A stretch of DNA of 64,000 bases, taken from assembly GCF_023667495.1 (NCBI RefSeq), contig NZ_JAMOZL010000011.1:186001-250000 (forward strand), in the 5' to 3' direction. The position numbers and the translations under genes are program-made. The notes beneath the pieces are model-generated. The model ran no database searches. It was not told the DNA's origin and saw only the letters and a list, made by a program, of their open reading frames with translations. The DNA is from Dyadobacter sp. MSC1_007 (GTDB lineage: Bacteria; Bacteroidota; Bacteroidia; Cytophagales; Spirosomataceae). The stretch's first letter is position 1; every line of letters begins with the position of its first letter. This document shows, one piece after another, positions 1-64,000 of the stretch.

Positions 1-771
1 GATGCATTAGCCCAAACCACCGGCATCCCTGATGCGTCCCAATGGGCCCATTTCCTGCGTAATCATGACGAAATCGATCTGGGCCGTCTGACAGAACAAC
101 AGCGGCAAAAGATCTACAAGGAGATGGGGCCTAACAGCAATATGCAACTTTACAAACGCGGCATCCGCAGAAGGCTGGCGCCGATGCTCAAAAATGATAT
201 CCGTCGCCTCCAGCTGGCTTACAGTCTGCTGTTCTCGCTGCCGGGCACACCCGTAATTCGATATGGAGAGGAGATTGGTATGGGCGACGACCTTAGCCTG
301 CGCGAACGGCTCTCCGTGCGGACGCCTATGCAATGGAACGGCGACAGAAATGCCGGGTTTACGGACGCCGATGCACCATTCCGGCCTGTCATCGTGAAAG
401 GCGAATATGGTACTGATAGTGTGAACGTGGACCAGGAATTCAGGCAGCCCGGATCACTGTTCAATCGAATACGGGCGCTCATCGCGATGCGCAGGTCATG
501 TCCCGAAATAGGCCTGGGCGAATACAAAGTGCTGGATGTCGGTTCGCCGAATGTACTGGCGATACGCTACGATTATCAGCGACAGACATTGGTAATGCTG
601 CATAATTTCAACGATCACCCAGCCAGCGCCGACCTTCAAATCGACGGAGCGAAGGTGCTATATGATTTGACCGAACATCCGCAGGATCAAAAGACCATAA
701 ATGGGCAGGTGAAGATCGCAATGGAGGGATATGGCTCGAAGTGGTACCGCGTCAACCAGTCACTACCCTGA
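1..771 (+). CDS. GH13 alpha-amylase family protein, trehalose-synthase-like (C-terminal part)
   Basis: The gene starts before the window; its frame is open from base 1 and 256 residues are visible. The fragment holds GH13 conserved region IV (FLRNHDE, Asp at about residue 23), which carries the transition-state-stabilising aspartate. It continues with GMGDD and VRTPMQW, a pattern typical of trehalose synthases (maltose alpha-glucosyltransferases) and related GH13 enzymes, and ends in the small beta-sandwich domain found after the barrel. Trehalose synthase interconverts maltose and trehalose; the exact specificity cannot be read from this part. No maltokinase fusion follows, because the stop is at 771. 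The next gene starts 41 bases later on the same strand, so co-transcription is likely. Confidence 0.85.
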   Translation, partial: DALAQTTGIPDASQWAHFLRNHDEIDLGRLTEQQRQKIYKEMGPNSNMQLYKRGIRRRLAPMLKNDIRRLQLAYSLLFSLPGTPVIRYGEEIGMGDDLSLRERLSVRTPMQWNGDRNAGFTDADAPFRPVIVKGEYGTDSVNVDQEFRQPGSLFNRIRALIAMRRSCPEIGLGEYKVLDVGSPNVLAIRYDYQRQTLVMLHNFNDHPASADLQIDGAKVLYDLTEHPQDQKTINGQVKIAMEGYGSKWYRVNQSLP

Positions 772-811
772 ACAATTTTAACGAACAGATTAATCAAACA
801 AACTATTTACA

Positions 812-1786
812 ATGAAAGACCAGACGGCGATCGGATATCACGCCTCCCATGAACAATTCAGCCCGGGCGAACTCTTAAAACTGGCCATACTCGCACAGGA
901 CGCAGGGTTTACCCACGCGCTGAGCTCCGACCACTTTTTCCCATGGAGCGAATCGCAGGGTGAAAGCGGTTTCGCGTGGAGCTGGCTCGGGGCCGCCATG
1001 CAGGCCACATCGCTCTCGTTCGGGATTGTGAATGCGCCGGGGCAGCGGTACCATCCGGCCATTATCGCCCAGGCTGTGGCAACCCTTTGCGATATGTTCC
1101 CTGGCAGGTTCTGGATTGCCACCGGTAGTGGACAGTATCTGAATGAACACATTACAGGCGGCGGCTGGCCGTCAAAGGCAGAGCGTAATGAGCGTCTGAA
1201 ACAATCGGTCGACATTATGCGGGCGCTGTGGCGGGGCGAAACCGTTTCTGCCGACGGCCATGTGAAGGTCAGGGAGGCAAAACTTTATACACGCCCGGAA
1301 TACGTCCCAAAGGTCATCGCTGCCGCTCTCACCGAGCCGACGGCCAAATGGGCAGGCGGCTGGGCCGACGGCCTCATCACCACATCGCGGGATCCTCAGG
1401 AGCTCAAAAGGATCATTGATGCATTCAAGGAAGGCGGCGGAGAAGGCAAGCCCGTCTATTTAAAAGTGCAGCTTTCTTATGACCAGTCATTTTCGGCAGC
1501 CCTCGCCGGCGCACACGAGCAATGGAAGAACAATGTGTTTGCTTCCATGCTTCTCTCCGATGTAGAACTACCGAGCGGCCTGCAAACCGCAGGTGCCATG
1601 GTACGGCCCGACGACATGCAGCGCTTCGTCCGTATTTCAGATAGCACTGCCCGGCACATTGACTGGCTGGCGGCAGACATCGAAGCCGGGGTCAGTCATC
1701 TTTACCTGCATAATGTAAACCGAAACCAGGAACAGTTCATAGAAGCATTCGGACAACACGTATTGCCGCATTTTGTCCGGAAGTAA
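812..1786 (+). CDS. LLM-class flavin-dependent oxidoreductase (probable FMN type)
   Basis: This 324-residue protein has the luciferase-like TIM-barrel pattern: an early AQDAGF helix, SSDHFFPW, FWIATGSGQYLNE and a late DWLAADIEAG segment. It resembles the F420-dependent glucose-6-phosphate dehydrogenase-like branch, in particular the subgroup described as probable non-F420 flavin oxidoreductases (TIGR03885). Bacteroidota generally do not make F420, so FMN is the likelier cofactor; that is an inference. The substrate is unknown. It follows the GH13 gene by 41 bases and probably shares its transcript. The hairpin at 1794-1824 starts just past its stop codon, but the T-run of that hairpin faces the opposite strand. 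Confidence 0.85.
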   Translation: MKDQTAIGYHASHEQFSPGELLKLAILAQDAGFTHALSSDHFFPWSESQGESGFAWSWLGAAMQATSLSFGIVNAPGQRYHPAIIAQAVATLCDMFPGRFWIATGSGQYLNEHITGGGWPSKAERNERLKQSVDIMRALWRGETVSADGHVKVREAKLYTRPEYVPKVIAAALTEPTAKWAGGWADGLITTSRDPQELKRIIDAFKEGGGEGKPVYLKVQLSYDQSFSAALAGAHEQWKNNVFASMLLSDVELPSGLQTAGAMVRPDDMQRFVRISDSTARHIDWLAADIEAGVSHLYLHNVNRNQEQFIEAFGQHVLPHFVRK

Positions 1787-1824
1787 AAAAACAGAAGCCG
1801 GACAGAATTTCTCCGTCCGGCTTC
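1784..1824 (-). terminator. Intrinsic terminator for the minus-strand gene ending at 1840
   Basis: GAAGCCGGAC (1794-1803) pairs perfectly with GTCCGGCTTC (1815-1824) around an 11-base loop. Read on the minus strand the stem is followed by TGTTTTTTT. The T-run overlaps the stop codon of the facing plus-strand gene. On the plus strand the stem lacks a T-run, though it may still act weakly in both directions. Confidence 0.8.
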
Positions 1825-1839
1825 ACACACGCTCCAACC

Positions 1840-2313
1840 TTAGTCTAAAATCAGCTGTGTATCGGTTAGTGGCCTGATGTCGTTTTCTGTTATTTTCAGG
1901 CAGATCTTTTTGCCGAAGAAATTACCGCTGTCCGTATAGCTCCGGCCGTCGTGATAAATATTCAAATCCGAGGGAAGGTTGCCATATTCCCTGTGATATT
2001 CTTTGACAAACGCCGCCAGGCCTGCGAACATTCTCTGCTGGCAGTGCAGATCGCCCGCGCGGCTTCTCTCGGAGTCCGGCCTGGCTCCGTACCGCCGGGC
2101 CGACAGGTGGACCCGGTAACAATACAATTGGCCTGTTTGCAGACAAAGCATTTTGAACTGCCCCATGAAGCCGGCAGACGTGGCGCTAAGCCCTGGTTTA
2201 ATGGAAAAAATCAACGTTTTAAATCCTTGTACCGTCAATTCCGCTGCATTGCCGGTCCGGGTCTGGCCACCTGGTACTTCGGCGGCCTGGTTGGTCGTGC
2301 ACACCTCTGGCAT
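1840..2313 (-). CDS. Hypothetical protein
   Basis: A 157-residue protein with no family I recognise. No signal peptide or membrane segment is evident. The C-terminal half is mixed and hydrophilic, with GNLPSDLNIY and a lysine-rich strand-like segment (KKICLKITEND), and looks like a small alpha/beta domain. The N-terminal 40 residues look weak as coding sequence, so the true start may lie downstream. Its stop is 16 bases from a strong terminator on the same strand, which supports a real transcript end here. It is the last gene of a small minus-strand group with 2347-2841. Confidence 0.5.
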   Translation of the reverse strand: MPEVCTTNQAAEVPGGQTRTGNAAELTVQGFKTLIFSIKPGLSATSAGFMGQFKMLCLQTGQLYCYRVHLSARRYGARPDSERSRAGDLHCQQRMFAGLAAFVKEYHREYGNLPSDLNIYHDGRSYTDSGNFFGKKICLKITENDIRPLTDTQLILD

Positions 2314-2346
2314 ATTTTGTTTTTTTTTGTTGAAGGCTGATTTGTT

Positions 2347-2841
2347 TTATGCAACTGAAGAATAATTTTCCAACTCGCCGGTCTGGTAACTGTCAAGTTC
2401 CCTGGCAAGCAAATGTTCCAGGCTGGCAAGCTTTTCAATGTGCTCATCACATGCACGCGCCGCTTCGCTGTCTTTATCCAATCTGGCCAGCAGCTTTTTG
2501 TATTCTTCCAGCATCACCTCCTGCTGTGCGCTTATCTGCGTCAACAACTCATACTCGCTGGGAACATCCGCCTGAAAATCGTCGGCCCGTGTGATACTCG
2601 ACAGTTCCCCGTCATCTAGATTACTCTTCACCGATTCATACATCGAGCCCAGGTCTTTCTTAAACAGAAGAGACATCATATAACCATTGCTAAATAATTT
2701 ACGGAGTTTGCACGAGGTATTCAACCGCATAGCAGACCGAAATAAAGATTCCTGTTTTTTATACATTCGCCAGATCCTGGCCACACATTGTATGATATCC
2801 CTTGCCTCATTCATATCGTTGATCTTTATACACTGATACAT
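2347..2841 (-). CDS. Hypothetical all-helical protein
   Basis: About 164 residues from the ATG at 2841; an upstream ATG at 2895 would add an unlikely 18-residue Cys/Trp-containing leader. The sequence is rich in Glu, Lys and Leu and predicts long amphipathic helices, with a possible coiled coil in the last 60 residues (EEYKKLLARLDKD, EHIEKLASLEHLL). This recalls four-helix-bundle, ferritin-like stress proteins, but I cannot place it in a named family. It lies 33 bases upstream of the 1840-2313 gene on the same strand. Confidence 0.6.
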   Translation of the reverse strand: MYQCIKINDMNEARDIIQCVARIWRMYKKQESLFRSAMRLNTSCKLRKLFSNGYMMSLLFKKDLGSMYESVKSNLDDGELSSITRADDFQADVPSEYELLTQISAQQEVMLEEYKKLLARLDKDSEAARACDEHIEKLASLEHLLARELDSYQTGELENYSSVA

Positions 2842-2902
2842 TTTTAATTGTAGAAAATCCCCCTCGCTTCCACACCAGAAGCAACCATTGGACACGCCTG
2901 AT

Positions 2903-2980
2903 TTACGTCTCTTTCGACCGGAGGTACAGTACGACGATGACGATTACCGCGACGATCAATATGCCAATGGGTAAAAGCAT
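2903..2980 (-). CDS. Possible 25-residue single-span membrane microprotein
   Basis: From the ATG at 2980 the frame gives MLLPIGILIVAVIVIV followed by VLYLRSKET: one hydrophobic helix with a positive C-terminal end. The open frame extends upstream to 3127, but that part (PDPPCYMHLC and similar) does not look coding and would run through two hairpins. Very small membrane proteins of this kind are common near stress genes. Chance cannot be excluded at this length. Confidence 0.35.
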   Translation of the reverse strand: MLLPIGILIVAVIVIVVLYLRSKET

Positions 2981-3010
2981 AATATATTTTGGGTTAAAAG
3001 TGAAACATAG

Positions 3011-3057
3011 GTGCATGTAGCAAGGTGGGTCGGGCGTTGCTACATGTACCGTTTTTT
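3011..3057 (+). terminator. Plus-strand terminator-like hairpin without an upstream plus-strand gene
   Basis: CATGTAGCAA (3014-3023) pairs perfectly with TTGCTACATG (3037-3046), extended to about 13 pairs with one G-U. On the plus strand it is followed by CCGTTTTTTCG, the layout of an intrinsic terminator. No plus-strand gene is visible between 1786 and this point. Confidence 0.5.
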
Positions 3058-3070
3058 CGCGAGGTCGTAT

Positions 3071-3117
3071 AAAAAGTGTTCCAGCAATTTGAAGATTTGC
3101 CCGACCTGCGGAACACT
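3071..3117 (-). terminator. Terminator of the 3124-3606 gene
   Basis: AGTGTTCC (3075-3082) pairs with GGAACACT (3110-3117), with an inner GCAA/TTGC stem. On the minus strand the stem is followed by TTTTTATAC. It begins 7 bases after the stop codon of the gene at 3124-3606. Confidence 0.65.
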
Positions 3118-3123
3118 CCACCT

Positions 3124-3606
3124 TCACTTCTTTCTTTTCGCGAGCAGCACAAATAATGCACCGATCGCCAGGCAGGTTACCACCTTTCTGGCAAAGCCCT
3201 GCGGATTGTATTTCAATTCTGACTTTATGCCGAATTCGGATACAAGGTCCGGGACATGCCCTTTCTGAAAATCCTCCGCTATCCCTTCGAACATGTTGAT
3301 GCGATCGGCCAGCAGCAGCGGTAGCCAGTGCGCAAAGCTCGACTCGCTGTATTTGAATGCGAAACGGCGGATTTTACCACTTAGCCCCGTGGGCGGATTG
3401 GGCGTTCCGAAGACGGCAGGCAGACTGGGCCTTTCATTGGAATGCAATATCTCGGTCAGCGCGGGTTGTTGCGGCGGCCGTTCCCAGATCATGCCTTTAT
3501 TATCATTTTCCGTTCTTTTTTTCATGGGATAGGCAGGCACGTCGAGCGGGTCCGCATCGACTCCCCATCCTTTGATATGGCTGAAATCGCTTTGTGTCTT
3601 TTTCAT
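3124..3606 (-). CDS. Hypothetical protein with a C-terminal hydrophobic helix
   Basis: A 160-residue protein. The N-terminal third is proline-rich and charged (GWGVDADPLDVPAYPMK, then ERPPQQP), the middle is amphipathic, and residues of about 140-155 form one hydrophobic helix (VVTCLAIGALFVLL) ending in AKRKK. This suggests a tail-anchored inner-membrane protein with a cytoplasmic body. The GWGVDADP opening resembles a set of uncharacterised Bacteroidota proteins I have seen but cannot name. It starts only 8 bases after the stop of the upstream alcohol dehydrogenase gene, so the two are very likely one transcript, closed by the hairpin at 3071-3117. Confidence 0.75.
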   Translation of the reverse strand: MKKTQSDFSHIKGWGVDADPLDVPAYPMKKRTENDNKGMIWERPPQQPALTEILHSNERPSLPAVFGTPNPPTGLSGKIRRFAFKYSESSFAHWLPLLLADRINMFEGIAEDFQKGHVPDLVSEFGIKSELKYNPQGFARKVVTCLAIGALFVLLAKRKK

Positions 3607-3614
3607 AATGTTGC

Positions 3615-4772
3615 TTATTTGTTTGCTGATGGCGGGATCAGAATGGTTTTAATGCAATTGTCAAGCTTGGCTGAAAAAATGTGGTAGGCATCCCCTACTT
3701 CTTCCAGCGGAACCCGGTGCGTAACAATCGCTTTTGGATCGATATGGCCCTGACGAACGTGCTCGATCAGCCGCGGCAACAGCCGCTTCACCGAGGCCTG
3801 GTTGGCACGGATTGTGATGCCTTTATTGACCACATTTCCGATCGGGACCAAGTTGCCCGTTGGTCCGTATACGCCAACAATTGAAACTACCCCGCCCTTT
3901 TTCACCGAGTTGATCGCCCAATGCAGTGCGGTCGCCGATCCGGCTTGCAGCATGAGTTTACGTCCTGTGATTGTCTGCAATGCGCTCCCGGCAGCTTCGC
4001 AGCCCACGGCATCTATACAGACATCCGCACCGATCCAGTCGGTTGTCTTCTTGATAAACAATACCGGATCTTCGAGAGAGCGGAAATTGTAGGCCTCACA
4101 CTGCGCGTAATTTTTCACAAATTCCAGCCGGTATTCCAGATGATCGATGACTATGACCCTTCCCGCACCGAATAACCAGGATGCCTTCGCGGCCATGATG
4201 CCGATCGGGCCTGCGCCGAAAATCACGACGGTGTCGCCGGGTTTAATGCCGCCCATCTCAGCCGCCTGGTAACCTGTTGGAACCACGTCCGTGAGCAGCA
4301 CCGCATCGTCATGGTCCAGATCGTCAGGAATGACCATCGGTCCAATGTCCGCGTAGGGTACACGCACATATTCGGCCTGTCCCCCATCATACCCGCCTGC
4401 TGTGTGTGAGTAGCCGAATATCCCCCCGACCGCCGTGGCCTCGGGGTTCGATTCGTGACAGTTACCGAACAGTTGCTGCTCGCAGAAGACGCACTTTCCG
4501 CAGGAAATATTGAAGGGTACCAGCACGTTGTCACCTACTTTCAGGTTTCGCACATCTGCGCCGATCTCCTCGACCACGCCGATAAACTCGTGGCCGAAAG
4601 TGGTACCGATCCGTGTGTCGGGGACCATTCCGTGATATAAGTGCAGATCGGAGCCGCAGATACAAGAACGGGTTACCCGCACAATGGCATCCCCCGAGTG
4701 TTCGATGACTGGCATCGGCTTGTTTCGATCCGCCCGCACCCGGTAAGGGCCGCGATAATTCATTGCTAACAT
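3615..4772 (-). CDS. Zinc-dependent alcohol dehydrogenase (formaldehyde-dehydrogenase-like)
   Basis: A 385-residue medium-chain dehydrogenase. Catalytic zinc ligands are seen in CGSD (Cys39) and GHE (His61, Glu62); the structural zinc site is Cys91, Cys94, Cys97 and Cys105. The Rossmann motif GAGPIG lies at residues 186-191. Length and the long insert after the structural zinc fit the glutathione-independent formaldehyde/threonine dehydrogenase-like group common in stress clusters. It would oxidise an alcohol or aldehyde adduct with NAD(P)+ in the cytoplasm; the substrate is unknown. The start codon at 4772 directly precedes the conserved N-terminus (MNYRGPYRVR at residue 4). It is co-oriented with 3124-3606 and probably with 4819-5334. 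Confidence 0.9.
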   Translation of the reverse strand: MLAMNYRGPYRVRADRNKPMPVIEHSGDAIVRVTRSCICGSDLHLYHGMVPDTRIGTTFGHEFIGVVEEIGADVRNLKVGDNVLVPFNISCGKCVFCEQQLFGNCHESNPEATAVGGIFGYSHTAGGYDGGQAEYVRVPYADIGPMVIPDDLDHDDAVLLTDVVPTGYQAAEMGGIKPGDTVVIFGAGPIGIMAAKASWLFGAGRVIVIDHLEYRLEFVKNYAQCEAYNFRSLEDPVLFIKKTTDWIGADVCIDAVGCEAAGSALQTITGRKLMLQAGSATALHWAINSVKKGGVVSIVGVYGPTGNLVPIGNVVNKGITIRANQASVKRLLPRLIEHVRQGHIDPKAIVTHRVPLEEVGDAYHIFSAKLDNCIKTILIPPSANK

Positions 4773-4818
4773 AGTTTTCAGTTTGGATTGATGATGATTT
4801 TAATAAGAATCGACGGTC

Positions 4819-5334
4819 TTACTTTTGACCCAAAGCCGGCTTAAACAAGCCCTTCGCCATTTCCAGATGGTGCTTCAATGCAGGCACTTTGGAGTCCGCC
4901 CATTTTTTCAATGCAGGGTCCTTACCCTTATTGGATTGGCCCTGAAACAAACCGATGGTCTGCTCGTGGGAGGCGATCATCATGTTCATATAAAGCATGT
5001 CGAACTGGTCGGTGCCGACGGCGGCAAGGCTATCGTACTGCTGCTGCATGGATTTGCTGATTGTTGCAGGAACGGTTATTTGGCCGCGGGCGGCAAGGTC
5101 CTTCAATTCATTATTGACCTTCTGATGGTCTGACACCATTGTTTTGCCAAAATCCTTAACCTTTTGTGACTTCCCCCTTCGCATGGCAAGCTCACCAAGT
5201 TTTACTTCGAGCATACCTCCCTCAGCAGCTTTCCGGACGAAATTCTGATCGGTAGAATCCGGGCTTGTACCTTGGGCCACAACCGTCGCAGTGGCGAACA
5301 GCATGCATACGGCCCATAATGTAACGACTTTCAT
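4819..5334 (-). CDS. DUF4142 family exported protein
   Basis: A 171-residue protein with a signal peptide (cleavage near residue 20, VVAQ) and a DUF4142 body: FVRKAAEGGMLEVKLGELA, KVKDFGKTMVSDHQKVN and a final KHHLEMAK helix. The family folds like a ferritin-type four-helix bundle, is periplasmic or envelope-bound and has no settled biochemical role. In Bacteroidota it often lies with general-stress genes, which fits the alcohol dehydrogenase downstream and the charged small protein upstream. Confidence 0.88.
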   Translation of the reverse strand: MKVVTLWAVCMLFATATVVAQGTSPDSTDQNFVRKAAEGGMLEVKLGELAMRRGKSQKVKDFGKTMVSDHQKVNNELKDLAARGQITVPATISKSMQQQYDSLAAVGTDQFDMLYMNMMIASHEQTIGLFQGQSNKGKDPALKKWADSKVPALKHHLEMAKGLFKPALGQK

Positions 5335-5401
5335 ATATAGACGTTTTTTAGTGGTTGATACTTAAAAAACCGCCGCTTGCTAAAATAGCATGCCAGTCAG
5401 G

Positions 5402-5638
5402 CTACGGCTCTTCATCCTTGAAATCGTCATTCCGGTTGCGTTCTGTGCCGTGCTGCCCTGTGCCTCCTTTGATCTGCTGTCTCTCACGTAGCTCTTCGGC
5501 GCCCTCCTCCGTTCCACGTTCGAGGCCATAATCATCGACATCGCTGCTGTTGAAATTGTCATTGGCATTCCGGCCTTCCTCCAACGCACGCTCCACATTT
5601 AGGTCCTTTGCTCCTTCCTTTTCTTGATTCGGTTCCAT
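5402..5638 (-). CDS. Small, highly charged hypothetical protein
   Basis: A 78-residue protein made almost wholly of Glu, Asp, Asn, Gly, Arg and Lys, with no hydrophobic core (ANDNFNSSDVDD, GAEELRERQQ). It is probably intrinsically disordered and resembles the small hydrophilic stress proteins of soil Bacteroidota. The overlapping frame 5380-5598 on the same strand is Met/Arg/Ser-rich and is not favoured. It sits 67 bases upstream of the DUF4142 gene, on the same strand. Confidence 0.6.
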   Translation of the reverse strand: MEPNQEKEGAKDLNVERALEEGRNANDNFNSSDVDDYGLERGTEEGAEELRERQQIKGGTGQHGTERNRNDDFKDEEP

Positions 5639-5810
5639 GATTGTTCTGTTTTTTTGCCGCCGGTTTTGTAAAAATCATTCCCAGCATTTCCACAAGCAGG
5701 AAGGCGGCGTTGCGCGCAAGATTTCAGGGCCATCATGGCCTGGCTGCTTCATTCTCTACACAACAACAGTAGACCAAAAGCCACAGCCACACATGAGGGT
5801 TGTTGTACTA

Positions 5811-5818
5811 TAATTTTG
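5811..5818 (+). promoter_or_regulatory. Possible -7 promoter element upstream of the GH127 gene
   Basis: TAATTTTG matches the Bacteroidota -7 consensus TAnnTTTG, 105 bases before the GH127 start. No good -33 TTG at the expected distance was found, so this is tentative. The rest of 5639-5923 holds no gene I can support. Confidence 0.3.
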
Positions 5819-5923
5819 AAGTAAAACCCCGGCTAATGGGTAGCTTGGCCGACGATTCGCCCTTTTTTCGTTATTCAATCGAATTTCAAAGGCTTTCCTG
5901 GCAAAAAGAGATCACTAAAAGAA

Positions 5924-7894
5924 ATGCAGCATACCATCAAAATATCACTCAGCACCGCCATTACATTCTGTTTTTTGGCAAGCTCAACGGACGTTGATGC
6001 ACAGCGCATTCAGCCTGTGCGTTTTTCGGAGGTCAATATCACCGACCAGTTCTGGAAGCCAAAACAGGAAAAAGTTGCCACAGCGACGCTCAACGCCTGC
6101 ATTGTTCAGACGGAGGAAAAATCGGGACGGATCCGCAATTTCGAGAAGGTGGCCCGCAAGCAGGGAGAAAAGCACGAAGGCATTTACTATGACGACAGCG
6201 ATGTGTACAAGGCCATCGAAGCCATGGCCTATTCCCTGAAAAACCGGCCTGACGCCGCCCTTGAAGCCAAGGCAGACGAATGGATCGCCAAGATAGCCGC
6301 CGCTCAATTGCCTGACGGCTATTTGAATACCTATTACACTTTAACGGGCCTCGACCAGCGCTGGACCGATATGGAAAAGCATGAAGATTACTGTGCGGGG
6401 CATTTGATGGAGGCAGCCGTGGCCTATTTCAACACGACCGGAAAACGGGTATTGCTCGATGTAGCCATCCGTTTCGCCGACCATATCGACTCCACTTTCC
6501 GGGTAGCCAATCGCCCGTGGGTGTCGGGCCACCAGGAGATCGAGCTTGCGTTGATGAAACTTTACCATTTGACCAACCAGGAAAGGTACCTCAAACTGGC
6601 AGACTGGTTTTTGCAGCAGCGTGGACATGGATATGGGAAGGGTAAGATCTGGGATGAATGGAAAGACCCTAAATATTGCCAGGACGATGTGCCAGTCAAG
6701 CAGCAGAAAGAAATCACCGGACATGCCGTGCGGGCGATGTACCAGTACACCGGCGCGGCGGACGTGGCGTCCGTTACGCAGGACCCGGGTTACCTGAATG
6801 CGATGACGACCGTTTGGGAAGATGTCGTGTTCCGCAATATGTATCTGACCGGCGGAATCGGTTCATCCGGGAATAATGAAGGGTTTACCGAAGATTACGA
6901 CCTGCCCAACGGCTCGGCGTACAGCGAAACCTGCGCGTCTGTGGGAATGGTGTTCTGGAACCAACGCATGAACTCGCTGACCGGCGATGCCAAATACATC
7001 GATGTACTCGAACGCAGCCTCTACAATGGTGCGTTGGACGGGTTAAGCCTGAGCGGCGACCGTTTCTTTTACGGCAATCCGCTTTCATCCATTGGCAACA
7101 ATGCACGTAACGAATGGTTTGGGACGGCCTGTTGCCCCTCCAACATTGCCCGGCTGGTGGCTTCGGTAGGCGATTACATTTACGGAAAAACCGACAATAA
7201 GATCTGGGTAAATCTGTTTGTTGCGAGTAACACCACTTTTCAAATGGGTAAAACAAGTGTTCCGCTCCGCACGGAAACGGATTATCCTTGGAATGGCAAT
7301 GTCAGGATCAAGGTAAGCCCGGGCCAAAAAGTGAAATATGCATTGCACGTACGCATACCTGGCTGGGCGGGCAATACGCCTGTTCCCGGCGCGCTGTACA
7401 CTTTTACTGAGGCAGGAAATACCAAAGCCGAGATCCTGCTAAATGGTAAGCCAGCTGAATATCTGGTAGAAAAAGGATATGCGGTGATTGACCGCACCTG
7501 GCAAAAGGATGACGAAGTAGAGATCCGGCTGCCGATGGAAATACGTCAGGTCAAGGCCCGGAAAGAAGTGAAAGCGAACGAAGACCGCATTGCGATTCAA
7601 CGCGGCCCCATCGTGTATTGCATTGAAGGAGCGGATAATGCAGGTGAGGTATGGGACCTGCTAGTCCCGGAGAATCCGGTTTTTAAAACACAAAAAAGTC
7701 AGGTACTGAACGAATCCATCGTGGCTGTGCAGGCAAACCTGTTGGCAGTCAAACCCGCGCCAGACGGCCTGAATGTCAGAACGGAACCCAAACTGGTCAC
7801 GGCTATCCCCTATTACACCTGGGCCAACCGCGGAAAAAGTCCCATGCAGGTGTGGCTGCCTTCCAAAATGAAGCATATCAGAATAGCGGAATAA
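5924..7894 (+). CDS. GH127 beta-L-arabinofuranosidase, exported
   Basis: A 656-residue protein with a signal peptide (cleavage near residue 26, DVDAQ) and a full GH127 (DUF1680) body. The zinc/thiolate active site of the family is present: Glu335 and Cys337 in SETC, and Cys403-Cys404 in GTACCPSN. In the characterised Bifidobacterium enzyme HypBA1 the equivalent Glu and three Cys hold zinc, and one Cys is the nucleophile. It releases beta-L-arabinofuranose or a similar sugar from glycans, here in the periplasm. Other GH127 substrates are known, so specificity is open. The stop codon lies 7 bases from the facing response-regulator gene. Confidence 0.93.
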   Translation: MQHTIKISLSTAITFCFLASSTDVDAQRIQPVRFSEVNITDQFWKPKQEKVATATLNACIVQTEEKSGRIRNFEKVARKQGEKHEGIYYDDSDVYKAIEAMAYSLKNRPDAALEAKADEWIAKIAAAQLPDGYLNTYYTLTGLDQRWTDMEKHEDYCAGHLMEAAVAYFNTTGKRVLLDVAIRFADHIDSTFRVANRPWVSGHQEIELALMKLYHLTNQERYLKLADWFLQQRGHGYGKGKIWDEWKDPKYCQDDVPVKQQKEITGHAVRAMYQYTGAADVASVTQDPGYLNAMTTVWEDVVFRNMYLTGGIGSSGNNEGFTEDYDLPNGSAYSETCASVGMVFWNQRMNSLTGDAKYIDVLERSLYNGALDGLSLSGDRFFYGNPLSSIGNNARNEWFGTACCPSNIARLVASVGDYIYGKTDNKIWVNLFVASNTTFQMGKTSVPLRTETDYPWNGNVRIKVSPGQKVKYALHVRIPGWAGNTPVPGALYTFTEAGNTKAEILLNGKPAEYLVEKGYAVIDRTWQKDDEVEIRLPMEIRQVKARKEVKANEDRIAIQRGPIVYCIEGADNAGEVWDLLVPENPVFKTQKSQVLNESIVAVQANLLAVKPAPDGLNVRTEPKLVTAIPYYTWANRGKSPMQVWLPSKMKHIRIAE

Positions 7895-7901
7895 GATGTG
7901 T

Positions 7902-8642
7902 TTACGATTGCCTGATACCCAGGGTATTCAACAGGCCGTCGCGGTAGGATTTGCCGATGGGGAGCTTCACGCCCCGCACCGACAACTCGTTCGGAAAGAT
8001 GTCTTCAATGAACTGGCTGTTGATCGAAAAACGGCGATGAATGCGAATGAAACGGTCAGGTCCCAGTTGTTCCATGAAATCGTTGATTGTCGAACGAATC
8101 ATAACCTTTTTTTGTGAGGTCAAATGCAGCAGTACATAGTTGGCTTCGCTTTCAAGATAGAGCAGTTCCGCAAAGAATATTTTCCTGAAAGCATAGCCAT
8201 CCTTCACGAACATAAAGTCCCTGGTATGCTGTAAAGCCGCTTTCTCGGTTTTCTCACCTGCATTTTTACCGATGAAATTATTGAAGGCGATTTCAATCGC
8301 TGCGTATAGTTCTTCCTTTGTGAAGGGCTTGACGATATAGGCGTGCGGTTTCACTTTTTTGGCCCTGTCGATGGTCTCAACGTCGCTGTTGGCGGTCAGG
8401 AAGATAAACGGAATGCGGTGCGACTCGTTGAGCTTTTCGGCAACATCAAAACCATCTTTTCGGCCGGACAGGCGGATGTCGAGCAACACAAGGTCGGGCT
8501 TGTCGTTTTCGATCATTTCAACAGCTTCGGTATAGTTGATAGCCGGGCCGCAATGGGCATAGCCCAGCTCGCCGAGGGCACTCAAAATCGTCCTGGCAAT
8601 GACGAGTTCGTCTTCTACAATTCCAATCTTTAAAAGGGCCAT
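7902..8642 (-). CDS. LytTR-family response regulator
   Basis: A 246-residue protein: receiver domain at about residues 5-125 with the acidic pair Glu10/Asp11, phospho-acceptor Asp55 (LVLLDIRL) and the late KPF lysine, then a LytTR DNA-binding domain at about 140-240 (LYLESEANYV, FIRIHRRFSIN). LytTR domains bind direct repeats in promoters. It starts 6 bases after the stop of the sensor kinase upstream, so the two form one operon and almost surely one phosphorelay. The domain order is the usual AgrA/LytR one. Confidence 0.93.
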   Translation of the reverse strand: MALLKIGIVEDELVIARTILSALGELGYAHCGPAINYTEAVEMIENDKPDLVLLDIRLSGRKDGFDVAEKLNESHRIPFIFLTANSDVETIDRAKKVKPHAYIVKPFTKEELYAAIEIAFNNFIGKNAGEKTEKAALQHTRDFMFVKDGYAFRKIFFAELLYLESEANYVLLHLTSQKKVMIRSTINDFMEQLGPDRFIRIHRRFSINSQFIEDIFPNELSVRGVKLPIGKSYRDGLLNTLGIRQS

Positions 8643-8648
8643 GAGGGT

Positions 8649-11600
8649 CTAGTCTTCATTTTTCCGAACGTCGCGATTCGTAAAGTTAATCGAAAACACT
8701 GCACCTTTGTCACTGCTGTAATACACTTTGCCACCAATTTGTCGCGCGAGGTCATTAATCAGCTGCAAGCCCAGCGTAGTTGCGTTATTCAGATCAAAAT
8801 TTGCAGGCAAGCCTGGCCCATTGTCGGAGTAAACAAGCTGGTATCTTCCTTCGCCGGTCGGTCGGATCGACAGCCTGATCTCCCCGGATTCGACATGGGT
8901 AAATGCGTATTTAAATGAATTCGACAACAGTTCATTCAAGATCAGCCCAAGCGGAACAGCAGAATCGATATCCAGATGTAAATCAGGCACTTCTATGTCA
9001 ACAGTCACGGGTTTTTGACTTTGAAAAACGCTTTGTACCTGCCGGCTTAGATCGTTGACAAACTGTTTAAGGTCAATGGTGCTGAGATTTTCAAACTGGT
9101 AAAGGTTCTGGTGGATCAATGCGATGCTACGAACGCGGTTACGTCCCTCCTGCAATGCTTCACGGGCTGTTTCGTCTGTGAGTGTCTTGCTTTGCAATTC
9201 GAGCAGGCCGGAAATAACCTGTAAATTATTTTTTACCCGGTGATGGATTTCCTTCATAAGCACATCCTTTTCCAGCAATAAAGCGGACTGTTCCAACAGC
9301 GACCGTTGCAACTGCAAGGTACGTTCGTCTACCGTTTCTTCGAGCTTCTTCTTGTCGCGTGCGAGTTGCCTCAGCCGGTATTGGATAAGGAAATAAACCG
9401 CCAAAACAAACAGCAAAACGACCATCAATATAAACCACCATTGCAGATAGACCGGTTTTAACACCTGCAATGGAATGGCCAGTTCGGTCTTGTTCCAGGC
9501 ACCTTCCTTACTCTGGGCCTTTATGCGCAATGTGAAGTCACCATAAGGCAGTCCGCTAATCCGGACTGAGTTTTCACTGATGTAATTCCAGTTTTTATCG
9601 ACGCCTTCGATCTGATAGGCGTACCTGTGTCCTTCGTTTTTGGTAAAATCCAGCAATTGGAAGTCAATGGTAAAGAACTTATCGTCGGGTTCGAGCACGA
9701 TACGGCCCTTTTGCAACAGCTCGGTGGTTTTGTTGATCAGCTCGTTCCGTGCTCCTATAAACTGGTTGAATGCAATGATCCGCAATGGCACCTGGAGTTC
9801 GTAAATATCGGTCCTGAACTCCCGGGGATCGAAAGCATTTACGCCATTCAGCCCTCCGAAAAACAGCCGTCCGTCGGCCGCCCGGAACGAAGACGTGCGG
9901 TTGAACTCGTTGCTCGAAATGCCATCGACGGTCGTATACGTATTAACCGAAAAGGTTTTCCGGTTGAAGCGGACAAGCCCATAATCTGAACTGATCCAAA
10001 GGTTTTGAAATGCATCGGGCTCAATCCGGTACAGGACATCGGAGGGCAACCCGGCGGTAATATTGAATTGCCGGACCGCATTGGTTTTCGGGTCCCATTG
10101 GTAAAGACCTTCCCCATTGGTAGCTAGCCAGAATGCCCCGTCGGCCTCCGGGTACGCATCCATTAACGTCAATCCATTCAGAAAAGAGGATTGCAACCCC
10201 GTCATCGACCACGGATGGCTGCCTATTGGCGCAGGCTTGCCGGCAATCAATTTATAGAGGCCATTTTCCGCCACTGCCCACACCGCTCCTTTTTTGTCAT
10301 TAAAAAAACGATAAACAAACCTGGCCTCCGGCGCACCGGCAGCCACCGGCAATGAATCGAACCGGCTGGTGTTGGAATTGAACAATGAAAATCCCGTGGT
10401 TCGGCCGAGGAGCAAAATACTATCATTCAACGAATGCATGGCCCATATCTCCGTGCCAGCCCCGCCAGGAATGATGGTAGCCTGGTTTTTCAGTTCATCA
10501 TACACCGATAAAACATATCCGCCAGTGTAAAATTTCCGGTTGTGCCTCACTAATGCATAGTTGATCGCGTCGTGCCGTTTGGCCTGCATCTGGATCGCCT
10601 TCTGACGGAACGTATGTCCCCATATGTTGGCGAGTACCGTCCCGTCCCTGCCCGCATAAATTCCACGGGCTTGTCCATTAGGCTCTATCTTTTGTTGATT
10701 GGTGGAAAAATAAGGCTTAAACCGGTTCTTCTTTAAAGCTACCTGCATGACGCCCGCCGAAGTACAAAGCCAGAGGTTGTTCAGGCGGTCGGGAAAGAGG
10801 TTGTAAACGAACAGGTTCTCAAATCCTTTCAGCTCCGATCTGGCGAGCACTTTCACAAATGCGCGTTTATTCCAGAGATACAGCGCGTCGTTGGCATTGT
10901 AGAAATAGGATGCCGTGCCGCCGGTTGCAATACCGGCCTGGAACCAATATCGTCCGACGACGGGACCGAGGTTATACCGTTCGGGGTCGGGGATGTAATT
11001 CAGGTTGCCCTTTGTCGTCAACCGGTCGATGGCAAAATGATCGGGGTCGCCAGCTTTGTTGTAGGTAATTAAAACTTCTTTTTTGTCAGTAAAATCAATG
11101 GGTAACGACCTGAGAACGTCTTTCTGGCGGAAAGCGGTCACCGAGTCGGCGGTTATGTAAAATTGCGTTTCCTGGTTGGTCAACTTCAAAAGCGCCTTTT
11201 CACCGACGAAGGTATTGACAGGCCCGGTGGTGCGGTAAGCGGTGTAATCAGACTTGTCCCAGTCTTTCATTTCGTAACGCAGCCGGAAACCTTTTTTGGA
11301 TGAATATTTCCAGTAGCGAAAAGGAAATGCAGTCAGAAAACTGACCTCGTCCGTGCCGTCATTGGCGATCCAATACACGTCGCGTTCTTTGAAAGGCAGA
11401 TTCGCGAAAGCCTTTGTAAGCGTTTTGACCTGATGGGTGGTGGCGTCCATCACATCCACCTTTCCATTGGTAATGAGCTGAAAACCGGAACTGCCGTATT
11501 CAATAAAAAGGTTATTGGCATCATCCTTTGCCAGCTGCACCACTTTATTATCTTGCAGATTATTACGTTGCCTGGTAAAAAGGAGCGAATTGTTACCGTC

Positions 11601-11849
11601 GTAACGATTGAGGCCGTTGCGTGTTCCAAACCACAGAAATCCGGCGGCATCCTGCACGCCACAAAAGACCTCGTGGGAAGCCAGCCCGTCTTCAATGGAA
11701 AAGAGTCGTTTTGTAATCGTGTATTCAGCGTTTGCCTGCAAGGAATCTACTTGTGCCCAAAGCCTATCCCCCGCGGCCAGAACAGCAGCAAGCAACAACA
11801 AGCAGAAGTAAATAAGACGTCGCTTTGATAGCTGGTAAAGACCGTTCAT
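8649..11849 (-). CDS. Beta-propeller sensor histidine kinase (HisKA_2 type)
   Basis: A 1066-residue protein. The N-terminal signal/anchor spans about residues 8-32. Residues 45-680 hold two-component-regulator propeller repeats (GLASHEVFCGVQDAAGFLW, GLPSDVLYRIEPDAFQNLW), followed by a Y_Y_Y-type beta-sandwich (YQIEGVDKNW). A transmembrane helix at about 803-823 leads to a coiled coil and a HisKA_2 dimerisation domain with the phospho-acceptor His869 (EIHHRVKNN) and an HATPase domain (DNGPGLP). The propeller would sense a periplasmic ligand. Similar propellers are used in the hybrid sensors for glycans in Bacteroides, but here the kinase is of the HisKA_2 class and the regulator is the separate LytTR gene 6 bases downstream. 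Confidence 0.92.
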   Translation of the reverse strand: MNGLYQLSKRRLIYFCLLLLAAVLAAGDRLWAQVDSLQANAEYTITKRLFSIEDGLASHEVFCGVQDAAGFLWFGTRNGLNRYDGNNSLLFTRQRNNLQDNKVVQLAKDDANNLFIEYGSSGFQLITNGKVDVMDATTHQVKTLTKAFANLPFKERDVYWIANDGTDEVSFLTAFPFRYWKYSSKKGFRLRYEMKDWDKSDYTAYRTTGPVNTFVGEKALLKLTNQETQFYITADSVTAFRQKDVLRSLPIDFTDKKEVLITYNKAGDPDHFAIDRLTTKGNLNYIPDPERYNLGPVVGRYWFQAGIATGGTASYFYNANDALYLWNKRAFVKVLARSELKGFENLFVYNLFPDRLNNLWLCTSAGVMQVALKKNRFKPYFSTNQQKIEPNGQARGIYAGRDGTVLANIWGHTFRQKAIQMQAKRHDAINYALVRHNRKFYTGGYVLSVYDELKNQATIIPGGAGTEIWAMHSLNDSILLLGRTTGFSLFNSNTSRFDSLPVAAGAPEARFVYRFFNDKKGAVWAVAENGLYKLIAGKPAPIGSHPWSMTGLQSSFLNGLTLMDAYPEADGAFWLATNGEGLYQWDPKTNAVRQFNITAGLPSDVLYRIEPDAFQNLWISSDYGLVRFNRKTFSVNTYTTVDGISSNEFNRTSSFRAADGRLFFGGLNGVNAFDPREFRTDIYELQVPLRIIAFNQFIGARNELINKTTELLQKGRIVLEPDDKFFTIDFQLLDFTKNEGHRYAYQIEGVDKNWNYISENSVRISGLPYGDFTLRIKAQSKEGAWNKTELAIPLQVLKPVYLQWWFILMVVLLFVLAVYFLIQYRLRQLARDKKKLEETVDERTLQLQRSLLEQSALLLEKDVLMKEIHHRVKNNLQVISGLLELQSKTLTDETAREALQEGRNRVRSIALIHQNLYQFENLSTIDLKQFVNDLSRQVQSVFQSQKPVTVDIEVPDLHLDIDSAVPLGLILNELLSNSFKYAFTHVESGEIRLSIRPTGEGRYQLVYSDNGPGLPANFDLNNATTLGLQLINDLARQIGGKVYYSSDKGAVFSINFTNRDVRKNED

Positions 11850-11990
11850 TTCAAAGTTGGTGAAGCATTCCAGTTTGGGAGGAAAGGCAAAAAACCCAAG
11901 GTCAATAATACAACGATTTTAACTAAACGCAAATCAGAAAATGATGCGGAGAGCTTCTGAAAAGGCATTGTTAAAAATAAAGGTCTAAAA

Positions 11991-12022
11991 TTTGTGTAGT
12001 TAAATGACTTCATATATATTTG
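11991..12022 (+). promoter_or_regulatory. Bacteroidota promoter of the ArsR operon
   Basis: TTTG at 11991-11994 and TATATTTG at 12015-12022 are separated by exactly 20 bases, a full match to the Bacteroidota -33/-7 consensus. The ArsR start codon at 12041 is 18 bases after the -7 box, implying a leader of only about a dozen bases. Confidence 0.75.
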
Positions 12023-12036
12023 TAGTCAAATAACTA
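11997..12036. promoter_or_regulatory. Two ArsR operator palindromes overlapping the promoter
   Basis: TAGTTAAATGACTT (11997-12010) and TAGTCAAATAACTA (12023-12036) share the dyad pattern TAGTyAAATrACT and start 26 bases apart, about two and a half helical turns. The first lies between the -33 and -7 boxes and the second just after the -7 box. This is the expected layout for autorepression by the ArsR protein encoded directly downstream. Confidence 0.65.
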
Positions 12037-12040
12037 CGCA

Positions 12041-12364
12041 ATGAACTTAAGACGAGACGTATTTCAAGCCATAGCCGACCCGACCAGAAGGGCTATACTT
12101 CTGTTGGTCGCAACCCAGACTATGACAGCGGGCGCGATTGCGTCCAACTTTGATACCGCCAGACCGACAGTGTCCAAACACCTGCAAATACTGACGGAGT
12201 GCGAATTGCTGGAACAGCAGCAAAACGGCCGGGAGATCTATTATCACATTAATGCAAAAAAAATGAAAGAGGTAGCCGACTTCATCGAACCGTTCCGCAC
12301 GATGTGGGATGACAGGTTCAACAAACTAGAAGCCATTATGAAAAACTACAAATCGGAAAAATAG
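12041..12364 (+). CDS. ArsR-family transcriptional repressor
   Basis: A 107-residue winged-helix protein: [18 protein letters not shown] opening, recognition helix region [19 protein letters not shown] and a wing ([12 protein letters not shown]). It lacks the ELCVCDL metal motif of ArsR/SmtB sensors and matches the non-metal subgroup that accompanies SRPBCC (AHSA1) genes. It leads a five-gene operon, with the next gene starting 6 bases after its stop. Two palindromes in its promoter point to autorepression. The ligand that relieves repression is unknown. Confidence 0.92.
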
Positions 12365-12370
12365 TCCACC

Positions 12371-12838
12371 ATGGAACGAAAAACGAAGATTGCTGCCGAA
12401 GAAGGCAAACAGGAACTGGTAATTACAAGAGAATTCGATCTGCCGTTGGATCTGCTTTTCAAGGCCTACGTCGAGCCAGATATTTTTGAACAATGGATGG
12501 GCACCAAAGTGGTGAAATTGGAAAGCAGGAAGCATGGCAGCTACCAGTTCGAAACGTCCGATCCGCAAGGAAATGTGGTGGTCAAAGCCAATGGGGTGTT
12601 CCCGGAATTTATTGAAAACCAGAAAATCACGCGGACGTTTGAGATGGAAAATACGCCGTTCGCCGTCCAGCTGGAATTCCTGGAATTTGAAAAGCTTACC
12701 GACGCTACCAGCAAGCTAACGATGCAAATCGTGTTCAGATCGGTCGAGCTGCGGGACCAGTTGCTGAAACTGCCCTTCGCGCAAGGCATTAACATGGCCC
12801 ATAACCGGTTGCAGGAAACAGTCAATAAATTAAAATAA
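12371..12838 (+). CDS. SRPBCC (AHSA1-type) domain protein
   Basis: A 155-residue single-domain START-like protein. The opening LVITREFDLPLDLLFKAYVEPDIFEQWMG is the standard AHSA1/SRPBCC start, followed by the helix-grip core (YQFETSDPQGN, FEMENTPFAVQLEFLEF). Such proteins hold a hydrophobic cavity and may bind a small lipophilic molecule; no enzymatic residue is evident. Pairing with an ArsR repressor is a widespread arrangement, suggesting that it handles a ligand or stress to which the repressor responds. Confidence 0.88.
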   Translation: MERKTKIAAEEGKQELVITREFDLPLDLLFKAYVEPDIFEQWMGTKVVKLESRKHGSYQFETSDPQGNVVVKANGVFPEFIENQKITRTFEMENTPFAVQLEFLEFEKLTDATSKLTMQIVFRSVELRDQLLKLPFAQGINMAHNRLQETVNKLK

Positions 12839-12859
12839 CCACTTATCAAACTACAACTC

Positions 12860-13243
12860 ATGACAAAGAGAAACAGAATTATCTACTGGATTGCGACCGT
12901 CTGGCTCGCGTTGGGAATGACTTCCACAGGAATCGTGCAGCTTATGAAAATCGACGAAGAAGTTGCCCTTATGAATCGCCTGGGCTACCCCGCCTACTTC
13001 CTGACGATCATCGGCGTTTGGAAATTACTGGGAGTTATTGCTATACTTATCCCCAGATTCCCGCTCGTCAAAGAATGGGCTTACGCGGGTTTTGTATTTA
13101 CGATGTCGGGCGCTGTTTTCTCGCATTTAATTGTGGGTGATGAGGCCAAAGAGCTTTTTGGGCCAGTGTTATTGATCGTCCTGAGCGTGGTATCCTGGTA
13201 TTTCAGACCCGCAGACCGAAGACTTATTTCTCTAAATCAATAA
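12860..13243 (+). CDS. DoxX-like membrane protein
   Basis: A 127-residue protein with four hydrophobic helices (about residues 7-27, 45-65, 75-95 and 99-119) and the family signature GYPAYFLTIIGVWKLLGVIA. It is an inner-membrane DoxX-like protein; some relatives take part in thiosulphate or quinone chemistry, but most, including this subgroup, have no assigned role. It follows the SRPBCC gene by 21 bases within the ArsR-led operon. Confidence 0.88.
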   Translation: MTKRNRIIYWIATVWLALGMTSTGIVQLMKIDEEVALMNRLGYPAYFLTIIGVWKLLGVIAILIPRFPLVKEWAYAGFVFTMSGAVFSHLIVGDEAKELFGPVLLIVLSVVSWYFRPADRRLISLNQ

Positions 13244-13249
13244 ACTATT

Positions 13250-13807
13250 ATGAAAAAAGACCTACCTGCCGAACGCCGTGAGGAATTATTAAGCCTGCTC
13301 AAAACCCGTTTTGAGAAAAACATGAACCGCCATAAAGGCATTGACTGGGCCAAGGTCCAGGCCAGGCTTGAAGCTGACACAGCAAAACTATGGACGGTGA
13401 ATGAAATGGAGGAGACCGGCGGCGAGCCGGATGTTGTAGCCCAGGATAAAAAGACCGGGGAGTATATCATTTATGATTGTTCTCCCGAAACGCCCAAAGA
13501 CCGCAGGAGCCTTTGCTACGACAGGCAAGCGCTGGATGCGCGGAAAGCAAACAAACCTGAAAATAGCGCCATGGATTTGGCCGCAGAAATGGGTATCGAG
13601 TTGCTTACCGAAGAGCAATATCAGGATTTGCAACAGCTTGGAAACTTTGATACCAAAACGTCGAGCTGGCTGGCCACGCCTGCCGATGTCAGGAAAGCCG
13701 GGGGCGCTATATTTGGCGACCGTCGCTTCGGAAGGGTCTTCATTTATCACAACGGCGCCGACTCCTATTATGCGGCCAGGGGATTCAGGGGATCGGTAAG
13801 AGTTTAG
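13250..13807 (+). CDS. DUF4256 family protein
   Basis: A 185-residue cytoplasmic protein covering the whole DUF4256 family: LLSLLKTRFEKNMNRHKGI near the start, GGEPDVVAQDKKTGEYIIYDCS in the middle and FGDRRFGRVFIYHNGADSYYAARGFRG at the end. Function is unknown. It starts 6 bases after the DoxX gene in the ArsR operon. Its stop codon lies inside a short TTTAGAGTT repeat array that separates it from the next gene. Confidence 0.88.
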   Translation: MKKDLPAERREELLSLLKTRFEKNMNRHKGIDWAKVQARLEADTAKLWTVNEMEETGGEPDVVAQDKKTGEYIIYDCSPETPKDRRSLCYDRQALDARKANKPENSAMDLAAEMGIELLTEEQYQDLQQLGNFDTKTSSWLATPADVRKAGGAIFGDRRFGRVFIYHNGADSYYAARGFRGSVRV

Positions 13808-13834
13808 AGTTTTTAGAGTTGAAAGTTTAGAGTT
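13802..13834. repeat. Short TTTAGAGTT repeat array
   Basis: TTTAGAGTT occurs at 13803-13811, 13812-13820 and 13826-13834, the first two copies directly adjacent. The array overlaps the stop codon of the DUF4256 gene and ends 16 bases before the next start codon. It contains no hairpin. Confidence 0.6.
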
Positions 13835-13849
13835 CAAATAAATAGGACT

Positions 13850-14440
13850 ATGGAAGCTGTCAGGAACCCGAAAGTTGATTTCTTTTTCAATAAGGCCAAA
13901 CAGTGGCAGGAAGAGTTTGAGAAACTGAGAATGATCGCGCTCGATTGTGGGCTTAACGAAGAATTGAAATGGGGTTGCCCGTGCTACACATTTCATAAAA
14001 GTAACATCGTGCTTATACACGGATTCAAGGAATACTGCGCCTTTCTGTTTTTCAAAGGGGCATTACTCAACGATTCGGATGGTATGCTCATACAACAAAC
14101 GGAAAACGTGCAGGCAGCCAGGCAGATCAGGTTCACCAGCCTCCGTGAAATCACAGACTCGGAAGCTGCATTGAAAGCTTATATTTATGAGGCCATCGAG
14201 GTGGAAAAAGCCGGGCTAAAAGTCGAATTGAAGAAGACGAGGGAATTTGCAATGGCCGAAGAGTTTGAAAGTAAATTGAATGAACTGCCTGCGCTGAAAA
14301 CGGCTTTCTACGCATTAACACCCGGCCGGCAACGGGGCTATTTATTGCATTTCTCTCAGGCCAAACAATCCAAAACCCGGGAGGCCAGGGTTGAAAAATG
14401 CATCCCACAAATCATGGACGGAAAGGGGCTGGAAGACTAA
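13850..14440 (+). CDS. DUF1801 / YdeI-like (OmpD-associated) protein
   Basis: A 196-residue protein with a DUF1801 domain at about residues 20-110 (LNEELKWGCPCYTF, VLIHGFKEYCAFLFFKGALL) and a YdeI/OmdA-type tail (LPALKTAFYALTPGRQRGYLLHFSQAKQSKTREARVEKC, split over residues 145-185). The GRQRGY segment is the hallmark of the tail. The family is cytoplasmic and of unknown biochemistry; the bacteriocin-protection label in databases rests on distant members. It is the last gene of the ArsR operon and faces an AraC gene 16 bases away. Confidence 0.87.
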   Translation: MEAVRNPKVDFFFNKAKQWQEEFEKLRMIALDCGLNEELKWGCPCYTFHKSNIVLIHGFKEYCAFLFFKGALLNDSDGMLIQQTENVQAARQIRFTSLREITDSEAALKAYIYEAIEVEKAGLKVELKKTREFAMAEEFESKLNELPALKTAFYALTPGRQRGYLLHFSQAKQSKTREARVEKCIPQIMDGKGLED

Positions 14441-14456
14441 GCTACGGTGAAAAAGC

Positions 14457-15473
14457 TTATTCGCATGCTTTCCTGAAACCTAGTGGGGACACACCACTCC
14501 ATTGCTTGAATGCCTTTCCAAACGTCGCAGGATCGCTATAACCAAGTCTGTAAGAAATCTCCGAAACAGTGAGTTCGCCATGTCTTAACAATGCGGAAGC
14601 GACTTCGTATTTCACAGCATCGGTAAGTTCGCGGTATGACGTATTCTCTTTTTGTAATTTTCGCTGTAAAGTGCGGGTAGTGATGTTCAAGGTGAGTGCG
14701 ATGCTTTCCAGTTGGGGAAAATCGGACTCGTAGTTGTTGAGCATAACTTCCTTCACTTTTACACTGAAACGGGCCCCTTCCTGCGATTCCTGAACTTTTT
14801 CGCGCAGCATCGCTTCCATCGCAGAATTGAGCTGCGGATTGTGCCCCAGCACCGGCAACTGCAAACTCGCCCTGTCAAATACAATGCAACTACGCGACCG
14901 GTTGAAAACCGGCCTGCACCTGAATATCCTTTCATGTTCCGAAACATCAGATACGGCCGGGTATTTGTAAGAAACCTTCAACGGATAGCTCGACCGGCCT
15001 GAAAGCACTTTAATAAAGTTTACAGCGGCTGCGAAAGAGATGTCCACACCGTGCCTTGCCGTCTCCGGCGAAATATCGTCCCAAAGCTGCACCGGCTCAA
15101 AATACAGCCGGATTTCGTGGTTATCTTCTTCAAAACTGAAATCGTAGAGTGCAGTGAACGTCCGGGTGAACTGAATGATCTTTTTGAAAGCCGAAAGCAC
15201 ATCGCTGGCGCTGTATTGCAAGTGCCCGGCCGGGCCGATAATGGGTGGCGTTGCCTGTTCGCCCAAGTGCAGGCCCATGTTTTTATCGCCGGTAATATGC
15301 AGCAAGGCTTCCATGATACCAATATTGGTTTCGAGGGACACCTTCATTTCGTGATTGTCCAGATCTTGCGGGCTAATTTTTCCTGCTCTGCAAATGGAGG
15401 CAATGTCAGCGTCGCTTTTCGCTCCAAGCAGGATAAGGTTTCTCATGACCGGCATGATGACCCAGTATTGCAT
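14457..15473 (-). CDS. AraC-family regulator with arabinose-operon-regulator-type N-domain
   Basis: A 338-residue protein. Residues 20-205 match the N-terminal domain of the OruR/PF12625 type (ETNIGIMEALLHITGDKNMGLHLGE), and residues 240-335 hold two helix-turn-helix motifs of the AraC class (LESIALTLNITTRTLQRKLQKE, then VSEISYRLGYSDPATFGKAFKQWSG). The first Met segment may be longer than the real protein. It is convergent with the ArsR operon and 61 bases downstream of a membrane-protein gene on its own strand. Ligand and targets are unknown. Confidence 0.88.
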   Translation of the reverse strand: MQYWVIMPVMRNLILLGAKSDADIASICRAGKISPQDLDNHEMKVSLETNIGIMEALLHITGDKNMGLHLGEQATPPIIGPAGHLQYSASDVLSAFKKIIQFTRTFTALYDFSFEEDNHEIRLYFEPVQLWDDISPETARHGVDISFAAAVNFIKVLSGRSSYPLKVSYKYPAVSDVSEHERIFRCRPVFNRSRSCIVFDRASLQLPVLGHNPQLNSAMEAMLREKVQESQEGARFSVKVKEVMLNNYESDFPQLESIALTLNITTRTLQRKLQKENTSYRELTDAVKYEVASALLRHGELTVSEISYRLGYSDPATFGKAFKQWSGVSPLGFRKACE

Positions 15474-15534
15474 AATATCGTCGTCTTGCGTGAATCCTTT
15501 CCCGGCAATTTACAAATTTTGGGAAAGTAATTCC

Positions 15535-16203
15535 TTAGCGCCTCACGACGAATACAATACCCGCAACGAGAACAAATAGAATCGAAAACAACAGGTAAAT
15601 ATTAAGTCCAATTTCTGCCAGCATATTCATTCCGGCAATGTTTCCAGCGGCGTCAAGCAGCGTCCCGGCTCCTGTAATGACTCCCAATACACCGAGGGTC
15701 CTGCTTTCACTGTACAAAAAACGGCCAGCACCGGCAAACCACACCGCGGCAAAAATGGCTTCCAGGATATTCCAGAACCCTTTGGTCACGATGGCTGTAA
15801 GGGCAACAAAAACGATCTCGATGGTCTCTTTTGACGTTCCTTCGGCCGTAAGATGCAGTTGCAGCAGCGATTCCCATGTTACGGCAAGTGCAGCCGCACC
15901 CATTGCCCCAACAAGTACATAGGCAAGGCCACTCGCGGTAAATGTACCCAGCCACGGTGAGCGGAATTTGTATTGCTGATGACAATACATGACCAGTGGC
16001 AACAGCAGCAAATAGTAGCCAAACATATCGAGTATGTTAAACCAATACGCGGCCCTATAGTGCGCTGCGTAATAAAGGACAAGTTGCGGGTTAGAAAACG
16101 CTTCAAAGTCGTAATCGACGGCGATAGCGCCCACAGCAAGACAAGCAATCGATAATATTGCTGAGAGAATACAAATGAAACCGACAAGGGTACGATAATT
16201 CAT
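15535..16203 (-). CDS. Integral membrane protein, DUF4386-like
   Basis: A 222-residue protein with about six hydrophobic helices, for example residues 5-27, 55-75, 85-110, 130-150, 170-190 and 198-218. The overall plan, with a first helix ILSAILSIACLAVGA and a long loop bearing YYAAHYRAAYW, resembles DUF4386 membrane proteins, but the match is by general look only. No transport or enzyme motif is visible. It shares the strand with the AraC gene downstream, which may or may not regulate it. Confidence 0.7.
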   Translation of the reverse strand: MNYRTLVGFICILSAILSIACLAVGAIAVDYDFEAFSNPQLVLYYAAHYRAAYWFNILDMFGYYLLLLPLVMYCHQQYKFRSPWLGTFTASGLAYVLVGAMGAAALAVTWESLLQLHLTAEGTSKETIEIVFVALTAIVTKGFWNILEAIFAAVWFAGAGRFLYSESRTLGVLGVITGAGTLLDAAGNIAGMNMLAEIGLNIYLLFSILFVLVAGIVFVVRR

Positions 16204-16370
16204 GGCTAGCAGATTTTAAAATGGAGGTAATGCGAAGATTTCCCCTGAACTATTTTTTTTTACAAAACTAGGACAGGACGAAAGCTTGCATGATGCTGCA
16301 TCGCGACAAAATAGAGGGAGTTTACGACAGGCGGAGACCGGTGTTGCATGCGCTAATCAACCTAATCACG

Positions 16371-16378
16371 TACTTTTG
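16371..16378 (+). promoter_or_regulatory. Possible -7 promoter element of the 16408 AraC gene
   Basis: TACTTTTG matches TAnnTTTG and ends 29 bases before the start codon. The nearest TTG (16344-16346) is 24 bases upstream, slightly longer than the usual 19-21. Confidence 0.45.
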
Positions 16379-16407
16379 GATTGATAACACTAACCTCCGT
16401 TTAAAGC

Positions 16408-17328
16408 ATGGCATCGCGTGATGTGGCGGTCAAGGACCTGCATGAGTTGTATGAAAAAATGGGACTTCCACTGAGTCCTGTCGATGCTTCATCTGGCTTT
16501 ACGGTCCATTTTCTTCAGGATACATTTAAAGAATTTCCTTTTACCTCTGTCCCGTTCCGTCCCAACTATTTCAGTTTCCTCTTTATCCGCGAAGCATACG
16601 GGAAATACACCATCGACGACCAGGCCTTTGAAGTGCAGCCGGGAACGGTCTATTTCACCAATCCGGGTAATTATCGCATATTCGAATGGCATGCCATCCA
16701 GGATACTTGCCTCATCACGTTTAATGAAGCTTATCTCAAAGAAAATGTACATGAGGATGTGTACCGCGACTTTTCTTTCCTACTTACTGAAACGGTCCAT
16801 CCGCGGGTGCTGACGCAGGAACAGTTTACGGTAGTCAGACAATTGTATGAGCTCATACACCGCGAATACCTGGGTGATTCACCGTACAGGAACAAGCTTA
16901 TTGGCGGCCTGATGGTCGCACTGCTACTGAAAGTAAAAGAGTATTTCTTTCAGGACTATAACCCAATTTATGAAGGCAACAGAAGTTCTCAGATCGTCAA
17001 AATCTTTAAAAGGCACCTGGAACAACATTTCAGGGACCTTGTCAACGGTAAAGCGCAAATGCCTTTAAGGGTACAAGATTATGCCGATATGCAGGCATTG
17101 CATGTGAACTATCTTTCGAGCGTGATCAGCAGCAAAACAGGGAAATCGATCAGTGCCTGGATTGCCGATAAAACCGTCACTGAGGCCAAAGTAATGCTGC
17201 AAAACCCTGAATTGAGCATCAAAGAGATCGCCATAAGGCTTGGCTTCCTGGAATCGCCGCATTTCAGCAATTATTTCAAAAAACACGCAGGCACGAGTCC
17301 GGCCGACTACCGGAAACTGCAAGTTTAA
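16408..17328 (+). CDS. AraC-family transcriptional regulator
   Basis: A 306-residue protein with a cupin-like N-terminal half (FLFIREAYGKYTIDDQAFEVQPGTVYF) and a C-terminal AraC HTH pair at about residues 205-305 (VQDYADMQALHVNYLSSVIS, IKEIAIRLGFLESPHFSNYFKKHAG). It lies 106 bases upstream of an SDR gene on the same strand; adjacent AraC/SDR pairs are common in Bacteroidota, and the SDR is its most obvious candidate target. The inducer is unknown. Confidence 0.9.
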   Translation: MASRDVAVKDLHELYEKMGLPLSPVDASSGFTVHFLQDTFKEFPFTSVPFRPNYFSFLFIREAYGKYTIDDQAFEVQPGTVYFTNPGNYRIFEWHAIQDTCLITFNEAYLKENVHEDVYRDFSFLLTETVHPRVLTQEQFTVVRQLYELIHREYLGDSPYRNKLIGGLMVALLLKVKEYFFQDYNPIYEGNRSSQIVKIFKRHLEQHFRDLVNGKAQMPLRVQDYADMQALHVNYLSSVISSKTGKSISAWIADKTVTEAKVMLQNPELSIKEIAIRLGFLESPHFSNYFKKHAGTSPADYRKLQV

Positions 17329-17434
17329 TACCTCATCTTAGAATTTTGCATCTCTTCCTATAATCCTTGTACGTTACAGGCGCCGCTCATCCGCCAACTT
17401 TGTTTCATCGAATTCAACGAAAAAACAAAGTCTT

Positions 17435-18175
17435 ATGAACACGTTAAAAAACAAAGTCGCATTGGTAACCGGAGCCTCCCGCGGCATAGGGGCGGCAGTG
17501 GCCAAACAACTTGCCGGACAAGGCGCGCGGGTGATCGTAAACTACGCAGGAAGCCAACAGGAAGCAGAAGAAACAGTGAAGGCCATCCAAAATGCCGGTG
17601 GCGAAGCGATAGCTTTGCGTGCAGATGTCAGCAAAGCAGAGGAAGTAGAAGCGATGTTTGATGCAGCCATTGCACAGTACGGAAAAATCGACGTGCTGGT
17701 CAACAATGCGGGTATCATGATCACCAAGCTTTTGAAAGACACAACCGACGAGGATTTCACCCGCCAGTTCGACATCAATGTCCGCGGAACGTTTAACACC
17801 TTGCGTGAGGCGGCCACAAAACTCGCCGACGGAGGCAGTATTATCAACTTTTCATCCACAACGACGCGCGTCATGATGCCCACGTATAGTACATACGTGG
17901 CTACGAAAGGCGCTGTCGAGCAGCTGACACGTGTATTTGCCAAAGAAATCGGCCACAGGGGCATTAATGTCAATGCGGTCCTTCCCGGCCCTACCAACAC
18001 TGAACTTTTTACCAAAGGGAAACCGCAGGAAGTCATCGACCGGTTGGCTTCGCTAAGCGCGTTCAACCGCCTCGGAGAACCACAAGACATCGCCACCGTC
18101 GTAGCATTTCTAGCCAGCGACGATGCCAAATGGATCAGCGGGCAGACCATCGGCCTGAATGGCGCAATGGCCTGA
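17435..18175 (+). CDS. SDR-family oxidoreductase
   Basis: A 246-residue classical short-chain dehydrogenase. The cofactor motif TGASRGIG covers residues 12-19, NNAG 90-93, and the catalytic set is Ser140, Tyr154 and Lys158 (YVATK). Length and motifs match the FabG/glucose-1-dehydrogenase-like group, which reduces ketones or oxidises alcohols with NAD(P)(H). The acidic or basic residue after the first strand does not settle the cofactor. The substrate is unknown. It follows an AraC gene and faces the ankyrin gene with a 3-base gap between stop codons. Confidence 0.9.
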   Translation: MNTLKNKVALVTGASRGIGAAVAKQLAGQGARVIVNYAGSQQEAEETVKAIQNAGGEAIALRADVSKAEEVEAMFDAAIAQYGKIDVLVNNAGIMITKLLKDTTDEDFTRQFDINVRGTFNTLREAATKLADGGSIINFSSTTTRVMMPTYSTYVATKGAVEQLTRVFAKEIGHRGINVNAVLPGPTNTELFTKGKPQEVIDRLASLSAFNRLGEPQDIATVVAFLASDDAKWISGQTIGLNGAMA

Positions 18176-18178
18176 TTG

Positions 18179-19735
18179 TTAATGGTGTGCTCCCTTTTGC
18201 AGCAGCCATTCGACCATTTCCTTTTTTTCGCTTCGCGCAGCCCAACCCAATGGTGTGGATAAGGAGTCATATTCAATGGCATTGATATTGGCGCCGGAAT
18301 CGAGATAGATGGCAGCCATTTCCATGTCTCCTTCCGCTGCTGCCCGGTGTAGTGGTGTTACGCCGAGCCAGTCGCCGGTGTTTGGGTCGAGGCCGTTTGC
18401 GATCAGCCATTTGGCGAGTTCCGGATCATGTAAGGACCGGATTGCGAAACCTTTGAGAACTTCCGGTTGGTATTGCATGATCAGCTCCACTACAGGCTTA
18501 TGATCCAGGATCACCCGATGTTCGTCGTCGTTGAATGGCAGTTGAGGGTTGGCGAGCAGCATTTGGGACAGTGTCGCTATGTCGCCTTCATAACAAATCA
18601 GCTCGACTGTAAGCCTGCCGCCGTAAGCAATGATCAAATCCGTAATTTCTTTGGGCATTCCAACCACATTGGCGATCGACAGGCAGTTGCCCGACGATTC
18701 CACGAATGCATTCGGATCGGCGCCATTGCGGAGCAGTAATTTGACAATATCACCCTGTCTTTTACTGATTGCCGTGTGCAGGGCGGTGCCCCTTGTGCCA
18801 ATGCCCGGTTCCGGCTGGTTAGGATCGGCTCCGCGTTCAAGCAGGAGTTTGACAATTTCATAAAAGCCGCCCGAAGCAGCATTTCGCAGGGGCGTTCCTG
18901 AGTAAGCACCCGAATATTTTGGCATCTTCTTCACGAGCGCGGGATCGCTGTCGAGCAGCTGCCTAACCCCGGCATAATCACCTACTTTGGATGCGATACT
19001 CAAATCATAATCGGCTCCGCGTGCTTTGAGATAACCTACCACCACCTCATGTTTCTGAAGGCCGGTTGGAGGCAGATCACGGTACCAGTTGCGATAATAA
19101 TAATCCCCATTTGTCAGGTCGATCGGCCTTGCCCCATCCGCCCTTGGGTCATTGATATCAACCCCCAATTCCAGCAGGTATGCAATGAGATCGAGCTGCC
19201 GGGTCAACACGGCCCAATGAACCGGCTTGCTTCCGCGCGCGTCGGCAACGTCGATAAGCTCGGGGTTGTGCGATAAAAGCGCCTTTACACCTGCTATGTC
19301 AAATGACCGGATAAGTGCCGGTAATTTCTCCCCATCCGGAGCGATACGGTACAATTCCCAAAGTTTTGATTCCAGGAAAACGGCAAGGTCTTCATGGCCG
19401 CGATCCCTGGCAAGGCTTACCAATGGTTGGCAAAAATGGACTAACGGGCTCACCCCTTTATCTAAAAAGTATTTTACCAGACCAGCATGGTTCTCCCTCA
19501 CGGCAAACCAGATGGGTGTGAGATATTCGTACGAGCAGTTGAGCAGCTCGGGATTTTTAGCGACGAGTTCATCGATTACCCCTAAATCGCCTGAAATGGA
19601 AGCACACAACATCGCCCAGATATCCGCACCGGCAGCATTGTGCCACGATACTATCTCCGGGCCCTGAAGACGGGCTGGTTGTTTCATACCGGCAAGTTTG
19701 GACTGTAACCGGCTTGTCTGCTCAGATGATGCCAT
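18179..19735 (-). CDS. Ankyrin-repeat protein
   Basis: A 518-residue protein consisting of about ten to twelve ankyrin repeats, many close to consensus: GSKPVHWAVLTRQLDLIAYLLELG, SGTPLRNAASGGFYEIVKLLLERGADPN and VTPLHRAAAEGDMEMAAIYLDSGANIN (each given here in part of one repeat). No signal peptide or enzymatic domain is seen, so it is probably a cytoplasmic protein-binding scaffold. It is divergent from the ChrB-AraC gene, with only 57 bases between the two start codons, so a shared control region is likely. Confidence 0.88.
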   Translation of the reverse strand: MASSEQTSRLQSKLAGMKQPARLQGPEIVSWHNAAGADIWAMLCASISGDLGVIDELVAKNPELLNCSYEYLTPIWFAVRENHAGLVKYFLDKGVSPLVHFCQPLVSLARDRGHEDLAVFLESKLWELYRIAPDGEKLPALIRSFDIAGVKALLSHNPELIDVADARGSKPVHWAVLTRQLDLIAYLLELGVDINDPRADGARPIDLTNGDYYYRNWYRDLPPTGLQKHEVVVGYLKARGADYDLSIASKVGDYAGVRQLLDSDPALVKKMPKYSGAYSGTPLRNAASGGFYEIVKLLLERGADPNQPEPGIGTRGTALHTAISKRQGDIVKLLLRNGADPNAFVESSGNCLSIANVVGMPKEITDLIIAYGGRLTVELICYEGDIATLSQMLLANPQLPFNDDEHRVILDHKPVVELIMQYQPEVLKGFAIRSLHDPELAKWLIANGLDPNTGDWLGVTPLHRAAAEGDMEMAAIYLDSGANINAIEYDSLSTPLGWAARSEKKEMVEWLLQKGAHH

Positions 19736-19792
19736 AAGAATATAGGGAGTTGCCTGCCAACAAGTTACTGCCCCTCAGTCCCACAAACAAAT

Positions 19793-20689
19793 ATGATTGC
19801 TGCCAGCAAGGATATTTCAGCATTAATTAATGAAATTTGCCGGATGAAATGGATTACCCGCGAACGCCCCAAAATAGACAGAATAGCTTGCCCCTGGCTT
19901 ATCAAACGCTTCATTGACGCCGAAGCTGAGATTATCTACGTCCCCGACAGCCAGGTTTTGCCCATGGCCGAGGAAATAGGTGCGACTCCGTTCGACGTGC
20001 CGGGAACAGAATTCTCGCATTACGAAGACAAATGCACATTTGACTATTTTCTCGAAAAATACGCCCTGGATGACCCTGCATTGAATGACATGGCGATCAT
20101 TATCCGCGGGGCTGATACCGATAACCATTCACTGGCAAGCCAGTCGGCCGGGCTTTGGGCCATATCAGCTGGCCTCGCCCACAATATCACTAATGATCAG
20201 GAACTGCTGCAACAGGGAATGCTGATCTACGACGCTCTTTATAGCTGGGCAAAGCATTTACAAAAACAGAAACACACACAAAGTCCTACCGAAAAACTGT
20301 TGTTGCAAGTTTTCAACGCCTATCTAGACGAAAAAACAACCCGCCGCCCGAGGACGCCGAAATGGGCCAAAGAATTAAAGGGCATTATCCAGGACCAGAT
20401 CGACACGAATCTCAGTCTCAGCCTTAAAGAGATCGCCGAGGAGCTGCAAGTCAACCCTACTTATGTGTCGCGTGAGTTCTCGAAGTATTTCAGTAATCTC
20501 TCGTTTGGTGAATACATCCGCAAGCTCCGGATAGAGAAAGCAATCGATCTCCTTTCCAATCCTGAACATAGCCTGTCGGAGATCGCATATCTGACCGGCT
20601 TTTCGGATCAAAGCCATTTCAACAGGATTTTCAAGGCGCATACCGGCCAAAACCCGTCTGACTACCGCAAAAACCTGATTAAAAAGTAA
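19793..20689 (+). CDS. Fusion of chromate-resistance ChrB domain and AraC DNA-binding domain
   Basis: A 298-residue protein. Residues 18-150 match the ChrB C-terminal domain (KWITRERPKIDRIACPWLI, then FDVPGTEFSHYEDKCTFD and IIRGADTDNH). Residues 195-295 are an AraC-type double HTH (LKEIAEELQVNPTYVSREF, LSEIAYLTGFSDQSHFNRIFKAH). ChrB proteins regulate or aid chromate efflux by ChrA in other bacteria. Here the domain has been coupled to a different DNA-binding module, so a chromate- or oxyanion-responsive activator is the inference. No chrA gene lies in the window. A start at 19844 (MKWITRERP) would fit stand-alone ChrB domains better than the upstream ATG. DUF2490 follows 12 bases downstream. 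Confidence 0.85.
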   Translation: MIAASKDISALINEICRMKWITRERPKIDRIACPWLIKRFIDAEAEIIYVPDSQVLPMAEEIGATPFDVPGTEFSHYEDKCTFDYFLEKYALDDPALNDMAIIIRGADTDNHSLASQSAGLWAISAGLAHNITNDQELLQQGMLIYDALYSWAKHLQKQKHTQSPTEKLLLQVFNAYLDEKTTRRPRTPKWAKELKGIIQDQIDTNLSLSLKEIAEELQVNPTYVSREFSKYFSNLSFGEYIRKLRIEKAIDLLSNPEHSLSEIAYLTGFSDQSHFNRIFKAHTGQNPSDYRKNLIKK

Positions 20690-20701
20690 CGATTTACAAT
20701 T

Positions 20702-21439
20702 TTGATGAAAAAGCACGCCCTCCTGCTGCTCCTGGTTAATTTTACACTCCCATCATTCGGCCAAAAACAGATCGACAAATACAAAGGTGTATGGTCGGGC
20801 TATATGGCCCAGGCCAGGCTTTCCGATAAATGGGGCCTGTGGTTCGACCTCCATGCGAGGCATGTTGACTTTCTGGACCGCTGGTCCACGCAAATTATAA
20901 GGCCCGGCATTATCTACTATCCAAACGAAAACCTGCGCGTCATGGCTGGCTACACCTATGCCCGCAACTTTCCGGCCCCCGGGCTCCGAACCGTACGACC
21001 AGAGAACCGTATATGGCAACAGGTGATCTGGACAACACGTCAGAAGAGACTGCAAACGCAGCAGGGGATCAGGATTGAAGAGCGCTTTAACCGAAAAGTC
21101 GCCAATGATCAATTGCAGGATGGTTACCATTTTGCTTTCCGGTTCCGATATCAGATCACTTTGAGAGTCCCGTTGAACCGCGACTTTATCGAAGCTAATA
21201 CTGTATTTCTTGCATTGAGTGAAGAAATACTCGTCAATGCGGGAAAGCAGATTACCTACAACGTTTTTGACCAAAACAGGCTGTTTGCAGGGCTCGGTTA
21301 TCAGTTCACCGAGAATCTCGGAGTACAGGCCGGCTACATGAATCAATTTCAGCAGTTGTCCTCAGGCAACCGTTTCAACAGCAACAATGTGCTGCGGGTT
21401 TCTATATTCCATACTCCCGACTTCCGGAATAAGGAGTAG
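20702..21439 (+). CDS. DUF2490 outer-membrane-type protein
   Basis: A 245-residue protein with a signal peptide (cleavage near residue 20, SFGQ) and alternating-hydrophobicity strands ending with the family pattern GLGYQFTENLGVQAGYMNQFQ. DUF2490 proteins are predicted small outer-membrane beta-barrels, usually annotated only by domain. It starts 12 bases after the ChrB-AraC gene and is very likely co-transcribed with it, tying the regulator to an envelope function. Confidence 0.88.
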   Translation: MMKKHALLLLLVNFTLPSFGQKQIDKYKGVWSGYMAQARLSDKWGLWFDLHARHVDFLDRWSTQIIRPGIIYYPNENLRVMAGYTYARNFPAPGLRTVRPENRIWQQVIWTTRQKRLQTQQGIRIEERFNRKVANDQLQDGYHFAFRFRYQITLRVPLNRDFIEANTVFLALSEEILVNAGKQITYNVFDQNRLFAGLGYQFTENLGVQAGYMNQFQQLSSGNRFNSNNVLRVSIFHTPDFRNKE

Positions 21440-21485
21440 TTTTGATCGCGGTTCGTGCCCACCGAACTACTGCCTAAAAAGCCAG

Positions 21486-21500
21486 AGAATGTAACATTCT
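21486..21500. promoter_or_regulatory. 15-bp palindrome upstream of the TonB-like gene
   Basis: AGAATGTAACATTCT is a perfect dyad around a single central base. It lies 46 bases after the DUF2490 stop and 74 bases before the next start codon, with no T-run, so an operator is likelier than a terminator. Confidence 0.35.
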
Positions 21501-21574
21501 GCTTACAATAGCCACGAAACTTGTCCGTTGATAAGTGAGTGAGACTCAATAGGCATCATGTTTTTTGGTAATCA

Positions 21575-22540
21575 ATGAAAAACTACCCACTCCTGTTCCT
21601 CCCCTGCCTGGGCGCAATCGTTGCGTTGGCGACACCATCACACACATCCGTATCCCCGACCCGCAAGCAGTTTAGCGTAGCCGCAACCGACACCATGACC
21701 ATTCGCGGAACCGTCACCAACGAGCGCTCCCGCCCGGTAGGTAATGTTGCAGTTTTCGTTACAGGGTCGGGCCTTAGCACCGTCACCAATCTCTCCGGCG
21801 GGTTTGAGATTGTCGGTGCTCCTGTTAACGGCTCGCTGACATTCACACATAAGGATTACGAAATCAGGGAGTTCCCGATTACTAAAACAACAAATGACTA
21901 CCGGGTCACAATGAAGCCTCTGAACCGTCAGACGGCGTCGGCGTCCAAAAAGGCATTCTGGACAACCAGGCGCCAGAAAGATCTGTCTCAAAATAGCGAC
22001 GACAGCCCCGACCCGGAAATTCGTCTCGACCGGTGGCCCTACTTTCCCGGCGGCTACAAGGCACTGAACAAGTATTTGGCAAACAATCTGAAATATCCAG
22101 CCGAGGCCGCCGATGCCGGTGTGCAGGGCCAGGTGCTGGTTTCGTTCCTGCTGGACGAAGAAGGCAATATCAGTACGCCAAGAGTAGTCAAAACACCGGG
22201 ACCTGAACTCGATGACGAGGCAATACGCGTCGTGCAAAGCATGCCGCGGTGGGTCCCTGCTCAGAAAAACGGCAAGCCGGTGGCTGTGTGGTATACCATC
22301 AATATTCCCTTCGATTTGGAGGTGGACAAGCTTCCACTGACAGTTAAGGAGAAATTTCCCGAGCTGTTTCGCCATAAAATAACTTTTGATCTACCCAGAA
22401 AACCAATCTTTGGTACCAGCGACCTGAAAAAGTTCTTCGGAGTGTCGACCATCGGCATTTCGACCGGCCAATCCTATGATATTTCCGGGCAGTCGTACGG
22501 TAGCAGATATGAAAACAAGGCTGTTAAAGCAAAAGAATAA
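21575..22540 (+). CDS. Energy-transducer TonB-family protein with carboxypeptidase-like domain
   Basis: A 321-residue protein: signal peptide at 1-22, a carboxypeptidase-regulatory-like beta-sandwich at about 40-112 (IRGTVTNERSRPVGNVAVFVTG), a linker, then a TonB C-terminal domain at about 160-250 (FPGGYKALNKYLANNLKYP, GQVLVSFLLDEEGNI). It has no proline-rich TonB shaft or N-terminal membrane anchor, so it probably does not energise transporters directly. Such CarboxypepD_reg-TonB_C fusions are frequent in Bacteroidota and are thought to act in envelope protein contacts. The last 70 residues match nothing I know. Confidence 0.85.
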   Translation: MKNYPLLFLPCLGAIVALATPSHTSVSPTRKQFSVAATDTMTIRGTVTNERSRPVGNVAVFVTGSGLSTVTNLSGGFEIVGAPVNGSLTFTHKDYEIREFPITKTTNDYRVTMKPLNRQTASASKKAFWTTRRQKDLSQNSDDSPDPEIRLDRWPYFPGGYKALNKYLANNLKYPAEAADAGVQGQVLVSFLLDEEGNISTPRVVKTPGPELDDEAIRVVQSMPRWVPAQKNGKPVAVWYTINIPFDLEVDKLPLTVKEKFPELFRHKITFDLPRKPIFGTSDLKKFFGVSTIGISTGQSYDISGQSYGSRYENKAVKAKE

Positions 22541-22665
22541 GGAAACGGTTGAAGTACTTCCATAAATGTTATAACTTATCCATTGCTATTATGAATGCAT
22601 AGTTGCATTAAGGCGGGAAGGATGCGGGTGAAGTTCAGTTGTAGTTCAAACCTAAAAACCATCGG

Positions 22666-23484
22666 ATGAAAACTTTTTCCTTCACGGCCCTGCTTTCAAT
22701 GCTCACCATTCTTTCGGGCTCCGGACAAAATCTGACCGGAAACTTGTCGGGAAAGAACGTCGCCCAACCCAGAGAATACGATGTGCTTTTGGCGAATTCT
22801 TCTAAAACGGTGGTCATGCGATCGAAGGTTGCTGTAAGAGTTTTGGACAAATACACTTTAAAGCCTGTCAATGCAACGATGATCGTCGTCAGCCAAAGGC
22901 CGGGAAAGCAGATCACCCCGAAATTTGAAGATGGCGTCTACAAATTCATCATTCCCGTGAACGACACCAGCATTATCTCGATCTACGCCGATCGGTACGA
23001 AATGCTGACAGAATCGGTCACAGCGAGCAAAATGAATGCGACAGAAGTCTTTTATCTTGCTCCTAAAATAAAAACAGACTCCACAGGCACCACATCCGGA
23101 CGTCCTGCCGATGATTCAGAGGTCAGCAATATTGCTCTTAAAGAGGATTTCAAGACAGTCCTGCACTTCCCCCAAAGCCTTTCTTTCCTGCTTCCGGCTG
23201 CCGAACAGGAGCTTGAAATCCTGGCCGCTTTTATGACCCGTAACAAGACCTGCAAAATGGAGCTAGCCGGCCATACCGACGACCTGGGGGACGATTACAA
23301 GAATATGCTGCTCTCCTATGACCGGGTCGACGAGGTTAAAAAATTTCTGATATCCCGCCAAATAGCCGCCGACAGGATCCGCGGGCGCGGTTTTGGTAGC
23401 ACATCTCCGATCGCGCCAAACGACAGTGAAGCAAACAGAAAGTTGAACCGTCGTGTAGAGGTCCGCATCAGCAGCGCCAAGTAG
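22666..23484 (+). CDS. OmpA-family outer-membrane protein
   Basis: A 272-residue protein with a signal peptide (cleavage near residue 19), a middle beta-rich region of about 60-140 resembling a PEGA/carboxypeptidase-type sandwich, and an OmpA peptidoglycan-binding domain at about 160-272 (LAGHTDDLGDDYKN, SRQIAADRIRGRGFGSTSP, ANRKLNRRVEVRI). It would anchor the outer membrane to peptidoglycan. It lies 125 bases after the TonB-like gene on the same strand. Confidence 0.9.
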   Translation: MKTFSFTALLSMLTILSGSGQNLTGNLSGKNVAQPREYDVLLANSSKTVVMRSKVAVRVLDKYTLKPVNATMIVVSQRPGKQITPKFEDGVYKFIIPVNDTSIISIYADRYEMLTESVTASKMNATEVFYLAPKIKTDSTGTTSGRPADDSEVSNIALKEDFKTVLHFPQSLSFLLPAAEQELEILAAFMTRNKTCKMELAGHTDDLGDDYKNMLLSYDRVDEVKKFLISRQIAADRIRGRGFGSTSPIAPNDSEANRKLNRRVEVRISSAK

Positions 23485-23607
23485 GCATTTAGCATTCTTT
23501 ACAAAAAATGAATGCCGATCTTGCCAAATGAGCACTTAAGTGATGCATATTTGTTGTTTGGGGCCATAATCAGCCCAAACCACGAATTCATCTGTATTAA
23601 ACTAAAT

Positions 23608-24597
23608 ATGAAAGAAGTAAAAGCCTCCATCACCGGCATCGAAGGGTATGTACCCGACTATGTTCTCACCAATGCCGAATTGGAGACGCTCGTTGATACC
23701 AACGACGAATGGATTGTCAGCAGGACCGGCATCAAGGAGCGCCGCATATTGAAGGAGCCCGGATTGGGCAGCTCGCATATGGGCGCAGAAGCCGTAAAAG
23801 GCCTGCTTGCCAAAACAGGCATAAAGCCGGAAGAAATTGACCTGCTGATCTGCGCAACTATCACCCCTGACTTCATTTTTCCAAGTACCGCAAACCTGAT
23901 CTGCAATATGACCGGTATCCGCAGCGTGGGAAGCTTCGATGTTAATGCGGCTTGCTCCGGCTTTATATATGCGCTGGAAGTGGGATCGCAGTATATTGAA
24001 ACAGGCAAATACAAAAAAGTTGTTATTGTAGGGACTGATAAAATGTCGGCTGTCATGGATTATACCGACCGCCGGACCTGCATCCTGTTTGGCGACGGTG
24101 CCGGTGCCGTGCTCTTGGAACCCAACACAGAAGGAAACGGGGTGATCGATTCGCTGATCCGCGCGGATGGTGAGGGATATGCCCAACTAATCCAAAAAGG
24201 AGGTGGAAGCCGCTTTCCGGCCAGCCATGAGACGGTCGATAACCGAATGCATTTCCTGCATCAGGATGGTCAGCAGGTTTTCAAATCGGCGGTGCGCAAT
24301 ATGGCCGACGTTTCCGCGGAGATCATGGAGAGGAACCACCTCAGCCACGAAGACGTGGCCTGGCTTGTCCCGCATCAGGCCAACCGCCGCATTATCGAAG
24401 CGACGGCCAACCGGATGGGTATCGGAATGGACAAGGTTATGATGAATATTCAATACTACGGTAATACCACAGCAGCTACCATTCCACTTTGTCTCTGGGA
24501 CTATGAAGACCAGCTAAAAAAAGGTGATAACCTCATTTTTGCCGCGTTTGGCGCCGGTTTTACGTGGGCTTCGGCATATGTGAAGTGGGCTTACTGA
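23608..24597 (+). CDS. fabH: Beta-ketoacyl-ACP synthase III
   Basis: Counted from the ATG at 23608, a 329-residue thiolase-fold enzyme with the FabH catalytic triad: Cys116 (NAACSGF), His256 (VPHQANRR) and Asn286 (GNTTAA). An in-frame ATG at 23512 would add 32 residues absent from the family. FabH condenses acetyl-CoA with malonyl-ACP to begin fatty-acid synthesis, and in Bacteroidota it also accepts branched primers. It is not in the usual plsX-fabH cluster, so it may be a second copy serving another pathway. Its stop codon is one base away from the stop of the facing LytTR gene. Confidence 0.92.
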
Positions 24598-24598
24598 C

Positions 24599-25006
24599 CT
24601 AGGCGGAAAGTGCCATGCGGCCCAGGATTTCATGCGTTTCGCGGATTCGGCGTCTGGCTATAGGGATTACCTTGCCACAGTTAAGGTGAATGTAATCCGG
24701 CCAGCGTGAGGCAATGTGTCTTGCATTAATGGTATACGACTTGTGAATGCGCAGAAAATCGCTGCTCAGCTCATCCTGCACTTCTTTGAGGCACTTGGAC
24801 ACCAGGTGTTTCTCATTGCGGGTATATACAAAGGTATAATTTCCGACGCCTTCCAGATAAGTGATATCATTGGCCTTGACGATCAACGGCTTCCCGAACT
24901 TGTAAACAGTAATGGCGTGCATTTTCAAAGTTTCACCGGCAGGCTCGGCGCCAGGGATAGGGAGAAGTTGTGATTTTGCGGTTGCAGGAACGAATTGGTT
25001 TTTCAT
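24599..25006 (-). CDS. Stand-alone LytTR DNA-binding protein
   Basis: A 135-residue protein with one LytTR domain at about residues 30-130 (DITYLEGVGNYTFVYT, FLRIHKSYTINARHI, IPIARRR) and no receiver domain. The first 28 residues are weakly conserved in character, and Met29 (MHAITVYK) is a possible alternative start. Receiver-less LytTR proteins exist in Bacteroidota and are thought to be controlled by expression level or by partner proteins. It has no kinase neighbour. It is convergent with fabH. Confidence 0.88.
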   Translation of the reverse strand: MKNQFVPATAKSQLLPIPGAEPAGETLKMHAITVYKFGKPLIVKANDITYLEGVGNYTFVYTRNEKHLVSKCLKEVQDELSSDFLRIHKSYTINARHIASRWPDYIHLNCGKVIPIARRRIRETHEILGRMALSA

Positions 25007-25159
25007 GGATTGGCTAAATGTTTAAAAATGGCTAATTGACTTGGATACAAATCTGGCAAGAGGCCACGCCATACTAAACACCAACCCGGGTGAATTGTAA
25101 CTTTTACTTCATGAATGCGCCATTTCCGGCGGTCAACTGCATAGCCAATTTTACCAGCT

Positions 25160-25212
25160 AGCATGAAAAATACCGCCTTATCAATTATTTTAGGGCAAAT
25201 TGATAAGGCGGT
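25160..25212 (-). terminator. Terminator of the sugar dehydrogenase/isomerase operon
   Basis: ACCGCCTTATCAATT (25172-25186) pairs perfectly over 15 bases with AATTGATAAGGCGGT (25198-25212), with an 11-base loop. On the minus strand the stem is followed by ATTTTTCATGC. It begins 7 bases after the stop codon of the 25219-26241 gene. Confidence 0.88.
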
Positions 25213-25218
25213 CGATAT

Positions 25219-26241
25219 TTAACCCAGTTCTACCAGCACTTTTTCCAGAAGCGCCTTTGTTTGCCGGATACCTTCATCATTGGTCGGTTTCGTTGCATCA
25301 CCGCCCATATCACGCATCAGACCGCCTTCGTATTCGATCCCGACGATTCCATTGTTCCAGCCCGAGTCTTTGATAATCTTGAAAATTTTGATAAAATCAG
25401 TGTCCGGGTCGTTGCCGTTCGTGTCAAACTGGTGCGTCTTCGCGCTGATCCCTTTCGCATAAGGCATCATCTTTCTGACGCCTTCGTATTTATCATGCTC
25501 CTTCACGCATTTGGTAGCCATAAAGCCCTTAATATCCAGGGTTTCCGGCTTGCTTCTCTCAGCGCAAAAATTGCCAAAATCGGGCAGCAAGCCTTTATTT
25601 TTCGCATTAAGCTGCTTCATAACGCCTACCAGCCAGTCGGGGTCGGTTGACACGCCGAAATGGTTTTCGACGATCACATTCATGCCTGCCTTACCTGCAT
25701 ATTCCAGCAGTTTCCCATAACCATCCACCGCTGCCGTGGCCAGCTGGTCGGGCGTGCCTTCTTCTTTTTTCCCGGAAAGCATTGCCATCGCATCGCCCAG
25801 GTTCACGCGGATGGCCGTGCAACCCAGAAACTTGGCAGCATCTACCCACGGATAATGCGCTTCGACGGCTTTCTGTCGGGCTGCATTGTCCAGGGCTGTC
25901 AGGTTTTCACCATCGACCATAATGAGGTGATTTTTCATCCCAAGATCGTCGCACCGCTGTTTCAGCTCTTTCATATAAGCCGCGTCGGTGTGTTTGCTAT
26001 TAAAAAACCCTGACACATATTCCAGGATCGTGATGCCGTAATCGTTTTTGGCACGGGCAGGAAAATCCATGTTGGCCATTTTGCCTGAGAACAGCTCGGA
26101 GGCAAACGAGAATTCGGCCAGTGAAATGTCAAAAGTGAATTTGGCGGCCGGCCTGGCGGCCAGTGCATCAAAAGAAGCCAGCCCGATGCCCGCGGTGGCG
26201 AGCCCGAGCTGACTTAGAAATTGGCGACGTGAAGTGTTCAT
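25219..26241 (-). CDS. Exported sugar phosphate isomerase/epimerase-like TIM-barrel protein
   Basis: A 340-residue protein with a twin-arginine signal (SRRQFLSQLGLATAG, residues 4-18; cleavage near 28). The body is a xylose-isomerase-like TIM barrel: TILEYVSGFF, NHLIMVDGE, VNLGDAM, NVIVENHFG, GLLPDFGNF and GIVGIEYEGG carry the usual metal-binding Glu, Asp and His positions. Tat export suggests that the metal is loaded in the cytoplasm before the enzyme acts in the periplasm. The substrate is unknown; the partner gene 24 bases upstream is a sugar dehydrogenase, so it may act on the same sugar or its oxidised product. Confidence 0.9.
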   Translation of the reverse strand: MNTSRRQFLSQLGLATAGIGLASFDALAARPAAKFTFDISLAEFSFASELFSGKMANMDFPARAKNDYGITILEYVSGFFNSKHTDAAYMKELKQRCDDLGMKNHLIMVDGENLTALDNAARQKAVEAHYPWVDAAKFLGCTAIRVNLGDAMAMLSGKKEEGTPDQLATAAVDGYGKLLEYAGKAGMNVIVENHFGVSTDPDWLVGVMKQLNAKNKGLLPDFGNFCAERSKPETLDIKGFMATKCVKEHDKYEGVRKMMPYAKGISAKTHQFDTNGNDPDTDFIKIFKIIKDSGWNNGIVGIEYEGGLMRDMGGDATKPTNDEGIRQTKALLEKVLVELG

Positions 26242-26265
26242 GAACAGATTAGTTAGGATTGAATA

Positions 26266-29016
26266 TCATTTGGAAACAAAAGTGACGGAGAATGGCACGT
26301 ACAGCGCACCTTTTGCATTATCGTTTTTGAAAACAAAATACAGGTCATGCAGCCCGCTCTGACCGGAAAGTGGCACTTTGAACGGCTTCGGCGGTGTTTT
26401 GGAAGTAAATGCATTGGGGTCGTCATTAGGCGCGATCCACTCGGTTTTACCCAGCAATGCACCGTCGGCCGCACCGTCGTGTATCTCCACAATGCCTCCC
26501 TGTGCATTGAGCTGCTCTTTCGGCGCTGCGACGATCAGGTCAAGGCCGGTAATGTCAGTCAGATCGATGCCTTTGAAATAAGCATACGTATTGGCCTGGG
26601 TGACGATCAGCAGGTTATTTTCACCCATTTTGAAACGCATCAGGTTTTTGGAGGCATCGTCGGCATTCCCAAACATGAGTGTAGGGCTTTTCAGTACCAG
26701 CATTTGCTCGGTGGTCTGAGCGGGCATGCCATTCGCACCTTTGTCGGTATAAGCTGCCAGAAATTTGAAAACGCCTTTATTAGGATCGCCACCGGTCGGG
26801 ATTTTGGCAAAAACCTCGCCCGCAGGCTGCAATAGCACAGGTGCCGCCTTCTCGTCAGCCAGGCTTAAAATGTATTTCACCATTTGTCCGGCTTCCGGCA
26901 ACCCGATCGACGGATGCGCCGACATGGCCGTTTCGCCCCACACACCGGCACCGCCTTTAATGATTTTGTCAGAAAGCAAATCCACGGCCTTGCTGTCCGA
27001 TTTATATTTGGCCGCAACATCCTTAAATGCAGGCCCGATCGATTTTTTATCCTGGAAATGGCAGGCCTTGCAGTCGCTTTTCTCGATGAGCGTCTTGCCA
27101 GCTGTAAAAGTCACCGGCGCTTCCTGGTGACCGCCCATATCCGCTTTTGGCTTGTCTTCGGCGTCCTGATAGGCTGCCGTGATCCGCACTTTGGAGGCTG
27201 GAATGCTGCTTTTTTCAAGGCTTCCGTCTTCCTGATCCGTTACATTGACTTTATAGTGGATCGGCTTTTCGGGGAAGAAAAATGATCTGTTTCCGCCCGT
27301 TAGTTCAAGCGAAACCTGCGGCGGCTCATTACCTGCCTGCACGGTCATCGTTTGAGTGTCTTTCAGGCCCTTGGAATCGGTTACTGTGAGTGAGACTTTA
27401 TAAGTACCTTTCTTTTTGAATACATAAGCCGGGTTTGGCTCGGTAAGTATCACCGGCGCGCCACTTGCTGCGGCACTTCCGACAGGCACGATTTTCCACT
27501 GATATTGAAGGGTATCTTTATCAAAATCAACTGTTCCTGCTGATGAAAACTGCGCCTTGAAAGGCACCGCGCCCGCTTTTTTGTCGACCGAAGCTGCCAC
27601 GGCGGGTTTACGGTTACCGCCGTTATATTCTATCCTTACGAGTTTAGATTCAGGGTTACCCATGAACCAGCCCTGGCCATATTCGAGAATATACAGGTCG
27701 CCATTCGGGCCGAAGGCCATGTCGATCGGATGTTCGAGTTTCAGATTGGGCAGGAAGCGCTCCATTTTAACGTAATCCCCTTTCGGGCTCACCGTTACGG
27801 CCATAATCCAGTCGCGCATCCATTCGTAGAGAAATACTTTTTTGTCGTAATAAGCCGGGAATGGGCGTTTCGCGTTTTTGAAATCATCCACATAATAGAC
27901 AGGCCCGGCCATCGCGCTCCTGCCGCCCGATCCAAGCGATGGGAATCGCTTCGTTTCGGCAGCGGTGTACCAGATGAATGCCTTCTGTGCAGGTGGTAGC
28001 TCGTTCAGCCCGGTATTGTTGGGTGAGTTGTTAACAGGCTTATCCGGATTGAATTTCTCCCCCGATTTTTTAGTCTCAAAATCATAATCCCAATAGGCTT
28101 TATTATCCCCTACGAAGTACGGCCAGCCAAAATTGCCCGCCTTTCTGGCCTGCCCAAACTCATCTTCCGCGGCAGGTCCAAGTCCGGTCGAATCCTTTCC
28201 TGCATCCGGACCTACATCACCCCAATATAAAAAACCCGTTTTCTTGTCCACAGCAATACGGTAAGGATTGCGATGCCCCATGGTGTAAATCTCCGGTCTG
28301 GTTTTCGGGTCGTAGGTTCCGTCTGCATTTTTAGGGAACAGGTTACCCTCCGGAATGGTATATTTCCCGTCGGCCTCGGGATGGATCCTTATCACCTTTC
28401 CACGAAGATCGGCCGTATTGGACGACGATTTTTGCGCATCGAATGGCCCTTTTCCTGGTCGCTCGTCAATAGGCGCATAACCCTCCGAAGCACGCGGACT
28501 TGTGTTGTCGCCGGTCGACAAATACAGGTTACCATGCGCGTCCCAGTCGATAGAACCGCCGGTGTGACAGCAATTATCACGCTGCACCGGAATGCGCAAT
28601 ATTACTTTTTTCGAGTTCAGATCGAGTGTATTGCCTTTCAGCTCAAAGCGGGCCAGGATGTTTTCAGGCGTTGCACCAGCCGGGGAATAATACAAATACA
28701 CCCAATGGTTTTTGGCAAAATTCGGATCGATACTCGCGCCTAACAGTCCGTCTTCGGCCTCCGAATCGTCGCTATACTTGGTGCTGACGGGTATAGTAGC
28801 GATCACCGACGTCTTTTTAGTCGCGGGGACATACAATTTCACCGCTCCGTGACGCTCAACGAAAAGCACACGCTCGTCAGGCAGTATAGTAAGTTCGAGC
28901 GGCTCGTTGAGGTTTTCGGTGAGCACGACCTTCTGAAACCGGTTTTCCTCCGGCACCTGCGCCAAGGCAACCGTGGAAGCGATCAGCAGCGAAAACAAGG
29001 TAAATGATTTGTTCAT
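26266..29016 (-). CDS. PQQ-type sugar dehydrogenase fused to PKD, cytochrome c and a C-terminal carbohydrate-binding-like domain
   Basis: A 916-residue exported protein (signal peptide 1-19). Residues 25-440 are a glucose/sorbosone dehydrogenase propeller (DERVLFVERHGAVKLYV, DNCCHTGGSIDWDAHGNLYL, MGHRNPYRIAVD). A PKD domain follows at about 475-560, then a cytochrome c module at about 635-715 with the haem motif CKACH (Cys649, Cys652, His653) and MSAHP as a likely Met-ligand region. The last 150 residues resemble a beta-sandwich carbohydrate-binding module. Electrons from sugar oxidation could pass from PQQ to the built-in haem and on to the respiratory chain. It shares an operon with the TIM-barrel gene and is divergent from the Nudix-fold regulator. 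Confidence 0.9.
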   Translation of the reverse strand: MNKSFTLFSLLIASTVALAQVPEENRFQKVVLTENLNEPLELTILPDERVLFVERHGAVKLYVPATKKTSVIATIPVSTKYSDDSEAEDGLLGASIDPNFAKNHWVYLYYSPAGATPENILARFELKGNTLDLNSKKVILRIPVQRDNCCHTGGSIDWDAHGNLYLSTGDNTSPRASEGYAPIDERPGKGPFDAQKSSSNTADLRGKVIRIHPEADGKYTIPEGNLFPKNADGTYDPKTRPEIYTMGHRNPYRIAVDKKTGFLYWGDVGPDAGKDSTGLGPAAEDEFGQARKAGNFGWPYFVGDNKAYWDYDFETKKSGEKFNPDKPVNNSPNNTGLNELPPAQKAFIWYTAAETKRFPSLGSGGRSAMAGPVYYVDDFKNAKRPFPAYYDKKVFLYEWMRDWIMAVTVSPKGDYVKMERFLPNLKLEHPIDMAFGPNGDLYILEYGQGWFMGNPESKLVRIEYNGGNRKPAVAASVDKKAGAVPFKAQFSSAGTVDFDKDTLQYQWKIVPVGSAAASGAPVILTEPNPAYVFKKKGTYKVSLTVTDSKGLKDTQTMTVQAGNEPPQVSLELTGGNRSFFFPEKPIHYKVNVTDQEDGSLEKSSIPASKVRITAAYQDAEDKPKADMGGHQEAPVTFTAGKTLIEKSDCKACHFQDKKSIGPAFKDVAAKYKSDSKAVDLLSDKIIKGGAGVWGETAMSAHPSIGLPEAGQMVKYILSLADEKAAPVLLQPAGEVFAKIPTGGDPNKGVFKFLAAYTDKGANGMPAQTTEQMLVLKSPTLMFGNADDASKNLMRFKMGENNLLIVTQANTYAYFKGIDLTDITGLDLIVAAPKEQLNAQGGIVEIHDGAADGALLGKTEWIAPNDDPNAFTSKTPPKPFKVPLSGQSGLHDLYFVFKNDNAKGALYVPFSVTFVSK

Positions 29017-29095
29017 AAAGTAGATTATGTTGAGCCGAAAATGACATTTTTAATAAAAAATTGAAATTTCCTAATTCGAATAGCGATACAATGAT

Positions 29096-29127
29096 AAAGA
29101 AAATTTTCTTTGTGTAAAATTTACGCA
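29096..29127. promoter_or_regulatory. Overlapping palindromes between the sugar dehydrogenase and regulator genes
   Basis: AAAGAAAATTTTCTTT (29096-29111) is a perfect 16-base palindrome. It touches TGTGTAAAATTTACGCA (29111-29127), a 17-base dyad with 14 of 16 symmetric positions matching. They lie in the 143-base divergent control region, the expected place for operators of the adjacent regulator. Confidence 0.5.
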
Positions 29128-29142
29128 TTGAAATTTTTCTTC

Positions 29143-29155
29143 ATTGTCAGACAAT
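29143..29155. promoter_or_regulatory. Palindrome just upstream of the regulator start codon
   Basis: ATTGTCAGACAAT is a perfect dyad around a central A, ending 4 bases before the ATG at 29160. The position would suit autorepression of the regulator. Confidence 0.45.
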
Positions 29156-29159
29156 TACC

Positions 29160-29924
29160 ATGGAGCACAACCTGAGGGATTATTTTGAGAAGACATTAAA
29201 AGAGGTTGCCATAGACTGTGTGATCTTTGGTTTTCATGCGGGAGAGCTGAAAGTGCTCCTGCTCAAATGGAAAGGTACTGATGGGTGGAGCCTGCCGGGC
29301 GGGCATATTCTGCTGGATGAATCCGCCAATGATGCTGCCAACCGTATCCTGATGGAACGGACCGGATTGGGCGAGATCTTTCTGCAACAGTATTATACTT
29401 TTGGTGCCGTGAACCGGTATACGCATTACTCGGAGGCAGAGCTGCTGGAAAAACTGGAAATTACATTTGGAAAGGGGTTTTTCGAAGGGATTATATTCCG
29501 CCGGACGGTTTCGATCGGCTACTTTGCACTGGTCGAGTTTGATCAGGTTTCCCCGGCGCCCGACTGGTTTACCGACGAATGCAGGTGGTGGAACCTGGCC
29601 GACGTCCCTGCATTGCTTTTTGACCACAATGAAATGATCGAACGTGCATTAACCGCCCTTCGGCAGCATATCCGCAACCAGCCCGTAGGTTACAATCTGC
29701 TTCCGGAAAAATTCACCATGCCGGAACTGCAACGCCTCTACGAAACCATTCTAGACCGCCAGTTCGATCGCCGCAATTTCCAAAAGCTGCTCATGAGTTA
29801 CGATATTCTTGAAAAGCTCGACGAAAAGCGTGTTGGCGTAGCTAACAAGTCCCCTTTTCTCTACCGTTTTGACAAACTGAAATATGAGCGGGCTATGGAA
29901 ACGGGGGTGGCGTTTTCGATGTGA
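29160..29924 (+). CDS. NrtR-type regulator with degenerate Nudix domain and winged helix
   Basis: A 254-residue protein. Residues 15-150 are a Nudix fold and residues 165-235 a winged helix (YNLLPEKFTMPELQRLYE, ILDRQFDRRNFQKLL), the architecture of NrtR-family regulators. The Nudix box starts well (GHILLDE), but the metal-binding segment reads RILMERTGL where active enzymes have REUXEEXGU: two of three catalytic Glu positions are Ile and Arg. It is therefore probably a sensor, not a hydrolase. Relatives in Bacteroidota include AraR, which responds to L-arabinose. It is divergent from the sugar dehydrogenase operon, its most likely target. Confidence 0.88.
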   Translation: MEHNLRDYFEKTLKEVAIDCVIFGFHAGELKVLLLKWKGTDGWSLPGGHILLDESANDAANRILMERTGLGEIFLQQYYTFGAVNRYTHYSEAELLEKLEITFGKGFFEGIIFRRTVSIGYFALVEFDQVSPAPDWFTDECRWWNLADVPALLFDHNEMIERALTALRQHIRNQPVGYNLLPEKFTMPELQRLYETILDRQFDRRNFQKLLMSYDILEKLDEKRVGVANKSPFLYRFDKLKYERAMETGVAFSM

Positions 29925-29929
29925 GTTTG

Positions 29930-29967
29930 GGAAAGGGAAGAAGGGAGGATGGAGGAAAGGAGGATGG
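29930..29967. repeat. Purine-rich repeat after the regulator gene (copy 1)
   Basis: An almost unbroken run of A and G follows the stop codon. It includes GGAGGAAAGGAGGATGG at 29951-29967, which recurs exactly at 32746-32762 after dgoD. The two places share no other sequence that I can see. Confidence 0.65.
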
Positions 29968-29971
29968 GATT

Positions 29972-30157
29972 CTATTTCAGGAATTCCTTGGGGACTGGGT
30001 TTTTGGTCAAAAAAATCCTCATTTCGTCTGTTTTGCTTACAAACGCTTCGTTTTCTGCTTTCCTGGCTTCTAAGGAATCAGATTTTTGCTGTTTGCCAGC
30101 TGATACAATAGTCTTTTTAATGTCTCTGGTTATCATATCTTTTTTGCTTGTTATCAA
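29972..30157 (-). CDS. Small charged hypothetical protein downstream of DUF6934 gene
   Basis: A 61-residue hydrophilic protein (SKKDMITRDIKKTIVSAGK, then LEARKAENEAFVSKTDEMR) predicted to be mainly helical, ending KNPVPKEFLK. It starts 10 bases after the stop of the DUF6934 gene on the same strand, which suggests coupling. The overlapping plus-strand frames are Phe/Leu-rich and look like its shadow. No named family is recognised. A small charged partner next to a single-domain unknown is the outline of a toxin-antitoxin or regulator pair, but nothing in the sequence proves this. Confidence 0.5.
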   Translation of the reverse strand: MITSKKDMITRDIKKTIVSAGKQQKSDSLEARKAENEAFVSKTDEMRIFLTKNPVPKEFLK

Positions 30158-30167
30158 ATTTACTTAA

Positions 30168-30668
30168 TCATTTCAGATTTAGCAAGAATGCGTCGTAACG
30201 GTTATTCGGATTGTATCTATCCCAGCTTCCAGACCATCCAAACGGCCAGGTTCCGATAATGTGACCCGTCGCATCTCTCTCCGCTGTAAATCCATAAATA
30301 TTATGACAATCCATCAGGTACGTAAGGTGCTTGTTAATGGAAATTTGATATTTCCTTGTTCTCGTCGCATGTTTGCCAGGCACAATCCGACCAGTTGCGA
30401 AAATGTTCGCGTTTGGGTGATCCCAGAGAAAGTTTATAGCCACTTTCGCTACCGTCGACAGTATTTTGTCCATATCGCCGTTCCGAAGCTCTATACTATC
30501 CTCAATTCTTTTGAGCACCGGATCCCAGACACCGAATACAAGATTGTACTGATTGATGCCAAGAAAATCAAAGAGAACTCTCAGTTCAAAAACCCCATTC
30601 TTACCTTCGCTTGAAAATTTGAATGACTTTTCATTCACAGATTTCACAGGGTAACTCTCTAAATCCAT
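30168..30668 (-). CDS. DUF6934-like protein
   Basis: About 166 residues from the ATG at 30668; an ATG at 30707 would add 13 residues ahead of the conserved opening MDLESYPVKS. Visible features are FEFRVLF-like strands (GVFELRVLFDFLG), YNLVFGVWD, the helix DKILSTVAKVAINFLWDHPNANIFATGR, and TRKYQISINKHLTY. This series fits the DUF6934 family of Bacteroidota, small cytoplasmic proteins of unknown function. The body is AT-richer than its neighbours. It is followed at 10 bases by a small charged gene, and both are isolated from the flanking sugar genes by strand. Confidence 0.72.
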   Translation of the reverse strand: MDLESYPVKSVNEKSFKFSSEGKNGVFELRVLFDFLGINQYNLVFGVWDPVLKRIEDSIELRNGDMDKILSTVAKVAINFLWDHPNANIFATGRIVPGKHATRTRKYQISINKHLTYLMDCHNIYGFTAERDATGHIIGTWPFGWSGSWDRYNPNNRYDAFLLNLK

Positions 30669-30880
30669 GGCTAATAGTGATGTGTTGTAGCGTTCGGAAA
30701 AGTACAAAAAAGTGTCGGGCGAATCCCTGCAAATTGCACTTGAATTATCAGACGGTAGGATTTACTACAATCGGAAAATAACTGTCTACAAAAGCAGTCA
30801 TTAAAAAGGGAATTTAAAGCCATTCCCGAGGGTTCTTTTAATGCGCTTCGACGCAAAATGTACAACTCATCAACAGAAAC

Positions 30881-31522
30881 ATGCTTTACCGGATTATTGT
30901 TACCATGATCGTGTCCCTGCACGTCATATATGCCTCCGCCCAGGGCGGTTGGAAACTGATTGCCAACAAAGATCAGATCAAGATCTATTCACAGGCTGTA
31001 CCCGAATCTAAAATTAAGGCTATTAAGGTCGATTGCGTCGTAGATGCATCGCTAAGCCAAATGGTGGCGCTGCTGCTGGATGTGGAGGCGGGCACGCAAT
31101 GGGTTTATAAAACCAAATCGTGCACGCTTGTGAAGAAAGTGACGCCTTCTGATCTGTATTACCATTCGGAAATCAGTCTGCCGTGGCCGTTGGATAACCG
31201 TGATTTTGTAGCGCATCTTCGCACAACACAGGACCCTGTCACTAAGGTTGTAACTGTGGATGGCCCGGTAGTGTCCGGCATGGTTCCATTGAAGCAGAAC
31301 GTCGTTCGGGTGAGCAATTCCAAAGGCCGGTGGGTACTCACGCCGCTGCCCGGCAAAGTACGGATCGAATATACTTTACATACCGATCCCGGCGGATATA
31401 TCCCGGCATGGGCGGTGAATGCATTCGCGGCGGAAGGGCCAATGGAAACATTTAAAAGCATGAAACAGCAGCTCAAATTGCCAAAATATAGAAATGCCTC
31501 CCTTACATTTATAGCCAATTAA
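30881..31522 (+). CDS. Exported START-domain protein
   Basis: A 213-residue protein with a signal peptide (cleavage near residue 21, YASAQ) followed by a START/SRPBCC lipid-binding domain: WKLIANKDQIKIYSQAV, VEAGTQWVYKTKSCTLVKK, SEISLPWPLDNRDFVAH, YTLHTDPGGYIPAWAVNAFA. START domains bind lipids or sterols in a deep pocket. An exported form implies lipid handling in the periplasm or outside. It is 33 bases upstream of dgoD, on the same strand, with no terminator between. Confidence 0.88.
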   Translation: MLYRIIVTMIVSLHVIYASAQGGWKLIANKDQIKIYSQAVPESKIKAIKVDCVVDASLSQMVALLLDVEAGTQWVYKTKSCTLVKKVTPSDLYYHSEISLPWPLDNRDFVAHLRTTQDPVTKVVTVDGPVVSGMVPLKQNVVRVSNSKGRWVLTPLPGKVRIEYTLHTDPGGYIPAWAVNAFAAEGPMETFKSMKQQLKLPKYRNASLTFIAN

Positions 31523-31554
31523 TTGGGTTATTTAATGTAAACGTGATATAAAGG

Positions 31555-32703
31555 ATGAAAATCAGAAGCTACGAACTGTTCCAGGTACCTCCAAGATGGC
31601 TGTTTTTGAAAATTGAAACCGACGAAGGCATTGTTGGATGGGGCGAACCGGTGATTGAGGGCAAGGCTGCGACAGTGAAAGCTGCGGTCCACGAATTGAT
31701 GGAATCATTGATCGGAAAGGATCCACTGGATATTGAAGGACACTGGAATACGATGTACAGGGGCGGTTTTTACCGCGGCGGCCCGATCCTCATGAGTGCG
31801 ATCGCAGGAATAGATCAGGCATTGTGGGATATCAAAGGCAAATTCTTTAATGCGCCTGTTTATCAGCTGCTTGGCGGAAAATGCCGCGACAAAATCAAAG
31901 TATACTCCTGGATTGGCGGCGACCGCCCTGACGAAGTAGCCAGCGCAGCGAAACTATCTTTGGAAAACGGTTTTAAGGCCATTAAGATGAATGCGACCAA
32001 TGAAATGCAATATGTCGACTCATTTGACAAGATCGATCTGGCATTGAAACGGGTGGCATCCATTCGCGAAGCCGTGGGTTATGGATTGGAAATTGGAGTG
32101 GATTTTCATGGTAGGCTACACAAGCCGATGGCGAAAGTGCTGGCCAAGGAATTAGAGCAGTTTCGCCCGATGTTCATCGAAGAACCTGTGCTCCCTGAAA
32201 ACAATGAAGCATTGCGTGAAATTGCGCAGCATACCTCTATCCCTATCGCAACTGGCGAGCGGATGTTCAGCCGCTGGCATTTCAAAGACCTGCTTATGCA
32301 CGGTTACGCCGACATTATCCAGCCCGACCTTTCCCATGCGGGCGGCATTACCGAATGCAAAAAAATACTTTCGATGGCCGAGGCATTTGATGTGGCTGCA
32401 GCACCGCATTGTCCACTCGGGCCCATCGCCCTTGCGGCCTGCCTGCAAGTAGACGCTACCTGCCATAATGCATTCATTCAGGAACAAAGCCTTGGGATAC
32501 ATTACAACCAGGGTAGCGATCTGATGGATTACCTGACGGATCAAACCGTTTTCGATTATGATGACGGGTTTGTAAAAATACCATCCGGCCCCGGTTTAGG
32601 CATTGAAATCAACGAAGATCACGTCCGAAAAATGGCAGAAACCGGTCATAACTGGAAAAATCCCCTCTGGAAACACGAAGATGGCAGCGCGGCTGAGTGG
32701 TGA
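31555..32703 (+). CDS. dgoD: D-galactonate dehydratase
   Basis: A 382-residue enolase-superfamily enzyme that aligns without gaps at its key sites to E. coli DgoD as I recall it: metal ligands Asp183, Glu209 and Glu235, and catalytic His185 and His285, with the shared segments [20 protein letters not shown] and [10 protein letters not shown]. It converts D-galactonate to 2-keto-3-deoxygalactonate. The remaining dgo genes (kinase, aldolase) are not in the window. Galactonate could arise from galactose oxidised by the PQQ dehydrogenase at 26266-29016, an inference from proximity only. Confidence 0.92.
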
Positions 32704-32710
32704 TTAAAAA

Positions 32711-32830
32711 AGGGAGGAAAGGGAAAAAGGGAGGAAAGGGAAAAGGGAGGAAAGGAGGATGGAAAATGCTTTTCCTTTCCTCCTTCGTCCCTTTCGTCCC
32801 CTTCCTCCCCTTCCTCCATCCTTCCTCCCC
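32711..32830 (+). repeat. Polypurine tandem repeat and polypyrimidine tract after dgoD (copy 2), hairpin-forming
   Basis: Three tandem copies of AGGGAGGAAAGGGAAA(A) lie at 32711-32727, 32728-32743 and 32744-32760, followed by an inverted pyrimidine-rich tract to 32830. The purine and pyrimidine sides pair across TGC at 32767-32769; the core stem is about 32752-32785 with one mismatch and one bulge. This could end dgoD transcription. GGAGGAAAGGAGGATGG is shared with 29951-29967. The rest of 32704-32953 shows no gene. Confidence 0.6.
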
Positions 32831-32953
32831 TATTCCATGTCCGCGACGTCATGGTTACTCCAAATTCAAAGTGAAGTCTGCCGGATTCAGTTTTAAGGTG
32901 ACATATATTGGAATGCCTATCCAATTTGCAGGAGAACCAGAACAATCTATAAA

Positions 32954-34699
32954 ATGAAAAAAACTGCATTGTTTGCATTAATGCTCCTTCTGCCTGCATT
33001 TACCCTGGCGCAATATAATAGTGAACGCCCCAACGTGCTGGTCATGAAACAGATCAAAAATGGAAAGGTATGCGACTCCTGTGTTGTTACCATGGCAGGA
33101 CGCCTCGGTGCTAACAGCGGACAGATTTCCTTTCTGACTCCCAACTATGATAATCAGTTTCTTTATACTGACGCTTCGCTTATGGCAAATTACCAGTATG
33201 ATCCAAATTCAAAATTCTTTGTTTCGATGGGGCAATTTTCGCTTGATTTTTACCCATATGCTAACCTCGATCTTTTACCCGAATCACCCAAAAATCGAAA
33301 GTTAGATTTCAAAGATCTGCAATACAAAACGCTCGTCAACCTTACTCTCAAAACCGACTGGAAAGATATTACAAGTCTTAAAGCCGACCCCGACTTCTTT
33401 TTCGGACATACGGAGCTGGGAAGAGTTTCCAACCCCGAAAAAGAAGCTGAGATAACTCCCGTCGAACATTACCACGCTGACAAATTCGATCTTCGTCTCC
33501 ATGACTCGCTCACAGTGCTGGTTCGAAACAAACACACGTTAAAGGACGTTTACCGTTTCACGATAACACGTGTCCGGAGCGTCCCCGATTACTTTGAATT
33601 CATCCAGTTCTCTTCCACCAAAAGCTTCGAGGAGATATTGAACACAGAAGTAAACAAACAAAGAATGGGCCAAGGCCCTCAAAGTAACTACCTCGAAATG
33701 GAAGCCGGCAATTCTGCATTCCTTCGCTTCACGAACGCAGAACAATACGCCTTTTTTGGCACTAACCCACGCAATAATGGCATTGAATACGCATTCGGTG
33801 ATCGGCCCGACGACTGGAAAAGCCTTACCAGCGGTTTGTCTAAATTCACTAACGGCTTCACCTACATTTACCTGCACAATCCGGCTTCCGGGCGACTGAT
33901 TAAGGTCCTGCTGCGCTACAAACACCAGCCCGAAAGCATACATGAGGTCACGATCCGGGTTAAGGAAGTGCCTGGTGTTGCCCGCTGGATCAAATTGCTA
34001 TCCCTGTTGTTAGCGACCGCGACCATATTCGGCGTTGGCTTCATTGTTCAGAAAAAAGTTTACAACCGGCGGCTCGCCAAAATTGACCGGAAGAAAAACG
34101 AGATTGAAAACCAGCTGCAATTGCTTACCGGTCAGCTCAACCCACATTTTTTGTTCAATTCTCTCAATGCGGTACAGGGCCTGATCCGGCAGAATGACAA
34201 CGAGGCTGCCAATCAATACATCACCGAGGTGGCGACTTTTATGCGCACGATCATGGATAGTGGACAAAAGGAATTGGTGTCGCTTTTGGAAGATATTCAG
34301 ATTGAAGAAAGATACATTGTCCTGGAACAGAAACGGAGGCCATTCCGCTATGTTTTTGAAAACAACTGCAACCAAAATCTCGCAGGAATCGATTTCCCGC
34401 CGCTTTTGCTTCAACCTATTATCGAAAACAGCATACGGCATGGCTTCGCCACGCACATTCAGGACCCGGTGCTCACGATCAGCATCCGCTGCAACGACCG
34501 CGACCTGATCATTACCGTTTCGGACAATGGCATTGGCTATGACACTGCGGTAAATGCGGCCGGCCATGGCCTTTCCTTGATCAGGAAAAGAATCGACCTC
34601 ATCAACCAAAAACTGTCGCCCATGCAGATCACGATCGAAACACAATCAGCAAAAACCGGGACTTCCACGCAAATCATCCTATCCAAATGGCTGTCATAG
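32954..34699 (+). CDS. LytS-type sensor histidine kinase
   Basis: A 581-residue protein: signal peptide (about 1-19), a periplasmic region of about 325 residues rich in beta strands and with no family I recognise, a transmembrane helix at about 345-366, then a His_kinase domain with phospho-acceptor His398 (LNPHFLFNSLN) and an HATPase domain (LLLQPIIENSIRHG, DNGIGY). The kinase class is that of LytS/YehU, the usual partner of LytTR regulators. Its last 13 bases overlap the start of the regulator gene, so the two are translationally coupled. Confidence 0.93.
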   Translation: MKKTALFALMLLLPAFTLAQYNSERPNVLVMKQIKNGKVCDSCVVTMAGRLGANSGQISFLTPNYDNQFLYTDASLMANYQYDPNSKFFVSMGQFSLDFYPYANLDLLPESPKNRKLDFKDLQYKTLVNLTLKTDWKDITSLKADPDFFFGHTELGRVSNPEKEAEITPVEHYHADKFDLRLHDSLTVLVRNKHTLKDVYRFTITRVRSVPDYFEFIQFSSTKSFEEILNTEVNKQRMGQGPQSNYLEMEAGNSAFLRFTNAEQYAFFGTNPRNNGIEYAFGDRPDDWKSLTSGLSKFTNGFTYIYLHNPASGRLIKVLLRYKHQPESIHEVTIRVKEVPGVARWIKLLSLLLATATIFGVGFIVQKKVYNRRLAKIDRKKNEIENQLQLLTGQLNPHFLFNSLNAVQGLIRQNDNEAANQYITEVATFMRTIMDSGQKELVSLLEDIQIEERYIVLEQKRRPFRYVFENNCNQNLAGIDFPPLLLQPIIENSIRHGFATHIQDPVLTISIRCNDRDLIITVSDNGIGYDTAVNAAGHGLSLIRKRIDLINQKLSPMQITIETQSAKTGTSTQIILSKWLS

Positions 34700-35448
34700 G
34701 GCCTATCCGGTGTTTTATTGTCGATGATGAAGTCAACGCTGTGCACAATCTGCGGCTGGCGCTGGAAACACATTGTCCGCAAGTCGAAGTGGCGGGATAT
34801 GCACAGACAGTGGATGAAGCATACCGTTTCCTGGCCACCAGGGAAACGGATATTCTCTTTCTGGATATCCGTTTGCAAAACGAAACCGGCTTTGACTTAC
34901 TCAAACGCCTCGAAGGCTATGCGGGCAGCATTATCTTCACTACGGCTTACGACCATTATGGTATTCAAGCCATCAAATTTTCGGCAACCGATTACCTGCT
35001 CAAACCGCTCGATAATCACGAGCTGACCGAGGCCGTCGGAAAAGCATCCGAGAAGAAAAAGGAACGCGATCACCAGGCGCAGATCTCCATGCTGATTCAG
35101 TCCTTCGATAACATACGGACGCACCGCCAGAAAAAGATAGCGCTCCCCGAAGCTTCCGAGATCCGTTATGTGTTGATTGACGATATTGTTTTTTGCCGTT
35201 CCGACAACAGTTATACCACCTTTCATTTAATAGGCGGCGATAAAATTACGGTCAGCAAACCTATTTCCGATTATGAAAGTATTCTGGAACCTTACGGCCT
35301 TGTGCGGACGCATCAATCCTATTTGGTCAACAAAAACCATATCATTTCCTACAAAAAAGAAGACGGCGGTTATTTATTAATGGAAGGCAATTTCCAGGTA
35401 TTGCTAAGCAGGCAGCGGAAGCATCTTTTGAAGGAATTATTCCCCTGA
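34687..35448 (+). CDS. LytTR-family response regulator
   Basis: A 253-residue protein with a receiver domain (acidic pair Asp13/Asp14, phospho-acceptor Asp60 in ILFLDIRL, lysine in LLKPLD) and a LytTR DNA-binding domain at about 150-250 (VFCRSDNSYTTFHL, LVRTHQSYLVNKNHI). It overlaps the LytS-type kinase gene by 13 bases and is its cognate partner. The T9SS-secreted protein gene follows after 85 bases that carry a dyad-symmetric sequence, a candidate target of this regulator. Confidence 0.94.
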   Translation: MAVIGPIRCFIVDDEVNAVHNLRLALETHCPQVEVAGYAQTVDEAYRFLATRETDILFLDIRLQNETGFDLLKRLEGYAGSIIFTTAYDHYGIQAIKFSATDYLLKPLDNHELTEAVGKASEKKKERDHQAQISMLIQSFDNIRTHRQKKIALPEASEIRYVLIDDIVFCRSDNSYTTFHLIGGDKITVSKPISDYESILEPYGLVRTHQSYLVNKNHIISYKKEDGGYLLMEGNFQVLLSRQRKHLLKELFP

Positions 35449-35473
35449 AAACCGTGAAGTTATTAAAAATATT

Positions 35474-35505
35474 AATTGTAACTTGTCAACTACAAACTTA
35501 CAATT
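35474..35505. promoter_or_regulatory. Dyad-symmetric element upstream of the T9SS protein gene
   Basis: AATTGTAA (35474-35481) is mirrored by TTACAATT (35498-35505), with an inner TTGT (35483-35486)/ACAA (35492-35495) pair around CAACT. The whole is AT-rich without a T-run, so an operator or promoter element is likelier than a terminator. It ends 28 bases before the start codon at 35534. Confidence 0.5.
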
Positions 35506-35533
35506 CATAACCTGACATACTTCATAACAAGCT

Positions 35534-38500
35534 ATGATGAAAAACCTTTACCTCTGCTGTTTACTGATGCTTTTACCGGTTTTCGGTTTTGGGCAAAAAC
35601 AGATCACCAATTTCAAGAACGAAGAGAATCAAAGTACCAACACAGCAACCTACCAGGCTAAAACAGGCAAAAAAGCTTTGTTTACATTGTTTACGCCTGA
35701 GTATGGAACCGAGTTGTGGGTTTCTGAAGGAAGCCGCGAAAGTACTGCTATTTTAAAAGACATTACGCCCGGAAGCAACAGCAGCTATGTCAACGATTTC
35801 ACTGAATATAAAGGGAATGTATATTTTATAGCAGAGCCAAACCAGCTTTGGACAACGAATGGAACAAGCGAAGGAACGAGCATGGTATTACGCTCGGACA
35901 GCACAATTTATATTAATGTCGTAAATGACCGATTATTAATCAGTTTCCGTAAAGGTTTGCACAGCTATGACCAAATATCTTTTGCATGGCTTACCGATTC
36001 GGGTAAGCCTGAATTTTTAGATGAAACAGCAACCGCATTCAAAGCAATCGATAACAAGCTTTTTTATACCCCGTACGATTCGGTGCAACGTACATGGGCA
36101 TTGAAAGTTTTTGACAAGGAGCCGGCATTCATCTATCAGAAAAGAGGCGATGTCCCCAACGAGATAGGCGTAGATATTTACAAGGGTTACGAATATCTTT
36201 CAGTCAAAGAAAACCATCGCCAAAATGTGCTGATCGTTGCCAATGCCGCCAACCGGAAGGAAGCCGCGAGATTCTACAACTGGGGGCCCGGCCCTGTCCC
36301 TGCCACGCTCCGCGATAGCTCTGGAAATTTGTTTCTGATCAATGACCATGGCGGAGATCGCAAGCTGACTTTGCAAGTCTACAAAGTGATTTCGGGCAAC
36401 TCCTGGGAAAAACTAGCTGATATTGAAACCAGCGCGCTTTACCACGGCAATCCGACGACAGGTTTGGACGGCCCCATGTATTCGAGCTTTTCTTTACAAG
36501 GCAATCTCCTGTTTTTCACCACAATGTACGGCATTGAAGGAGTAAATGCTTCCTATCTGAGCGTCTTTGACTTCAAGCAAAATACCAAACGCCTCTCAGC
36601 GAAACTTCCTTATGAGGTGACAGGCTATATTTCACAAATTCAGCAGCAATCCCGGGAGGTTTTCGAAATACGGAGCAGAGGCATGAAGTGTCTGTACGAT
36701 ATCGCAAAAAACTCGCCTGTCGAAATTGATACACTTGCCAAGCCGAACCTTCGTGTAAAGCTTGACAATAACACCTACGAGTTCACCGACAATGCATATT
36801 TGCTTTCATCGGATAAAAAAACGCCCCTGGTGGACTTGAAGGCGACATTTACCGGAGTTTCCTTCATTCATCAGACGACCTTTCAAGACCAGCTTTTGCT
36901 CTGGACCTATTCAAACCGAGAGCAAAAGAGCCAGTTGTGGGCCAGCGATGGCAACACAACAAAACCGCTGCTGGAATATGATGGTTATACGGATACTTAT
37001 CTTGCGGACTCTAAAATGCTCAGGATCGGGAAAAATATGATTTTCCGGTCGTATTCAGAGGGCAGTATTAAGTTTTTCGTCACCGACGGCACAGCGCAAG
37101 GCAGCCGCGAGCTGTACAATATGCCGACTACTGTAACTCCCTCAGCCGTCGATGCAGGCGCCAGCAAAACCCTTGCAGCGTTCCAATACTATTTACCGAC
37201 CAAGCGCACCCTGATCGTAACGGACACGAAAAAGGTATACACCATTAATTTACAAATATTTGAAAACAGCAATTACGAAATCCTGACCACCCCGGCAGCG
37301 CTATATCTTGCCCATAGTTATACGGCAAACCAAAAGTCTCACCGCCAACTATTCAAGATCGAAAATGGCCTGCTTAAACGGTTGCTCGACGACAATGCGA
37401 GTGATTTCAAAACATATGGAAACAAGATCTACTACCGCGTTTTAAATATTGACGGCACCGGAGTTGCACTGTATTATCTCGACGAGCTCGGCAGGAAAGT
37501 ACAGGTGCACACCGCGGTAATCCATGGTTTAGCGATCAAAGGCCGTTATCTGTTGGCTTATCGCAATACCGGAGACGGCACCACTAATTTCGACGTACTG
37601 AGAGCGAGCTCAGGCAAAGTTCTTGGTACGCACTCACTGTTTAATGACGCCGTCGCATCCGGACCATTTCTCGCTGTGCCGGGCGCAGGGAATATTACTA
37701 TTTATCACAATGATGAAAAAAAGGCATTTCAGCTCTCTGGCGATGCATTGCTTCCCTATCCTGCAAGAACAGGCTTTTACATTCAGGGAGTAAAACTTAA
37801 AGATGGCTCTGACACCAATATCCGCTCCTCCTATTTTTACGATGCATTGAAAGGCGAAATGGTTAGTATTTCAGAGAAAGACAGTTTCAACCTGGCCACC
37901 AGCGTGGACAGCGACCTGCTGGTGTTTACCCGTTCTGGCAAGGACCGTTCCGCCGATTTTGTGTACAACATCGCTACGCGCCAGCGTATGTCGCTTCCCG
38001 GTCAGCCAGGACGCATTACCCTCCTCGGAGGTTCATTGTTGAAGTTCAGTGAGCTGTATGAGTACGAAAAAGCATCTATTTATGCCCCTGAAAATGGTGT
38101 ATTGGCCGAAAAGTATATCATTGAAAGCAATATAGAACCTCTTTCGATAGGAAACTCGAATTACCTGCTGGCTTATGGACGGGGCACTGGCTTCGAAATT
38201 ACCCGGCTCGAAAAAGACTCCATTCATCATTTCGCAGAAATCATCAAGGGGCCTGAGGGCGTTTCCCTTCAAAGAATGTTCCATTACAAGGATGGAATCT
38301 TCGCGGCTGCTTTTACGCATTCCAAAGGTTTGCAAGTCTGGCGGTTAGGCGATGTTTCGGAGGAGCCTCGAACCGAAATGCCCGAAGAGGAAGAGAAAAT
38401 AATCATTACGATACCCGAATTACCTGGCCGGATTACGCATTTACCCGATGAAATCCTTGTAAACACTTATCCCAATCCGGTTATGCATGAATTGAATGTA

Positions 38501-38674
38501 GATTTGAAAGACGCCGGTACGATCCAGATCGTCGATTCGAAAGGACGCGAGATAATAAAAGCAGCAGCGGGAAGGGCAAGCACGATAGATGTGAAGACGC
38601 TCCCGGCCGGGCATTACTTCCTGATCTACACCGGAGCCGGAGGGAAAATCACCCGGAAGATCGTCAAGCTTTAA
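35534..38674 (+). CDS. T9SS-secreted protein with ELWxxxGS-type repeats
   Basis: A 1046-residue protein with a signal peptide (cleavage near residue 20, GFGQK). The body has scattered beta-propeller-like repeats: ELWVSEGSRESTAILKDITPG, QLWTTNGTSEGTSMV, QLWASDGNTTKPLL and FFVTDGTAQGSRELY, a pattern of ELWxTDGTxxGT repeats. The last 75 residues are a type A T9SS sorting domain (VNTYPNPVMHELNVDL, LPAGHYFLIYT, then GKITRKIVKL). It is therefore carried across the outer membrane and held at the surface or released. The function is unknown. Its position right after a LytS/LytTR pair suggests regulated display. Confidence 0.88.
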   Translation: MMKNLYLCCLLMLLPVFGFGQKQITNFKNEENQSTNTATYQAKTGKKALFTLFTPEYGTELWVSEGSRESTAILKDITPGSNSSYVNDFTEYKGNVYFIAEPNQLWTTNGTSEGTSMVLRSDSTIYINVVNDRLLISFRKGLHSYDQISFAWLTDSGKPEFLDETATAFKAIDNKLFYTPYDSVQRTWALKVFDKEPAFIYQKRGDVPNEIGVDIYKGYEYLSVKENHRQNVLIVANAANRKEAARFYNWGPGPVPATLRDSSGNLFLINDHGGDRKLTLQVYKVISGNSWEKLADIETSALYHGNPTTGLDGPMYSSFSLQGNLLFFTTMYGIEGVNASYLSVFDFKQNTKRLSAKLPYEVTGYISQIQQQSREVFEIRSRGMKCLYDIAKNSPVEIDTLAKPNLRVKLDNNTYEFTDNAYLLSSDKKTPLVDLKATFTGVSFIHQTTFQDQLLLWTYSNREQKSQLWASDGNTTKPLLEYDGYTDTYLADSKMLRIGKNMIFRSYSEGSIKFFVTDGTAQGSRELYNMPTTVTPSAVDAGASKTLAAFQYYLPTKRTLIVTDTKKVYTINLQIFENSNYEILTTPAALYLAHSYTANQKSHRQLFKIENGLLKRLLDDNASDFKTYGNKIYYRVLNIDGTGVALYYLDELGRKVQVHTAVIHGLAIKGRYLLAYRNTGDGTTNFDVLRASSGKVLGTHSLFNDAVASGPFLAVPGAGNITIYHNDEKKAFQLSGDALLPYPARTGFYIQGVKLKDGSDTNIRSSYFYDALKGEMVSISEKDSFNLATSVDSDLLVFTRSGKDRSADFVYNIATRQRMSLPGQPGRITLLGGSLLKFSELYEYEKASIYAPENGVLAEKYIIESNIEPLSIGNSNYLLAYGRGTGFEITRLEKDSIHHFAEIIKGPEGVSLQRMFHYKDGIFAAAFTHSKGLQVWRLGDVSEEPRTEMPEEEEKIIITIPELPGRITHLPDEILVNTYPNPVMHELNVDLKDAGTIQIVDSKGREIIKAAAGRASTIDVKTLPAGHYFLIYTGAGGKITRKIVKL

Positions 38675-38684
38675 CGAACGTCAG

Positions 38685-38741
38685 AAAATAAAAACAATAG
38701 CGGAGTCGCAACACATGCGACTCCGCTATTGTTTTTATTTT
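38685..38741. terminator. Bidirectional terminator with a perfect 26-bp stem
   Basis: The bases at 38685-38710 pair without mismatch with 38716-38741 around the loop ACACA. A-rich and T-rich ends flank a GC core (GCGGAGTCGCA), giving T-runs on both strands. It serves the plus-strand T9SS gene and the minus-strand gene whose stop codon (38735-38737) lies inside the stem. Confidence 0.93.
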
Positions 38742-39442
38742 ATCAAACCCTTTTCTACAACTTTAATATCAGCATAAGTGTAATAAAGCGTCGTAGTGGC
38801 TTCATGGCCGGAATCCGAACCGAATATCAGCCATAGGTTACCCTCGGCATCGGCCCTGCCCGTGAAGTCTCCGGTCTTTTTCATGAGCTTGTACACGACC
38901 TTGTCGGTGCCATTACCGATATCTCCGATCACCTTCATGTCCTTACCGTCATTTGTCTGGTCGATCTTATCGATGTTCATGCGGTAATGCTTATCCACCG
39001 AATCTACAACGCTCTTGGGTTCCACACCAACAGCACCGATACCAATGCTAACGGCATTAGGCCCACCACCTGCACCTACCCATCCCTCTGACGGCGCATT
39101 GGAAGCAAATTCAAGCGCAAATGAAATCACATACTCCTGGCCGGGTTTCAATCCGGAGAGCTTCTTGGTGAAATACATGAACAGATCGTCGCTGTGGTTG
39201 TTTCCCGATATCCGGAAGCCCTTTCTTTTGGTATCAAGCGGCGCGGGGAGATTCGCTATCCCCTCTTCCAGTTTCCAGTCGGTTTCCCGTTTCTCGGGGT
39301 AATCTGAGAATCCTGCCGTCCAGCCGCGCTTGCCTCCGTTGAAGGAGTCAAACATTTCCAGCTCAGGCGCCAGATTGTCCTTGTTGCTCTCGCACGAGAA
39401 AAACAGGAATGGCAATGCGAACGTTATAATCAACTTTTTCAT
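38735..39442 (-). CDS. Hypothetical lipoprotein
   Basis: A 235-residue protein with a lipoprotein signal (LFFSC, Cys17) and no charged retention signal that I can interpret. The mature part is a probable beta-sandwich: DSFNGGKRGWTAGFSDYP at the start, GLKPGQEYVISFALEFASN in the middle and WLIFGSDSGHEATTTLYYTYADIKVV at the end. This resembles jelly-roll domains of secreted Bacteroidota proteins, but no named family is recognised. Its stop codon lies within the shared terminator at 38685-38741. A possible -7 box TAAATTTG (minus strand, 39510-39517) lies 68 bases upstream. Confidence 0.78.
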   Translation of the reverse strand: MKKLIITFALPFLFFSCESNKDNLAPELEMFDSFNGGKRGWTAGFSDYPEKRETDWKLEEGIANLPAPLDTKRKGFRISGNNHSDDLFMYFTKKLSGLKPGQEYVISFALEFASNAPSEGWVGAGGGPNAVSIGIGAVGVEPKSVVDSVDKHYRMNIDKIDQTNDGKDMKVIGDIGNGTDKVVYKLMKKTGDFTGRADAEGNLWLIFGSDSGHEATTTLYYTYADIKVVEKGLIK

Positions 39443-39509
39443 GAACTAATATTTGGTTTTTATTCAGTTCCCTGACGCAAAACCACACTGTTTTGGTTGG
39501 AAAGGTTCC

Positions 39510-39517
39510 CAAATTTA
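39510..39517 (-). promoter_or_regulatory. Possible -7 element of the 39442 lipoprotein gene
   Basis: Read on the minus strand, TAAATTTG fits TAnnTTTG. A TTG lies 15 bases upstream of it, shorter than the usual spacing, so the call is weak. Confidence 0.3.
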
Positions 39518-39545
39518 TTCATGATTTGATAGCAATACCATTACC

Positions 39546-41930
39546 CTATTCAGAACGCAGCGACTTGACTGGATTTGCCAATGCCGCTTTCAGAGATTGG
39601 TAGATGACCGTGAGCCAACAAATGAGCAGGGTTGCGACGCACGATGCTACAAATATCCAGACACTTATGCCCGCCTTATACGGGAAGCCACGTAGCCAGC
39701 GGTCCATTGCAAACCAGGCAATCGGTATTGCGATAGGGAATGAAAACAGCACCAGTCGCGTGAAATCGCGGGATAAAAGCAACACAACGCTCGACGCTGA
39801 CCCGCCTAAAACTTTTCTCACACCGATTTCCTTCACCCGCTGTTCGGTTGTAAATGTAGCCAGGCCGAATAATCCCAGGCAGGCGATCAGAATCGTAAGT
39901 GCAGAGAAAGTAGTGCAAATCTTTCCGCGAAGTTCGTCGGCATGATAGGCGGTTTGGAAGTCCTGATCCAGAAAACGGTATTCAAAAAGACGGTCCGGAT
40001 AAGTTTGCTGCCATTTCTTACCAATATAAGCCAGGGTTTCAGAAGTATTTTGTGTTTTGATTTTCACATGAATAACCGGGTTGGCCCTGCGATAGATCAT
40101 GATCAGCGGCTCGATTGGATTGTACAGCGACTGCTGATGAAAGTCCCTGACGACACCGATTACCTGTGTTGTAGGCGGTGGGTTTTTGCCGTCCGCCGGG
40201 ACCGAGCCCAACATGATCTTTTTGCCGATCGGCTCCTTCCAGTTCATCCGTTTCATGGCAGCCTCGTTGATCAGCACACTATTGGCTGTATCGCTAGGAA
40301 GTTCGTTTGAGAAATCTCTCCCTGCCACGAGTTTCATTCCCATTGTTTTAATATACTCATGGTCGATCAGCGTAGGTTTGAAGGCCATTTCTTTCATTCC
40401 TGCATTCGATTCGACCGTAAAGATCACCCGGCCTCCGATGTTGCTGACCGGCGATGAAGCAGATGCCACACTTTGAATATTGGGGTTGTCGAGCAGTTCT
40501 TTCCGGAATGCATTATACCTGTCTTTCGCCTGATCGCCCTGATAATCGATCGTCAGGACCTGCTCCCGATCATAGCCCATATCCTTGTTGCGCATGTAAT
40601 TCAACTGCTGATAAACGATCCACGTGCAGATGAGCATAATCAGCGAAATCGAAAATTGGGTGACGACCAATGCCTTTCTGAAAAAACCGCCTCCTCTTGC
40701 CTTAAATGTACCTTTTAATACCTGCGCCGGTTCAAAGGCCGAAAGGTAGAAGGCCGGATAACTGCCGCTCACAAGACCGGTAAATACAACAATCGACAAT
40801 GCAATGATGATGAATTCCGGGCTCAGCAGCTGCATATAGCTGATCGCCTTACCCGACACATTATTGAAGAACGGCAAAAGCAATGCTACCAGGATAAGGC
40901 TTGCAACCAGCGAAACCAGCGTAATCAGGATCGATTCGGTGAGGAACTGCCGGATCAACGCGCCTTTCAGTGAGCCCATTACCTTCCTTAGTCCTACTTC
41001 CTTTGCCCGCCGGGCGGATTGCGCGGTGGCCAGATTCATATAGTTAATGCTGGCAATGAGCAACATAAAGAATGCTACGATGCTAAAAGTATACACATAG
41101 CCAATATCGCCATTCGACTCACCGTCAAATTTGGAATGCAAATGAATGCTCGTCAAAGGCTGCATCTGGTAGGTAATGTGAATGCCCATGCGTTTGAAAA
41201 TGCTGGACATATACTTTTCATATAGGCCCGGGAAACCCGCTTCCAGCTTTTTCAGGTCGGCGTTTTCAGAAAGCAGTAAATAGCTGTTGATATAAAAACC
41301 GCCCCATCCGTCGGCATTACGCTGGTTTTGGTTTAGTGAAACCAGCGCATTGAATGTGAAATGAGAGTTTTTAGGCACATCCTCGATCACGCCCGTCACC
41401 TTAAACGAAGTAGAGTCATTGGTTTGCAGAACTTGTCCTAATGCCGCCTCTTTACCGAAAAACCGTTGCGCGACGCGTTTGGTAAGCACTACACTTCCAG
41501 GCTGGTGCAGGGCCGCTTTGGGATCGCCTTCAATGAATTTATATGTAAAAACGTCGAAAACGGTCGAATCGACAGCGAAAATATCTTCCTCATAAAACCG
41601 CCTCTCGCCCTGACGGAACAGCATCCGGCCATTTGAAAAGAAACGGACATAGTTTTCTACAAAAGGATAGTCCTGTTTCAGGGTTTTAACCAATGGCGGC
41701 TGTGTGCTTACCCACTTATTGATCTTGTCGGGTTCACGGATGTAGGATACGATCCTGTAAATCCGTGAAGCTTTGGTGTGATAGCGGTCATAGCTTAGTT
41801 CATCCACCACATACAAAAACAGCAGCATCCCACAGGTAACCCCAATCGTGAGGCCGAGGATGTTGATCAGACTATAAAATTTGTCTTTGACAAGATTGCG
41901 GAATGCAAGTTTGAGGTAGTTTTTTAGCAT
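39546..41930 (-). CDS. MacB/FtsX-like ABC transporter permease
   Basis: About 794 residues from the ATG at 41930 (MLKNYLKLAFRNLVKDK, the usual family start); an upstream in-frame ATG at 41957 adds 9 residues. The plan is two tandem halves: a membrane helix (about 12-34), a MacB periplasmic core domain, three FtsX helices (about 280-410 with RAKEVGLRKVMGS), then a second periplasmic domain and three helices (RVKEIGVRKVLGGS). No ATP-binding subunit is adjacent. Such 800-residue permeases are numerous in Cytophagales and are thought to act in peptide or toxin export or in envelope stress; the substrate is unknown. Confidence 0.9.
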   Translation of the reverse strand: MLKNYLKLAFRNLVKDKFYSLINILGLTIGVTCGMLLFLYVVDELSYDRYHTKASRIYRIVSYIREPDKINKWVSTQPPLVKTLKQDYPFVENYVRFFSNGRMLFRQGERRFYEEDIFAVDSTVFDVFTYKFIEGDPKAALHQPGSVVLTKRVAQRFFGKEAALGQVLQTNDSTSFKVTGVIEDVPKNSHFTFNALVSLNQNQRNADGWGGFYINSYLLLSENADLKKLEAGFPGLYEKYMSSIFKRMGIHITYQMQPLTSIHLHSKFDGESNGDIGYVYTFSIVAFFMLLIASINYMNLATAQSARRAKEVGLRKVMGSLKGALIRQFLTESILITLVSLVASLILVALLLPFFNNVSGKAISYMQLLSPEFIIIALSIVVFTGLVSGSYPAFYLSAFEPAQVLKGTFKARGGGFFRKALVVTQFSISLIMLICTWIVYQQLNYMRNKDMGYDREQVLTIDYQGDQAKDRYNAFRKELLDNPNIQSVASASSPVSNIGGRVIFTVESNAGMKEMAFKPTLIDHEYIKTMGMKLVAGRDFSNELPSDTANSVLINEAAMKRMNWKEPIGKKIMLGSVPADGKNPPPTTQVIGVVRDFHQQSLYNPIEPLIMIYRRANPVIHVKIKTQNTSETLAYIGKKWQQTYPDRLFEYRFLDQDFQTAYHADELRGKICTTFSALTILIACLGLFGLATFTTEQRVKEIGVRKVLGGSASSVVLLLSRDFTRLVLFSFPIAIPIAWFAMDRWLRGFPYKAGISVWIFVASCVATLLICWLTVIYQSLKAALANPVKSLRSE

Positions 41931-42079
41931 GGATTCTATTGGGTTTAAGCCGTCCATGCAAATTTTATTCCAAAATTTAATATTCTAATAATCAATGATT
42001 TGCGGAGTATGTTTTGTTCAAAAACGGACAATTCCGGCTCACCTATGTCCGATCCGAAAGTAATGTTTTCTTTGTCAGA

Positions 42080-43006
42080 ATGCCCCTTTACCTTAATATT
42101 ACAGTCGCCGGATTTCGAAAACCTAATCACCAAGCATTGGAAACTATCAAACCTGACAACACCCTTACTATTCGCCGGATGACTGTCCATGATCTTCCGT
42201 TTTGCTCGCAACTGGTGCAGGAAGCGGGTTGGAACCAACTTGACGAGGACTGGCTAAGGGCGATGAAGCTGGATCCCGAAGGTTGCTTTGTGGCTGAAAT
42301 GGATGGGCATCCCGTCGCGACTACCACAACCTGCCGGTTTGGGAATGTGGCGTGGGTTGCGATGGTGCTCGTTGCTGGCCGCGCACGCAACCAGGGAATC
42401 GGGCAGCAGATCGTCAGCCATGCAGTGCAATATCTTGAAGGTCTTGGTATGGCGACAATCCGGCTGGACGCTACCGCATTCGGACAAGGCTTGTATACAA
42501 AACTTGGCTTCGTTCCGGAATACGAGCTCGTCAGGTTCACTGGTATTTGCCCGGAACAAAACGCATTTCCGGGAATGATGAACAGGGCGTTTCCGCCAGA
42601 CGAAGCCACCGCGCGTATCGCGGAGCTGGACCGGCAGGTTACGGCCACACAGCGCGCGGATTATCTGAGAATGCTCATCGAGCAAGCCCCTTTCGAACAC
42701 CTGACTAATGAAAAAGGAAAAGTAATCGCCTATGCAGGCACACGTGCAGGACGCAATGCAACGCAAATAGGGCCCGCCGCAGCATCGACTAGTGTCGCCG
42801 GCGCTCAGATATGCCACGTCGTATCCGCGGGATTGGCCGGTAATAACATTTACATGGATATACCTGTCGTTAATAACGACGCCATGCGCTGGGCCGCTAC
42901 ACAGGGTTTCACCGAGCAGCGCAGATTTATCAGAATGTACAAAGGCGTGAAAATAAATGATATGCCCGAACTGATATGGGCATCTTCCGGCCCGGAAAAA
43001 GGTTAA
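42080..43006 (+). CDS. GNAT acetyltransferase with a second C-terminal GNAT-like domain
   Basis: The first domain (about 90-230 bases after 42137) has TIRRMTVHDLPFCSQLV, an acetyl-CoA site ARNQGIGQQIVSHA and LYTKLGFVPEYE. The second, shorter domain (HLTNEKGKVIAYAGTRAG to MYKGV) matches the Acetyltransf_18 type that often follows. The start is unclear: ATGs at 42014 and 42080 give odd leaders, the ATG at 42179 cuts the first strand, and TTG at 42137 fits best by domain. It probably acetylates a small amine or a protein N-terminus; the substrate is unknown. It is divergent from the ABC permease and followed by a weak terminator. Confidence 0.85.
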   Translation: MPLYLNITVAGFRKPNHQALETIKPDNTLTIRRMTVHDLPFCSQLVQEAGWNQLDEDWLRAMKLDPEGCFVAEMDGHPVATTTTCRFGNVAWVAMVLVAGRARNQGIGQQIVSHAVQYLEGLGMATIRLDATAFGQGLYTKLGFVPEYELVRFTGICPEQNAFPGMMNRAFPPDEATARIAELDRQVTATQRADYLRMLIEQAPFEHLTNEKGKVIAYAGTRAGRNATQIGPAAASTSVAGAQICHVVSAGLAGNNIYMDIPVVNNDAMRWAATQGFTEQRRFIRMYKGVKINDMPELIWASSGPEKG

Positions 43007-43007
43007 A

Positions 43008-43050
43008 CAAAAACGGACAAGTGAACCACCTGCCCGTTTGTTATTTTTTG
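43008..43050 (+). terminator. Terminator after the GNAT gene
   Basis: AAACGG (43011-43016) and flanking bases pair imperfectly with CCGTTT (43034-43039), followed on the plus strand by GTTATTTTTTG. Confidence 0.5.
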
Positions 43051-43145
43051 TGTAGTCTTATTTACACTTGACATTTACATAGACGACCCAGAAAAGAAAT
43101 TGTTACAACGTCGGCACGTATTAAGAAAAAAAGGTGTTCAGAAAA

Positions 43146-43973
43146 TCATAACGTATGTTGCTGGCTACTAACGGATTGCTGATCCAGAATGCCATCGATT
43201 ACTTCATCCAGCGCTTCGTTTAATGCTTTGGGCGATTCGAGCATAGGATAATGGCAGGTTCCGGGAATTTCTATTAGTCCAAATCCATTGACAGCATGCT
43301 TTTCAAGCGCAGCTTTATTGGTAGGATAATAACTGACGTTGATCAGGTTCATGACGGGTTTCAATAGCGGCAGGCATTCGCGTTCGCTACGGTCCATCTT
43401 AAAGAACTGGGGCAAAGTCTGCTGGCCCATCGGCGCATAGGAATCTCGATAAGCGGCTACAACCTTGTCCATGATCCATTGCGGTGTTTCCGGTGTGAGC
43501 AAAACCATCCGCGCATAGTCTTCATTGGTGCGCGCGTAATTTTTTTTCGAATTTTCGATGATTTCCGCTACCTGACTTTCATATTCGCCGGGAAGCGGCG
43601 TCGCCAGGTTTTTGAAATTATCCACCGCAATAAAACCGATAATTGGATCTGGATGCCGAGCTGCCGCTATCAGTGCCAGATTTCCACCCAGCGAATGGCC
43701 AATCAATATGACTTGTTTTAAATCCAGCTCTTTGATCAGATTGACGATGTCGTCCGCCATTTGATCCAGTGTCCATTCTTCGCGATTTGTACCCGACTGC
43801 CCGTGTCCGGCCAGATCCATAGTGATCACCTGGTATTTTTCTTTGAAGAAAGAAACCTGTTCCTTCCAGTAGCTCTGATCGATGAAAGAACCGTGAACAA
43901 AAAGGAGGGAAATCGGTCCGTTCCCATAGATATTGTAACTGATGGCGCTGCCATTGCTGATGAACGTTTTCAT
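43146..43973 (-). CDS. Alpha/beta-hydrolase
   Basis: About 275 residues from the ATG at 43973 (MKTFISNGSAISYNIYG). The open frame extends to 44159, but that extra part overlaps the divergent DUF2461 gene and is not family-like. It has the oxyanion HG (LLFVHGSF), a nucleophile elbow GHSLGG, an acid in the FIAVD/NVSYY region and a late His in GTCHYPM. It is probably a cytoplasmic esterase or C-C hydrolase; the substrate is unknown. It shares a 64-base divergent promoter region with the DUF2461 gene. Confidence 0.88.
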   Translation of the reverse strand: MKTFISNGSAISYNIYGNGPISLLFVHGSFIDQSYWKEQVSFFKEKYQVITMDLAGHGQSGTNREEWTLDQMADDIVNLIKELDLKQVILIGHSLGGNLALIAAARHPDPIIGFIAVDNFKNLATPLPGEYESQVAEIIENSKKNYARTNEDYARMVLLTPETPQWIMDKVVAAYRDSYAPMGQQTLPQFFKMDRSERECLPLLKPVMNLINVSYYPTNKAALEKHAVNGFGLIEIPGTCHYPMLESPKALNEALDEVIDGILDQQSVSSQQHTL

Positions 43974-44037
43974 AGGGTTGCAAGTTGTTGTGAACAATAA
44001 GAACGATACAAAGAAATCGCGCCGCAGTGACAACCTT

Positions 44038-44751
44038 ATGTCAGTAACCGAAATGGATTTACAAAAAATATCAGGAGAAGCCCGAATCCAGCCGTCCAGC
44101 CTGGTTTTTTTAAGAAAATTAAGTAAAAATAATGACCGCGACTGGTTCAACTCGAACAAGCATCTCTATCTGGAAGAGCTCAAAAAGATGGAGGATTTCG
44201 CAGGCGCATTGCTGCGCGAGCTCAACACCCACGACCTGATAGAAACTGGATCAGGGAAAGAAAGTCTGCAACGCATTTACCGCGACACCAGATTTTCAAA
44301 TGATAAAACACCCTACAAAACGAACTGGGGCGGCGGTTTCAAAAGGGCTACGCAGGCACGCCGGGGCGGCTACTATTATCACATCGAGCCAGGAAACAGC
44401 CTGATCGCCGGTGGGTTCTGGGGACCCGAGGCGCAAGATCTAAAAAGGATCCGCGAAGAGATTGCATTCGACCCGGCGCCGATCCGAAGGATCCTTTCGG
44501 CACCGGATTTTGTAAAAACATTCGGAAAACTAGAAGGTGAACAGCTTAAAACTGCTCCAAAAGGCTTCGACGCCACACATGAGGCCATTGATCTGCTGCG
44601 CTTCAAGCAGTATTTACTTGTTCGCAGGTTTACAGATGAGGAAGTGCTGCATGAAAACTTCCTTCTCGAAGCCAGCCAGACGTTCCGCAACATGCGCCCA
44701 TTTTTCGATTATATGAGCGAAACATTGACGATGGATGCCAACGGACTGTAG
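44038..44751 (+). CDS. DUF2461 family protein
   Basis: About 237 residues from the ATG at 44038. The family body is complete: SLVFLRKLSKNNDRDWFNSNK at the start, RIYRDTRFSNDKTPYKTNWGG in the middle and GGYYYHIEPGNSLIAGGFWGPE, each a conserved DUF2461 block. The family occurs in bacteria and fungi, is cytoplasmic and has no settled function. The longer frame from 43942 would overlap the divergent hydrolase. Its stop is 20 bases from that of the facing peroxidase gene. Confidence 0.88.
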   Translation: MSVTEMDLQKISGEARIQPSSLVFLRKLSKNNDRDWFNSNKHLYLEELKKMEDFAGALLRELNTHDLIETGSGKESLQRIYRDTRFSNDKTPYKTNWGGGFKRATQARRGGYYYHIEPGNSLIAGGFWGPEAQDLKRIREEIAFDPAPIRRILSAPDFVKTFGKLEGEQLKTAPKGFDATHEAIDLLRFKQYLLVRRFTDEEVLHENFLLEASQTFRNMRPFFDYMSETLTMDANGL

Positions 44752-44771
44752 CAAGCTAGACGCCGATTGAA

Positions 44772-46604
44772 CTATAAGATTTTCATAAAAGCAACAAGCG
44801 CCTTCTTTTCAGAATCAACCAGGTCCAGCTTGTCAAATGGCAGGGTCTGGTTTTCCAGGTTGAAGCCCAGTCCATTGCCTCCTCCTCTATCGTAAAAATC
44901 AATAACCTCTTCCAGGCTTTGGAAAACGCCATTATGCATGTAGGGCGCTGTGAGCGCCACATGGCGTACGGTTGGAGTTTTGAATGCGTAACGATGTGGT
45001 TCGCGTTTGGTGAGCATGTATTTTCCTACATCCGGATCAACGGTTTTATCTTCCGCGGTAGCCGGAGTACCGAGCACTTCACTCTCTGTTTCCAGATAAG
45101 CGGGCGGCACGGTGCCATTAAAAAGCGGGAAGAAATGGCAGGTTGCACATTTGGCTTTGCCCATAAAGAGGTTAAAACCGTTTTTTTCTTCCAATGTCAA
45201 CGTTGCATCCGAATTGCGGAAATAGCGATCCAGGCGCGAATCGAGGGATGAAAGTGAGCGGATGTAGCTTGCAATGGCGTTTTTGAGGTTGTTCTCGGTG
45301 AGTCCGTCTTTGTAAGAAGCTTCGAAAAGTTTTTTGTATTCATCCTGGTTGCGCAGACTTTCCACCGCATCGGGAAGCGATCCATGCATTTCCTGCGGGT
45401 TACGGATCACATCGCTGGCCTGGTCTTCCAAAAAACTAACGCGGGAATCGGCAAACTGCACGGCCTGAAAAGAAGCATTCAGCAATGTCGGTGCATTCCG
45501 GGAGATACGCGCCCCGTTGAACCCGATTGCGAAACTTTTGCTCTCCCCGTCGGTAAACGCCTTTTCGGGCTGATGACAAGTAGCACAGGTCCGTCCCGAA
45601 TTGTTGGACAATACCGGATTGAAAAACAACTTCCTGCCCAGCGCAATCCGCTCGTCTGTCATAGCCTGTTCCTGGAAATTGATAAAATAATCTGCGTTGA
45701 AAACTCCCGTATCGGTAAGAGTGCGTGCAGAGACCGAGAGTAATCTTTTTTCATTAAAAACGGGCACTCCCAACGCATTCTGGACATCTAATAATTGGCT
45801 GCTCAAAGGGTTTGCATATCGTTTGATGAATTCGAGGCGGTCGAAGTCGTTGAAATCTCCCGAACGATTCAGGTAACTGATCGCAGATTGAAAAGCAGTA
45901 TCCAACTGTGCAGCTATCTGCGGATGGTTGCCTTCGGAGGTATAATGTGCCAAATGGCGGTGTATTGCCTTTAAAGAGGCCGCTGCCTCGGGGAGTGAAT
46001 AGAATGCGACAGGAGAGTCGAAACCGGTGATACCTTGCGAAACAATCCGGAAGACTTCAAGTCGCATGGCGTCGAAAATATGGCTGTCGGTAATCTCGTT
46101 CGTTTCTGAAATCTTACGAAGGCGGTGCACATTGGCACGGATCACAGCAGCGGTATGTGTGATTTCAGGATAGGTTTCCGCTTTGATTTCAGGGAAAATC
46201 ATTTCTTCCAGCACCTGAAAACCTTGCGGCTCGTTCACCCGAAGGTCGTCATCCACATCAGGAATATTAGGCCCGTTAAGGGCGCGGGTCGTTTCCGGAC
46301 TGTAGTAAGCAGACAGAAACTCTACCCGCTTGTAAGCGAGCCGGGCCGACCGGAAAGACGCCTGAATGCGTTGGGCAGGTCGATGGAGCCGGATATCGGT
46401 TTGCAATTGGCTCACAGCGCTGTCCAGTGCTGTGATATCCTGCATAAAAAGCCGCTTTACCTGGCTACCGGGTTGGGGTCCCGGGCTGGTAATCCACCAA
46501 ACCAGACAGACAATCAGCGGTACTGCCACCACCACAAATAACAAAAACAGCAACCGTCGGTGGCGATATAGGAATGAGTCAGGATTTCGCACGAATCTTA
46601 TCAT
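44772..46604 (-). CDS. Di-heme cytochrome c peroxidase with N-terminal imelysin-like domain
   Basis: A 610-residue protein with one N-terminal anchor (residues 17-38). Residues 50-285 are helical and include LNGPNIPDVDDD and EPQGFQVLEE, features I associate with imelysin/EfeO-like iron-uptake domains. Residues 305-610 are a MauG/CcpA-type di-heme peroxidase with haem motifs CATCH at 340-344 and at 486-490, and the later MHNGVFQSLEEVIDFYD. It would reduce peroxide or oxidise a substrate in the periplasm. A terminator at 46635-46669 separates it from the PhoX-like gene. Confidence 0.87.
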   Translation of the reverse strand: MIRFVRNPDSFLYRHRRLLFLLFVVVAVPLIVCLVWWITSPGPQPGSQVKRLFMQDITALDSAVSQLQTDIRLHRPAQRIQASFRSARLAYKRVEFLSAYYSPETTRALNGPNIPDVDDDLRVNEPQGFQVLEEMIFPEIKAETYPEITHTAAVIRANVHRLRKISETNEITDSHIFDAMRLEVFRIVSQGITGFDSPVAFYSLPEAAASLKAIHRHLAHYTSEGNHPQIAAQLDTAFQSAISYLNRSGDFNDFDRLEFIKRYANPLSSQLLDVQNALGVPVFNEKRLLSVSARTLTDTGVFNADYFINFQEQAMTDERIALGRKLFFNPVLSNNSGRTCATCHQPEKAFTDGESKSFAIGFNGARISRNAPTLLNASFQAVQFADSRVSFLEDQASDVIRNPQEMHGSLPDAVESLRNQDEYKKLFEASYKDGLTENNLKNAIASYIRSLSSLDSRLDRYFRNSDATLTLEEKNGFNLFMGKAKCATCHFFPLFNGTVPPAYLETESEVLGTPATAEDKTVDPDVGKYMLTKREPHRYAFKTPTVRHVALTAPYMHNGVFQSLEEVIDFYDRGGGNGLGFNLENQTLPFDKLDLVDSEKKALVAFMKIL

Positions 46605-46630
46605 GAATTCAGCAAAGGGGGAATTTGTAA

Positions 46631-46669
46631 AACAAGAAAACTCCTGGCCCGAAAATTCCGGCCAGGAGT
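46631..46669 (-). terminator. Terminator of the PhoX-like gene
   Basis: ACTCCTGGCC (46640-46649) pairs perfectly with GGCCAGGAGT (46660-46669). On the minus strand the stem is followed by TTTTCTTGTTTT. It begins 15 bases after the stop codon at 46685. Confidence 0.85.
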
Positions 46670-46684
46670 CTGAAAACTATAAAA

Positions 46685-48163
46685 TTAACGAGGCAGACCT
46701 TCAATAAGAATTAGCTGACTGGCCTGATCTTCCGATTTACGGACCGACCCGCCGTCTACGCCTTTGTATTTTGCACCGCGCCATGTATGCCCCTGAATGC
46801 CCAACATGAATGTATTGGGACGGCCTGTTACATCGGACACGTCGATCATACCACCGCTTTCCCATGATCCCAGTTTTGACGGGCCGCCCACATTGTATTT
46901 GGCAGCATCGGCTTCGTTCCGGCGGTGATCGATCTCGATCACGGGGGTCAATTGTTTGGTTTTGAGGTTATATTGATATACATAACCATCGTGCATCTCA
47001 TCGCCATATCCATTGGGATCTTCCATGATGTACGCATAGTTGTAAGTCACGCAGACGTTATCAGGATTCTGGAACGTTTTAGCAATTCCAGTGCGGTCGT
47101 CGCCATCGAGCAATACTTCCAGTTTGCCTTTGGTCGGATCATTGGCATCGAGCATCACATTGTAAATACGGCCATATTTGGTACGCGAATAATCTGCATT
47201 CGCCCCGGTATTATTCTGACCGGTTACGGCGAAAATCACTTCGCGGCCATTCGCGCCGCCCCCTTTGCGATAATCCACATCTTCTACCCTTCCAAATTTG
47301 ATTCCTTTCAGATCGTTCACTTTTGCATTGATCTGGGCACCGGTGAGGGTCTTATGTCCGTCGATTTTAACAAACTCAACATCGTATACCGATCCTGGCT
47401 TCATGTCCATTTCGCGTTGGTTGTTATCGGCGCGTTTAAGCATGTAGAGTGTGCCATTGTCCAGGTCCCCCACGGTGCCTGACATATACATAGCGAGCTG
47501 ACCGCCATTTACATCTGAATCATCATCACCAATAAGGATTACTGTCTTTCCGGGATAAGCTGTTTTTGGCAACGGAACTGCATTTTCTGCGCTCCATCTT
47601 CCCAACCCTGCCACTTCGCGGGAAATATTGGCCTGGCTTACGTCCGAATCCACATTCAGAGCATGTGTGCGCGATTCCTGGCCACTTTCGCCGGAAGTTA
47701 GGAACACAGGCCCAAAACCGTGCTCGATGGGCGTGGCCAGGGTTGCCGAGCAAAGCCTCCACGTTCCTCCATCCGAATTAAGGATATATTCCCCTTTTAC
47801 AGGCTTGAAACCCTTGTCGAGAGTGATCCGGGATACCGCGAAGTTGTCTTCGTGGTTAACCAAGATCGTGTAGTTACCATCCGGATTCTGGAAAAGACCT
47901 GTGCCGTCGGCGGACCCGCCAAATATAAAGCCCGGGGATTGTGTAAGCTGGTCGTCGCTACTGAGAAGTGAATATAATTTCACATTGGTTCCGGCGACAC
48001 GGCCATTGGTTGCGCCAGGGAGTAACTTGGCAAGCACAGGTGTTACAGAACGGTTTTCGAGTGTGATATCCGGACTGTCCGGCGCTCTGTGGTCCTGGCA
48101 GGCGGCCAGCGCAAGCAGACCAGCCAGGGCCGATGAAGAAAGTAAAGGTTTCACGGTGAACAT
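46685..48163 (-). CDS. PhoX-like (DUF839) lipoprotein
   Basis: A 492-residue protein with a lipoprotein signal (LAAC, Cys22). The body shows the DUF839/PhoX propeller pattern: YTILVNHEDNFAVSRITLD, LATPIEHGFGPVFLTSGE, GRVEDVDYR, FQNPDNVCV and MIDVSDVTG. PhoX proteins are calcium/iron-dependent phosphatases that cleave phosphomonoesters in the periplasm; many DUF839 members lack tested activity. A lipidated form would sit in the outer membrane. No Pho-box-like repeat was seen upstream. It lies upstream of the di-heme peroxidase but has its own terminator. Confidence 0.83.
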   Translation of the reverse strand: MFTVKPLLSSSALAGLLALAACQDHRAPDSPDITLENRSVTPVLAKLLPGATNGRVAGTNVKLYSLLSSDDQLTQSPGFIFGGSADGTGLFQNPDGNYTILVNHEDNFAVSRITLDKGFKPVKGEYILNSDGGTWRLCSATLATPIEHGFGPVFLTSGESGQESRTHALNVDSDVSQANISREVAGLGRWSAENAVPLPKTAYPGKTVILIGDDDSDVNGGQLAMYMSGTVGDLDNGTLYMLKRADNNQREMDMKPGSVYDVEFVKIDGHKTLTGAQINAKVNDLKGIKFGRVEDVDYRKGGGANGREVIFAVTGQNNTGANADYSRTKYGRIYNVMLDANDPTKGKLEVLLDGDDRTGIAKTFQNPDNVCVTYNYAYIMEDPNGYGDEMHDGYVYQYNLKTKQLTPVIEIDHRRNEADAAKYNVGGPSKLGSWESGGMIDVSDVTGRPNTFMLGIQGHTWRGAKYKGVDGGSVRKSEDQASQLILIEGLPR

Positions 48164-48291
48164 AAACTTGGGAATTAATGTGATTTGGTTGCTACAAAGT
48201 ACACCGTTTCACATTTTCCGGGGTTTATGCATTTATTATCAGTTTGTTAAGTTCGTATTACGATTCAGATTTCTGATTAGAGGTGCAGGCT

Positions 48292-50196
48292 TCAATCTTC
48301 AATAGCTTTGACGGGACCGGACAACAACGGTTTCTCCTCAGGCAGGTATACGAAAAACGTTGTTCCCCGCCCCTCTTCGCTCTCAAACCATATCCTGCCG
48401 CCATGTGCCTCCACAATCTGTTTTGAAATATATAAACCCAATCCAAATGCTTGCTCACCCGCCGTACCTTCCCTTTTGGACGGCGTAAACGGGTCGAATA
48501 ACCTTGCGGCAGACTCTTTGGGTATGCCCACTCCGCTGTCCTTGATCGATATCTCAACGCCGCTGCCAACTCCTTTGGCCTGAACCCGGATTGTGCCTCC
48601 ATCCGGCGTAAATTTGATCGCATTAACAATCAGGTTGTTGAGCACCCGCAGCAGTTTGTCGCGATCGGCAGTGAGCGTTGCATTTGTGGTATCGTCCAGG
48701 GTCAATTGCTGCTGTTTTTCATTCGCCCTGAATGTTAGCAGTGTGACTGCTTGCTTCAAAAATGGAGCAAGATCGATCGGCTCCTTTTTCAATTCGGCTT
48801 CATTGAATTCAAAATCGGTTTGCAGAAGATCGGTGATCAGATTCAGACAGCTGTTGCTGGATTCATGAATAAGCTGGATGAATTCCCTGGCTTCATCGGC
48901 CGTTATATCGTCTTCCTGCATGAGCGAAGAAAGCGCATTGATGCCGCCAATGGGGTTTCGCAGATCATGTGCCACCACCTTAATCAACCTTGCGAAGTTG
49001 TGATTACTCTTTTCCAGGGCTTCGGTGGTGGATTCGAGCTGGCGGAATTGCATGGTTAACACCTGGTTTGTCTTCCGGGTAAGCCTCCCGTTCCTCCACA
49101 AAAAAATAATGCTCAGGATCGTCAAAATACACACCGCAACGGCTAGCCATAACATCTGTGAGTTGTATTGCGATTTTAATTGTGCAGAAATCAGCTGCTG
49201 GTCTTTTACGGCATATTCTATATAGTCGATGCCGGAAACGCGGTCGATCTCCTGCTGCTCATCGTTGAGGGCCAGCAGCCGCTTGCTATAAATAAAAGCG
49301 TTGGAATCGTCTCCCCTGTCCGAATAGATCTGATATAGTTTCCGGCAAATGTCCCTGGCGTACATCCGGTAGTTCTTTTCTCCGGCTATTTGCAAAGCCT
49401 GCATATAAAAAGCGATCGCTTTTGCCTCATTATCCTTGAAATTGTGGTCGCCCAATTCAATCAGCAGGTCCATACTCAGATAGTAGAGCTGCATATTCAG
49501 TGCCTTTTGCATGGTCGCCTCCAATAACCTCATTCCCTTCTCCCGATCCTGATTAGCGATCATATTATCCGCCCTGAGCTGGTCAATGGCAAGCGCCAAT
49601 CGCACGTCTTTATATTTGACAGCAATGCCGCTCGCCTTTTCTATATAGGCGCTTTTCTGATCGGCGGAGAATTTCTGGGGATACGTCAGGATATAATTAT
49701 AAATGACGAGCGCAGTAATTGAATCATGGGCAATGCGGTTTCCGAGCGATAATGCCTGATCGAAATTAACAACCGCTTTCTGGTCCTTGCCGCTGATGCT
49801 GTACACCGCCGCGATGTTCATAAGGGTCTGGACGATATTGGAGGAGTCGGCCAACGAAACGTATTGATTATACGCGTCGTTATAGTACCGCAATGCGAGC
49901 TGGATATTGCCTTTGATGTCATATACCACACCAAGGTTGTTTGTAGCGTCGGCTACACCCTTTGGATAGGTTTGCCGCAGGGCTATCTGCCTTGCCAAAG
50001 TCGCATAATGCAACGTGCTGTCTGCATTTTGTTCATAAAACAGCAGCGAAATTCGGTTAATCACGTCGACATACTGCGCACTATCCCTGATCGCGGGAAG
50101 GCTTTTCTGCAGTTCCTGGATTTTCTCGAACTGTCCCCATGCCGGACGTGCGGCTGAGATCAACAAAATGATGCAGATGTACAGCGCCTTCATCAA
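48292..50196 (-). CDS. TPR-containing sensor histidine kinase
   Basis: A 634-residue protein: signal peptide (about 1-21), tetratricopeptide repeats at about 30-320 (ADATNNLGVVYDIKGNIQLALRYYNDAY, divided over one repeat), a transmembrane helix at 348-368, a coiled coil, then HisKA with phospho-acceptor His410 (VVAHDLRNPIGG) and an HATPase domain (NNLIVNAIKFTPDGG, GLGLYISKQIVEAHGG). The kinase is a standard HisKA type and no response regulator is adjacent, so it is an orphan here. The periplasmic TPRs suggest sensing through a protein partner. Confidence 0.92.
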   Translation of the reverse strand: MMKALYICIILLISAARPAWGQFEKIQELQKSLPAIRDSAQYVDVINRISLLFYEQNADSTLHYATLARQIALRQTYPKGVADATNNLGVVYDIKGNIQLALRYYNDAYNQYVSLADSSNIVQTLMNIAAVYSISGKDQKAVVNFDQALSLGNRIAHDSITALVIYNYILTYPQKFSADQKSAYIEKASGIAVKYKDVRLALAIDQLRADNMIANQDREKGMRLLEATMQKALNMQLYYLSMDLLIELGDHNFKDNEAKAIAFYMQALQIAGEKNYRMYARDICRKLYQIYSDRGDDSNAFIYSKRLLALNDEQQEIDRVSGIDYIEYAVKDQQLISAQLKSQYNSQMLWLAVAVCILTILSIIFLWRNGRLTRKTNQVLTMQFRQLESTTEALEKSNHNFARLIKVVAHDLRNPIGGINALSSLMQEDDITADEAREFIQLIHESSNSCLNLITDLLQTDFEFNEAELKKEPIDLAPFLKQAVTLLTFRANEKQQQLTLDDTTNATLTADRDKLLRVLNNLIVNAIKFTPDGGTIRVQAKGVGSGVEISIKDSGVGIPKESAARLFDPFTPSKREGTAGEQAFGLGLYISKQIVEAHGGRIWFESEEGRGTTFFVYLPEEKPLLSGPVKAIED

Positions 50197-50266
50197 ACCG
50201 GATTTATTTCAATTATCGAATTAAGCATTAGATTCAATATGACAATCTTTCATTTCAAAAACAAGG

Positions 50267-50300
50267 AAAAACAAAAGGGGGGTATTCGATGAATACCCCC
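50267..50300 (-). terminator. Terminator of the C25 protease gene
   Basis: GGGGGTATTC (50278-50287) pairs perfectly with GAATACCCCC (50291-50300), with a 3-base loop. On the minus strand the stem is followed by CTTTTGTTTTTCC. It begins 26 bases after the stop codon. Confidence 0.85.
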
Positions 50301-50326
50301 GGATTGCTAATTTATCTGGCTAACAG

Positions 50327-52498
50327 TCAGTTTGACCTGCCTTTCAGCACTTTCCTGGTCACCGACTTGCCATCCGTTGTTGTGATCTTTACTACATAAG
50401 CGCCATCGGTCAGGCCAGTGAGCCGGATGCTTTCGCCGGACATATAATCGAAGTAGCGGACTGGCTGTCCGGAGCTATTAGAAATACGCACCGATTTCAC
50501 TTTCGAAGCCCCCATCTGCTTGATAAACAGCCTATCAGCTGCCGGATTAGGGTAAATAGAGAATAGGTTTTCATTAGCAAACACAACGCTCCTGACCTTT
50601 GAATAGGCGAAAGAACCATCCAGATCAACTGCTTTGAGCCGGTACAGGTTTTGCCCGGGAGACGGGGTCTCATGTGCGAATTCGTATTGCTGCCTGGCTT
50701 CGCCGTTACCTCTCGCTTTTACCGTCCCGATTTTTGTCCAGGACTTGCCTTTTTCGCTGTGTTCTATTTCGAACCGGTCGCTATTCAACTCCTCGGTAGT
50801 CATCCACGTGAGCGCTGCCGCTGTTTCGCGGGCGCGGGCCTCAAAGCTTTCCAGCCGCACGGGCAGCGGCACATCCGAGCGCAACTTCAATAACGGGTCC
50901 CCTAAAATAACCTCTGCTTCGGAGTACGACTGCGCATACCGGTAGGAGTCGCTGATGCTGAATCCCCTTGTGAAATACTGATAAACGCCGTCGTGTGCAT
51001 ACAGCCGTTTTAATCCGCTCTGTCCGGTTTCCGAGAAAATACCGATGTTCTCGCAAAACGCGTGCACATTCATCACATTACCCTTACCCAGGTATTGGCC
51101 TGCCAGATAGTTATTACCCTGAAATTTACCTACCGAGCACGAATAAAGGTCAATCAGGCGGGTATTAAGTGCCGGAAGGTTCGTGATATCCTGATTGGAA
51201 ATGCCAAAAGAATGGTAGTTCCAGGTGCCGTGCAGGGTAAGCGTGAAGATTTCGTAGGATTTGGTGCCGAGCTTGTTCATGAAGTCATTTTTCCAAACAA
51301 CGTCATCACCGGAATAGTCGGGATCTTTTGCCCTGCCAAATTGCAGCACTTCTGCCGCCCATAATCCACCAGCCTCTGCTTGTTGTACCACACCGGCTTC
51401 GCTGACAAAGGCATCGGTGATCAGCACTTTGCTTTCAAAAACAATGTCCCGCGCCCTGAATGCATGCACTTTATTAAAATAGGCCACCAGGTAATCTATT
51501 TGCTGGTTAATGTTAAAAGTGATATCCGGAATCACCATTCCCATTGAAATCATCGCATTCTGCTGCTGGTATACGTCCGGCCGGACTTCCGTGGGCGGTA
51601 CCGCGCAAATGTCGGCCCGATCGAAGATCTTAAATGTATCGTCCCACGCGCTGTACGACAAAGTGTTGTACATAGGCTGGGTGTAGTAAGAGAACGTAGT
51701 GGAAAAATAGGTGGCTACCGGAGCGCCTTCGTTGTTGAGCTTCACGAACTGGCCGGTAATGGCCGCATTGTCCCCCAGGAAAAACAGGTAGGTAAGGTTA
51801 TCGTTGTTAAATTTCTGTCTGATGTTTTGATAGAGCTGCGCCCTTTGCATGTTGGTGCCTTCGATGTAGTACTTTTCGATCTGCAACATTGGTTTGTTCA
51901 CTGAGACATCTGATTTATATCTATCCAACACTGTATTCAGCTGGGCATTTCCCTCATATTCCTTATCGATTACCATGAGCATTTTTTCCGGCTTATCGGC
52001 AGGCGTGGGCGCTGTTTTGAAGTAGATTAATGCTATTTGTGAACCAGTGCACCGGTCTCCGTCCAGGCCGAAGACCGCACCCCATAAGTCATATTCCTTG
52101 TACGGAAGAAGGCCACCAATTGTAAAATCGATGGTGCGCGTGGCCTTGTTGATGATTTTGGAAGATAAAAAACTGGAAGTAATATATGGCTCGTTGCAAG
52201 TGGGCGTGTGACACGAAGGTTTGACACCCAGCACCACGCTACCTACGGCATCGATGTTAACGGAGGGGCCGAAAACGATGTGAATGTTGATAGCATTCTG
52301 AGGGCGGACGCTGTCCGGAAGGACGGTTACGGCAATGTCGTGTGCGGCGGTCCTGAGCTGGGATACAGGACTTTCGTCTTCGGCAAACTCTATATTTTTA
52401 TCCTTTTGAATTAGTTTGAACCTCTTATTCTGAGCAAAAGTGCTGGACGCAAAAAGGATGGCGGCAAACAAAACGAGCAGGTATACAGTTTTTTTCAT
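50327..52498 (-). CDS. C25 (gingipain-like) cysteine peptidase with T9SS sorting domain
   Basis: A 723-residue protein with a signal peptide (cleavage near residue 22, TFAQ). The middle (about 165-545) resembles a C25/caspase-fold peptidase: His423 in TLHGTW and Cys454 in LYSCSVG form the likely dyad, about 31 residues apart, close to the spacing in gingipains. A fibronectin-like part follows (TAALTWMTTEELNSDRFEIE), then a type A T9SS sorting domain in the last 75 residues (IYPNPAADRLFI, LTDGAYVVKI). It would be secreted through T9SS and act outside the cell. The overall match is to a divergent C25 subgroup; activity is inferred. Confidence 0.82.
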   Translation of the reverse strand: MKKTVYLLVLFAAILFASSTFAQNKRFKLIQKDKNIEFAEDESPVSQLRTAAHDIAVTVLPDSVRPQNAINIHIVFGPSVNIDAVGSVVLGVKPSCHTPTCNEPYITSSFLSSKIINKATRTIDFTIGGLLPYKEYDLWGAVFGLDGDRCTGSQIALIYFKTAPTPADKPEKMLMVIDKEYEGNAQLNTVLDRYKSDVSVNKPMLQIEKYYIEGTNMQRAQLYQNIRQKFNNDNLTYLFFLGDNAAITGQFVKLNNEGAPVATYFSTTFSYYTQPMYNTLSYSAWDDTFKIFDRADICAVPPTEVRPDVYQQQNAMISMGMVIPDITFNINQQIDYLVAYFNKVHAFRARDIVFESKVLITDAFVSEAGVVQQAEAGGLWAAEVLQFGRAKDPDYSGDDVVWKNDFMNKLGTKSYEIFTLTLHGTWNYHSFGISNQDITNLPALNTRLIDLYSCSVGKFQGNNYLAGQYLGKGNVMNVHAFCENIGIFSETGQSGLKRLYAHDGVYQYFTRGFSISDSYRYAQSYSEAEVILGDPLLKLRSDVPLPVRLESFEARARETAAALTWMTTEELNSDRFEIEHSEKGKSWTKIGTVKARGNGEARQQYEFAHETPSPGQNLYRLKAVDLDGSFAYSKVRSVVFANENLFSIYPNPAADRLFIKQMGASKVKSVRISNSSGQPVRYFDYMSGESIRLTGLTDGAYVVKITTTDGKSVTRKVLKGRSN

Positions 52499-52648
52499 GA
52501 CAGGCCTGGTTTAGTTCGATAAATGATCTTTTACCTTTTAATAGACAGGAAATTAATAACTGACCGTGGCACTGTTTGCTCATTTAATTTTTCGGGAATG
52601 GAGGTAGAAACGGCCGGAGTAATTCTTCGTCTTTAAAATCGGCCCGCC

Positions 52649-54157
52649 ATGTCGCAACGTAATGCTATCCTTCTTGGGTTTATCTCCCTGAAATTCGTTT
52701 TACAATATTTCCTGATCATCCCTGATTACGATCTCCAGCGCGACGAATACCTGCATCTCGATCAGGCGAATCATCTTGCGTGGGGATATTTGTCGGTTCC
52801 ACCCGTAACTTCCTGGGTCGCGTTGCTCATCAAAGCACTGGGCAACTCGGTATTTTGGATCCGGTTCTTTCCTGCATTGTTTGGCGCGCTGACGATCCTG
52901 GTGGTTTGGAAAACCGTCGAGGCGTTGCAGGGAAGTCTTTTTGCATGCATTCTGGCTGCTACTTGCGCTACCTTTTCCGTGCTTTTACGGCTCAACCAGC
53001 TTTTCCAACCGAACTCAATGGACGTTTTGTGCTGGACGACGCTTTATTTCCTGCTCATTAAATACATCGGTACAAAAAACATAAAATGGCTGTATGCATT
53101 CGCGGTTGTGTTCGCGGTAGGTTTCCTGAATAAGTACAATATTGCTTTTCTGCTTTTCGGGTTGTTACCAGCCGTTTTACTGACTGATCAGCGCAAGTTA
53201 TTGGTGAATCGCCATGTCTTTCTCGCGCTGCTAACCGGCTTGCTGCTCATCTCACCTAATCTGCTCTGGCAATATCAGAACGGCTTCCCCGTGATACACC
53301 ACATGAAATTATTGGCCGAAACACAACTTGTGCATGTCAACCGGGCCGATTTTTTAAAAGAGCAGCTTTTGTTTTTCCTCGGCTCTTTGCCCGTAATCTT
53401 TGTCGCGCTATATGCTTTGCTGTCTTACCGGCCACTTATGGAGTACCGTTTATTCTTCTGGGCATTTGTTTTTACGGTCGCCGCATTTATCTTTTTCAGG
53501 GCGAAAGGATATTATGCGATCGGTCTATACCCGGTTTACCTGGCGTTTGGCGCCGTTTTCATTACTGCAAAAGTGCATTCAAAATGGTTGCGCGGTGCTT
53601 TCGCTGCGTTGCCTGTCATTGTGTTCATTCCCATGCTCGGCGTCGTTTTCCCAAACAAAACACCGGAAGAAATCGCAGCAAATCCAGCACGTTACCAAAA
53701 GCTCGGAATGTTACGATGGGAAGACGGAAAAGACCATCAGTTACCACAGGATTTTGCCGATATGCTGGGTTGGAAAGAACTGGCCTCGAAGGTCGATGCA
53801 GTGTACGCCCGTCTCCCGGAACCAGGTAACACGCTGATCCTATGCGACAATTACGGTCAGGCGGGAGCAATTAATTATTACTCAAAACAGAATATCACGG
53901 CAGTTACCTTTAATGCAGATTATATCAACTGGTTTGACCTCAGCAAGAAGTACAAGCATTTGATCAGGGTAAAAGAATATAGTGAAAAAGAGCTTGAAAT
54001 GGAGGAAACCAGGCCTCTCTTCGCTACTGGTTATGTAGCCGACTCGATAACAAACCGCTTAGCCAGGGAATTCGGAACCACCATCTTTTTGTTTCAAAAT
54101 GCAAAGGTGAATGTAAACGCCCGGATCGCATCGGAAATCCGCGAGGATCGGTGGTAG
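52649..54157 (+). CDS. GT39/ArnT-like glycosyltransferase
   Basis: A 502-residue integral membrane protein with about nine or ten hydrophobic helices and the first-loop motif DLQRDEYLHLDQ (residues 28-39), whose Asp-Glu pair is the catalytic/metal site of GT-C enzymes such as PMT and ArnT. The C-terminal part (from about 380) is soluble (ILCDNYGQAGAINYYSKQN). It would transfer a sugar from a lipid-linked donor on the periplasmic side. The acceptor is unknown. It lies 34 bases upstream of a GNAT gene on the same strand. Confidence 0.88.
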   Translation: MSQRNAILLGFISLKFVLQYFLIIPDYDLQRDEYLHLDQANHLAWGYLSVPPVTSWVALLIKALGNSVFWIRFFPALFGALTILVVWKTVEALQGSLFACILAATCATFSVLLRLNQLFQPNSMDVLCWTTLYFLLIKYIGTKNIKWLYAFAVVFAVGFLNKYNIAFLLFGLLPAVLLTDQRKLLVNRHVFLALLTGLLLISPNLLWQYQNGFPVIHHMKLLAETQLVHVNRADFLKEQLLFFLGSLPVIFVALYALLSYRPLMEYRLFFWAFVFTVAAFIFFRAKGYYAIGLYPVYLAFGAVFITAKVHSKWLRGAFAALPVIVFIPMLGVVFPNKTPEEIAANPARYQKLGMLRWEDGKDHQLPQDFADMLGWKELASKVDAVYARLPEPGNTLILCDNYGQAGAINYYSKQNITAVTFNADYINWFDLSKKYKHLIRVKEYSEKELEMEETRPLFATGYVADSITNRLAREFGTTIFLFQNAKVNVNARIASEIREDRW

Positions 54158-54191
54158 CCATTCACACCTCTTCAAAAACAAAAACCGCATT

Positions 54192-54665
54192 ATGAACACA
54201 GAAATCATTTACAAGACCGCATCAACAGACCAGGAATTTGAAGAAGCCAAGGAGTTATTTAACGAGTATGCCGCTTCCCTTAATGTTGACCTTTGCTTCC
54301 AGAATTTTTCTCAAGAGCTCGAAAATGTCCGCAAACTTTACGATAAACCGACAGGCGCGCTGCTGGTCGTTTATAAAAGCGGCGTTCCCGTTGGTTGCGT
54401 CGGGGTGAGGCGGTTCGACGACGCTACGGCCGAACTTAAACGGATGTATGTTCGTCCGGAATGCAGGGGCCTTAACATTGGAAAAGAGCTTTTGGACCGC
54501 GCGCTAACGGCTGCAAAAGAGCTGGGTTACAGCAAAATGCGCCTGGACACACTGAGCAGCATGACCAGGGCGCAGAAGCTTTATGAATCCTTCGGCTTTG
54601 CGCCGATTCCGGCATATTACTTCAACCCGTTAGAGGATACGATTTACATGGAGGCTGCTATTTGA
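54192..54665 (+). CDS. GNAT acetyltransferase
   Basis: A 157-residue single-domain GNAT protein: GCVGVRRFDDATAELKRMYVRPECRGLNIGKELLDRALTAA holds the acetyl-CoA loop (RGLNIGKEL), followed by YSKMRLDTLSSMTRAQKLYESFGF. This is the small, general GNAT type that acetylates amines. It follows the GT39 gene by 34 bases. The substrate is unknown, and its stop is 6 bases from that of the facing gene. Confidence 0.9.
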   Translation: MNTEIIYKTASTDQEFEEAKELFNEYAASLNVDLCFQNFSQELENVRKLYDKPTGALLVVYKSGVPVGCVGVRRFDDATAELKRMYVRPECRGLNIGKELLDRALTAAKELGYSKMRLDTLSSMTRAQKLYESFGFAPIPAYYFNPLEDTIYMEAAI

Positions 54666-54671
54666 GCAGCT

Positions 54672-55163
54672 TCAAACACGGGTGATCATTTCGCCCACTA
54701 TTTTTTTCATCTCTACCACTGACGTTTTAGGGGTTATTGTATTGACTTTGATCCTGATCATTTTGGTTCCCTTCCGGGCAATGATCAGATGGAAGTTTTT
54801 TCCGTCGGTATGGAAGAAAGCCTGATCACCCATATTGTTCAGCATTTCAAAACCGGTAAGCGCCTGGTTGCCGGTTTTGAATCCTTCGAATGTCTTCCTG
54901 GCCTCGGCTTCATTTTCGTAGCGCTCAAACATGTAATACAGCCCGATGGGCTTTGTGGCGTCGTTGCCAGAGGTCGCGTAGTAAGTGCTTTGATATTTTT
55001 GTACGCCTTTGGACAGTGAATCGTAGTCTGTTTTCAAATAGCACGGCTCTCCAAGGATAAGAACCGCTTCCTGCTGGCTCAGCCTATGATTCCCGGAAAA
55101 ATAGCCGTCTACACTTACAAAACTGAACAGATTGAAAAACAACATCGCAAGGAAAGTTTTCAT
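54672..55163 (-). CDS. Hypothetical exported protein
   Basis: A 163-residue protein with a signal peptide (about 1-20, ending SVDG) and a mixed alpha/beta body: LSQQEAVLILGEPCYLKT, YYMFERYENEAEARKTFEGFKTG (one segment, shown in part), GDQAFFHTDGKNFHLIIARKGT. The last segment, with a self-contained sheet reading IARKGTKMIRIKVN, recalls small periplasmic proteins seen in Bacteroidota, but I cannot name the family. It has its own promoter region of about 225 bases shared divergently with dinD. Confidence 0.72.
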   Translation of the reverse strand: MKTFLAMLFFNLFSFVSVDGYFSGNHRLSQQEAVLILGEPCYLKTDYDSLSKGVQKYQSTYYATSGNDATKPIGLYYMFERYENEAEARKTFEGFKTGNQALTGFEMLNNMGDQAFFHTDGKNFHLIIARKGTKMIRIKVNTITPKTSVVEMKKIVGEMITRV

Positions 55164-55341
55164 GGCCTTTTTTGTTTAGAGTTAACGAATAAGTTTTGGC
55201 TTCGGCTTTTGCATTCCGGCCTCGGTACAAAGCAAGTTCTGTGTGCCATGATCACCAAATTTTGTAGACTAACTGCCATGATAATAGATGAATGGCAGGG
55301 GAAAGCTTTCCTGCGGTTCTTCTCGTTGCTTCCAAACCTTC

Positions 55342-55349
55342 TATCTTTG
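55342..55349 (+). promoter_or_regulatory. Possible -7 promoter element of dinD
   Basis: TATCTTTG matches TAnnTTTG and ends 39 bases before the dinD start codon. No convincing -33 at 19-21 bases is visible. A typical LexA box was not found. Confidence 0.45.
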
Positions 55350-55388
55350 GAAAAATCAAATATGTAGAAAAAGTAAACCAGCCACACT

Positions 55389-56243
55389 ATGGAAATACAG
55401 ATCATTACCCAACTAAGCAGGACTTTCGAAGAATCGGCGTACGAGCAGGACGGAGTCGAGTACTGGCTGGCAAGGGAATTACAATTGTTGCTGGGTTATA
55501 CCGATTGGCGAAACTTCTTGAACACAGTTGAAAAAGCCAAAGAAAGTTGCAAAAACAGCTCTGAGAGCGTCTCAGATCATTTTGTTGACGTCAACAAAAT
55601 GATCGAAGTGGGCAAGGGAGCGACTCGAAGCCAGCATGATATTATGCTCACCCGCTACGCTTGCTACCTTATAACGCAAAATGGCGATCCAAAGAAAGAA
55701 GCCATTGCTTTCGCGCAAAGCTACTTCGCCATTCAGACCCGTAAGCAGGAGCTGTTGGAAGAACACATCCGGCTTATGGAGCGCCTGCAAGCGAGGGAAA
55801 AGCTCGCCGTAACAGAAACGCAGTTATCCAAGAACATTTTTGAAAGAGGTGTCGACAATAAAGGCTTTGCAAATATTCGAAGCAAAGGTGACAGCGCCCT
55901 GTTTGGAGGTTATAACACCAGTGCTATGAAACGTAAATTGGGTATCGTCGAAAACCGTCCGCTTGCCGATTTTCTGCCAACGATTACTATTTCCGCAAAA
56001 CAACTCGCTGCCGAAATCACAAACTTCAACGTCAGTAAAAATAGCCTCCACGGTGAAACACCAATAGCTGACGAGCATGTGAAGAATAACAGCGACATCC
56101 GCGCACTTCTCGAAAAAAGTGGCATCAAACCTGAAAACCTCCCAGCCGAAGAGGACATTAAGAAATTGGAACGGCGCGTAAAGTCGGGCGACAAGTCTTC
56201 GCCCCGAGGTAAGCTGAACTCCGCTCGTCGGGACGAAGAATAA
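55389..56243 (+). CDS. dinD: DNA damage-inducible protein D homologue
   Basis: A 284-residue protein with the DinD pattern: an opening segment FEESAYEQDGVEYWLARELQ, the BRO-N-like core WRNFLNTVEKAKESC, DHFVDVNKMIEVGKGATR, the conserved YACYLITQNGDPKKEAIAFAQSYFA and, in the middle, a RGVDNKGFANIRSKGDSALFGG block. In E. coli dinD is part of the SOS regulon and limits RecA filament action. The length is close to the E. coli protein. The C-terminal 25 residues are charged and probably disordered. A 30-base perfect palindrome lies within the gene at 55575-55604. Confidence 0.9.
   Translation: MEIQIITQLSRTFEESAYEQDGVEYWLARELQLLLGYTDWRNFLNTVEKAKESCKNSSESVSDHFVDVNKMIEVGKGATRSQHDIMLTRYACYLITQNGDPKKEAIAFAQSYFAIQTRKQELLEEHIRLMERLQAREKLAVTETQLSKNIFERGVDNKGFANIRSKGDSALFGGYNTSAMKRKLGIVENRPLADFLPTITISAKQLAAEITNFNVSKNSLHGETPIADEHVKNNSDIRALLEKSGIKPENLPAEEDIKKLERRVKSGDKSSPRGKLNSARRDEE
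55575..55604. repeat. 30-base perfect palindrome inside dinD
   Basis: The sequence GATCATTTTGTTGAC followed by GTCAACAAAATGATC is fully self-complementary, with no loop. It encodes the conserved DHFVDVNKMI segment of DinD, and both strands translate to the same peptide in this frame. Confidence 0.95.
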
Positions 56244-56251
56244 TCCCCTAT

Positions 56252-57388
56252 TCAGCGCTTTGATGCCGTTTCTACCAGCCGCTGCATTGCCTCAGCTGCC
56301 GCTTCGCTGTATGTGCTATTTCGATGACGATTATAGGATTCGAGCTCTGGAAGCAGGACGGGCAGGTAAATGAATTTCCGGTCCTGCATATAGGCGGCCC
56401 GAAGGCGATCTGCATCTGCCTGACGGCCAAGAATTTGCGCTATTACAACCTCCCCTGCCCTCACAAAGTGCTCATACACGCATGCTTTCCAGACCGTGTA
56501 TCCCTGATTTGACATTACCTCGCGGATCGGATCGAAAAGGACCTCGGTTGAGATAATCGGTTCCGGAGCGAATGCGTCAACTACGGGGTTGACGAACGAA
56601 TGCCCAAACTCGTGCGTGCTCAATTCGAGCAGGTGCTTTTTGTCGCCGAAGCCCATGTCCCATCCCGACAGCTTATTATGTACTGGCGGAGCGAATGCCC
56701 CAAATACATGGAAAGCATCGTTGCTGTGACTTACTCCAAAGCCCATCCCAGGCGGAATGGTGAGGCTCGGTACCAGGTTATAGCTATCGAAACGCCTCTG
56801 ATAAAATTTTTCCATCGCAGGGAGAAACAGGCTGTCCGGCAGACCAGCTTTTACCTGATTAAGCGCACTGTCGTATTTGTCCTGATTTTGTTTGAAGTAC
56901 TGGCCAAAATCGACTTCCCGGTAAAGCGCATTCATCGCATCGATGAAGGTTGTAACGTTCCTTTTAGCTTCTTTTGGGTCCTTACTGGCAGAAAATCGCA
57001 AATAGTAAGATTTGTTAATCCCATCGTGAAGTTTAGCATTTGGAAAATCGTCGAGCTGAACTAGCAAGCTTATGAAATAGTCCAACCAGATATCTTGCGC
57101 GAAACCTATCACAATGGCAAGGTGCTTGCTGTTGGCGTGCGCTTTGTAATGTTCGTATAAATTTAATCCATAGGCATATCTGGCTTTGGTTTTTGTTGAA
57201 TAGCCTTCCGTTTGGGCCTGCGCACCCTCGTAGCCCAAGAAATACACGAATCCGAGCAACTCGACATTCTTACTAATTTTTACGGAAAAACGGCTGTCGG
57301 TAGCAAAATTTACATGCTGACGCGCAGAATTACAAAATGCCGATGGTAGCCACACAAGAGCTATGAGAAGAAAAAGTTGCTTGTACAT
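56252..57388 (-). CDS. DUF4932-like zinc metallopeptidase
   Basis: About 378 residues from the ATG at 57388 (MYKQLFLLIALVWLPSA, a signal peptide); the open frame continues to 57520 with a leader that does not look coding. The body has a zinc-peptidase motif HEFGH (His259, Glu260, His263) and a downstream Glu in ISTEVLFDP that may be the third ligand. The pattern fits DUF4932, a gluzincin-like family of exported proteins of unknown role in Bacteroidota. No prodomain or pro-peptide is clear. Substrates are unknown. Confidence 0.82.
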   Translation of the reverse strand: MYKQLFLLIALVWLPSAFCNSARQHVNFATDSRFSVKISKNVELLGFVYFLGYEGAQAQTEGYSTKTKARYAYGLNLYEHYKAHANSKHLAIVIGFAQDIWLDYFISLLVQLDDFPNAKLHDGINKSYYLRFSASKDPKEAKRNVTTFIDAMNALYREVDFGQYFKQNQDKYDSALNQVKAGLPDSLFLPAMEKFYQRRFDSYNLVPSLTIPPGMGFGVSHSNDAFHVFGAFAPPVHNKLSGWDMGFGDKKHLLELSTHEFGHSFVNPVVDAFAPEPIISTEVLFDPIREVMSNQGYTVWKACVYEHFVRAGEVVIAQILGRQADADRLRAAYMQDRKFIYLPVLLPELESYNRHRNSTYSEAAAEAMQRLVETASKR

Positions 57389-57531
57389 AATTGAGAAGTG
57401 AAACCGGTTGATTGATGCCCAAAACAATAGCTTATCATCGCCCAATGCGCTTCGGAACGTATTTTCGCACGTCCGGAATCGTGATTTCGGACTACAATCA
57501 GCCATCTCACGGCGGTCCACGGCGCCTGTCG

Positions 57532-58644
57532 CTAGCTCGAAACTTTACTTTTGACCAATAAATACTGCGACGGCGACTTTCCGGTGTGTTGTCTGAACAC
57601 CTGGTTGAAGGTAGATTTGGAATTGAAACCCGCTTCGAAAGCGAGCGCGAGCACCGTTTTGTGCTGCTCCCTGGGGTCGCCAAGTTTCCTAATCACTTCT
57701 TCTACCCGGAACGCGTTGACAAAAGCATTGAAGTTGGTCGCATAATGCGTGTTGATCAGGTAAGAAACATACCTTGCAGGCAACTGGAGCGCACCTGCCA
57801 CATCCTCCACCGTAAGCTTTGACTGCGTGTAGAGGGCATCGTCTTGAAAGGCCGTACGCAGCCGTTTTAAATGCAGCGCGTCGTCGAATTGGCTAAAATC
57901 TGGCTTTTCGGCAACCTTGGAATCCGGTACTGCCGGCAACATGAAAAACGCACCGTCCAGATAGCCGATATAACCCATTCCGAACAATAATACGGTCAGT
58001 AAGGCCTCAATGCCTGAAAACACAGGCCATTTAAAGATCACCCCCGCGATCCAAAGGACTGTTAACACAGCCATAAAAATGAACAGACCGTAAATTCGAA
58101 AGTATTGCATGAACGTCAACGACGGTTGCCGACGAAGAATCGAAGATTGGAAGGCAAAAAGCTGTCTACCATAAATCGACAAAACGACCACCATTCCGAG
58201 GATCGGCAGTATCTCGGTGATCGAAAACCACACCGGATTGTCCAGCAGGGAAGGCAATTCCTCGTGTGTATAGCGCCTATACATCTGCCATCCAAAACGG
58301 ATCATGCATTCGATGACTACCGGCACGAAAACGAGCGCGTATTTCCTTTTGAATACGTAACCCGGAACGCTCGTCAGCTGCCCGAAAAACCAAAGCGAGA
58401 GTGGAAGAAGCAGGTAGCTCTGAAAATTCCAAAACGGAATGGACGTCGGTTGGCTGTGATAGCGAACCTGAATGCCCCAGGCGTTAAGCATTTCCTGTGC
58501 GAAAACATAGATTATCAAACCCAGGAACAGGCTGGCCCGCTGTGCTTTCAGCCCCTTTACGATTAAGGCAAGGCTTAGAATGAACCCTTGCCCGGAGGCA
58601 AGAAGAAACGTGATCGCTTTCCAATTTTCCATGGGATCAGGCAA
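57532..58644 (-). CDS. AraC-family regulator with N-terminal membrane domain
   Basis: A 370-residue protein. Residues 8-235 contain about seven hydrophobic helices; residues 265-368 are an AraC-type double HTH (TVEDVAGALQLPARYVSYLIN, VLALAFEAGFNSKSTFNQVFRQHTG). This membrane-anchored AraC form is common in Bacteroidota and probably senses a signal in the envelope and binds DNA from the membrane. It lies 144 bases upstream of the DUF4932 gene on the same strand. Confidence 0.92.
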   Translation of the reverse strand: MPDPMENWKAITFLLASGQGFILSLALIVKGLKAQRASLFLGLIIYVFAQEMLNAWGIQVRYHSQPTSIPFWNFQSYLLLPLSLWFFGQLTSVPGYVFKRKYALVFVPVVIECMIRFGWQMYRRYTHEELPSLLDNPVWFSITEILPILGMVVVLSIYGRQLFAFQSSILRRQPSLTFMQYFRIYGLFIFMAVLTVLWIAGVIFKWPVFSGIEALLTVLLFGMGYIGYLDGAFFMLPAVPDSKVAEKPDFSQFDDALHLKRLRTAFQDDALYTQSKLTVEDVAGALQLPARYVSYLINTHYATNFNAFVNAFRVEEVIRKLGDPREQHKTVLALAFEAGFNSKSTFNQVFRQHTGKSPSQYLLVKSKVSS

Positions 58645-58741
58645 TACGTTTCAGGTAAACCGTTTGGACTATCGAATAGAGATGGTTCATTGTCAAATGA
58701 TAACGGGTACATGGCTTCCAAGCCACTAATATAACCGGTTT

Positions 58742-59716
58742 TCAAATGAGTTCGGAATCGTAGGTGTTGAAACGTATGCCCTCGAAACGGTCGATGTCCC
58801 GGCTGACTATATACACATCTTGCAAGCCGCCGCTGCATTTCCGGTAACGGGCGTAATGTGCGGCGGTGAGGCCCATTTCTTCAAAACATTTACGGAGATA
58901 TTCTTCGCTTACATAGGCTGTGCCGTAGCTTTCGGGTTTGAGCAGGCGGTCCTTTACGACGCTGTGACTGTCCTCACTCACCGGCGAATAGAAAAACTCT
59001 GTTTGCGATGTAATTAAAGAAATGTCATGGACAGTAAATACTAAAACTCCTTCATCATCCAGATTATTCCAAAGCTGTTTTAGCCATTTGATGAACAAAT
59101 TCCCGGGAAGGTGACTAAAAAGCGATGCAACGAAAATAAATTTAAACTTAATACCGGGTTCAAATTCTTCTGGCCTGAAAGAAGATGATATTCCATTTAC
59201 TTTAAATTTTTCAGTTTGAAAACGAATACCCATTTCTTTGATATCCGAAGTGTAAATATCATCCGCGGGAATGTAATGGACCAGGTGCCTTTCCAATGTC
59301 CCGTACCCTGATGCGAAATCCAGAAAAGGCCCTATTTTGAATGGCCACGCCCTACCCCACTTCCGCTCGGCCACCTTCTCAACAACATCCATTAAACCTA
59401 ATCCCCGCACCAGATAGGCCCTTACTGCCGCTTTTACGTCAAAACCATGATTGATATAATGACGCACCATCATGTCATTTTTTGAAATACCCATATCCAA
59501 ATTCGCGGGTAATTCAAATAGGCGTTTCAGACGTTCTATTTCTTGAAGTGTATCCTCACTAAATATCAATTGGTCTGGATAAATGTCCTGAATTGTCTGC
59601 TCAATAAAGTTTATTTTATGATTAACCTCATCGTGAATTCCCATCTGGGATATGATATATTTCACTGGTGGACCCAAGGTCATAAGGACGGCTTTTTTCA
59701 GAATACCCGGTATCAT
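58742..59716 (-). CDS. Class I SAM-dependent methyltransferase
   Basis: A 324-residue protein with SAM motif I at residues 133-139 (DFASGYG) and the following strand-acid YTSDIKEMG, then FIFVASLFSHL (motif III) and VLVFTVHD. The N-terminal 120 residues are helical and unmatched, giving a two-part protein like those found in O-antigen or surface-glycan loci. The substrate is unknown. The C-terminal 25 residues are tail-like. It stands alone, followed by a 440-base gap without a supported gene. Confidence 0.85.
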   Translation of the reverse strand: MIPGILKKAVLMTLGPPVKYIISQMGIHDEVNHKINFIEQTIQDIYPDQLIFSEDTLQEIERLKRLFELPANLDMGISKNDMMVRHYINHGFDVKAAVRAYLVRGLGLMDVVEKVAERKWGRAWPFKIGPFLDFASGYGTLERHLVHYIPADDIYTSDIKEMGIRFQTEKFKVNGISSSFRPEEFEPGIKFKFIFVASLFSHLPGNLFIKWLKQLWNNLDDEGVLVFTVHDISLITSQTEFFYSPVSEDSHSVVKDRLLKPESYGTAYVSEEYLRKCFEEMGLTAAHYARYRKCSGGLQDVYIVSRDIDRFEGIRFNTYDSELI

Positions 59717-60156
59717 ATTTATCTGGCATTTAATAATATGTTTTTGAAATGCTTCCTATTCACAGGACACTAGTCAAAACATAGATCGTTGCAGTTTTTC
59801 GGAATTTAATTTATATGGGAATGAAACGTTCGCCCTGAACGGTACGGCGTATTGGCCTCTTCCGAAAGGCTCCGGAAGCATTTTAACCTCTTTTTAACAT
59901 GCTTTTAACCCATTATTAAGGATCGCATGCGGTTTTTGTAAGCGAATTCAAGATTCGCTCCTATGAAAAGAACAATTTTCACTTTTGACAACTCCCATAT
60001 GCGGGCACAAAATCGTACTCATTATCAACCATTTAAAAATATACCACCTTTTAACACCTTGAAATTATACAATACTACACAGTCCCAGACATGCCTTGAA
60101 TTACTACGAACAGAAACTATCAGAATATCCAAATTGTGTTAAATACTAGAACAATC
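59717..60156. other. Gene-free 440-base control region before the RND operon
   Basis: The region between the methyltransferase start and the RND adaptor start holds three TTTTAAC repeats (59881-59909) and a small hairpin AGCGAAT-TCAAG-ATTCGCT (59941-59959). It also contains a 59-residue open frame (59963-60142) that ends 14 bases before the adaptor start; its AT-rich, low-complexity composition makes it doubtful as a gene. The 60 bases before the adaptor start hold no clear TAnnTTTG. Confidence 0.6.
59881..59909. promoter_or_regulatory. Three TTTTAAC direct repeats at 11-bp spacing
   Basis: TTTTAAC begins at 59881, 59892 and 59903, exactly one helical turn apart, and a decayed fourth copy (TATTAAG) lies at 59914. 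OmpR/PhoB-class regulators bind such 11-bp direct repeats in tandem. It lies about 250 bases upstream of the RND adaptor gene. Confidence 0.6.
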
Positions 60157-61239
60157 ATGAAGAAAATCCTCATGCTCATGAGCCTGGGCGCTTTGCTGTA
60201 CCAGACCGGCTGTGCATCCAAACACGAAGAGAAAGAAGAAGAGGTTAAATACCTCGTCACGAGCCCCCTTCAAAAAGACACCCTCATCAACAAGGAATAC
60301 GTAAGTCAGATCCGGGCCATCAGCCACATCGAGCTGCGGGCGCTTGAACGCGGTTACTTGCAGAAGATCTATGTGGACGAAGGCCAGATGATCAGAAAAG
60401 GTCAGCTCATGTTTCAGATCATGCCGATGGTTTACCAGGCAGAAGCCCAAAAGGCTCAGGCAGAGGCCAATTTTGCTGAAATAGAATACCAAAATACCAA
60501 GTCACTGGCCGATAGTAATGTAGTGTCAAAGAATGAGCTTAAACTGGCAAAAGCCAAGTTTGACAAAGCCAAAGCGGAACTGGGCCTCGCGCAAACGCAT
60601 CTTGGATTTACCGAGATACGTGCTCCTTTCGATGGCATTATGGATCATTTCCAGGTACGGTTAGGTAGCCTTGTGGATGAAGGCGACCTGCTCACCACAC
60701 TCTCCGATAATAGCGAAATGTGGGTTTATTTCAACGTGCCGGAAGCCGAATACCTGGATTACAAAACGACTCAGGATAACGGGAACATGCTGAAAGTAAA
60801 GCTTCAGATGGCCAATGAAAAAATCTTCGATTACCCGGGCGTAGTCAAAACCATTGAAGCGGATTTCAATAACGAAACCGGTAACATCGCTTTCCGTGCC
60901 ACCTTCCCGAATCCGAAAGGATTACTGCGGCATGGTGAGACTGGCAATGTGCTGGTCACCGTCCCATTTAAAAATGCCCTGATCATCCCACAGAAAGCCA
61001 CCTTCGAAGTACTTGACAAGAAGTATGTATATGTGGTGGACAAAAACAATGTGATCCGGTCGAGGGAAATCACCCTGGCGGCCGAACTTCCACACATTTT
61101 TGTGGTAAACTCCGGTCTCAGCAAGGATGATAAGATCCTGCTGGAAGGCCTTCGGCAAGTTCGCGAGAACGAAAAAATACATTACAAGCTCGTTCAGCCC
61201 GATTCTGTTATTTCTCATTTGAGTCTGCATGCCGAATAA
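60157..61239 (+). CDS. RND efflux periplasmic adaptor (membrane fusion) lipoprotein
   Basis: About 360 residues from the ATG at 60157. It has a lipobox (YQTGC, Cys20) and the HlyD/AcrA plan: ELRALERGYLQKIYVDEGQMIRKGQLMFQI (lipoyl half), a helical hairpin of about 75-130 residues with AEANFAEIEYQNTKSLADSNVVSKNELKLAK (in parts), then GDLLTTLSDNSEMWVYFNVPE and the barrel/membrane-proximal domains. It would bridge an inner-membrane pump and an outer-membrane channel. An ATG at 60136 in frame is possible but less typical. The pump gene starts 25 bases downstream; no TolC gene is in the window. Confidence 0.9.
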   Translation: MKKILMLMSLGALLYQTGCASKHEEKEEEVKYLVTSPLQKDTLINKEYVSQIRAISHIELRALERGYLQKIYVDEGQMIRKGQLMFQIMPMVYQAEAQKAQAEANFAEIEYQNTKSLADSNVVSKNELKLAKAKFDKAKAELGLAQTHLGFTEIRAPFDGIMDHFQVRLGSLVDEGDLLTTLSDNSEMWVYFNVPEAEYLDYKTTQDNGNMLKVKLQMANEKIFDYPGVVKTIEADFNNETGNIAFRATFPNPKGLLRHGETGNVLVTVPFKNALIIPQKATFEVLDKKYVYVVDKNNVIRSREITLAAELPHIFVVNSGLSKDDKILLEGLRQVRENEKIHYKLVQPDSVISHLSLHAE

Positions 61240-61264
61240 TCCGGTATTCCCAAAATAAAAAGAC

Positions 61265-64000
61265 ATGTTCAATCAATTCATACGCAGACCCGTATTCGCT
61301 ATCGTAATATCGGTCATGATAGTCTTCATAGGAATACTGGCTATCAAGAAATTGCCCATTTCCCAATTCCCCGATATTGCCCCTACGACTGTCAATATAT
61401 TCATCGCCTATCCCGGTGCAAGTGCCGACGTTTTAGTCAAATCCACACTGATTACATTGGAGCAGGCCATTAACGGGGTACAGGACATGCGGTACATTGC
61501 TACCGATGCAACCAGTGCCGGTGAAGCAACGCTCAGGATCATTTTTGAACCGGGCACGGACCCTAACGATGCCGTTATCCGCGTAAAAACAAGGGTGGAC
61601 CAGGTAATGCCCCTTCTTCCGGAACTCGTTCAACGCGAAGGGGTTATCATCACCCCTATCCAGCCTAGTATGCTAATGTATGTCAACCTCTATTCGAAGA
61701 CCAAGAGCATTGACGAGAAATTTCTATTTAATTACGCTACCGTCAAAATGATCCCTGAAATCCAGCGGACGAGAGGCGTGGCAAGGGCGCAGATACTAGG
61801 TAGCCGCAGATACGCCATGCGCGTTTGGTTGAATCCGGACCGCATGCGGGCTTACAAAATTTCGGTGGAAGAAGTAATGAAGGCTCTGGGTGAGCAAAGT
61901 ATCATTGGTCGCCCGGGCCGGATTGGTCAAAGCTCCGGTATAGCCGCCCAGTCACTGGAATATGTGCTTACCTATAAAGGGCGTTACAGCGAGCCGAAAG
62001 AATATGAAGATATTATCATCCGCGCCAATTCGGAAGGTGAAAGCATTCATTTGAAAGACATCGCCAAGGTTGAGCTGGGAAGTGAATTCTTCGATATCTA
62101 TTCCAACCTGGACGGTCAGCCGTCGGCAGCGATCGTGTTGCGGCAAAACTATGGCAGTAATGCCAGCGACGTGATCAAGGAAGTGAAAGAAAAGCTTGAT
62201 GTGATGAAGGCCTCCTTTCCTCCGGGCATGGACTATAAGATCAGCTATGATGTTTCCCAATTCCTGGACGCGTCCATCGAACAGGTACTTCACACTTTGC
62301 GGGATGCGTTTATTCTCGTTGCTATCGTCGTTTTCATCTTCCTGGGCGACTGGCGCTCCACGTTGATACCGATCCTTGCGGTTCCCGTGTCATTGATCGG
62401 CGCGTTCTTTGTGATTCAGGCTTTTGGACTTTCCATTAACCTGATTACATTGTTTGCCCTTGTACTCGCGATCGGTATCGTAGTCGATGATGCGATTGTG
62501 GTAGTCGAGGCCGTCCATGCCAAGATGGAGGAAGAGCCGGAGCTATCACCGTTTGCCGCAGTTAAAAAAGTGCTTGGAGAGATCAGCGGGGCGATTATCG
62601 CCATCACAGCCGTAATGGTGTCGGTATTCCTTCCGATTTCCTTCATGTCGGGCCCTGTTGGTACTTTTTACCGCCAGTTTTCGATCACCATGGCCAGTTC
62701 CATTGTAATCTCGGCCCTCATCGCCCTTACGCTTACGCCCGTGTTATGCGCCATGCTGTTGAAAAACCACCATGGACATCCCCGGAAGAAAAACCTGCTG
62801 ACAAAGGCGCTTGACAGTTTCAACCGCGGTTTTGATAAACTTACCGGTCGTTATGTAAGCTTGTTGAAGTTGATCGTGAGCAGGAGAGTTCTCACATTCA
62901 TCATATTAGGTGTGTTCTGTTTGGGAATCGCTTATGAGAATCAGATCCTGCCAGCGGGCTTTATTCCGAATGAAGATCAGAGTACCATTTACGCTATTAT
63001 CCAGACACCCCCAGGTTCAACTTTGGAAAAAACCAACGAGGTTTCTCAGCGTCTTCAAAAGATCTGCGAAGAGGTAAAGGGAATCGAATCGGTATCTTCC
63101 CTGGCGGGTTATGAGATTATGACTGAGGGTCGCGGTTCCAATGCCGGTACCTGTCTGATCAACCTCAAACCATGGCACGAGCGCGATCAAAACGTAAAAG
63201 AGATCATGGAAGAGCTTGAAAAGGCATCTAAGGGCCTCGGCGCCACGGTAGAATTCTTTGAACCGCCGGCGATTCCCGGCTTTGGTACCTCAGGCGGTTT
63301 CTCTATGCGTCTGCTTGATAAAACAACCGACACAGATTACCGTGAGTTTGACAAGATCAATAAACAGTTCATGGAAAACCTGAGCAAACGGAAAGAGCTA
63401 ACCGGCTTGTTTACCTTCTTTGCTGCCAACTATCCGCAATACGAACTAGAAATAGACAATAAGCTGGCCATGCAAAAAGGAGTATCCATCGGAAAAGCGA
63501 TGGACAACCTCAACATCATGATCGGTAGTACCTATGAACAAGGGTTTATCAAGTTCAACCAGTTTTTTAAAGTGTATGTGCAGTCGGATCCGCGTTACAG
63601 AAGGCTTCCAACCGATCTTTTAAAGCTTTTCGTTAAAAATGATGCTGGTGAAATGGTGCCTTACTCGGCATTCATGAAACTTAAAAAAGGCCAGGGCCCC
63701 AACGAGATCACCCGTTTCAATTTGTATAATTCGGCGGCGATCCAGGGACTTCCGGCCAAGGGGTATACCACTGCCGAGGCCATTCAGGCGATACGGGAAG
63801 TTTCTGCGAAAACGTTGCCGAGAGGTTACGACATCGCATTTGAAGGGCTTTCCTATGATGAATCGATCCGGGGTAATGAAGCACTTTATGTGTTCCTGAT
63901 CGTGCTGGCCTTCGTCTATTTTGTACTGGCTGCCCAATACGAAAGTTTCATTATTCCTCTTGCAGTGGTGCTTTCACTGCCTGTCGGGGTATTTGGTTCG
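61265..64000 (+). CDS. RND efflux pump permease (5' part)
   Basis: An open frame of 912 codons that runs past the window end, within the usual length of about 1030-1050 residues for AcrB-type pumps. The first helix (FIRRPVFAIVISVMIVFIGILA), porter domain (TTVNIFIAYPGASADVL, NAVIRV-type region) and the proton-relay aspartates Asp408-Asp409 in IGIVVDDAIVVVEAV are present, matching AcrB Asp407/Asp408. With the adaptor 25 bases upstream it forms a tripartite efflux system for drugs, dyes or lipids; the substrate range cannot be read from the sequence. Only the last two or three helices are missing. Confidence 0.95.
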   Translation, partial: MFNQFIRRPVFAIVISVMIVFIGILAIKKLPISQFPDIAPTTVNIFIAYPGASADVLVKSTLITLEQAINGVQDMRYIATDATSAGEATLRIIFEPGTDPNDAVIRVKTRVDQVMPLLPELVQREGVIITPIQPSMLMYVNLYSKTKSIDEKFLFNYATVKMIPEIQRTRGVARAQILGSRRYAMRVWLNPDRMRAYKISVEEVMKALGEQSIIGRPGRIGQSSGIAAQSLEYVLTYKGRYSEPKEYEDIIIRANSEGESIHLKDIAKVELGSEFFDIYSNLDGQPSAAIVLRQNYGSNASDVIKEVKEKLDVMKASFPPGMDYKISYDVSQFLDASIEQVLHTLRDAFILVAIVVFIFLGDWRSTLIPILAVPVSLIGAFFVIQAFGLSINLITLFALVLAIGIVVDDAIVVVEAVHAKMEEEPELSPFAAVKKVLGEISGAIIAITAVMVSVFLPISFMSGPVGTFYRQFSITMASSIVISALIALTLTPVLCAMLLKNHHGHPRKKNLLTKALDSFNRGFDKLTGRYVSLLKLIVSRRVLTFIILGVFCLGIAYENQILPAGFIPNEDQSTIYAIIQTPPGSTLEKTNEVSQRLQKICEEVKGIESVSSLAGYEIMTEGRGSNAGTCLINLKPWHERDQNVKEIMEELEKASKGLGATVEFFEPPAIPGFGTSGGFSMRLLDKTTDTDYREFDKINKQFMENLSKRKELTGLFTFFAANYPQYELEIDNKLAMQKGVSIGKAMDNLNIMIGSTYEQGFIKFNQFFKVYVQSDPRYRRLPTDLLKLFVKNDAGEMVPYSAFMKLKKGQGPNEITRFNLYNSAAIQGLPAKGYTTAEAIQAIREVSAKTLPRGYDIAFEGLSYDESIRGNEALYVFLIVLAFVYFVLAAQYESFIIPLAVVLSLPVGVFGS

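Follow-up and report, generated by a model that had tools for sequence, protein, structure and literature searches.

The window is the whole 64,000-nucleotide stretch of the Dyadobacter sp. MSC1_007 genome that was analysed. An uninterrupted open reading frame (ORF) of 298 amino acids occupies positions 19793–20689 on the + strand. Relatives mostly start at the residue corresponding to Met18, the preceding 17 ORF residues being unconserved, and the true fusion gene is probably 19844–20689, encoding 281 amino acids. The features of the locus are as follows.

19844–20689, + strand: fusion gene (281 amino acids), ChrF-type ChrB_C domain joined to an AraC helix–turn–helix (HTH) domain; start at Met18 likely, with a longer ORF from 19793.
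19850–20248, + strand: ChrB_C domain (PF09828), ORF residues 20–152, from a Pfam search.
19859–20020, + strand: stretch with R6, R13 and H59 (281-residue numbering), aligned to R180, R187 and H229 of Ochrobactrum tritici ChrB; numbering transferred through the spacing in pMOL28 ChrB1.
20432–20671, + strand: AraC-type DNA-binding domain (HTH_18), ORF residues 214–293, from a Pfam search and an AlphaFold2 model.
20606–20620, + strand: codons for DQSHF in the second HTH, a motif common to AraC genes with a like DNA site.
20690–20704, no strand: gap, the place of the operator and promoter in relatives; only TACAA (20695–20699) resembles box 1, maybe by chance.
20705–21439, + strand: DUF2490 gene (PF10677, E = 4.2e-51), predicted outer-membrane protein, adjoining the fusion gene without the conserved site.

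The assignment of the adjoining gene to DUF2490 in the preliminary description is borne out by the PF10677 match. The spacing of 12 bases given for it is correct when counted from a TTG codon; the likelier ATG at 20705 gives 15 bases. The divergent ankyrin gene (18179–19735), offered there as context, was rejected as a partner: it is not a conserved neighbour, its cluster occurring in the window only. Two genes upstream, an ordinary AraC regulator (16408–17328) is followed by an SDR gene (17435–18175), with no link to the fusion seen.

PF09828 (ChrB_C) matched ORF residues 20–152 (profile positions 1–131 of 132, E = 1.8e-50, 171.2 bits against a cut-off of 25) and PF12833 (HTH_18) matched residues 214–293 (E = 4.9e-23, 81.7 bits against a cut-off of 33.6); PF00165 (HTH_AraC) also matched (E = 5.4e-14). 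These matches agree with the earlier placing of residues 18–150 in the ChrB family, and with the proposal that a ChrB_C-type domain occupies the sensor position of an AraC regulator; as proposed, the protein is probably a regulator. In an AlphaFold2 model calculated from an alignment of 41 fusions, the sensor (residues 1–139) was confident, with ten-residue means of 81–98, the linker (about 143–170) was weak and the HTH domain (211–280) lay at about 72–90. The two-HTH DNA-binding domain, seen in the HTH_18 match, the model and the Foldseek results, places the protein in the AraC/XylS family. It resembles the activators MarA, SoxS and YesN in this domain and in its AraC-type fold matches, and differs from AraC/XylS activators in having a ChrF-type domain instead of the cupin AraC_binding domain. 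PDB relatives of the sensor domain were sought and none was retained: sequence relatives in the PDB covered the HTH half only, and within the best 50 Foldseek matches listed for the model those with E < 0.1 were all AraC-type proteins.

By sequence comparison the sensor belongs with standalone ChrF and is not, as first described, the C-terminal domain of a classical ChrB. Identity was 58% (over 138 amino acids) to the ChrF of pMOL28 and 56% to a Pedobacter plasmid ChrF, against only 33% to the C-terminal part of Cupriavidus metallidurans pMOL28 ChrB1. A tree of 35 rows grouped the sensor with ChrF, split from the ChrB C-terminal domains at 100/97; this tree did not separate one origin of the fusion from several. 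The ChrF of chr operons is a ChrB_C protein that stands alone, with no DNA-binding domain, whereas the fusion has one. To ChrB of O. tritici TnOtChr and C. metallidurans pMOL28 the fusion is related through the ChrB_C family, through probable regulation of a chrA operon and through kept equivalents of R180, R187 and H229. Classical ChrB, however, has an N-terminal DNA-binding half (with R18 and R23) before ChrB_C; the fusion protein begins at ChrB_C and carries its AraC domain C-terminally instead. ChrB is reported to repress its own promoter in the absence of chromate, whereas the fusion appears, from the position of its candidate site, to be placed like an activator.

Among the 41 aligned fusions, R6 and H59 were invariant and R13 was conserved in at least 90%. 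The three align with residues of pMOL28 ChrB1 that are spaced as the O. tritici numbers R180, R187 and H229 require, and on this alignment, which used pMOL28 ChrB1 and not the O. tritici sequence, all three ChrB induction residues are kept. PMC3817168 reports that R180A, R187A and H229A in O. tritici ChrB abolish chromate induction and links R18 and R23, which lie in its other half, to DNA binding.

The fusion is real and recurrent across Bacteroidota. Its domain order recurred in many other genomes, which excludes an assembly error and shows the arrangement to be a common one. ChrB_C was found in 56 of 150 Spirosomataceae genomes (14 of 36 genera), mostly as open frames as long as a fusion and otherwise as fragments or as two short standalone copies (G032:C11 and G023:C273), and in 18 of 395 Bacteroidota genomes; one locus in those 18 genomes (L119) is by sequence not this fusion, matching at 36% over the sensor only. 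A scan of named genomes gave at least 80 loci matching the query nearly end to end; 79 of those listed were titled Bacteroidota, and the genera among the matches listed included Dyadobacter, Larkinella, Spirosoma, Hymenobacter, Chitinophaga, Mucilaginibacter, Pedobacter and Flavobacterium. From the listed 80 loci, 15 were labelled Spirosomataceae by genus name and the other 65 were used as the outside set. This set retains L195, a 67% identical fusion on a 3.1 kb contig of a metagenome-assembled genome titled Thermoanaerobaculia, where a binning error is probable. Six plasmid records covered at least 80% of the query, and two of them were seen to carry the fusion at full length: pA27BH1 of Pedobacter sp. 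ANT_H27B, where a Tn3-family transposase is its neighbour, and a plasmid of Spirosoma oryzicola. No ChrB–AraC fusion appeared among the open PMC articles listed by literature searches.

A conserved candidate site, TACAAAAGGTnA-N5-GTTCTAT, followed after a further 20 bp by TAnnnTTG, was found just 3' of most fusion genes. It often spans the fusion stop codon (TACAAAAGGTTAA), the last codons reading D-T-K-G-stop. MarA-type sites have two boxes; here the boxes TACAAAAGGT and GTTCTAT are the predicted regulator contacts, and the asymmetric two-box site is conserved where an AraC/XylS site would be expected near a promoter. TAnnnTTG is a Bacteroidota-like -7 box, resembling the Bacteroidota promoter element TAnnTTTG given in PMC10309648. 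The site was considered as an RNA element and rejected, no consensus pairing being found.

The site matrix was trained on 44 of 57 scored Spirosomataceae loci, and a site was called present at a score of 13 or more. Leave-one-out scores of the 44 sites were 19.9–54.2 (median 41.3), against top scores of 2.1–12.9 in 20 random 64 kb sequences. Seven of the 13 loci outside training scored 20.1–35.2 anyway; the other six (L037, L042, L047, L055, L086 and the window) scored below 1 in the training register, L086 reaching 17.6 in another register. The loci examined numbered 59, namely the window and 58 retrieved stretches. Exclusion of L084, L087, L088 and L089, none of them near full length, and retention of L083 despite a broken frame gave 55 near-full-length Spirosomataceae loci; the site was present at 50 by leave-one-out scoring and absent at L037, L042, L047, L055 and the window. 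Out of the family it was present at 56 of the 65 named loci and missing at nine, compared with 0 of 69 loci in upstream control stretches (highest score 9.6; Fisher P = 1.3e-28). A smaller phylum set had it at 12 of 16 fusion genes, the misses being L106, L107, L121/L124 and L122. Genome-wide, at E ≤ 2e-4, it occurred in 43 of 56 Spirosomataceae genomes with ChrB_C against two of 94 without (G010 and G149; Fisher P = 1.9e-23). This comparison was tallied by hand and is in part circular, the model having been built from fusion loci; the circularity does not touch the out-of-family count or the unlinked copies described below. At the looser limit of E ≤ 1, matches appeared in 145 of 150 genomes, as expected for a short motif. 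Two further observations concern altered loci. At L102 and L103, HTH-only fusion remnants lie directly before DUF1259 and the site still scores 26.3. In a Dyadobacter-type genome (L087 = G032:C11), a standalone ChrF of 148 amino acids lies between DUF1259 and chrA, besides a fusion gene, with a site upstream (E = 4.9e-5).

The gene next to the fusion was seldom unrelated (59 loci). The recurring same-strand genes were chrA (PF02417, E = 8.4e-81), DUF1259 (PF07485, E = 2e-76), DUF2490 and OMPc1, a label given here to a small protein without a Pfam match. An AlphaFold2 model of OMPc1 was a β-barrel (pLDDT 90.0) that matched OmpA-, OmpX- and Ail-type barrels and designed transmembrane barrels. 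At the 55 Spirosomataceae loci, chrA (above 50% identity) was present at 28, OMPc1 at 30 and DUF2490 at 18, and at least one of chrA, DUF1259, OMPc1 and DUF2490 at 53. The 65 outside loci, six of which have less than 3 kb of downstream sequence, gave chrA at 44 (39 above 50% identity), OMPc1 at 22, DUF1259 at 17 and DUF2490 at three, with at least one of the four at 56. The two barrel types were together at none of the 55 loci and none of the 80 loci listed, a pattern that may follow lineage, as the counts ignore kinship. On pMOL28, chrB, chrA, a superoxide dismutase (SOD) gene, chrE, a ChrB_C protein gene and a DUF1259 gene lie within one stretch; chrL is LppY/LpqO-like.

At about half of the Spirosomataceae loci chrA is not within reach, and G020 and G060 possess the fusion, the site and OMPc1 with no CHR-family match anywhere in the genome; chromate efflux is therefore not the whole purpose of the system. 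An outer-membrane barrel follows the fusion at 48 of the 55 Spirosomataceae loci. The envelope target suggested in the preliminary description fits this recurrence, the barrel appearing as the core target; in this genome, however, the adjoining DUF2490 gene has lost the site and a second DUF2490 gene, on contig C2, has one.

In the window genome the fusion gene was the sole ChrB_C match in a profile search. No site was present in the gap 20690–20704, the best score anywhere in the window being 4.0; the TACAA at 20695 may be a remnant of one. In a whole-genome ranking the best sites were C2:625502 (E = 9.8e-7) and C5:392098 (E = 3.4e-5), the third having E = 1.8e-3. The C5 site precedes an operon of a rhodanese gene (nearest to ChrE at 93.6 bits, below the cut-off of 120), DUF1259 and chrA, its ChrA sharing 88% identity with the ChrA encoded in the operon of a relative. 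The C2 site precedes the second DUF2490 gene, whose product is 86% identical to that of the same relative. The statement that the window lacks chrA is accurate, no PF02417 match being present on the contig, but incomplete: three such genes lie elsewhere in the genome, and the C5 chrA, on another contig behind a like site, corresponds to a regulon member in many relatives (28 of 55 and 44 of 65). At the two remaining CHR-family genes (32% and 26%) the site is absent, the scores being 1.6 and -0.1. Linkage to chrA or a site in common with it, as for a chr operon regulator, was thus found among the relatives, and in the window genome through the C5 site only.

Unlinked sites were also found in relatives, before chrA (G104 and G100), chrA–DUF2490 (G087), DUF2490 (G058) and OMPc1 (G004 and G010); G010 has no ChrB_C match in a genome that is 88% complete. 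One strong site in G069 lies in front of transposase-like genes. In D. psychrophilus DSM 22270, too, the fusion is not linked to the chrA–DUF2490 operon. At L096 and L137, AAAAGGTAAA stands just upstream of both unlinked sites and resembles the 3' end of the fusion gene, as if left by a former fusion copy. Since the local site and chrA are missing and the site survives at two unlinked places, the regulon has most likely come apart in the window genome, with one regulator controlling the C5 and C2 genes in trans.

The domains, their distribution, the conserved site, its position before chr-type genes and its unlinked copies are established at the sequence level, and from them we infer binding, activation, the signal and the roles of the barrels. 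The reading that we prefer, with a probability of about 0.7, is that of a one-component regulator in which a ChrF-type chromate sensor is joined to an AraC activator of the conserved site, acting here in trans on C5 and C2. The N-terminal domain would sense chromate or a direct consequence of chromate, and the C-terminal domain would bind the asymmetric site and activate transcription. Because the second box lies where a -33 element would be, 20 bp before the -7 box, class II activation is probable. In most relatives the site over or after the fusion's own stop codon would drive the next genes, namely a barrel (OMPc1 or DUF2490) and often chrA, DUF1259 or SOD; in the window genome, which has lost both site and chrA next to the fusion gene, its targets would be the C5 chrE-like/DUF1259/chrA operon and the C2 DUF2490 gene. 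The loci where the site is missing (five of 55, the window included, and nine of 65) count against this reading, as do the Spirosomataceae loci with no chrA nearby and the absence of any CHR-family match in G020 and G060.

The main rival to a chromate signal is a redox or manganese signal: the sensor would answer oxidative stress, superoxide or Mn by ChrF/SOD-like chemistry, chromate acting only through damage. The grouping of the sensor with standalone ChrF, apart from the ChrB C-terminal domains, suits this account, as do SOD genes within 6 kb downstream at 14 of the 65 outside loci. PMC4779226 reports O. tritici ChrF as a dimeric cytoplasmic protein that contains 1.0 mol Mn per mol and is active as an SOD, and the primer printed there begins with the MKWITRE start also found in the fusion sensor, so that the domain may sense redox state or Mn; the SOD claim, however, comes from this single paper. 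Retention of the ChrB residues for chromate induction argues the other way, as does chrA, which belongs to a family of chromate-specific pumps and is the named partner seen most often outside the Spirosomataceae. We consider a redox or Mn signal unlikely, and the chromate-responsive activator is retained as the preferred reading.

Slightly less likely still is that the window copy is a relict or has a private role, making a bicistronic message with DUF2490 only, with control of C5 and C2 lost. The adjoining site is gone, and both window genes have diverged beyond their relatives and could be drifting to another role: dN of the fusion was 0.118–0.129 against six genus relatives, five of which gave 0.028–0.066 against L034, and that of the window DUF2490 was 0.18–0.225 against 12 loci, compared with 0.064–0.109 for the C2 DUF2490 against 11. 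dS with the genus relatives was saturated, so no dN/dS ratio was obtained; saturation of synonymous differences at a pN of only about 0.11 is itself a point against a relict. The ORF is moreover whole, the DNA-binding motif is intact, and the two strong genome sites would otherwise be without a known regulator, the genome having one ChrB_C match. Control in trans by a functional regulator accordingly remains the favoured account of the window copy.

A like site, with another target directly behind it, stands at the stop codon of the closest AraC relatives that lack ChrB_C, several of which have a cupin-like N-terminus. The site therefore marks a DNA-binding subfamily and not chromate as such; this also weighs against the preferred reading. 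Nine such Spirosomataceae loci (L142–L146 and L151–L154) encode an AraC protein with another N-terminus, followed within about 110 bp of the stop-codon site by a secreted-looking gene of about 400–570 amino acids. Their HTH domains are 34–50% identical to that of the fusion, and they differ from it in the sensor (with a weak PF02311 match at L143) and in the targets (at L143 a β-lactamase-family protein, PF00144). DQSHFxRxF was read from the C-termini in the second HTH of 12 of 12 AraC genes with the site and of the fusion, but the 12 had been chosen by the site, so this is no test. Among 18 non-fusion HTH matches, two reached a score of 13 (L089 and L103), both pieces of broken fusions; after removal of these and a third piece (L103), 15 unrelated AraC/HTH genes, at loci not chosen by the site, had neither the site nor the full motif (one had DQSHFIK), and the site as a generic AraC feature was rejected. 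That the site belongs to another AraC regulator and is carried at the 3' end of the fusion by co-inheritance, as the further AraC genes with a like site might suggest, is improbable in view of these 15 genes, of the partly circular association of site and ChrB_C across genomes and of the unlinked copies before chr-type genes.

A sensor swap onto a regulator already carrying a 3' operator would be the simplest account of the origin of the fusion regulator. It is possible, though we propose it only tentatively, that the whole forms a Bacteroidota-wide cassette in which a ChrF-type domain has been grafted onto an AraC subfamily with a 3' operator, the barrel, in either of two interchangeable types, and not chrA being the core target. 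Sensor swapping and target capture would then move together, and outer-membrane passage or closure would stand at the front of an oxyanion or redox response.

In Proteobacteria, chromate regulation by ChrB has been elucidated. If the preferred reading is correct, Bacteroidota, which are common in soil, in water and at metal-polluted sites, rely instead on a one-component chromate regulator of the AraC type, the regulon of which can be read from genomes through its defined operator, and an outer-membrane barrel can be named as a consistent partner of chromate defence. The overlapping regulator and operator would be reusable with a new sensor, and the function of the ChrF domain, as enzyme or sensor, becomes separable and testable. 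On the sequences analysed, this is a widespread putative regulator with a readable candidate operator, and the copy in the window is a rearranged one. At L138, L150 and L156, weaker sites (mainly GTTCTATTTT and the -7 box) lie by another AraC type, before NAD-binding-like or VOC-like genes, and perhaps reflect a wider AraC code in Bacteroidota.
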